DNA of 33,293 nucleotides from assembly GCA_031261295.1 (NCBI GenBank), contig JAISKT010000036.1, positions 1-33,293 of the forward strand, in the 5' to 3' direction. Shown here piece after piece: positions 1 to 33,293 of this stretch (its first letter is position 1; every line of letters starts with the position of its first letter). Position numbers and translations under genes: made by a program. Source of the stretch: Candidatus Symbiothrix sp. (GTDB lineage: Bacteria; Bacteroidota; Bacteroidia; Bacteroidales; Azobacteroidaceae). The notes beneath the pieces are model-generated. The model had not been told where the DNA came from, ran no database searches, and was given only the letters and a program-made list of their open reading frames with translations.

Positions 1-1320
1 TGATTAGAAATGTAACTAAAAAAGCGGTCGCTGTGAATTGTAAAAACAACAAAGCCAACTTCCAGATACGGCGCGTTTCCTGATAATTGCGAAATGCCAA
101 TGACACCGGTATCTTTGAAAAAATTTGCGCCGGAACAATTGCCGTGATAAAAAATACAACCACACAAGCAATTACAAGCAGGATTCCGGAACGCAAATTA
201 AACAGTGCAGACAAGGGCACAGCCAGCAAATCCTCAACCGTGTCCCTAAACAGGATAATCAATGCGACTGCTATCAGCAGGGAAATAAGCAGATGCACCC
301 CTGTTTCGGCAAACATACTCGAAGATATATTGTTAGTATCGGCTCCATAACATTTACGGATAGCAACGCCCTTTGTCCGGTTTACCAAAGAAGATATTAC
401 CACCAAAATATAATTCAAGATGGCAGTAAACAGGATAGCAAACGCCAACAGGGAAAGTAGAATCGTCATGCGTTTGATTTCCGGTCTGTCGCTGTGCATT
501 TTGGTAAGCGGCAACAGCGAATAATGCAAATCCACACCCAGTTTTTCCAATTCATCCAAAGGCTGATATTTTGCCTGCATTTGACGAATGGCTGTAGCCA
601 AATTTTCAGGATGAGTATTGGGTTGAAGTTTCACATATCCCAAATAGCGGTCGTTTCCCAGCCAATTCATCGAGCCATCCCACATAAATTCGGATATGGA
701 AGGCATGGAAATAACCATATCATAACGCTGCTCGGAATTAGCAGGAATGTCTTCAAAAATACCGCCAATGGTTAATTCCTTACCGGGAAAATTATCCAAA
801 TAAATTTTCTTACCGATTATATCCTGTATATTTCCCCTATTTTTAGCGATGGAATGGGAAATCATCACTTGCATCGGTCGGCTTAAAACTTCTTTCGGAT
901 TTCCGGCAAGAACAGGACGCGGCAGAACATCAAAAAGACTGCTATCTCCTAAAATAGCGAAATCCGTTTTGTATGCTTTTTTATCTTCTACAGTATAAAA
1001 TGTCATATCGTCTCCTATGCCGGTAAAACGGGTGGCAGCTTCCACTTGCGGAATCTCCGTCTTCATTCCGGACGCGACTCCTCCGCTGACTTGTCCGTAG
1101 CTGCTGAAAACATCTTCTCCTTCATCTTGATGATTTACATCTTCTTGTATTTGATAAATACGTTCGGCATCGGGATAAAAATTCTCAAAGGAAAGGTCTA
1201 AATAAATTTTTGAAATTAAAACCAATCCAACAGCCAAACCGATGCCCAGCGACAAGATTTTAATAAAGTTGTTCTGTCCTTTACCGGACAATGTTCGGAA
1301 TGCTAATACCAAATCTTTCA
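1..1320 (-). CDS. ABC transporter permease, FtsX/MacB-type (partial, C-terminus beyond window start)
   Basis: Open minus-strand frame from ATG at 1320 running off the left edge, absent from the ORF track because it has no stop in the window. Translates MKDLVLAFRTLSGKGQNNFIKILSLGIGLAVGLVLISKIYLDLSFENFYPDAERIYQ..., typical of the MacB_PCD N-terminus. Confidence 0.85.
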
Positions 1321-1409
1321 TATTGTTATTTTTTTACCCCTAAATCCCCTGAAGGGGACTTTGAAGTGCGTTATTGTTGTTTTTTAGCCCCCCTTTAGAG
1401 GGTTGGGAG

Positions 1410-3752
1410 TCAATCACTTTTTAATGATTTTACCGGATTTTGCGACAGCACATGAATACTTACGCCCGATGTGGTAATTATTGCAATCAGACATTGAATA
1501 ATAATCGGAAGGATAAAAACCCATCCACCTAAATTGGTATGATTGCTGTAATTATTCAACCATTCGGAAGCAATATAATAAGCAATCGGTACAGCAATAA
1601 TTCCGGCAATGACTATCCATTGGATGATATCCAACGAAAGCAGGCTAAAGATGGATTGCGGACTGGCTCCATTTATCCGGCGGATGCCGATTTCTTTTGT
1701 CCGGCGCACTGCTGTGTACAAATGAATGGCCAACAATCCCAACATCGCAATGAACACGGACAAAAGCGAACTGATAAATACCAATTTGTATTGCGTTTTC
1801 ATGCCGTCAAACTTTTTTGTATAAATATCTTCACTCCACACCGGATTGGCCACAAATTCAGCATCGAATTTTCGGAAAACGGTAGTTACCAATGCCAACG
1901 CATCCGCTCGACTGCTGTTTTTATCAAATTTAATATAAACGATTCTCGGTTTAGCCGCATTGAAACACGCACTCAATACTAACGGTTGAATCGGATTTGC
2001 CGGCTCGCCATAAATAAAATCTTTTACAACGCCGATAATTTCCGTATCGCTATTTTTGTAAAGAACATGTTTCCCCACAATTGGCGACTCCAATCCCAAC
2101 ATTTTGACTGTCGCTTCATTCAAGATAATGGTCGGCGTATTTTCCGGTCTATCTTCCTTGAAAAATTCGCCTTCCACCAATTGAAAATCCATCAATTCGC
2201 ACCATCCGGGCGTCATGCGATATTCATTGACAGATTGTTGGTTTTCCCTGTTTTCGAGTAAAGCAATCGTTTGTCCGCTGCCTCTCTCTCCGACGGTATG
2301 GTCGCTTCCACTCACGTTTTGTATGCCGGATGTGTGCAATAATTCCTGTTTCAAAGCGGTATAATTTTTCCACACATTACCGTCAAGCGATACAGACACA
2401 ATATTTTTGTCATTATAATTCATAGGCAAATTTTCCAAATAAGTGGTCTGTTGGTTGATGACCAATATATAGGATATAAGTACGATGGTAATGATGGATT
2501 GAAATATCACTACGACAGCAGTCAGCCTGTGTTTGGAAAACTTCAATCGTTTACCCAAAATATCCAAAGGACTGAACCGGCTGAGGTAGAACGAAGGATA
2601 AGCAACCGAAAGTGTAACTGTCAAAACAAAAAGAGCGATGAGGCACAAGATAAAAACCGGATTTAGTAATTGTGTTAATTCGATGTCTATGTGTATCAGT
2701 TTTGAAAAGCGGGGCATTACGATAATCGCTAAGAACGCACCTAATACAAAGGCAATCCCCACAATACCGGCAACTTCCGAAAAGAATTGCCGGACAATAT
2801 CACCGATACTTGCACCGTTAGTTTTCCGGATGGCTATTTCGTTCATACGGGTTTCGCCTTGAGCCATAAAAAGATTAATGAAATTGGTTATGGCAAGCGC
2901 CAGGATAAACAAAGAGAGCGCCAACAGCAGTCCTATAAATTTCATATTATTGCTTTTCCCAATGCCGGAATTGGTTTTAGAATGGATATAAATAGCTGTT
3001 AATTTTTCCGTTGCTCCGTAAGATTTGGCATTAAACCGGCTTTGAAGAGGCTCTAACATCGAAGTATATTCTTTTTCAATAGACGTTCTTACTTCGGATA
3101 AAGAGGCATCCGGACTGATTCGGTAATAAACGTAAAAATCCATTGCGCCGTTCAATTCCACATAATCCGGAATATTAGCTGCCCATAGATCGAAAGAGAA
3201 ATGGGTATTGAACAGAAGTTTTTCTACTACTGCGCTTATTGTATATTCCGCATTACCAATTGATACGGTTTTATCCATAGATTGGTCGGCGCCGCCAAAA
3301 ATAATATCGGCGTAAGGGATTGTTATCACAAGGGAATGGGGTGATTCAAGCGCTTTTTCAGCAGTTCCGGCAAGAAATTTCATCTGAAATACCTTGAAAA
3401 AATCGGAATCTGTTTGCAAAAGATTCAAGTCCCGAAAACGTTCTGTTTTATAAACCAATTCTACTTTTCCTTCGGGAGCCAGATGAGTTGCCGCTTCTAT
3501 TCCGGGCGCTTTTGCAGGAAGTTCCGAATAAGCCTTACCCAAACTTTCCGAATGATAGCGCAAGCCGGTATTTGTTTCCAAAACGGTATTCAGCCGGATA
3601 ATCCGGTCGCTATCGGGGAAATGCTTATCATAACTCAATTCGTTGACCACAAACAATATCAACATAATCGAAGCTGCCAACCCGATGGCTAAGCCGGTAA
3701 TGTTTATCCAGAGGAAAAAGCGCGTCCGTTTATACGAGTTTAGAATATTCAT
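1410..3752 (-). CDS. ABC transporter permease, FtsX/MacB-type, 780 aa
   Basis: Full-length ORF with two MacB-PCD/FtsX halves (N-terminal TM plus 'DRIIRLNTVL', 'EIAIRKTNGAS', 'EIGIRRINGAS' motifs). Confidence 0.92.
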   Translation of the reverse strand: MNILNSYKRTRFFLWINITGLAIGLAASIMLILFVVNELSYDKHFPDSDRIIRLNTVLETNTGLRYHSESLGKAYSELPAKAPGIEAATHLAPEGKVELVYKTERFRDLNLLQTDSDFFKVFQMKFLAGTAEKALESPHSLVITIPYADIIFGGADQSMDKTVSIGNAEYTISAVVEKLLFNTHFSFDLWAANIPDYVELNGAMDFYVYYRISPDASLSEVRTSIEKEYTSMLEPLQSRFNAKSYGATEKLTAIYIHSKTNSGIGKSNNMKFIGLLLALSLFILALAITNFINLFMAQGETRMNEIAIRKTNGASIGDIVRQFFSEVAGIVGIAFVLGAFLAIIVMPRFSKLIHIDIELTQLLNPVFILCLIALFVLTVTLSVAYPSFYLSRFSPLDILGKRLKFSKHRLTAVVVIFQSIITIVLISYILVINQQTTYLENLPMNYNDKNIVSVSLDGNVWKNYTALKQELLHTSGIQNVSGSDHTVGERGSGQTIALLENRENQQSVNEYRMTPGWCELMDFQLVEGEFFKEDRPENTPTIILNEATVKMLGLESPIVGKHVLYKNSDTEIIGVVKDFIYGEPANPIQPLVLSACFNAAKPRIVYIKFDKNSSRADALALVTTVFRKFDAEFVANPVWSEDIYTKKFDGMKTQYKLVFISSLLSVFIAMLGLLAIHLYTAVRRTKEIGIRRINGASPQSIFSLLSLDIIQWIVIAGIIAVPIAYYIASEWLNNYSNHTNLGGWVFILPIIIQCLIAIITTSGVSIHVLSQNPVKSLKSD

Positions 3753-3798
3753 TTTATATCTCCTTTAGTTATTCTCTATACTTAAGTAGTATCCATAT

Positions 3799-3807
3799 TC
3801 GTGCCAA
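3799..3807 (-). promoter_or_regulatory. sigma54-like -24 element TTGGCACGA (minus strand) upstream of the permease gene
   Basis: Minus strand reads TTGGCACGAATATGGATAC. The -24 half is perfect and the -12 half is degenerate. The same layout occurs upstream of the TolC gene. Confidence 0.45.
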
Positions 3808-3859
3808 AGTTTTAATTAGTTGATTTTTAATTATTTATTGATTCTCTTGTTCTCGTTAT

Positions 3860-3899
3860 TGTAAAGTTTTTTTACAGATGGCTGTAAAACTTATTTACA
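3860..3899. promoter_or_regulatory. Tandem palindromic operators, 2x TGTAAA-N5-TTTACA
   Basis: TGTAAA 3860-3865/TTTACA 3871-3876 and TGTAAA 3883-3888/TTTACA 3894-3899, with centres 23 bp apart. Confidence 0.6.
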
Positions 3900-3912
3900 G
3901 TTTTCGCCATTC

Positions 3913-3960
3913 TCTTAAGGCCCTTAAGAAATTTAAGTTTCTTAAGAGCCTTAAGAGAAA
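3913..3960. repeat. CTTAAG array 1 (imperfect ~22-bp inverted repeat)
   Basis: ttctcttaaggcccttaagaaa-tttaag-tttcttaagagccttaagagaa; the arms differ at one position. Confidence 0.75.
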
Positions 3961-3976
3961 ATCAAAAAAAAGGGAT

Positions 3977-4531
3977 TTAAAACTTTTTGCGGTTGCTTAG
4001 TCGCACGGCAGTCATTCTTTCTTTAAAACCACCTTCTTTAATAAACTGGTTACTCAATTTTTCCAGATGTTTTGCCAGCAGATAATCCGTTTGCTTCAGG
4101 AGACAAATCGCTATATTGGCAATTGTTTCCGGAGGTCTTGATGTTATTATCTTCATATAAAAAGCGGAATCATTGTGTACTCTGGCCAGTTCTCGCATTT
4201 TGTTCTCTTCCACTGAATGTTCTTCCCAAATCCGATGATTTCTTGTCCGCAGATAATCCATATAATCTTCGAACAATTCCATCAAACTTGCCTTAGCCAC
4301 ATTAATCAGTTTAATTTCCATTTCTTTGGAAGTCGCACCGTCCATACTCCCTTCTGCAATGTTTTGCTTGCCGGAGCGCGCTGCCTGCTGCATTTGGTCA
4401 ATAGTGCGGTCCCCTCTTCGCAGATAGGTGTGAACGAAATAGTACGTAATGTCGAAGATTGCCTCTGCTTTTTGATAGCTGTAAAGTTTTTTGTAATCCT
4501 TGCTTGCCGGAATCAGTCTGTTGTTGTCCAT
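3977..4531 (-). CDS. Four-helix-bundle protein (S23/23S-rRNA-IVP/Avd-like family)
   Basis: KLYSYQKAEAIFDITYYFVHTYLRRGDRTIDQMQQAARSGKQNIAEGS...: 'QMQQAARSGKQNIAEG' is the hallmark of the family. The start is placed at MDNNRL because the longer ORF N-terminus is just translated CTTAAG repeat. Confidence 0.85.
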   Translation of the reverse strand: MDNNRLIPASKDYKKLYSYQKAEAIFDITYYFVHTYLRRGDRTIDQMQQAARSGKQNIAEGSMDGATSKEMEIKLINVAKASLMELFEDYMDYLRTRNHRIWEEHSVEENKMRELARVHNDSAFYMKIITSRPPETIANIAICLLKQTDYLLAKHLEKLSNQFIKEGGFKERMTAVRLSNRKKF

Positions 4532-4552
4532 AGTTGTTGTTTTATTTTTTTT

Positions 4553-4596
4553 TAAGGTACTTAAGAAACTTAAGATTCTTAAGCTCCTTAAGAGGA
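4553..4596. repeat. CTTAAG array 2 (in the probable 5' UTR of the four-helix-bundle gene)
   Basis: ttaaggtacttaagaaacttaagattcttaagctccttaagagg; 16-bp arms with 2 mismatches. Confidence 0.7.
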
Positions 4597-4600
4597 ACTG

Positions 4601-4608
4601 CAAAGATA
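4601..4608 (-). promoter_or_regulatory. Bacteroidetes -7 element TATCTTTG
   Basis: Minus strand TATCTTTG matches TAnnTTTG, just upstream of CTTAAG array 2. Confidence 0.4.
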
Positions 4609-4650
4609 TACTATTTTCTCAATAAACTTCTATTTCAAAGAACATTTTTT

Positions 4651-4685
4651 CTTGAGAAGCTTAAGCCTCTTAAGTTACTTAAAAA
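4651..4685. repeat. CTTAAG array 3, overlapping the 3' end of the HlyD gene
   Basis: tcttgagaagcttaagcctcttaagttacttaa; overlaps the stop codon at 4675-4677. Confidence 0.6.
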
Positions 4686-5925
4686 TTAACTCTTGTACGT
4701 CGCCGTAGTTATCATAGCTCGAAGTAATCACCTTTTCTCCCGGCTCCAAACCCTCCAATACTTCGTAATAGAGCGGATTTTGCCGCCCGATGCGGATCGT
4801 ACGGCGAATCGCTTTCTTCTCATCTTGTGTCACTACGAACAGCCATTGCCCGCCTGTATTCTGGTAGAAGGCGCCGCGCGGAATCAGCACTGCTTCCACC
4901 GGTTGCCCTAATTGTAAATTGATATAATACGTTTGTCCGGCGCGGATGTTGTCGGGGCGTTCGCCATTAAATACAAAGTCTGTCTTGAATTGCTTGTCGC
5001 GCACTTCGGGATAGACTTTGCGCACCACTAAATCGTAGGTTTTGTCCTGTCGTTCAAAAGTTGCCGACAGTCCGCTCTTCACCTTATCTATGTAATGCTC
5101 GTCAATCAGGGCTTCAATCTTGTAATCCGACAAGACGCTGATTTGTCCGATACGCGCGCCGCTGCCCACCGACTGGCCTATCTCTACATCCAGTAATCCC
5201 AACTGTCCATCAACCGGCGCTTTAATATTAAGATTATCAACCCGTTGGCGCACTAAGACCAAGTTTTTGCGGATATTGCTCAAGCTCTCTTCCATCTGAT
5301 TGATTTGAATGCCCCGGAAGAGCGAATCCTGTTTCTGACGCTCCACCACTAACTCCATGCCTTTCACAGCAAAGTCATAATCCTCTTTCGCTTGCAGGTA
5401 ATCTTCTTTGGAAGTCAGTTTTTCATTGTAGAGGCTGCGGTATTGTTCATATTTCCGTTTCTTGCGTTCGACATCCAACTCCAATTGCAATTTGTCTGTG
5501 CGAAGGCTGAGGCGTTCCTGTTCCATCGTCACCTGGGTATTGCGCAAAAAGTTCTGTTTCTCAGCTAATTGTGCTTCACTGTCGAGGATGTTGAGGCTCA
5601 GCATCGGATTGGTCAGGCGCACAATTACTTCGCCTTGGTGCACCATCGAACCTTCTTCCACTACTTTTTCGGCCACCATTCCGCCTTCGATGGCGCTCAA
5701 CTGAATCGTATTAATCGGTTGTACTTGGCCGTTGACACGGATATAATCGTTAAATTCGCCTTTGGTGACGGTTTGCATCATCACTTTATTTCTTTCCACA
5801 TTGAATTTGGAACTGTGGTTTCCAAAAATCAACCAAGCCAATGCAATCAGTAAAACAACTCCACCTATTATATAAGGTATATGTTTCTTCTGAATTCCTT
5901 TTTTCTTTTCTAAAATTATATCCAT
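4675..5925 (-). CDS. HlyD/MacA-family efflux periplasmic adaptor
   Basis: Single TM, biotinyl-lipoyl-like halves (VEEGSMVHQGEVIVRL, IKAPVDGQLGLLDVEIGQSV), coiled coil. Confidence 0.92.
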   Translation of the reverse strand: MDIILEKKKGIQKKHIPYIIGGVVLLIALAWLIFGNHSSKFNVERNKVMMQTVTKGEFNDYIRVNGQVQPINTIQLSAIEGGMVAEKVVEEGSMVHQGEVIVRLTNPMLSLNILDSEAQLAEKQNFLRNTQVTMEQERLSLRTDKLQLELDVERKKRKYEQYRSLYNEKLTSKEDYLQAKEDYDFAVKGMELVVERQKQDSLFRGIQINQMEESLSNIRKNLVLVRQRVDNLNIKAPVDGQLGLLDVEIGQSVGSGARIGQISVLSDYKIEALIDEHYIDKVKSGLSATFERQDKTYDLVVRKVYPEVRDKQFKTDFVFNGERPDNIRAGQTYYINLQLGQPVEAVLIPRGAFYQNTGGQWLFVVTQDEKKAIRRTIRIGRQNPLYYEVLEGLEPGEKVITSSYDNYGDVQELIFK

Positions 5926-7238
5926 GGTGTTTCTCCTTTATAATAGTTTAATAATCTGTATTTTAATTGATATTTCAAATTTGTATATAACTCTTCGATG
6001 CGTGATTGCAATAAGCGGTTGGCGCTGGTTGACAAGTCGATGGCGTCAATCAAACCTTCCTCGTATTTCCGGAGGTTGGTCTGGTGAGCGCTTTGCATGG
6101 CAACTGTCCGTTTTTGTGCATGAACGGATTCATTTGATAAACCGTTGACATCAGCTACAGCCTGTTCGATTTCGCTATAGATTTGGCGGAGTGTTTCTTC
6201 GTGTTCGCTTCGGGCAATCATTAAACGCTGTTTGCTCCTTTTCATTTCCGAAGAGCGGGAAAACCCGTTGAAAATTGGAATGGCTAATGAAATACCCACA
6301 TAACTTCCTTTCCGAAGTTTCCATTGTTCTTCAAACGACATATACGCACTTCCGTCCAGCAAGCGGGAAAATCCGGTGGAAACGCCTGCATCCAAAGACA
6401 AAGTGGGAAATAAACGGCCTCGCGCTATTTTATATTGTACCTCGGTGGCCGACAAGGATTTATCGGCGACCAAGGCTTTGGGTAAGGTATTCAATGCCTG
6501 TTGATAAACTTCCAAGGCGTTTTCCGGTTCTTTTGTTTCTGTGAGTGTATTTTCATAATTGGCCACGAGCAAATCTTCCTCCACCGGTAAATTCATTATT
6601 CCTTTTAATTTGATGATTTCCAGATTATAACGGTTGATTTGTTTGGTCAATAAAAATTGGTCTTCGGCTTCTTTGGCTTGTATTTCCGTCAAATCAGGAA
6701 TAGATTTAAGGCCCAGTTCTTCCATCCGTTGAAACTTCTTCAAGTTGTTGACACTCTCTTCCAATTGCTGTTGGGCCAATTCTACTGTTCCTTTGTAATA
6801 GAGGACGTTGAAAAAGATTTCCATCACCTCGAAAGCAATTTTGTCTTTGACTTCCTGCAGTTCCTCTTTCCCTTTCAAACGGTTGATTTTCGCTATTTTT
6901 GTCCGGTACACTTGAGAAAGCCCGTCAAACAAAGTCATAGAAGAATAAAGTTCATACCCATTGCTGAAAGAGTTGGTACTGATATAGGTGTTCGTTTCCG
7001 GGTCCACTCCGCGGCCAAAATTCAGATAGGCGCTTGTCCGGGCATTCAGCGAAGGTAAAAAACCGCCGATAGCTTCCAGGCGGTCGAGTTTATAAATTTC
7101 GTTTTGCGCCTCCTGTTTAGTTCGTTGCGGATTGTGTTGGATAGCGTATTGAATACACTCTTCCAATGTCCGGGTTTTTCCCTGGGAAAAAACGGGGAAA
7201 GGGAAAAACAGAACTAACAAAAAAATAATACGTTTCAT
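5916..7238 (-). CDS. TolC-family outer membrane efflux protein
   Basis: Signal peptide, 'TLEECIQYAIQHNPQ' and a duplicated OEP domain. Overlaps the adaptor start by 10 bp. Confidence 0.92.
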   Translation of the reverse strand: MKRIIFLLVLFFPFPVFSQGKTRTLEECIQYAIQHNPQRTKQEAQNEIYKLDRLEAIGGFLPSLNARTSAYLNFGRGVDPETNTYISTNSFSNGYELYSSMTLFDGLSQVYRTKIAKINRLKGKEELQEVKDKIAFEVMEIFFNVLYYKGTVELAQQQLEESVNNLKKFQRMEELGLKSIPDLTEIQAKEAEDQFLLTKQINRYNLEIIKLKGIMNLPVEEDLLVANYENTLTETKEPENALEVYQQALNTLPKALVADKSLSATEVQYKIARGRLFPTLSLDAGVSTGFSRLLDGSAYMSFEEQWKLRKGSYVGISLAIPIFNGFSRSSEMKRSKQRLMIARSEHEETLRQIYSEIEQAVADVNGLSNESVHAQKRTVAMQSAHQTNLRKYEEGLIDAIDLSTSANRLLQSRIEELYTNLKYQLKYRLLNYYKGETPWI

Positions 7239-7285
7239 AACAATAAAAATAGATTTGTTCTTTTACATAATAAGCTATACCAAAG

Positions 7286-7294
7286 TCGTGCCAA
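7286..7294 (-). promoter_or_regulatory. sigma54-like -24 element TTGGCACGA (minus strand) upstream of the tolC-like gene
   Basis: Minus strand TTGGCACGACTTTGGTATA. Confidence 0.45.
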
Positions 7295-7347
7295 AATTAT
7301 ATATGGCTGATTTTTAATTAATTGGTAAAATAATAGAAAGAGTGAAT

Positions 7348-7386
7348 TGTAAAATATTTTTACAGTGGATGATAAATTATTTTACA
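7348..7386. promoter_or_regulatory. Tandem palindromic operators TGTAAA-N5-TTTACA and TGATAA-N5-TTTACA
   Basis: Perfect site 7348-7364 and near-perfect site 7370-7386; same placement as at 3860-3899. Confidence 0.55.
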
Positions 7387-7432
7387 CTGTTTGTCCGACA
7401 CCCTCAACCAAAAGTTAAATTTTAGCAAATCC

Positions 7433-7463
7433 TTTGTTTATATAAAAAAATATATTACCTTCG
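7433..7463 (+). promoter_or_regulatory. Bacteroidetes-type promoter for the leader RNA (TTTG-N19-TACCTTCG)
   Basis: TTTG at 7433-7436 and TACCTTCG at 7456-7463; aligned with the promoter at 18060-18090. Confidence 0.5.
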
Positions 7464-7469
7464 CCAATT

Positions 7470-7940
7470 AAATAAAAAAAGACATTAATTACAAAATAGG
7501 AAACAGTTTATAAAGATATAATTCATTAGAATATAAAGCGTTAATTTTATTCTTGTATTACGAAATCTCGACAATTTCGATACCGGCAAGAATAAATAAG
7601 TAAGCGTTCACGTGGATTCGTGGGCAAAACTTATTTGTCGGTATAGGTAGTCGAGAACCTCGTAATACAAATAAAGTTATAGTCCCACGTTTTTTCTATT
7701 TTAAATAACCGCTTCACAGGGACTTGGAAGCATAAATTTCTACAAACATGCAGAACAAGTCATAGGAAATTGGCGGGCGTTCCGGTTCAATAGTTTTTTC
7801 TCTCATTTTTCAACTGATTGAACGCGCTCGTCCACTACTTAGGGTACAGGCAACCAGATTTTTTTTCATTATTTATAATTTTAATTTTTAATTTTTAATT
7901 TACCGGTTGCCTGTCCTTTTTACCAGATTATAAACTTAAT
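7470..7940 (+). ncRNA. Structured leader RNA, copy 1
   Basis: Homologous to 18097-18600. Helices seen: 7553-7563/7660-7670, 7566-7572/7650-7656, 7580-7589/7635-7644, 7681-7686/7719-7724, 7773-7779/7825-7831, 7785-7791/7817-7823 and 7846-7855/7905-7914. Several show compensatory changes versus copy 2. Confidence 0.75.
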
Positions 7941-7950
7941 AAAAACAATA

Positions 7951-8283
7951 ATGAAGAAAATTGTATTTTTAATGCTGACACTCATCGTTTTGGGTGCAGC
8001 CAGTGTGAATGCGCAAGTACGTATCGGGGGAGCCGATACGGATGTTCCCACCCCAGGGGCTGTCCTGGATTTGAACAATGCGACCGGTGGTTATGTAGGT
8101 GGGCTATTATTGCCCAAAGTAAGCAGTTTGACGTTAACCAGTGTAGAAGCATTTTCTACGGAACCCGATGCCGCCGATAAGCTTGTCGGGCTGATTGTGT
8201 ATAATGCCGATCCCGACGCCGAAGGTATTTATATCTGGACGGGTGCAACAGACGGATGGAAACCGATTTGGAAGAAAAACTAA
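7951..8283 (+). CDS. Small secreted protein, 110 aa
   Basis: Signal peptide MKKIVFLMLTLIVLGAASVNAQ, then VRIGGADTDVPTPGAVLDLNN. The N-terminus resembles that of the 18612 protein. Confidence 0.8.
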   Translation: MKKIVFLMLTLIVLGAASVNAQVRIGGADTDVPTPGAVLDLNNATGGYVGGLLLPKVSSLTLTSVEAFSTEPDAADKLVGLIVYNADPDAEGIYIWTGATDGWKPIWKKN

Positions 8284-11200
8284 TGAAGAGAAAGAACATG
8301 AAACAGAGAACAAAAAGAACTTGGGCGGCATGCCTTGCCGCCTTATGGCTGGTTTTGCCTGCCGTCTTGCAAGCGCAGGTACATATCGGCGGAACGGAGA
8401 GCGCCGTGAAGGGAGCTTTGCTGGATTTGACGACTCCAGCGGGGTCGAATCTCGGCTTACTCCCTTTGAATGTAAGTCTTGAGGATATCAATGAAATTCC
8501 GGATGTGTTTACCAACAAGGCTTCTATCACAGCCGGTGATTTGCAAGGTTTGATCGTGTACAACATCAATCCGGATCTGCCGGACGGCGCAGGCCTTTAT
8601 GTCTGGAACGGGGCGAAATGGAGCAAAATTGTTAGTTGTACCGGCGCTCCTACCTTGGGAGCCTTAACCGCCGCTACCATCTGTAACGGGAGCGATTTGA
8701 TCCGGACGGCCGATGTGGTTTCCGATAACGGTTCGCCGGTCACCAAGTATGAATGGAAATTGGGAGGTGTGACGATAGATACCTCTGAAAATTTAAGTTA
8801 TGAAGTAACGGCTGACGATAACGGCAAAGTGTTGACCTTGTCGGTCATCAATGCGTGCGGTACCACTACTACCGCGGGTGTAACGCTAACCGTTCCGGCC
8901 GCTCTTACACAACCCGATCCGGCGGCCGCCACTATTTGTAACGGCGCAATGTATGCCTTTACATTGGCTGCCGCAACCGGCGGTTCGGGAGCGATCTCTT
9001 ACAACTGGCAGGAAAGTACCAATGGCGTGGCCTGGGAGGATGCCGAAGGTACACGGGACGAAGCCGACTATACGGTGGAAGAGTTAACCGAAACGATGTA
9101 TTACCGCCGGCAAGCTACCGCTGCCGACTGCGGGGGAACCATCGAATCGGCAAGCGCCAAAGTAACCGTGAACCCGGCTTTTACACAGCCTGATCCGTCT
9201 GTCGTTACGATCTGTAACGGCGCAACAACTACCCTTACCCTGGCTGCCGCCACGGGAGGTTCGGGCGCTATCACTTACAACTGGCAACAGAGCGCCGATG
9301 ACGAAACCTGGGCGGATGCCGAAGGTACACGGGACGGGGCTAACTATACGACTCCGGCGTTGACAACGACCATGTATTACCGTCGCCAGGCGATAGCTGC
9401 TACCTGTGGTGGAACCATCAATTCGGCCAGCGCTGAGGTAACCGTGAACGCCGCCTTTACGCAACCTGCTCCGGCGGCCGTCTCTATTTGTATCGGATCC
9501 GAGTACACCTTTACATTGGATGAAGCTACCGGCGGTTCGGGAGCGATCACTTACCAGTGGGAACAGAGTGTGGACAACAGCGCCTGGGCCAATGCTGATG
9601 GAACAAGCACGGATGCGAATTATACAACACCGGCGTTGACAAGTAACATGTATTACCGCCGCATAGCAACTGCCGCCACTTGTGGAGGAACCATCACTTC
9701 CGCTTCGGCTCTGGTAACAGCTGCTACGACCGCCACCCTGACGCAACCCGCTCCGGCGGCCGTTACTATTTGTAGCGGTACGACGACTACCTTTACATTG
9801 GCTGCCGCCACCGGCGGTTCGGGAGCGATCACTTACCAATGGCAACAGAGCGCCAACAACAGCGCCTGGGTCAATGCCACAGGCACGAGCAACACGGCGA
9901 ACTATACGACTCCGGCGTTGACAGGCAACATGTATTACCGCCGTATAGCGACTGCCGCCACTTGTGGTGGAAGCAATACTTCCGCCGCCGCTTTGGTAAC
10001 CATAGCCGCCGCTTTAACGCAAGCCAATCCGGCGGCCGCCACCATCTGTTACAACACGACACGGGCGATTACGTTGGCTGTCGCTACGGGAGGCGCCGGA
10101 ACGATTACGTACAACTGGCAACAGAGCGCCGATAACAGCACTTGGGCCAATGCGGCAGGTACGCGCAATGCGGCTAACTATACAACTCCGGCATTGACAA
10201 GCAACATGTATTACCGCCGGCAAGCTACGGTCTGCAGTACAACCATTACTTCGGCTTCGGCTTTGATAACGGTGACTGCCAACTTTACGCAGGCCAATCC
10301 GGCTGCCGCGACTATCTGTTACAACACGACACGGGCGATTACCCTGGCTGTTCCAACCGGTGGTTCGGGAACGATTACCTACAACTGGCAACAGAGTACC
10401 GATAACGCGACTTGGGCCAATGCGGCCGGTACGCGCAACGCTGCGAATTATACAACCCCAACGTTGACAACGGCCATGTATTACCGTCGCCAGGCGATAG
10501 CTGCCACCTGTGGCGGAACCATCACTTCGGCAAGCGCCAAGATAACAGTGAATGCAAACTTTACACAGGCCAATCCGGCTGCTGCTACTATCTGTTACAA
10601 CACGCAAAGGGCGATTACGTTAGCTGCTGCCACCGGAGGTTCGGGAACGATCACGTACAATTGGCAACAGAGTACGGATAACAGCACCTGGGCCAATGCG
10701 GCAGGTACGCGCAATGCGGCTAACTATACGACGCCTGCGTTGACAACGACCATGTATTACCGGCGCCAGGCGATAGCTGCCACTTGTGGTGGAACCATTA
10801 CTTCGGCCAGCGCTAAAATAACAGTGACAGCTAACTTTACGCAAGCCAATCCGGCGGCCGCGACGATACAACTTGGTTCTACGCGAACCTTTACGGTGGC
10901 TGTTCCAACCGGCGGTTCGGGAACGATTACCTACAATTGGCAACAGAGCGCCGATAACAGCACCTGGGCCAATGCGGCAGGTACGCGCAACGCTGCGAAT
11001 TATACAACACCGGCGTTGACAACAACCATGTATTACCGCCGCCAAGCTATGGCTGCTACTTGTGGAGGTACCATTACTTCGGCTTCGGCTAAGGTGACGG
11101 TGACTAAAACCGGTTCCGCTACAATCGGATCCAATAGTTATTCAACTTACTGCTATGGAGGAACGATCGGTTGTTGGATGGTGCAAAACTCGAAGGAAGG

Positions 11201-11549
11201 TACGGCCTCCTATTCCGATGCGACCTACGGCAAATACTACCTTTGGGCGGATAGAAACGGTGCTTGTGTTTCGCCTTGGACTGTCCCGACAGAAACCCAG
11301 TGGAATGCTTTAAAAACTTACATTAATGGCTCATCGGCTACGGCTGCGGAAAAGGCCATGTGGTTCTCCGGCACTGCGCTTGCCGGATACTACAATGGAG
11401 GTACTTGGGCGCAAAAAGCTACATACGGTTACTGGTGGAGTAGTAGTGTAACGTACCAGTACTACAATCGCGGTCAATATGAGCAGTTGAGTGGCCCGGC
11501 TGTTGGGTATGTGAGCTCCAGTTTGCCCGTTCGGTGCATAAAGAATTAA
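8283..11549 (+). CDS. Large secreted repeat protein: ~8 Ig-like repeats and a C-terminal FISUMP/C-type-lectin-like domain
   Basis: TAATG overlap with the upstream gene. Signal peptide, repeats 'FTQANPAAATICYNTTRAITLA..GGSGTITYNWQQS..NSTWANAAGTRNAANYTTPALTTTMYYRRQA..CGGTITSASAKVTV', and C-terminus GCWMVQNSK...YYLWADRNGACVSPWTVPTETQWNAL...RCIKN. Confidence 0.88.
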   Translation: MKRKNMKQRTKRTWAACLAALWLVLPAVLQAQVHIGGTESAVKGALLDLTTPAGSNLGLLPLNVSLEDINEIPDVFTNKASITAGDLQGLIVYNINPDLPDGAGLYVWNGAKWSKIVSCTGAPTLGALTAATICNGSDLIRTADVVSDNGSPVTKYEWKLGGVTIDTSENLSYEVTADDNGKVLTLSVINACGTTTTAGVTLTVPAALTQPDPAAATICNGAMYAFTLAAATGGSGAISYNWQESTNGVAWEDAEGTRDEADYTVEELTETMYYRRQATAADCGGTIESASAKVTVNPAFTQPDPSVVTICNGATTTLTLAAATGGSGAITYNWQQSADDETWADAEGTRDGANYTTPALTTTMYYRRQAIAATCGGTINSASAEVTVNAAFTQPAPAAVSICIGSEYTFTLDEATGGSGAITYQWEQSVDNSAWANADGTSTDANYTTPALTSNMYYRRIATAATCGGTITSASALVTAATTATLTQPAPAAVTICSGTTTTFTLAAATGGSGAITYQWQQSANNSAWVNATGTSNTANYTTPALTGNMYYRRIATAATCGGSNTSAAALVTIAAALTQANPAAATICYNTTRAITLAVATGGAGTITYNWQQSADNSTWANAAGTRNAANYTTPALTSNMYYRRQATVCSTTITSASALITVTANFTQANPAAATICYNTTRAITLAVPTGGSGTITYNWQQSTDNATWANAAGTRNAANYTTPTLTTAMYYRRQAIAATCGGTITSASAKITVNANFTQANPAAATICYNTQRAITLAAATGGSGTITYNWQQSTDNSTWANAAGTRNAANYTTPALTTTMYYRRQAIAATCGGTITSASAKITVTANFTQANPAAATIQLGSTRTFTVAVPTGGSGTITYNWQQSADNSTWANAAGTRNAANYTTPALTTTMYYRRQAMAATCGGTITSASAKVTVTKTGSATIGSNSYSTYCYGGTIGCWMVQNSKEGTASYSDATYGKYYLWADRNGACVSPWTVPTETQWNALKTYINGSSATAAEKAMWFSGTALAGYYNGGTWAQKATYGYWWSSSVTYQYYNRGQYEQLSGPAVGYVSSSLPVRCIKN
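8901..11106 (+). repeat. Tandem in-frame repeats, ~276 bp each (8 units)
   Basis: Eight starts of the type [LF]TQ[PA][DAN]P; later units (5-8) are the most alike at the DNA level. Confidence 0.85.
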
Positions 11550-11636
11550 TTTACTGTCTGAACTCTGATACTTAGAGCTTTAAACTGAATTTCTTCCCTC
11601 CTAAGGGGAAGAAATTGGGGAGGTATGTCTTTTACA

Positions 11637-11666
11637 AATGAAGGTCGCAAACACCCGACCTTCATT
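11637..11666. terminator. Perfect 11-bp hairpin downstream of the repeat-protein gene
   Basis: AATGAAGGTCG-caaacacc-CGACCTTCATT; no clear U-run follows, so terminator function is uncertain. Confidence 0.45.
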
Positions 11667-11948
11667 GGTAGAAATAAGGTATATTCTTTAAGAAGCTAAT
11701 TAGTAATGGGTTGCGTTTTCTTATGGGGTAGCAAGAACACAGGAACAGGAGCATCTACCGGATGAAAGTTCTCAAGTGATTTTCTATCAATACAATAAGG
11801 AGCGCAGCCCTTTTCTTTATTAGAACACGGATAAAACGGAAGACACGGATTTTTACGGTACGGTATTGATTTTCATTTGAATGATTATAATACAAAGTTA
11901 GCTATAAATTACACATAAAACAATATTTTTAGTACTTTTACCCCCTGA

Positions 11949-12557
11949 ATGTTGGTAAAACTCTACGAAACAAACCCCAATCAGCGGGAAATCGACAAAG
12001 TAGTCGGGATTCTCAAAGACGGCGGCATAGTCATTTATCCTACGGATACGGTCTATGCTATGGGCTGTGATGCCTTGAATGTCAGGGCTGTAGAGAAGAT
12101 TTGCAAGCTGAAGGGCATCAATCCGCAAAAGACCAATCTGTCTATTATTTGCAGTGACTTGAGCAATATCAGCGAATACGCCAAGGTCAACAACACCGTT
12201 TTCAAATTGATGAAAAAGAACTTGCCCGGGCCGTTCACTTTTATCCTGACCGCCACCGGCAGTCTCCCGAAGATTTACAAGAACCGGAAAGAAGTCGGCA
12301 TCCGTATCCCGGACAACAACATCATCCGGACATTAGTGCAGGAATTGGGCAATCCGGTGCTCACCACTTCCGTGCGGGACAAAGATGATATTTTGGAATA
12401 CAGCACCGACCCCGAATTGATAGCGGAAGAATACGGCGAAACAGTCGATGTGGTTATAGACGGCGGTTATGGCGGGCTGGAACCTTCTACCATCGTGGAT
12501 TGCACCGGCGACGAAATCGAAATCGTCCGCCAGGGGAAAGGTGAATTAATAGAATAA
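11949..12557 (+). CDS. YrdC/Sua5/YciO-family protein (threonylcarbamoyl-AMP synthase-like)
   Basis: KDGGIVIYPTDTVYAMGCDA, KxR-like KTNLSIIC, LPGPFTFILTA, VGIRIPDN, STIVDCTG. Confidence 0.93.
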   Translation: MLVKLYETNPNQREIDKVVGILKDGGIVIYPTDTVYAMGCDALNVRAVEKICKLKGINPQKTNLSIICSDLSNISEYAKVNNTVFKLMKKNLPGPFTFILTATGSLPKIYKNRKEVGIRIPDNNIIRTLVQELGNPVLTTSVRDKDDILEYSTDPELIAEEYGETVDVVIDGGYGGLEPSTIVDCTGDEIEIVRQGKGELIE

Positions 12558-12562
12558 TCTAT

Positions 12563-14275
12563 ATGATAACGCGATTCTTAAAAATTTTCCTTGTCATTGC
12601 GCGCTTGACGCGCAAGCCCGCAATGACAGTTATTTTGTGGGTGTTTGCTTGCGTCAGCCTCAATATTCAGGCTCAGGACATGGTTGCACCGATGGATATT
12701 CCCTTGTTCCTCAGTGGTAATTTCGGTGAATTGCGGAACAATCATTTTCATTCGGGAGACGATTTCAAGACACAGGGCGTGACCGGCATTCCGGTGAAAT
12801 CGGTGAAAGACGGGTATGTTTCCCGCATCGGCGTCAGTCCGTATGGCTATGGCAACGTGCTGTACATCGATCATCCCGACGGCACTACTTCCGTTTACGG
12901 CCATTTGGAACGGTTTATTCCCCGCATTGAATCCGTTGTCCGCGACAGCCAGTACCTGAAAGAGTCTTTTACGGTAAATTTGTATTTCCAACCCGGTCAA
13001 CTTCCGGTGAAAAAAGGCGAACGAATTGCGTGGAGCGGTAATACCGGCGGTTCCGGCGGCCCGCACCTGCATTTTGAGTTTCGTGAAACGGAAAGCGAAA
13101 AAGCCATTGACCCGCTTCCGTATTTCAAAAATAGAGTGAAAGATACCCGACCGCCCGAAATCCGGGGAATCATGCTGTTTCCTCAACCGGGCAAGGGAAT
13201 CGCCAATGGAAGCGCACACAATCAGCCGGTTACCTTGTTGAAAGACAAAGCGGGCAACCAGAGCGCCAAACAGCCCGTCACCGCTTGGGGACAAATCGGC
13301 GTGGGCGTAAAAGCCTACGACCGGATGAGCGAAACAACCAATATCTACGGCGTAAACGAAATTATCCTGAAAGTGGACGGCAGCGAAGTCTATCATTCGG
13401 TGATGAATAAATTCCCAATCGACGACACACGCTACCTCAACACCTATATTGATTGGAAAGAATGGACGGAAAACAATTCGTTTTACATGAAATCTTTTAC
13501 CGACCCGGGCAACCACTTAGGCGTTAACCGCGCCCAAAGCAACGGGATTATCGATATTGATAAAGAAAAAATCTATCACCTGGAATATATCCTGAAAGAC
13601 GTTTACGGGAATGCGGCTACTTTCCGGTTCGATATTACCGGCAAGAAAGCGCCGATTCCACCGGTGGTAATGAATGGCAGTTATTTTCCACAGAATAAGG
13701 ACAATGAATTTTACGGGCAAGGTATTGACTTGAAAATCCCGCAAAACAATTTGTATTCCGATATCTTTTTGAAAACAGATTTCGTTCCCAAATATACGCC
13801 TTTCGCGCCCTTGTATATCCTTGGCGAAAGACTTCCCCTGCATTCGTATTGCCCGTTGACACTGGAAATTACCAATGATACCTATCCCGATAAATCCAAA
13901 TATGGAATCGTTCAGGTCTTGAAAAATAAACGGAACTGGATAGGCGGAGAATACGAAGACGGAAAGATTACAGGCAAGATTCGTGAGTTAGGTCGCTATA
14001 CCATTGATGTAGATACGGTTCCGCCGGTAATTACGCCCGTCAACCCGGCCAAATGGGAAACGAACCGGCGGATAGCGTTCAAAATCACCGATGACCTGAG
14101 CGGTATTGCCTCTTACCGTGGAACGATGAATGGCGAATTTATTCTCTTTCAATACGATTACAAAACAAATTCGCTTTATCACGAATATGACTCCAAACGG
14201 GCGAAGTACGGGAACGGAACGCTGCGGTTGGTGGTAGCGGATGAGGCCGGGAATCAAAGCGAGTGGTTCAAATAA
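12563..14275 (+). CDS. M23-family (LytM) metallopeptidase
   Basis: FHSGDDFKTQG, YGNVLYIDHPDGTTSVYGHL, GNTGGSGGPHLHFEFRET. The start may be the in-frame ATG at 12623. Confidence 0.93.
   Translation: MITRFLKIFLVIARLTRKPAMTVILWVFACVSLNIQAQDMVAPMDIPLFLSGNFGELRNNHFHSGDDFKTQGVTGIPVKSVKDGYVSRIGVSPYGYGNVLYIDHPDGTTSVYGHLERFIPRIESVVRDSQYLKESFTVNLYFQPGQLPVKKGERIAWSGNTGGSGGPHLHFEFRETESEKAIDPLPYFKNRVKDTRPPEIRGIMLFPQPGKGIANGSAHNQPVTLLKDKAGNQSAKQPVTAWGQIGVGVKAYDRMSETTNIYGVNEIILKVDGSEVYHSVMNKFPIDDTRYLNTYIDWKEWTENNSFYMKSFTDPGNHLGVNRAQSNGIIDIDKEKIYHLEYILKDVYGNAATFRFDITGKKAPIPPVVMNGSYFPQNKDNEFYGQGIDLKIPQNNLYSDIFLKTDFVPKYTPFAPLYILGERLPLHSYCPLTLEITNDTYPDKSKYGIVQVLKNKRNWIGGEYEDGKITGKIRELGRYTIDVDTVPPVITPVNPAKWETNRRIAFKITDDLSGIASYRGTMNGEFILFQYDYKTNSLYHEYDSKRAKYGNGTLRLVVADEAGNQSEWFK
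12590..12628. repeat. REP-like palindrome overlapping the N-terminal coding region of the M23 peptidase
   Basis: TGTCATTGCGCGCTTGACGCGCAAGCCCGCAATGACA: TGTCATTGCG / CGCAATGACA arms with an inner GCGC.TTGAC.GCGC hairpin. Confidence 0.7.
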
Positions 14276-14385
14276 CGCTGGATTTTAAGTAAATTTTTTT
14301 GCAGCAAAATTATTATTTTAATTTATTTGTTCGTATATTTGTAAACTTTTAATAAAAAATAATCACTAAACTATGACTCCAATTT

Positions 14386-14877
14386 ATGGAAACGAGAACA
14401 CAAGAAGAAAAAAAGAGTAAGAAAAGAAGCGATTCTCTTCAATGGAATATCTCAAGAGGAAATAAGAATCAAAAATTCTCTGTAGATCAAGTTCTTGATG
14501 CGTATGAAGATGGACTTTGCAAAGGCCTTGCCATAACAAAAGAGCTTAAAGAAAAAATTAAAAAAAACGTAGAACTTGTTAGTAAATCAGGAGAAGCCTT
14601 TTTTAAAGAAATAAATAAGGAAGATGAGAAGTGTGTATCCATTTTCTTGAAGCAAAATTGGTATGATTCTTATAATCTGATATGTGTGTTGGAAAAAAAT
14701 TTATATTCTGATGATTTGATTTCAAGACAAATATATGAAAAATCTTGGGGATATGAAGACAAGTTGAGAAATAAAGACATATCCTTAAGTATATCTTTTA
14801 TTCCAAATAATGAACATCTGAATTTTAATCGCTTGAAAGCAGACGGATATTTTTGTTTCTATGGGAAATTGTATTAA
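14386..14877 (+). CDS. Hypothetical protein, 163 aa
   Basis: ORF with AT-rich coding. A TATATTTG promoter-like element lies upstream and the next gene overlaps its stop. Confidence 0.65.
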   Translation: METRTQEEKKSKKRSDSLQWNISRGNKNQKFSVDQVLDAYEDGLCKGLAITKELKEKIKKNVELVSKSGEAFFKEINKEDEKCVSIFLKQNWYDSYNLICVLEKNLYSDDLISRQIYEKSWGYEDKLRNKDISLSISFIPNNEHLNFNRLKADGYFCFYGKLY

Positions 14878-15268
14878 TATTGAACATGCTATTCATAATG
14901 AAAAAGTATGTAATTATCTTGATCGAAAACCTGAATTTGTGGATTGGATAATAACAACTGCTTTTTATTCTTCATTGCATTACATAAGGCATAAGATATT
15001 ACCTTATGTATATGAAGATAAATCAGGAAATATTAAAACATACGACGATTTTGAAAGCCTATTCAATAACTTCAAAAAAGAAGGAGAAGGGAGACATGGC
15101 TTTCAAAAAAGATTTGTTGAGGAAAATATGACTGAAATTCGATTTGAATATCAAAAACTTCACGAATTATGTCAAAATGCCCGTTATTATAATTATAAAT
15201 TTCAAAGGGAAGATTCGATTAAAGCAAGAGAATATCTACAAATTATTAAAAAAAATTGTTACAATTAA
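14861..15268 (+). CDS. HEPN-like hypothetical protein, 135 aa
   Basis: Starts inside the upstream ORF (17-bp overlap). 'WIITTAFYSSLHYIRHKIL ... HGFQKRFVEENM ... YQKLHELCQNARYYNYKF' resembles HEPN helical proteins. Confidence 0.5.
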   Translation: MGNCINIEHAIHNEKVCNYLDRKPEFVDWIITTAFYSSLHYIRHKILPYVYEDKSGNIKTYDDFESLFNNFKKEGEGRHGFQKRFVEENMTEIRFEYQKLHELCQNARYYNYKFQREDSIKAREYLQIIKKNCYN

Positions 15269-15289
15269 ATCCTTTAATACAAAGAATCT

Positions 15290-16609
15290 ATGCTTACAAT
15301 TTATTCTTCTTCTGAAAATACAAGCCGCCTGGAATTCGTCGCCCGTCACTTATTTAACAATCTGTTGGGCGCGGAATTTACAATTACTTTCGATAAAAGT
15401 TTTTATTTGGAACAAAAAGGCCCCTGCATCAATTATTCGGAAGAAAAATTAAATCACGGTTTGCAAATTCTTCCTCAAGGTCTGCTTTTTGAAACCGGAA
15501 TCCGGCCGGTGAAAGAATTGAGCGAATCGGAATGGAACGGATTGTTTTGCTTTTTTTATACAGGCAAAGGAGACATTCCCTTTGATTTGTTCGCAGCGGC
15601 ATTTTATTTACTTACATTATATGAAGAAAATTTTCCCGTCAACTTGGACGAACACAGCCGTTTCAGTCATACGGAGTCGCTTTTGTTTCGTAAGGGAGTT
15701 TTGGAAACGCCCGTCATCGACCGCTGGGCTTATTTGTTAAAAGAAGAATTGGAAAAAGCCGGTTTGGATACCGCCGGTTTCAAAGGGCGAAAATACAGAG
15801 CTGTCAGCACCTATGACATTGATCATCCTTTTTTGTACCGGAATAAAGGCTGGCTCAAAAACGCAGGCGGTGCTCTGCGCGATCTTCTGAAAGGAAACTT
15901 AAAATCGGTCAAAGAGCGTGTCGTCGTCCAATTGCGTTTGCAAAAAGATCCGTATATGACTTCTATTCAAACCATTCATGAAATTCAAGCGCAACTGAAA
16001 CGCCCGTATTATTTGTTTGTTTTATTGGGAAAAAGTGGAGAATACGGACATAAAATGCTTTATTCGCCCCGATCTTATTATAACTATCTGAAAAACTTGG
16101 ATTTGCCGCAAATAGGATTGCATCCTTCATACGATACATTGCGGAATTTGAAACGCTTGTTGAAAGAGAAATCCCAATTGGAAAAAATAATAGGTCGTAA
16201 AATCATTGCTTCCCGGCAACATTTTTTGCGCATGCAAAGCCCCGAAACTTTTCAGGAATTGCATCTGGCAGGCATGGAGGAAGACTTTACATTGGCTTTT
16301 GCCCAAGCGCCCGGATTCCGTTCCGGTACGGCTGTTCCTTATTTTTTCTATGATTTGCGGAAAGACGAAACCACCTCTTTGCTGATTCGCCCCACGGTGA
16401 TGATGGATGCCACGCTCATCAACCATTTGAAACTTTCTCCCGAAGCGGCGTTGCAAAAAATAAAAGGATTGATTGATGCCTGCCAACAGTCGGGAGGCGA
16501 TTATCTCAGCCTCTGGCACAACTCCAATCTGGCTTACACGCCCGAAGAAAATCCGTGGATCAGAGTCTTTTTAGAATCCTACAAATACGCTATTTCGCTG
16601 GAGGATTAA
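15290..16609 (+). CDS. Polysaccharide-deacetylase-like protein (DUF7033-type N-terminal region)
   Basis: YRAVSTYDIDHPFLYRNKGW, ASRQHFLRMQSPETFQELHLAGMEEDFTLAFAQAPGFRSGTAVPYFFYDL. Confidence 0.8.
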   Translation: MLTIYSSSENTSRLEFVARHLFNNLLGAEFTITFDKSFYLEQKGPCINYSEEKLNHGLQILPQGLLFETGIRPVKELSESEWNGLFCFFYTGKGDIPFDLFAAAFYLLTLYEENFPVNLDEHSRFSHTESLLFRKGVLETPVIDRWAYLLKEELEKAGLDTAGFKGRKYRAVSTYDIDHPFLYRNKGWLKNAGGALRDLLKGNLKSVKERVVVQLRLQKDPYMTSIQTIHEIQAQLKRPYYLFVLLGKSGEYGHKMLYSPRSYYNYLKNLDLPQIGLHPSYDTLRNLKRLLKEKSQLEKIIGRKIIASRQHFLRMQSPETFQELHLAGMEEDFTLAFAQAPGFRSGTAVPYFFYDLRKDETTSLLIRPTVMMDATLINHLKLSPEAALQKIKGLIDACQQSGGDYLSLWHNSNLAYTPEENPWIRVFLESYKYAISLED

Positions 16610-17076
16610 TACTCGCTGAAAGCCAGCGGCAGCAAGTCGGTGATTTTTTCAATAATATATATCGTTTTCTTCCCGTAAAGAATAATCCGCACCGGATGTT
16701 TGTAACGGTTTTGCGCTTCCAAAATTACCTGACGGCAGGCGCCGCAGGGCGTGACCGGCTCGTCGATGAAATCGCCTTTGGTATAGGCGGCAACGGCAAT
16801 CGTATCTACCGCTTCATCCGGGAATTGGGAATTGGCATAAAATAAAGCTGTTCGTTCAGCGCACAATCCGGATGGAGAAGCGGCGTTTTCCTGGTTGTTT
16901 CCGGTAACTATTTCATTGTTTGCCAATAAGATAGCTGCCCCTACTTGGAAGCGGGAATAAGGAGCGTATGCTTTTAGCGTAGCATCTTTTGCTATGTTAA
17001 TTAAGTTTTTTTCACTCGAATTTAGTTCTTCGTAATTACAAACTCGTATCTTTGCAGTGATATTCAGATTTTTCAT
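16606..17076 (-). CDS. cdd: Cytidine deaminase
   Basis: AYAPYSRFQVGAA, GNNQENAASPSGLCAERTALFYA, PCGACRQVI. Confidence 0.95.
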   Translation of the reverse strand: MKNLNITAKIRVCNYEELNSSEKNLINIAKDATLKAYAPYSRFQVGAAILLANNEIVTGNNQENAASPSGLCAERTALFYANSQFPDEAVDTIAVAAYTKGDFIDEPVTPCGACRQVILEAQNRYKHPVRIILYGKKTIYIIEKITDLLPLAFSEY

Positions 17077-17121
17077 GGCGATATTCTTTAGTCAGACAAA
17101 TATAAACTATTCATTTTAAAT

Positions 17122-18015
17122 ATGAAAACACAACGGTATATACTTTTGGTTTGCAGTATTTTTATTTTTACTTCTACCGTATTCGCCCAAAAGCGGCAAC
17201 AAGGTCATTTGGATTATATAGAAAAATACAGCGAGTTGGCTGTCAGGCACATGGACAAATACCGGATTCCGGCCAGTATTATTATAGCACAGGGAATATT
17301 GGAAACAGGAGCCGGGAAAAGTCGTTTTGTGAGGGACACCAACAACCATTTCGGTATCAAATGCCATTCCGATTGGACGGGCGACCGGGTATATAGAGCG
17401 GACGACGGCCCAAACGATTGTTTCCGGAAGTACAAAAAAGCCGAAGATTCGTTTGAAGATCATTCCCATTTCCTGGCGGACAAGAAACGTTATGCCGTAT
17501 TATTTACGCTGGATATCCGGGATTACAAAGGCTGGGCCGGCGGTTTGCAGCGTTGTGGCTATGCCACCGACAAGGCGTATGCCAATAAATTGATCAAAAT
17601 AATCGAAGATTATGAACTCTATAAATTGGATGCCAAAGCCAAAAAAGGCGGGAAGAAAACTTCGCCCTTTATCCTGAAACGAACGCCCTACATAGATTAC
17701 GGTTTGATTTATGTCATTGCCGGTGCGAATGACAGTTATGACCGGATTGCAGAAGATACAGGTTTCAAGGTGAAAGACCTGATCAAATACAACGAAGTGC
17801 CCGAAGATTTTCCACTGAATGCCGGCGACATTGTTTTCTTGGAAAAGAAGCATAAAAAAGCAGAAAAACCCTATTTTGAACATACGGTTCGAATAGGGGA
17901 ATCTATGCACAGTATTTCCCAACGGTACGGAATGCAGGTGAAACGGCTGTATAAACTCAATAAAAAAGATTTTGATTATGTGCCGGTGGAAGGCGATATT
18001 CTCCGGTTACGGTAA
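17122..18015 (+). CDS. Glucosaminidase-domain protein with LysM
   Basis: ASIIIAQGILETGAGKSRFVRDTNNHFGIKC; C-terminal EHTVRIGESMHSISQRYGMQVKRLYKLNK. Confidence 0.92.
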   Translation: MKTQRYILLVCSIFIFTSTVFAQKRQQGHLDYIEKYSELAVRHMDKYRIPASIIIAQGILETGAGKSRFVRDTNNHFGIKCHSDWTGDRVYRADDGPNDCFRKYKKAEDSFEDHSHFLADKKRYAVLFTLDIRDYKGWAGGLQRCGYATDKAYANKLIKIIEDYELYKLDAKAKKGGKKTSPFILKRTPYIDYGLIYVIAGANDSYDRIAEDTGFKVKDLIKYNEVPEDFPLNAGDIVFLEKKHKKAEKPYFEHTVRIGESMHSISQRYGMQVKRLYKLNKKDFDYVPVEGDILRLR

Positions 18016-18059
18016 TTTGAAAATAATTAAGGTTTGCCCTGTTAAATTTTGGTAATTCC

Positions 18060-18090
18060 TTGGTTTATCCGAAAAAAGATATTAATTTTG
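18060..18090 (+). promoter_or_regulatory. Bacteroidetes-type promoter for leader RNA copy 2 (TTG-N20-TAATTTTG)
   Basis: TTG 18060-18062 and TAATTTTG 18083-18090 (TAnnTTTG match). Confidence 0.6.
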
Positions 18091-18096
18091 CCAATT

Positions 18097-18600
18097 AAAT
18101 AAACGATAAAAAGCTTTTATTACAAAATAGAAAACAGTTTATAAAGATATAATTCATTAATATAAAAAAGCGTTACAGCTTTTATTCTTGTCTCAGAAAC
18201 TTCAACAATTTCAATACCGACAAGGATAAGTTAGTAAACGCTCACGTGAATTCGTGGGCTAAACTTATTTGTCGGTATGGGTAGTTGAAGACCTCTGAGA
18301 CGAATAAAGTTATGAGTCCCACGTTTTTTATTTTAAATAACCGCTTCTCAGGGACTTGGAAGCAATAAACACTTTTATTGTATGATAAATCCCCCATAGA
18401 TAACGATATTAGCGGGCAGTTCTATTCAATGGTTTTTTCCCTCTCATTTTTTAGTTATTGAATGCAATGTGTTGCCCGCTATTTCTATAGGGTAAAGGCA
18501 GTTATAAGTATCTTAAGCTTCTTAAGCTACTTAAGCTACTTAAGAAGCTTAAGATACTTATTGTCTTTACTCTTACTTAAAAAATCAACTATTAATAAAT
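18097..18600 (+). ncRNA. Structured leader RNA, copy 2
   Basis: Homologous to 7470-7940. Helices 18188-18197/18294-18303, 18200-18206/18284-18290, 18214-18223/18269-18278, 18411-18418/18473-18480 and 18492-18500/18562-18570. Confidence 0.75.
18505..18562. repeat. CTTAAG array 4, perfect 23-bp inverted repeat with 12-nt loop
   Basis: ataagtatcttaagcttcttaag-ctacttaagcta-cttaagaagcttaagatacttat. Confidence 0.8.
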
Positions 18601-18611
18601 TTATAAATTCA

Positions 18612-19964
18612 ATGAAGATGAAAAAAAATCTTTTTTTAGTGCTGACATTCATCGTTTTGAGTGCAGCAAGTGTGAATGCACAAGTGACTATCGGGAGTGA
18701 ATATGATCCTACGCCTGGGTCTATCCTGGATTTGCAATCCAATGGTAGTTTGGGTCTTCTCTTACCCCGTGTGACATTAACAGATGCTACCGTATGGGCG
18801 CCGGTGGAAGGAGATGCGGTAGATGGAATGACCGTATTTCATAATACCGATGCCATGACCAATGGCTTGACCGGTAAAGGTATTTATGTATGGGCGAACG
18901 GAAGTTGGAGCAGAATGGGAACTCCGGCAACGCCTTGTGTGGATATGGTCGTTTCGACTCCGAAAGCCACTTTCACAGGGGAGATTGGCAACGGTCAACT
19001 ATTGGAATCGGTAGTAAATACAGGTAGCGCTCCGTTTAATTACAACTGGTATAAGGATGGAGTACTCTTACAAACGAATTCCAACAAATCGGAACGCAGA
19101 GACAGCTACAAAGCAACGGATTATGGTACTTATACTTGTGATATTACCAATGCGTGTGCTACAGAATTAAAAACCATCACTTATACAGTCGCTAAAGTGA
19201 ATCCCGGAGAGTATATTGATAATCCAACCGGTATTACTTGGAGTTTGAATGGTATAACTTGTTTTGATGTAAGTGAAGGTAAAGATTTTCCGGCTTCTTC
19301 TGTTTATACACTTGCAATTACGGGTGCCACAGCTACCAATGTATATTGGGTAATAGATGATGCTGATGAAGTTTTAAGTGCTGCGGAAGTGGGAAGTACT
19401 TCTCAGGTGACCTTACCGTTTAAGTCCCGGAGTGAAGTCTCAACGCTTGCAACAGATCCTGTTAGTGTCTCCGTAACTGCTCTTATTACGCTTTCTACGG
19501 GTGCCAAGGTATTTGTCACAAAAACCATAAAGTTACAAAATACAGTTTGCTGTTCAGGTTATGTAGTTCATGCTGGAGTATGGAATGGTCCGTCATCCAC
19601 CAGTATGGATGGCTATAAAACTCATCAAATGGGTGCCATTGGGAAGTACTTTACTCAATCCTCAACTGATTTATGCGTTGCTTTGGCAGATGAAGGAACG
19701 AATGAATATGCTTACCAAGCGGCCATTAATGTATGTGCATCCAAAAGCACTGATGGTACTAACTGGCGACTGCCTAATGTAGCCGAGTTAACACAGTTGG
19801 AAACTCCAAGCTACACTAACTATGATATGCGCAAGTGGGTGTACTACTCTATTACGAAATACGATGCAACTCACGTCTGGTACATTGATAATCGAAATAC
19901 GTCAGGGGCCTATCCATGGTTAGATAATGGCACTCGTTACGTCCGCTGTGTACACGATATGTAA
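18612..19964 (+). CDS. Secreted protein with Ig-like region and C-terminal DUF1566/FISUMP-like (C-type-lectin-like) domain
   Basis: Signal peptide MKMKKNLFLVLTFIVLSAASVNAQ; C-terminus WRLPNVAELTQLE...YYSITKYDATHVWYIDNRN...RYVRCVHDM. The track start at 18462 includes leader-RNA sequence. Confidence 0.85.
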   Translation: MKMKKNLFLVLTFIVLSAASVNAQVTIGSEYDPTPGSILDLQSNGSLGLLLPRVTLTDATVWAPVEGDAVDGMTVFHNTDAMTNGLTGKGIYVWANGSWSRMGTPATPCVDMVVSTPKATFTGEIGNGQLLESVVNTGSAPFNYNWYKDGVLLQTNSNKSERRDSYKATDYGTYTCDITNACATELKTITYTVAKVNPGEYIDNPTGITWSLNGITCFDVSEGKDFPASSVYTLAITGATATNVYWVIDDADEVLSAAEVGSTSQVTLPFKSRSEVSTLATDPVSVSVTALITLSTGAKVFVTKTIKLQNTVCCSGYVVHAGVWNGPSSTSMDGYKTHQMGAIGKYFTQSSTDLCVALADEGTNEYAYQAAINVCASKSTDGTNWRLPNVAELTQLETPSYTNYDMRKWVYYSITKYDATHVWYIDNRNTSGAYPWLDNGTRYVRCVHDM

Positions 19965-19998
19965 CAATTTGTCGTTTTGACAGTCTTAAACAGTAGAA

Positions 19999-20064
19999 AA
20001 AGCGACCTTGTTTTTGCCAAAAAAGAGTAACTCATGCTCTATTTGGGCAAAAATGAGGTTGATT
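19999..20064 (+). terminator. Probable hairpin terminator after the 18612 gene
   Basis: TTTTTGCC..AGAG-taactcatg-CTCT..GGCAAAAA. Confidence 0.5.
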
Positions 20065-20097
20065 TTGTAAAAAAGAGAGTGATGGAGATTTGTTAAG

Positions 20098-20574
20098 TTA
20101 TTGAGATACGACTCCAATCGCTTTTGCGTTTTTCTTCTCTTCTTCCAATCGCTTTTTCGTAGCCGCTTTTTCCTCCGTTTTTTGCTTTTCTTTCAGCTTT
20201 TTTTCCTGATCCTTTTGGTCTTTATCCGCTTTCTTTTTATCCGCTTTCGCTTTTTCTTCTACGGCTTTATGCTCCCGTTTTTTATCTGCCTCAATTTTTT
20301 TAATTTTTTCCTTTTTCTCCGCTTTCAAATTTTTCTGCGCGGCTTTTTGTTCCTTTTTCTTTTCCACCAACTGCTTTTTAGCCACTTCCTTTTTTTCGGC
20401 CTTTACTCTTTTTTGTTCCGCTTTTAATAGTAACTTTTTCTCTTTTTCCACTCTTGCAATACTATCCGCAGGAGTAACGGGAGTTAGCGCAGAGGCATGC
20501 AGGCTTCCGGCCGTCCACAGTAGAATGAATAAACAGATAAGCTGTTTGCTGAAATTTGTCTTTTTTGACATCAT
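20098..20574 (-). CDS. Secreted Lys/Glu-rich coiled-coil protein
   Basis: Signal peptide (QLICLFILLWTAGSLHASA) followed by a KAEKKE/KKADKDQ-type repetitive coiled coil. Confidence 0.75.
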   Translation of the reverse strand: MMSKKTNFSKQLICLFILLWTAGSLHASALTPVTPADSIARVEKEKKLLLKAEQKRVKAEKKEVAKKQLVEKKKEQKAAQKNLKAEKKEKIKKIEADKKREHKAVEEKAKADKKKADKDQKDQEKKLKEKQKTEEKAATKKRLEEEKKNAKAIGVVSQ

Positions 20575-20695
20575 AATAATTGTTTATTACAGTTGTTATT
20601 AATGAGTATAAAACTTACTTATTGAGAATGCAAAAATAATAATAATTTTTATAAAATAATCCGTACCTTTGTCCCCGATTAAAAAATATTCTATT

Positions 20696-22486
20696 TTGAA
20701 AACATTTGAAGAATTAGGCGTTGCTCCCAATATTATACGAGCAATCACAGAAATGGGCTATGTATCGCCCATGCCGGTACAAGAAGAAGTGATTCCTTAT
20801 TTACTCGGCGACGGCAACGAAGTTATTGCGTTGGCGCAAACCGGTACGGGCAAGACAGCCGCATTCGGTCTTCCCATCCTCCAACAAATCGATATTTCCG
20901 ATTTACAACCGCAGGCTGTTATACTCTGTCCGACTCGCGAATTGTGCCTGCAAATAGCGGACGACCTCAACGATTATTCCAAATACATCGACAAACTGAA
21001 AGTCCTTCCAGTCTATGGAGGCTCCAGTATCGAAAGCCAAATCCGGACATTGAAACGGGGCGTACATGTGATTGTGGCGACTCCCGGCCGATTGATTGAC
21101 TTGATTAACCGCAAAACGGTTGATTTGCAAAAGGTTAAAAACGTTATCCTCGACGAAGCGGACGAAATGCTGAACATGGGCTTTTCCGAAAGCCTCGACG
21201 AAATATTGTCGCACGTTCCCAAAACACGGAATATGTTGCTTTTTTCGGCTACCATGCCGGCGGAAATTGCCCGGATTACCAAAAAATACATGCGCAATCC
21301 GCACGAAATCGTTATCGGACGGAAAAATGAAGGCGCCGAACATGTCAAACACCTTTATTATATGGTCAATGCCCGGGACAAATACTTAGTGCTGAAAAGA
21401 TTGGCCGATTACAACCCGAATATATATGGTATCATTTTCTGCCGCACCAAAAAGGAAACGCAGGAAATCGCCGATTTGTTAATCAAAGACGGTTACAATG
21501 CCGATTCTTTGCATGGCGACTTGTCGCAGGCGCAACGGGATTATGTGATGCAGAAATTCCGCTTACGCAATATCCAACTCTTGGTGGCAACCGACGTGGC
21601 TGCCCGCGGATTGGATGTGGAAGACTTGACACATATCATCAATTACGGTTTGCCGGATGATATCGAATCTTACACGCACCGGAGCGGACGGACGGGAAGG
21701 GCCGGAAAGACAGGCACTTCCATTGCTATTATTAACCTGAAGGAAAAGCATAAAATCCGGGAGATTGAAAAAAATATCAACAAGAAATTTGAACAGGGAG
21801 TGATTCCTTCGGGAAAACAAATTTGCGAGAGACAACTTTTCAGTTTTATCGACAAATTGGAAAAAGTAGAAGTCAACGATGACGAAATAAAAGATTTCCT
21901 GCCGTCTATCTATCGCAAATTGGATTGGTTGGACAAGGAAGATATTATCAAACGGCTTATCTCCCACGAGTTTAACCTGTTGATTGATTATTACCAGGAT
22001 GCCGGCGATATCGAAGCGCCCCAGGAAGGCGGCGCAGGCAAACGCGAACGATGGGAAAGGGATAAACGCCCGGCGGGAAAAGGAACAGGAACGGGACGTT
22101 CTTCGGAAAAAGGCTATGCCCGCTTGTTTATCAACCTGGGCCGCATGGACGGATTAGCCCCGCAAAATGTAATTGGTTTATTGAACGATAATGTTTCCGG
22201 CCGCAAAGTCGATATCGGACGAATCGATTTGATGAAAAACTTTTCTTTCTTTGAAGTAAGGGAAGCGGATAAAGACCGGGTAATTCAAGGTCTGGACGGT
22301 ATCAAAGCGATGGGCCGCCGCGTAGCAGTGGAACAGGCGCAGGAATCGCCTTCGGATGACCGGAAGAAAAAAATTGAAAAGAAAAATTACAAGGAAGGCC
22401 CGAAAGAATACCGGAAAGACAATTACAAGGATAAATACAAAGGCAGTTACAAGTCAAAAGATAAAAAGAAAGGAAAAGACCGTTAA
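20696..22486 (+). CDS. DEAD-box RNA helicase with DbpA-type RNA-binding domain
   Basis: AQTGTGKTAAFGLP, PTRELCLQI, DEADEML, SATMP, RSGRTGRAGKTG. TTG start at 20696 preferred; the TTG at 20669 lies inside the TACCTTTG promoter-like box. Confidence 0.92.
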   Translation: MKTFEELGVAPNIIRAITEMGYVSPMPVQEEVIPYLLGDGNEVIALAQTGTGKTAAFGLPILQQIDISDLQPQAVILCPTRELCLQIADDLNDYSKYIDKLKVLPVYGGSSIESQIRTLKRGVHVIVATPGRLIDLINRKTVDLQKVKNVILDEADEMLNMGFSESLDEILSHVPKTRNMLLFSATMPAEIARITKKYMRNPHEIVIGRKNEGAEHVKHLYYMVNARDKYLVLKRLADYNPNIYGIIFCRTKKETQEIADLLIKDGYNADSLHGDLSQAQRDYVMQKFRLRNIQLLVATDVAARGLDVEDLTHIINYGLPDDIESYTHRSGRTGRAGKTGTSIAIINLKEKHKIREIEKNINKKFEQGVIPSGKQICERQLFSFIDKLEKVEVNDDEIKDFLPSIYRKLDWLDKEDIIKRLISHEFNLLIDYYQDAGDIEAPQEGGAGKRERWERDKRPAGKGTGTGRSSEKGYARLFINLGRMDGLAPQNVIGLLNDNVSGRKVDIGRIDLMKNFSFFEVREADKDRVIQGLDGIKAMGRRVAVEQAQESPSDDRKKKIEKKNYKEGPKEYRKDNYKDKYKGSYKSKDKKKGKDR

Positions 22487-22491
22487 ATAAT

Positions 22492-23201
22492 ATGCTAAAA
22501 TACAATCGTATCTTACTCAAACTCAGTGGCGAATCGCTGATGGGTGAAAAGCAGTCCGGAATAGACGAAAGCCGTTTGGCCGATTACGCCCGGCAAATCA
22601 AGGAAATCGCCGGAATGGGCATTCAAGTGGCCATCGTAATCGGAGGAGGCAATATCTTCCGCGGATTGAGCGGCGCCGCCAAAGGTTTCGACCGCGTGAA
22701 AGGGGACCAAATGGGCATGTTGGCCACCGTTATCAACAGTCTGGCTTTGAGTTCCGCTTTGGAAAAAGAAGGAATCAAAGGACAGGTTTTTACGGCTACG
22801 CGAATGGAACCCATCGGACGCCTTTATGCGAAACAAGACGCCGTGGAAGCTTTGCAACGAGGCGAAATTGTGATTGTTTCCGGAGGTACCGGCAATCCGT
22901 TTTTTACCACCGATACCGCTTCCGCCTTGCGTGCAGTCGAATTGGATACCGATGTCATGTTGAAAGGAACGCGCGGGACGGCATTTATTCCGCTGATCCC
23001 GAAAAAGATCCGGCCGCAACGAAGTTTGATCAAATTACGTACGACGAGATTTACAATAAGGGATTGAAAATTATGGATTTGACGGCTACCACTTTGGCCA
23101 AGGACAATGGCCTTCCCATTATCGTCTTCGATATGGATACGGTGGGAAACCTGAAAAAAGTCTTGTCGGGAGAAAATATCGGAACTTTAGTTCACAATTA
23201 A
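22492..23201 (+). pseudogene. pyrH: UMP kinase, reading frame broken by an apparent 1-nt deletion near 22974
   Basis: N-terminal frame matches PyrH up to DVMLKGTR. The rest ([74 protein letters not shown]) continues in another frame to TAA 23199-23201. Confidence 0.88.
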
Positions 23202-23264
23202 TTGTTTCGTTAATTGAAAAATCAATATATTTGCAGATAATATGCCAATTAACACATTAATAGT

Positions 23265-23825
23265 ATGAGTGTCGTAAAAAGTGTAGTAGAGCATGCAGAA
23301 GAGAAAATGCTTCATGCATTAACGTACCTGGAAGATGCGTTATCCCGCATTCGCGCCGGTAAAGCCAATGTTCATATTTTGGACGGGGTAAAAGTGGAAT
23401 ATTACGGAAATCTCGTTCCGCTGTCTAATGTGGCTACGATTTCAACTCCGGATGCCAAGACAATCACCGTTCTTGCCTGGGAAAAATCGATGATCAAGCC
23501 GATTGAAAAAGCCATACAGGATTCGGATGTAGGTATTACCCCCGAAAACAATGGCGAAATCATCCGCTTGGGAATTCCGCCATTGACGGAAGAACGCCGT
23601 AAACAATTGGTGAAAGCCTCCCGGGCTGAAGCCGAAAATGCAAAGATCGGCGTCCGCAATGCTCGCCGCGATGCCAATGACGGTATCCGGAAAGCAGTGA
23701 AAGAAGGCGTTTCCGAAGACGAAGGGAAAGAAACGGAAGTAGCCGTACAAAAACTTCACGATGTCTATTTGAAAAAAATCGAAGAAGTGCTGGCTGCCAA
23801 AGAAAAAGAAATAATGACCGTGTAA
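23265..23825 (+). CDS. frr: Ribosome recycling factor
   Basis: [44 protein letters not shown]. Confidence 0.96.
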
Positions 23826-23916
23826 ACTAAAAACTAAGAACTAAAAACTAAAAGTTGCGCGAAGCGCGGTAACAGGCGTCAGCTAACTTTTAGTTTTTAG
23901 TTCTTAGTTTTTAGTT
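23825..23916. repeat. Perfect 32-bp inverted repeat with 28-nt loop between frr and rsgA
   Basis: aactaaaaactaagaactaaaaactaaaagtt (23825-23856) / aacttttagtttttagttcttagtttttagtt (23885-23916). Confidence 0.9.
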
Positions 23917-23926
23917 CCTAAGTTTT

Positions 23927-24859
23927 ATGAGGGGGTTGGTTGTAAAAAATACGGGGAGCAGTTATCTGGTGAAAACCGGTGACGGGCAATTGGTTGAGAC
24001 GAAGCTCAAAGGTAATTTTCGTTTAAAGGATATACAAAGCACCAATCCTGTTGCCGTCGGCGACCACGTATTAGTGGAAGAAAATACGGAAGGAACGGCT
24101 TTCATTTATGAAATAGAAGACCGGAAAAACTATATTGTTCGCCGGTCTTCCAACCTTTCCAAGCAATCCCATATCATTGCGGCCAATATCGACCAGGCTT
24201 TTTTGATTGTGACCGTCAATTATCCCATTACCACGCCTACCTTTATCGACCGTTTCCTGGCCACAACAGAGGCTTACCGGATTCCGGTTTCTTTGTTTTT
24301 CAATAAAACAGACCGCTACAACGAGGAGGACCGGGAATACATGGAAGCGTTAATCAATCTGTATGAAACGATTGGCTACCCCTGCTATAAACTATCCGTC
24401 AAGTACGATGAAGATTTGTCTTTTATAAATGACTTGTTAAAAGAGAAGATCACGCTGTTTTCGGGTCATTCGGGAGTAGGCAAGTCCACATTAATCAACC
24501 GGTTAGTTCCGGGAACCAAACAAAAAACGCAAGAAATATCCGATTATCACAACAAAGGAATGCACACCACCACTTTTTCGGAGATGATCGAACTGCCTGA
24601 AGGCGGTTATATCATTGATACGCCAGGCATTAAAGGATTTGGCGTTTTCGATATGGAAGGAGTGGAAATATCGCATTATTTCCCGGAGATATTCCGGTTT
24701 TCACACGATTGCCGGTTCAATAATTGCAGCCACCGGAAAGAACCCGGATGCGCTGTGCAAAAAGCGGTAGGAGAGCACTATATCAGTGAGTCCCGTTATC
24801 GCAGTTATCTAAATATGTTAGAAGATAAAAATGAAAACAAATACAGAGAAGCATTTTAA
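23927..24859 (+). CDS. rsgA: Ribosome small subunit-dependent GTPase A
   Basis: Circularly permuted GTPase motifs [30 protein letters not shown], and a C-terminal Cys/His zinc motif. Confidence 0.96.
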
Positions 24860-25724
24860 AATTTCGAAACAACTCATCATTCAGGAAGTCCAGGATTATT
24901 TTTTTATCCTTGTCGGTTTATGCTTGTATGCCTTCGGTTGGACCGGATTCCTTTTGCCGGCAGGTGTCACTTCCGGAGGAGTTACCGGTATTGCCGCATT
25001 GTTTTATTTTGCAACCGGCATTCCGATTGCCATCCCTTATTTTTGCATTAATGCCGTATTGTTACTGTTTGCAATAAAAATATTCGGATTCAAATTCAGC
25101 CTGAAAACCATTATCAATGTGGTGATCCTGACCTTTCTCCTGTCTTTTTTGCAATCCATTATCAAGGATCCGTTGGTAAGAGATCAACCGTTTATGGATT
25201 GTATTATCGGAGGTATCGTGTGTGGTGTCGGTATCGGCTTGGTTTTTAATTTCAAGGGAAGCATGGGCGGAACCGATATTGTGGCCCTTGTCATCAATAA
25301 ACACCGCAACATATCCATTGGTAAAGCCTTGTTAATCTGCGATGTGATAATCATTTCGTCTTCTTTTCTTATTTTTCACAGCGTGGAGAAAATTGTTTAC
25401 GGTTTAGTGGCCATGAGCGTTTCATCGTATGCAGTGGATATGGTTTTGAACGGCGCCCGGCAGTCGGTGCAATTCTTTATTTTTTCGGATAAATACGATG
25501 AAGTGGCCGATGCCATCATCCGGCAAGCTCACCGGGGCTGTACTATATTGGACGGTACCGGCTGGTATTCCCAAAAACCGGTAAAAATAGTAATCGTGAT
25601 GGCCAAAAAGAACGAATCGGTGACGATCTTCCGCATCGTGAATAGCATCGACTCGCACGCATTCATCTCGCAAAGTTCGGTAATCGGCGTTTACGGAAAA
25701 GGATTTGATCCGATAAAAGTTTAG
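24831..25724 (+). CDS. YitT-family membrane protein (DUF161/DUF2179)
   Basis: [40 protein letters not shown]-terminal [22 protein letters not shown]. Overlaps rsgA by 29 bp. Confidence 0.93.
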
Positions 25725-25751
25725 TTAGTAGAAGAAAATGGGGGAAGCCAA

Positions 25752-25838
25752 ATGAAAATTGGAGATAAAGTACGATTGATTTTGAATAAACACCTGGGCA
25801 TAATCCGCTCATTTTTAAGCGTTAGCAATACTATTTAA
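25752..25838 (+). pseudogene. 28-aa ORF starting MKIGDKVR, possible stump of a DUF2027/Smr-type gene
   Basis: MKIGDKVRLILNKHLGIIRSFLSVSNTI*; only the first residues resemble DUF2027 starts. Confidence 0.3.
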
Positions 25839-25869
25839 AGTTGCATGGTCTTTTTCATCATTGTACTAT

Positions 25870-26444
25870 TTATCCAATACTTGTTTCTACATACCATTTA
25901 CTAAGATAAAATATTTGAACCAAATAATAACCTGTTAGAAACAAAACAGCTATTAAAGCAATTATAAATAAAATAAGAGCAAAAAATCCCGTTTTATTTT
26001 CTGCATTTTTACGACACCATTTGGTGTGTTTACAAATAGTATGTTTTTGTATAAATACCAACACATTGCTACAAACAACAAACTCACCAGGGTATATTAT
26101 CGGATTTCGTGGAGAGCGTTTTGTCTATAACAAACACAAACTTGGGTATGCTTGTATTTGACGGCACCTTGGCAAAAGAGGGTTCATTAGGATACCTGTA
26201 TTTGTCATCATGATAACCCAACTCTTTTTTCATCATGCTGAGATAGTATATTTGCATGAATGCTGAAGAAAAAAGCAACAATAGCCAAAAGTAAGACAAA
26301 AATACTGCCGATTACTTTTATAATACGGTACTTAAAAAAACAACTTGCAGTTTTGATTGAAAGACATAGCAATACTGTCAAACCGCCACACAGTAATATC
26401 CAAAAAACGAAATTTACTAATAGATGTATCCAACCTTCTTTCAT
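25870..26444 (-). pseudogene. Degraded or frameshifted small membrane protein region downstream of the DUF4407 gene
   Basis: Three short frames with TM segments. Frames 26208-26444 and 26084-26299 join at an A6 run if one A is removed (..HDEKELGYHDDKYRYPNEPSFAKV..). Confidence 0.45.
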
Positions 26445-26452
26445 ATAATTCT

Positions 26453-27976
26453 TTATGTTGTTTTAGTGATTATACTTGTTGAAGCAGAACTTGTTTCCAT
26501 TTTTTCTTGTTCTTCTTTATACCATTTATCAATAGCACGTAAAGCCAATTCCTGTTGTTTTTTAGCAATATCATCCGTAATAATTTTATTATTATTCAAT
26601 TCGGCATCCAATTTAATTTTATGTGCTTGAACAAACATTTCACCTCTCAATTTAGCAACTTCTTCGGCTTTTATCAATAGCTCATTGATTTCAGAGTTTA
26701 TTCGCGATATGATTTCTTTTTGTTTTACCATTAATTCATATTCTGTTCGGTCGAGAATTTCATCGTAAGAACCTCGTTTAGTTATCAGTTTTGTTAAAAT
26801 AGGGGCTAATTCTATTGTCAAAAACAAAAGCATAATCATTAAACTTGTCCACCACATAGTAGAATCAGTATCGGTTAAATCGCCTAAGGCTTCTATTTGC
26901 GTAATAAAGTTGTTTGTAAATGCTTTTTCGGAGGTTTTATTGGCTTCTTCTGTTTTCGTTTCTGATATGGCAATGGCATCTTTTAGTTTAGCTTCTGCTT
27001 CCGTTTTTTCTTGCTGTTTTTCTCTTATTTCCTTCTGTTTCTGTAATTTGTATTCTTTTCTTGCTTCGGAAATCTGGTTATTGATTTTATTAACGACTGC
27101 TTGTTGAGAGTTTATTTCTCTATTTAATACTCCAATTGCAGAATTTTCATTTTGGATTTTATCATTTGCCTCTTTAGTTAAATCGTATCTAACAATAGTT
27201 GTTCCATCAGAATCATACACAGGCCTTTTATAATTCTGATTATTTCTAATTGAAGTAATATTTTGCCTGTGTTGATTAATTTTTGGATTATTGATATTAT
27301 TAATTCTTGTCAGAGTAGCATTTGCTTGGGCAAGGTCATTGTTTATCAAATCCTTTACATTTTGCGGGTCGGTTGCCAATTCGGTGTGAAGTTTGTTAAG
27401 CGTAGTATCCAAGTTCAATACTTGACCTTTTTTGTCCGGTATTCCATAAATATTGGTAAACTCAGTTGCATTGTTCTTTTTTGAAGCAATTTCGTTTTTT
27501 TGTATTTGCTCTGCAAGACGACTTTCAAAAATCTTAATTTCAATCGGTTTAGAAATTACAATGGCAATAATAATTGCTAAAATGATACGAGGAGAAGCTT
27601 GTAATAATTCTTTTCCGTATTTTTTCCACCAAATATCTTCTTCTGATTTTCTGAAAGTTGATACAATAAAACGGTCAAGATTGAAAATAATCAATCCCCA
27701 CAAAATACCAAACAAGAATGCAGGTAACAAGGCACTTGTATCGGTAGTGTTTAAATCACCGTTACGAAAAACCGTGTATAAAGCATAACCACCCGACAAA
27801 GAAGCCAACACTCCCGTAAACAGAATGGTTGCACCAATGCCGGTATATTTATTCCACTCCGTAGGGCATTGTTTCAGCACGTCTTTATCAACACCCGCAC
27901 AGATGCAAAGAAAACGCTGTATTTCACTCAATTTTCTTTTTCCGCTATACTCTGCTATTTCTTCTAACATACTCAT
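26453..27976 (-). CDS. DUF4407-domain membrane protein
   Basis: RFLCICAGVDKDVLKQCPTEWNKYTGIGATILFTGVLASLSGGYALY...WGLIIFNLDRFIVSTFRK; multi-TM with a long coiled coil. Confidence 0.88.
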   Translation of the reverse strand: MSMLEEIAEYSGKRKLSEIQRFLCICAGVDKDVLKQCPTEWNKYTGIGATILFTGVLASLSGGYALYTVFRNGDLNTTDTSALLPAFLFGILWGLIIFNLDRFIVSTFRKSEEDIWWKKYGKELLQASPRIILAIIIAIVISKPIEIKIFESRLAEQIQKNEIASKKNNATEFTNIYGIPDKKGQVLNLDTTLNKLHTELATDPQNVKDLINNDLAQANATLTRINNINNPKINQHRQNITSIRNNQNYKRPVYDSDGTTIVRYDLTKEANDKIQNENSAIGVLNREINSQQAVVNKINNQISEARKEYKLQKQKEIREKQQEKTEAEAKLKDAIAISETKTEEANKTSEKAFTNNFITQIEALGDLTDTDSTMWWTSLMIMLLFLTIELAPILTKLITKRGSYDEILDRTEYELMVKQKEIISRINSEINELLIKAEEVAKLRGEMFVQAHKIKLDAELNNNKIITDDIAKKQQELALRAIDKWYKEEQEKMETSSASTSIITKTT

Positions 27977-29195
27977 ATATTTTTGAAAAATTAAAAATCG
28001 ACAATTTGGTTTTATATAATGGCTTTATTTTCGCTAAATTAATATCCAGTTTTGTAAATTGAGGTGGATTAAAATTAAAATCCGGCAGATTGATTGACAC
28101 ATCTATTTTGGGTGCAATAATATTTAGTGGCTTAACGCTGCTACTGAAATCCGGCATAGGAACAAGTAAACTTTCGATTATGGGGGTAGGGAAAACCGTA
28201 ACCACAATATTTTTGGTTGCCGTGCTTAATTCCCCTACTGCTGTAAGTGTATATAATGTGTTTTTGTCGTGCAATAAATTCTTTTCGCCTTCTGCTGCTA
28301 CCTTACCAACTCCGTGATTAATTTCTGTTTTCTTTGCATTTTCAACTTTCCACGAAAGCGTTACAGGTTGAGAACTGATGACAACTTCGGGCAAAACTTT
28401 GAAATATTTTATTTCGGGTTTCGGAAAAACTTCTATTGTAATTTCTTTTTCAATGGTTGTTTTGCTGTCTAATGCGGTGGCAATGAGTTTGAATGTTGTG
28501 GTTTCTTTTAATGTAATCTCTTTGTCGCCAATATTTTCGATTTCTTTTTTTGATTCATTATATAATAATACGGATTTCAAAGCATTTTCAACATTCCATT
28601 TTAAATTTAGAATATCACCTAATTCTATTTTTCTTTTGCAATCAAATTTTATTTTTGGCAAAGGAATAAACTCTACTTCAATTTCTTTTTCAACCGTTCC
28701 TATCTCATTTTCTGTGATTATTTTAACAGGATTTTTTTCTACCTTCAAATTGGTAATCCCTTCATTATCAACTTTACCAATTCCTAATATTTGTGTTCTT
28801 GTGCTGTTGTTTGCTTTCCATTTTATTTGAGTAGAGGCGCCTGTTAATAATTTTGTGCTTTCTAACTCGAATAATACTATGCTCGGTTTATCTAACAATA
28901 CGACTAAATCTTCTTGATATTCAGCAAATTTGTTATTGAGCAGAAAAACAATTTTTTCGTTATTTTTGCAATTCTCGAATAATATTGAGCCGTTTGTATC
29001 AACATCAAATTTCTTCTTTTTTTTGACAATCGTAACACTTTCGGCATTATCAGTTTCCCAAAAAACTTTGATAGTGCCAAAAACATCAGATAATTCGTAT
29101 GTGCAAGATTTAAGGACGGGTCTTTTGCCATCGCAAATCTCGCACGAAATATCTTCGTCTCTGTTTTTATGCTCGCAATTTTTACAACGCCACAT
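27945..29195 (-). CDS. RanBP2-type zinc finger plus Ig-like repeat protein
   Basis: MWRCKNCEHKNRDEDISCEICDGKRP (C-x2-C-x10-C-x2-C), then repeated '..SSQPVTLSWKVENAKKTEINHGVGKVAAEGEKNLLHDKNTLYTLTAVGE' beta modules. Confidence 0.82.
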   Translation of the reverse strand: MWRCKNCEHKNRDEDISCEICDGKRPVLKSCTYELSDVFGTIKVFWETDNAESVTIVKKKKKFDVDTNGSILFENCKNNEKIVFLLNNKFAEYQEDLVVLLDKPSIVLFELESTKLLTGASTQIKWKANNSTRTQILGIGKVDNEGITNLKVEKNPVKIITENEIGTVEKEIEVEFIPLPKIKFDCKRKIELGDILNLKWNVENALKSVLLYNESKKEIENIGDKEITLKETTTFKLIATALDSKTTIEKEITIEVFPKPEIKYFKVLPEVVISSQPVTLSWKVENAKKTEINHGVGKVAAEGEKNLLHDKNTLYTLTAVGELSTATKNIVVTVFPTPIIESLLVPMPDFSSSVKPLNIIAPKIDVSINLPDFNFNPPQFTKLDINLAKIKPLYKTKLSIFNFSKIYEYVRRNSRV

Positions 29196-29198
29196 TTA

Positions 29199-30272
29199 TC
29201 AACTTTTTTTGAGATTACTCGAAATCCTAATGCTTGGATTACTTGTAGCCGTTTTTGGCGTTTCTTCGATTGCTGCCTTTTTATCACTTTCCCCTTTCAA
29301 ATTACCTGAAATTCTTATTGTACCCGTTGTTACAGGCTTTGGTTCATCCGGTTTGACAATTGGTTTTTCATCCTCTTTTTTTGTAATATCTAAAATATCA
29401 GGCGATTTTAGCGTTTGAAATACTTGACTGATAGTCGGGCGTTTTTCTCTGTCGTTTTGCATCATTGCATTTAGCAAGTCGCAAATTTTTATTGACAAAC
29501 TTGTAACTTTGACAGTATTTCCATCTGCAACAGATTGTGCTACAGAACTGTATGTTTCATTTACAGAGGGTTTTGCACCGCTGAAATATTCTGTAAAAAT
29601 AACACCGAGTGTAAAAATATCCGATTTTGTTGTTAAGTCCTTTTTATTACTTTTTCCTGTATTTTTAATGTAATCCAATAATTCAGGAGAATAATAATCA
29701 GGAGTTCCGACAATTTCTGTACAATCGGGTGGATTTTCAGAAAAATAACTGTCGTCAAAATCAATCAATTTTGTAGTGTATCCTCCTGTTGCAGTTTTTT
29801 TAATAATGATATTGTCCGGTTTCAAGTCGCCGTGAACAATACCTAAATCGTGCAGGATTTTTAAACTGTGCGTAACTGTTTTAAGCAATATCAAAATTTT
29901 ATCTTTTGAAAATTTTGATACATCTTTGGGCTTCAATGAAGCAATATCAATTTTTTCATTGATTTTATAATAACAAGTGCCACATCGAAAAAAATCTATT
30001 GCATACACCAAATTACCACCGATTGCACATTTGGTTGCAATTTTATCATTCAGTTGCTTTTGGTGTTGCTCAAAACGCTCACATTTTTTTCTTTTTTCGG
30101 CTTTGATTTTTGGGCTACCGGGCGCACCATCAACAGGATATTTATAATCAAGAAAAACCTTGATAAAATATTCTGTTCCACCTTTTTTAGCAAAAGATAT
30201 TTCGCCTTTTCCACCTGCTGGAATTGAATTTTTTAAGATTTCATATCCGTTTATTGTTTCACCTGCTCGCAT
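29199..30272 (-). CDS. Serine/threonine protein kinase
   Basis: YFIKVFLDYK, LGIVHGDLKPDNIIIK, LIDFDDSYF, GTPDYYSPELL; DFD replaces the usual DFG. Confidence 0.92.
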   Translation of the reverse strand: MRAGETINGYEILKNSIPAGGKGEISFAKKGGTEYFIKVFLDYKYPVDGAPGSPKIKAEKRKKCERFEQHQKQLNDKIATKCAIGGNLVYAIDFFRCGTCYYKINEKIDIASLKPKDVSKFSKDKILILLKTVTHSLKILHDLGIVHGDLKPDNIIIKKTATGGYTTKLIDFDDSYFSENPPDCTEIVGTPDYYSPELLDYIKNTGKSNKKDLTTKSDIFTLGVIFTEYFSGAKPSVNETYSSVAQSVADGNTVKVTSLSIKICDLLNAMMQNDREKRPTISQVFQTLKSPDILDITKKEDEKPIVKPDEPKPVTTGTIRISGNLKGESDKKAAIEETPKTATSNPSIRISSNLKKS

Positions 30273-31438
30273 ATTTCATTGGTATTAAAAAGTGAATAAT
30301 TTGTTTTTTTGTATTTTGACCACAAATTCTCATATAGTTCGGTGCGTTCTGTTTCAAGTAGAACAAACTGTTCTGTTTGGTTTTGCTGTTTTTTTAAGTC
30401 AAGAATAGATTTTTCTTTATCATCAATATCTTTCATATAATCAAGATATAATGATTCGTTTCGAGTTCTGAATAATTCTTTGAAATTAACAAAATCAGTA
30501 TTGCTATCAGTCAAACACAGTAACGAGATACTACAATCATCGCCCGAAATATCTTTTAGAATTTCACTGATTTTTTGTTCCCATTCACTCATAGAATTTG
30601 CATTTTGCATCGTTTGCAACAGCATATTTTCAAAGTGCATTGGCGTTGAAAAAAACTGAAAACAACCATCGGTAGCCGCAAAGAAAACAGCGGGTGTTTT
30701 TTCCTCTAATTCTTTGAAATTGATAGAAAAATCACTGTCTAGATTTACCATATTAGAAAGGGGAGAATCATTTTTAATGTTTTGGAAAGGGTCGTTTTCT
30801 ACTTTCAAATCATCTTTTGTAAGTTGAACAAGTCCTTTTTCGGCAGATAAACAATAAACTCTCGAATCGCCGGCCCAAAGTGTTTTTATCTTTACTATTG
30901 CATTAGAAACAGAAATCAGAGCGACAGCCATAGTTGTAGGGAAAGTCCTTACCAAACTGCTTCTAATACTGCTTCTTTCGTATTGCTGTTTGTCTAATTT
31001 TTCTTTTAATTTTTCCACTATTTTTTCTTTCAGCGATTCAATATCACTTTGCACAAAAGAAAAATTATCCGTATCAAAGCGACTATTGAAAAATAGTTCT
31101 ACCGCGTTTTTTACTTCGCGAGAGGCAATGTAAGCACCTGTACGAATTTCTTCGTTTTCTTCGTACCTGCTACTTCCGGAACCTCCCATTCCATCAAACA
31201 CGCCGATAACCCACCTTTGTTTGTCGCTTGAAACGATAAACAAAGGTGGTGCATCTTCGGCTGATTTTTCTTTAGGAATGTCAATTATAAAATTGTTCTT
31301 AAAACTTGCTGCCTCTTTTGTTTTTTTCTTCTTTTCCATTTTTATGATTAGAATGATTTTTGCAATCAAAAGTACGCATACGATAGTTAGAAGAATACAA
31401 ATTCTATTTGCTGCACATTCTTGTAATATCATATTCAT
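30251..31438 (-). CDS. PP2C-family protein phosphatase with N-terminal TM
   Basis: RWVIGVFDGMGGSGSS, TMAVALISV...KTLWAGDSRVYCLS, FFAATDGCFQFF, DDCSISLLCL. Confidence 0.92.
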   Translation of the reverse strand: MNMILQECAANRICILLTIVCVLLIAKIILIIKMEKKKKTKEAASFKNNFIIDIPKEKSAEDAPPLFIVSSDKQRWVIGVFDGMGGSGSSRYEENEEIRTGAYIASREVKNAVELFFNSRFDTDNFSFVQSDIESLKEKIVEKLKEKLDKQQYERSSIRSSLVRTFPTTMAVALISVSNAIVKIKTLWAGDSRVYCLSAEKGLVQLTKDDLKVENDPFQNIKNDSPLSNMVNLDSDFSINFKELEEKTPAVFFAATDGCFQFFSTPMHFENMLLQTMQNANSMSEWEQKISEILKDISGDDCSISLLCLTDSNTDFVNFKELFRTRNESLYLDYMKDIDDKEKSILDLKKQQNQTEQFVLLETERTELYENLWSKYKKTNYSLFNTNEICEQVKQ

Positions 31439-31440
31439 TA

Positions 31441-32109
31441 TTATATGCTATTAACAATAGTGCTTAAAATTGTTTTATAGTCAACATCTGCTAAACCTTC
31501 TCCTGCTTTTGACGGAACGTGAATAACACTTTCCCAATGAGTCGCAATATCTGTCCAAGCAGTTGCATCGGGGGTAAACAAAATCAATCTTTTTGCTGTG
31601 TTTGACACATAAGATTGTCCTTCCCACCAATCTGTCAATTCATTAAAATTGGCAGGCAAGCCATTCGGTTTGTAACTTGACGATTTTTCCAACGGGTGCG
31701 TTGAGGCATCAGACCAAACTACAACAATGTGTCGTTGACGGTCGCCATCCTTATCCCAATCGGATTTAATTGCAAGCGCAATGGCTTCCAATCCGTTTTC
31801 TGGCTCATCGCCGCCACCCGAAGGTCGCAATGCACTGACAAACGAACTAAATTTGCCTTCTTCCTCGGGAATTTTGACAAATTCAAGTTGTTCAAGTGCA
31901 GCACTGCCGTCTGCTTCAAAATCCCTAAATGCAATAACACGAATTCGCAAAGAATCCACATTTTTGTCTTTCTCTGCTAATGCTTTTTGTAAATCAGGAT
32001 AAAATTTCAAAGCATTAGTTTTTACGGTTTCCAAAATACCGCCCATACTTCCTGTTACGTCAATGCAGAAAACTAAATCTACATTGTACTTTAACCCCTG
32101 TGTACTCAT
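31441..32109 (-). CDS. vWA-domain protein, TerY-like
   Basis: VDLVFCIDVTGSMGGILETVK (MIDAS), IRVIAFRDFE, GGGDEPENGLEAIALAI, HIVVVWSDASTHPL. Start placed at MSTQGLK. Confidence 0.9.
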   Translation of the reverse strand: MSTQGLKYNVDLVFCIDVTGSMGGILETVKTNALKFYPDLQKALAEKDKNVDSLRIRVIAFRDFEADGSAALEQLEFVKIPEEEGKFSSFVSALRPSGGGDEPENGLEAIALAIKSDWDKDGDRQRHIVVVWSDASTHPLEKSSSYKPNGLPANFNELTDWWEGQSYVSNTAKRLILFTPDATAWTDIATHWESVIHVPSKAGEGLADVDYKTILSTIVNSI

Positions 32110-32208
32110 AATATAAAATTTATTTTTTGCCCCAATCCTCAAACGAGGCAGTTAATATTTTAAGTTTATCCGAAGCATGAGGATTAAAACTACTTTCGGC
32201 GTTTGCCT

Positions 32209-32478
32209 CTACGTTAATAAATTTATTATCTCTCTCGTATCGACTTTAGAAAAACCTTTTGCGACCATTTTTCCTCCCCCGACACTTTCTATGACTACAT
32301 CAGCATAAAATAGTAAATACTCATCAAGCATTACACTCGCAATATTTGATTTGTCAAAAATCCATTTTGAAAATGGTCCCCTTTTAATAATTATTTTTGC
32401 TCCGTCAATGATTAATTTGTCGGGAAATAAAAGATTATCATTTCTGGAAATTCTTTTTGCTATAAATGTAATTGCCAT
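32209..32478 (-). CDS. Small PH-like domain protein, 89 aa
   Basis: FPDKLIIDGAKIIIKRGPFSKWIFDKSNIASVMLDEYLLFYADVVIESVGG resembles short bacterial PH/GRAM-like folds. Confidence 0.6.
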   Translation of the reverse strand: MAITFIAKRISRNDNLLFPDKLIIDGAKIIIKRGPFSKWIFDKSNIASVMLDEYLLFYADVVIESVGGGKMVAKGFSKVDTREIINLLT

Positions 32479-32504
32479 TGTTTTTAATCAACATTTTATC
32501 CGTT

Positions 32505-32690
32505 GTGTATAATTAAGAAGGGTGTATCCCCTTCTTTCTTCCCATTTATCTGAAAACGATAACACGGATAGTAAAAAGAAAACACACCCTCGTCATTGGG
32601 GTGCATTCGCCTTTTGCGTTTCCCTGTGCACTTAAAAATTGGTCGTTTTCGTTTAGAGAAAATACTGACGAAGCATTATACCTTTTATAA
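32505..32690 (-). ncRNA. Candidate ncRNA copy A
   Basis: Homologous to 32745-32935 (CTCTAA.CGAAAACGRCCAA, GTGCA/TGCAC stem, CACCC/GGGTG stem). 8-bp hairpin AAGAAGGG-GATACA-CCCTTCTT at its minus-strand 3' end. Confidence 0.5.
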
Positions 32691-32744
32691 TTTTAATTCT
32701 ACATACAAATTTGTTCTTTCATTTTGTTCCTCTTAAAAAAATAA

Positions 32745-32935
32745 AAAAGGTGCGACCTCTCGCTTATCTTGCTAAACTGAGGTACGACCAAGTAACCTGT
32801 GCACAACAAGAATAAGCCAAAGGAACACACCCCATTCCGGGATGTATTCACAGTGCCACTTCTCTGTACATTTACTTTTTTGGCCGTTTTCAGCTTAGAG
32901 AATTGACTGTAAATACGATTTTCTTATAAATTTAA
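32745..32935 (-). ncRNA. Candidate ncRNA copy B
   Basis: Stems GGCCAAA/TTTGGCT, ATGTA/TACAT, CATCCC/GGGGTG and GCTTATtCTTG/CAAGATAAGC. Ends in terminator-like AGAGGT-CGC-ACCTTTTTT. Confidence 0.55.
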
Positions 32936-33135
32936 ATTTCTTGTGATAGAAGTTAAATTTCTGCAAATCTATACAATTTTTTATTGTTATCCAAATATCT
33001 GTTTTTTTTTCACGAAAAAAAAGATTTGGAGTTTGTTTATATTTCACAGATTTTCAATGACATATTTTCATTTGGCAATCGGTTAGAGGAATTAGTATAT
33101 TTGTAACAAAATCCCATTTTACAAATTTATTTTCC

Positions 33136-33173
33136 AATATAATTTTGAATTTCAAAATTATATTGTATATTTG
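33136..33173 (+). promoter_or_regulatory. Promoter TTTG-N18-TATATTTG with perfect 14-bp inverted-repeat operator
   Basis: AATATAATTTTGAA (33136-33149)-T-TTCAAAATTATATT (33151-33164); -33 TTTG 33144-33147, -7 TATATTTG 33166-33173. Confidence 0.75.
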
Positions 33174-33190
33174 CATCAAATAAATCACGA

Positions 33191-33293
33191 ATGAGAGTTA
33201 TATCACGAACAAAATTAAAAGAGTTCTATGAAACAAAAGGATACGAAGATGCAAAAGTAGCTCTTGAACGCTGGTATCACATAACCGTACATG
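33191..33293 (+). CDS. HigB-type toxin (partial, runs off window)
   Basis: MRVISRTKLKEFYETKGYEDAKVALERWYHITVH matches the N-terminus of the HigB_toxin family. Confidence 0.75.
   Translation, partial: MRVISRTKLKEFYETKGYEDAKVALERWYHITVH

Follow-up and report, generated by a model that had tools for sequence, protein, structure and literature searches.

Repeated structured leader RNAs before secreted-protein genes of 'Candidatus Symbiothrix': a candidate transcription-attenuator family of the Bacteroidota

Transcription-attenuating riboswitches combine a structured 5′ leader domain with a strand that is common to this domain and to a U-run terminator, and serve many genes. Among riboswitches, c-di-GMP-I (GEMM) occurs in many copies per genome and, in certain bacteria, regulates functions at the cell surface and outside the cell. 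Leader-peptide attenuators also use competing hairpins ending in a U-run, with a short open reading frame (ORF) lying over the 5′ hairpin strands. Within the Bacteroidota, the Flavo-1 RNA is an Rfam motif of unknown function located near 5′ regions, as discussed in a Flavobacterium psychrophilum transcriptome study (PMC9723704). Here, we describe a leader RNA that is present twice in a contig of 'Candidatus Symbiothrix' sp. (JAISKT010000036.1); the whole stretch analysed, 33,293 nt, is referred to as the window, and the positions listed are those of the window. The two leaders, their promoters and the genes behind them are as follows.

7433-7463, plus strand: promoter of copy 1, TTTG ... TACCTTCG (TTTG...TAccTTcG), of the Bacteroidetes sigma-ABfr type, from sequence and aligned copies
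7470-7950, plus strand: copy 1 leader RNA, ~480 nt, upstream of the ORF at 7951
7951-8283, plus strand: small secreted protein of 110 aa with signal peptide ...NAQVRIGG, the operon's first gene after copy 1
8256-11549, plus strand: secreted Ig-like repeat protein of 1097 aa, with an Ig_7 match above cut-off and a weak C-terminal Fib_succ_major match
18060-18090, plus strand: promoter of copy 2, TTGG ... TAATTTTG
18097-18611, plus strand: copy 2 leader RNA, from sequence and home-genome BLAST
18183-18368, plus strand: copy 2 core (arm P1-P4 and pseudoknot), covariance model 219.7 bits, E 1.5e-42
18612-19964, plus strand: secreted protein behind copy 2, with weak Lcl_C and Ig-like matches

A previous sequence-only reading had proposed two homologous leaders of ~480 nt behind aligned promoters, and the positions, length and promoters found here all fit that proposal. 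The promoter block is conserved across 30 aligned copies and the −33/−7 promoter match is present in 56 of the 61 copies examined; from promoter position and leader length, transcription is predicted to start near 7470 in copy 1 and 18097 in copy 2. As to the remainder of the window, the 1097-aa protein is built of many similar Ig-like repeats of ~85 aa each, no tRNA was found in the window, and a row of kinase-like, PP2C-phosphatase-like and von Willebrand-A-like genes on the minus strand (29199-32142) resembles, judged by eye from the translations, a TerY-type phosphorylation triad.

The leaders share with attenuating riboswitches the structured 5′ domain, the strand common to domain and U-run terminator and the multitude of genes, but they have no known ligand, their arm is far stabler than the terminator, and no Rfam class matches them. 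At the curated thresholds of Rfam 15, no match was obtained in the window or at six divergent loci; relaxed searches yielded only sub-threshold chance matches in the leader and, at 12 loci, a tRNA and a DUF805 RNA that lie next to the element or outside it, with no credible candidate for the family to which it belongs. A known Rfam family was therefore rejected, and the sequence-only reading, which had not recognised the family and had named such a search as a way to refute its novelty, is borne out. The resemblance to the c-di-GMP-I riboswitch is one of regulon type only; the element gives no Rfam match, has more copies, and differs in its helices and pseudoknot. The Flavo-1 RNA is likewise a Bacteroidota motif near 5′ regions, but it was matched by no copy searched, relaxed thresholds included. 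Unlike in leader-peptide attenuators, the conserved sequence of the element falls at single-stranded RNA positions, and on reading copy 1 from the expected start through strand S2, described below (7470-7689), no ATG was found; a leader-peptide attenuator was rejected for ATG starts in copy 1. The literature searched by term, of partial coverage, gave no description of the element, although one may exist elsewhere, and passages from transcriptome studies of Bacteroides thetaiotaomicron (PMC7366714) and Flavobacterium psychrophilum (PMC9723704) contained none either; searching for the P0 octamer returned unrelated papers only. Judged against Rfam 15 and this term-searched literature, we rate the leaders as a new RNA family that would work like a known kind of regulator.

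The elements of the predicted structure are listed below.

7535-7549, plus strand: P0 motif AAAGCGTTAatttt (consensus AAAGCGTTAGCTTT), just 5′ of P1, conserved in own-genome and phylum-wide copies
7553-7670, plus strand: arm P1-P2-P3-P4, by covariation
7553-7563/7660-7670, plus strand: P1, TTGTATTACGA/TCGTAATACAA, by sequence and covariation
7566-7572/7650-7656, plus strand: P2, TCTCGAC/GTCGAGA, by sequence and covariation
7580-7589/7635-7644, plus strand: P3, ATACCGGCAA/TTGTCGGTAT, by sequence and covariation
7606-7612/7619-7625, plus strand: P4, by covariation
7681-7731, plus strand: H-type pseudoknot, AGTCCC (7681-7686)/GGGACT (7719-7724), crossed by GCTTC (7711-7715)/GAAGC (7727-7731)
7772-7833, plus strand: P8 stem-loop (GCGGGCG stem), present in the expanded own-genome subfamily
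7842-7921, plus strand: P9, long terminator-like hairpin GGGTACAGGCAACC/GGTTGCCTGTCC, then TTTTT; most copies have a strong hairpin here, with variable loop
18490-18574, plus strand: long hairpin of copy 2 at the P9 position, −46 kcal/mol

Every stem that the sequence-only reading had listed with compensatory changes was found in the sequence of both leaders, and the compensated counterparts in copy 2 lie within 18171-18494. Its "almost invariant segment" is also present, and can now be described more precisely as being mostly an H-type pseudoknot that encloses a U-run. In the 30-copy alignment, the promoter block and 5′ segment are conserved, the stems are variable, one block is near-invariant and the 3′ hairpin is variable. 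Across 28 own-genome copies, 98.1% of the cells of P1-P5 and the pseudoknot helix are paired, with double changes at 21 pairs; double-changed cells numbered 185 vs 48.7 in shuffles, and the covariation score was 0.444 vs 0.161 in shuffles and ~0.06 with partners slid by 1-3 columns. For the arm and P5, 501 vs 134 double-changed cells were counted in 59 matches (loci with public contig names) and 447 vs 115 in a mixed set of 51 divergent copies, both alignments being fitted to the covariance model and so biased in its favour. The shuffle control ignores relatedness and the slid control keeps it, although a structure derived from the same sequences tends to outscore its slid versions anyway; the structure conclusion is nevertheless safe because the differences from the controls are so large. 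The AGTCCC/GGGACT stem has covariation support in the 59-match and 51-copy sets as well, and direct reading of relatives shows the crossing helix GCTTC/GAAGC replaced by compensated pairs, GGTTTT/AAAACC and GTCTTC/GAAGAC among them. These results make it close to certain that the leaders are a conserved structured RNA; the selection on RNA structure claimed from the two copies holds in the home genome and in divergent copies, with covariation far above the shuffled and slid controls. By these controls, the absence of covariation that the sequence-only reading had named as a refutation was not observed.

The stems differ in how freely they vary. P3 is hypervariable, with 51 distinct arms among 61 copies, and G-U pairs make up 0% of P2 and 1.8% of P3 vs 22% of P4 and 12.5% of the pseudoknot. 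The scarcity of G-U pairs in the freely varying P2 and P3 may reflect a demand for stable stems, an avoidance of cross-pairing between copies, or a cause at the DNA level. Three own-genome copies (L044, L047 and L050) contain an extra G-rich insert of ~100 nt, TAGGGGGTTGGGGG..., which separates the pseudoknot from P8 and may be a small nested repeat.

The two copies described from the window are both real, but the true number in the home genome is ~100. BLAST with copy 1 returned 56 matches there, mostly of 75-86% identity, and a covariance model built from 28 own-genome copies returned 101 matches in the 4.15 Mb, of which ~77 are high-scoring and the remainder form a divergent subfamily; the own-genome copies are dispersed, many of them near contig ends. 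With so many matches, the likeness of the two leaders is no coincidence. Of 61 genomes sampled from the home organism, its genus and its order, 34 contain the element, and eight have more than 30 matches, these per-genome numbers being lower bounds as up to 43 candidates were scored in each; zero matches were obtained in two reduced, almost complete genomes from this genus, of 1.0 and 1.2 Mb. A broader model, applied with an E-value limit of 1e-5, matched 114 of 295 genomes from the order and, across the phylum, 15 of 147 others, several finished genomes included; E-values are rough here (short calibration) and counts are lower bounds (9-18 candidates scored per genome). A pattern scan of named genomes located 60 loci, nearly all in Bacteroidales; termite guts and ruminants are the main sources, and the carriers include 'Candidatus Symbiothrix' and 'Candidatus Azobacteroides'. 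This copy number and phylum-wide scale, together with the pseudoknot and the alternative pairing described below, go beyond the sequence-only reading.

Carriage by mobile or viral elements was rejected, as the phage and plasmid records searched contained no match and, in two pattern scans, a single viral contig matched the P0-P1 pattern. A diversity-generating retroelement with reverse transcriptase and Avd-like and MutS-I-like proteins was observed at locus L042 (contig C109, 3942-7649), whose template (6135-6319) and target repeat (7233-7417) differ at template adenines in 18 of 18 cases; a link to the leaders was rejected, the template having one strong target, on the same contig, and no similarity to the window. 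A second reverse transcriptase lies at locus L041 (contig C374, 1213-3445), and its neighbour protein ends like a variable lectin-fold target. At locus L204, the element occurs in tandem (1548-1734 and 2365-2552), each copy being followed by a near-identical small HTH regulator.

The genes behind the leaders mostly encode exported proteins. The own-genome copies examined precede short secreted proteins of the form MKK...NAQVxIGG, and a signal-peptide ORF lies downstream on the same strand in 38 of the 41 testable ones. For 82 copies that do not belong to the main own-genome expansion, a simple heuristic assigned a signal peptide to the first gene in 64 cases (78%), vs 58 of 177 (33%) other ORFs of the named loci; these downstream genes include BspA-type leucine-rich repeat, type IX sorting domain and Fib_succ_major proteins, and also a TonB plug domain, HlyD and small regulators. 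A rare non-envelope neighbour, aminotransferase-like by eye, follows the divergent copy L120 (contig C306, 4350-4538). Guessing a ligand from gene context was rejected, since the genes that follow the leaders are too diverse. In divergent copies, the core mostly ends 10-50 nt before the start codon, at a variable distance, whereas the expanded own-genome subfamily carries ~200 nt more after the core, with P8 and the strong terminator-like hairpin P9; such variable distance is as expected if control sits upstream of translation.

Strand C, made up of the 3′ side of P4 and the stretch that continues it, is complementary both to an upstream strand, S1, and to a downstream strand, S2, that abuts the U-run.

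7590-7612, plus strand: strand S1, which builds P4 and the P3 extension with C (arm state)
7619-7637, plus strand: strand C (CGTGGGC...AACTTATTTG), common to both alternative folds
7667-7689, plus strand: strand S2, ACAAATAAAGTTATAGTCCCACG, the other partner of C, predicted terminator stem
7690-7695, plus strand: U-run directly 3′ of S2
18253-18329, plus strand: alternative terminator of copy 2, with C from 18253, S2 at 18300-18323 and U-run at 18324-18329

The C:S2 pairing is copy-specific. Duplexes of C with its own S2 had a mean energy of −17.3 kcal/mol vs −13.6 kcal/mol with swapped partners (0 of 10,000 permutations; permutation sd 0.25), and −17.2 vs −13.3 kcal/mol (0 of 10,000) when the own-genome set was left out, in a permutation statistic uncorrected for relatedness. 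Phylum-level members of different sequence keep the complementarity, L228 for example at −29.5 kcal/mol, and a run of at least five Ts was found in the S2 region of 106 of 119 copies vs 18% in shuffles. On average S1:C and C:S2 are of equal strength (−18.4 vs −18.2 kcal/mol), and at the site of a conserved U·G wobble in P4, a stronger C-G pair is often available with S2. Counted by column, the covariation of C:S2 is modest (7 double-changed cells vs 2.5 in shuffles), which is attributed to C being constrained by S1 as well; the main evidence for the predicted C:S2 helix is complementarity over the whole strand. As a possible third alternative, GCGTT of P0 (7535-7549) would pair with an AACGC-like sequence in S1 (7590-7612); the AAYGYY-like motif concerned is present in 75 of 142 copies vs 11% in shuffles, but several copies break the pairing, and on account of this inconsistent conservation it was set aside as a lead.

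The geometry argues that arm and terminator exclude each other. By prediction, two exclusive paired states, S1:C and C:S2, share one strand, as in an attenuator, and the hairpin is followed immediately by the U-run in those 106 of 119 copies; a conserved structured domain in the 5′ leader, as in a riboswitch, is also present. We therefore consider it reasonably probable that the leaders represent an undescribed cis-acting Bacteroidota RNA family, namely a riboswitch-like transcription attenuator for envelope genes, which has expanded to ~100 copies in a probable relative of termite-gut 'Candidatus Azobacteroides'. After initiation, the RNA would fold the arm P1-P4. Pairing of C with upstream S1 would complete the arm and let the polymerase pass, whereas pairing with downstream S2 would present a hairpin with an immediate U-run and halt the polymerase; once it has read through, the pseudoknot, which precedes the start codon, would take up the end of S2. 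A shared cellular signal, be it a ligand, a protein or another factor, would block or permit the arm and so lead to joint expression of many secreted and surface proteins. We infer that the U-run hairpin terminates and that a signal controls termination, and the default state likewise. The full arm averages ~−50 kcal/mol vs ~−24 kcal/mol for the terminator hairpin; with an arm ~25 kcal/mol more stable, termination would depend on some factor holding the arm open as the RNA leaves the polymerase, and the thermodynamics suggest that read-through is otherwise the default. Two further points stand against an attenuator at the U-run: the 3′ strands of the pseudoknot lie beyond it and cannot prevent termination in real time, and P9, a further strong hairpin before the gene in the own-genome subfamily, may matter more.

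The conserved and compensated pseudoknot also invites a reading at the level of translation, in which it would control ribosome access next to the start codon and C:S2 would merely release or form it. Its end lies mostly 10-50 nt before the start codon in divergent copies, and its 3′ strand can carry GGAGG, but the start-codon distance is variable and reaches at least 200 nt in most own-genome copies, which makes such a switch less likely; Shine-Dalgarno pairing is, moreover, rare in Bacteroidetes. Its absence in flavobacteria is noted in the Flavobacterium psychrophilum study (PMC9723704). As the conserved U-run abutting S2 would also stay unexplained, we regard a translation-level switch as unlikely. 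Slightly less probable still is that transcription ends at the U-run or P9 to leave a stable 5′ cap or a free RNA, which would protect the mRNA or act in trans. Two terminator-like hairpins before the gene in the expanded subfamily and the very stable arm would suit this, but a secreted-protein ORF follows on the same strand behind 38 of the 41 testable own-genome copies, an ORF lies close behind most divergent ones, and a passive cap has no need of a copy-specific alternative pairing. A DNA-level element, either a recombination or mobility hairpin or repeat or a sequence carried along passively as a gene family duplicates, would agree with ~100 dispersed copies, many near contig ends, and with the near absence of G-U pairs in P2 (0%) and P3 (1.8%) as DNA pairing would require, but is very improbable given the common G-U pairs in P4 (22%) and the pseudoknot (12.5%), a pseudoknot and U-run that point to RNA, the divergent copies before unrelated genes across the phylum, and the lack of matches in the phage and plasmid records searched.

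For the attenuator that we favour, the two-state design provides concrete mutations to test. A conserved RNA that occurs in over a third of the genomes sampled from the order, with members in further orders and in one additional class-level group of the phylum, is so far missing from the reference library. To our knowledge, ~100 copies of one cis-acting leader per genome exceed those of any described riboswitch class. It is conceivable, and we propose it tentatively, that these leaders are an unrecognised phylum-wide riboswitch class by which one global signal coordinates the secreted and surface proteome, and which has expanded to ~100 copies in an organism related to termite-gut protist symbionts. 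Should the leader prove to be a switch, identifying its signal would give access to a layer of regulation over adhesins, secreted repeat proteins and genes for peptide export among the Bacteroidota of gut, rumen and termites.
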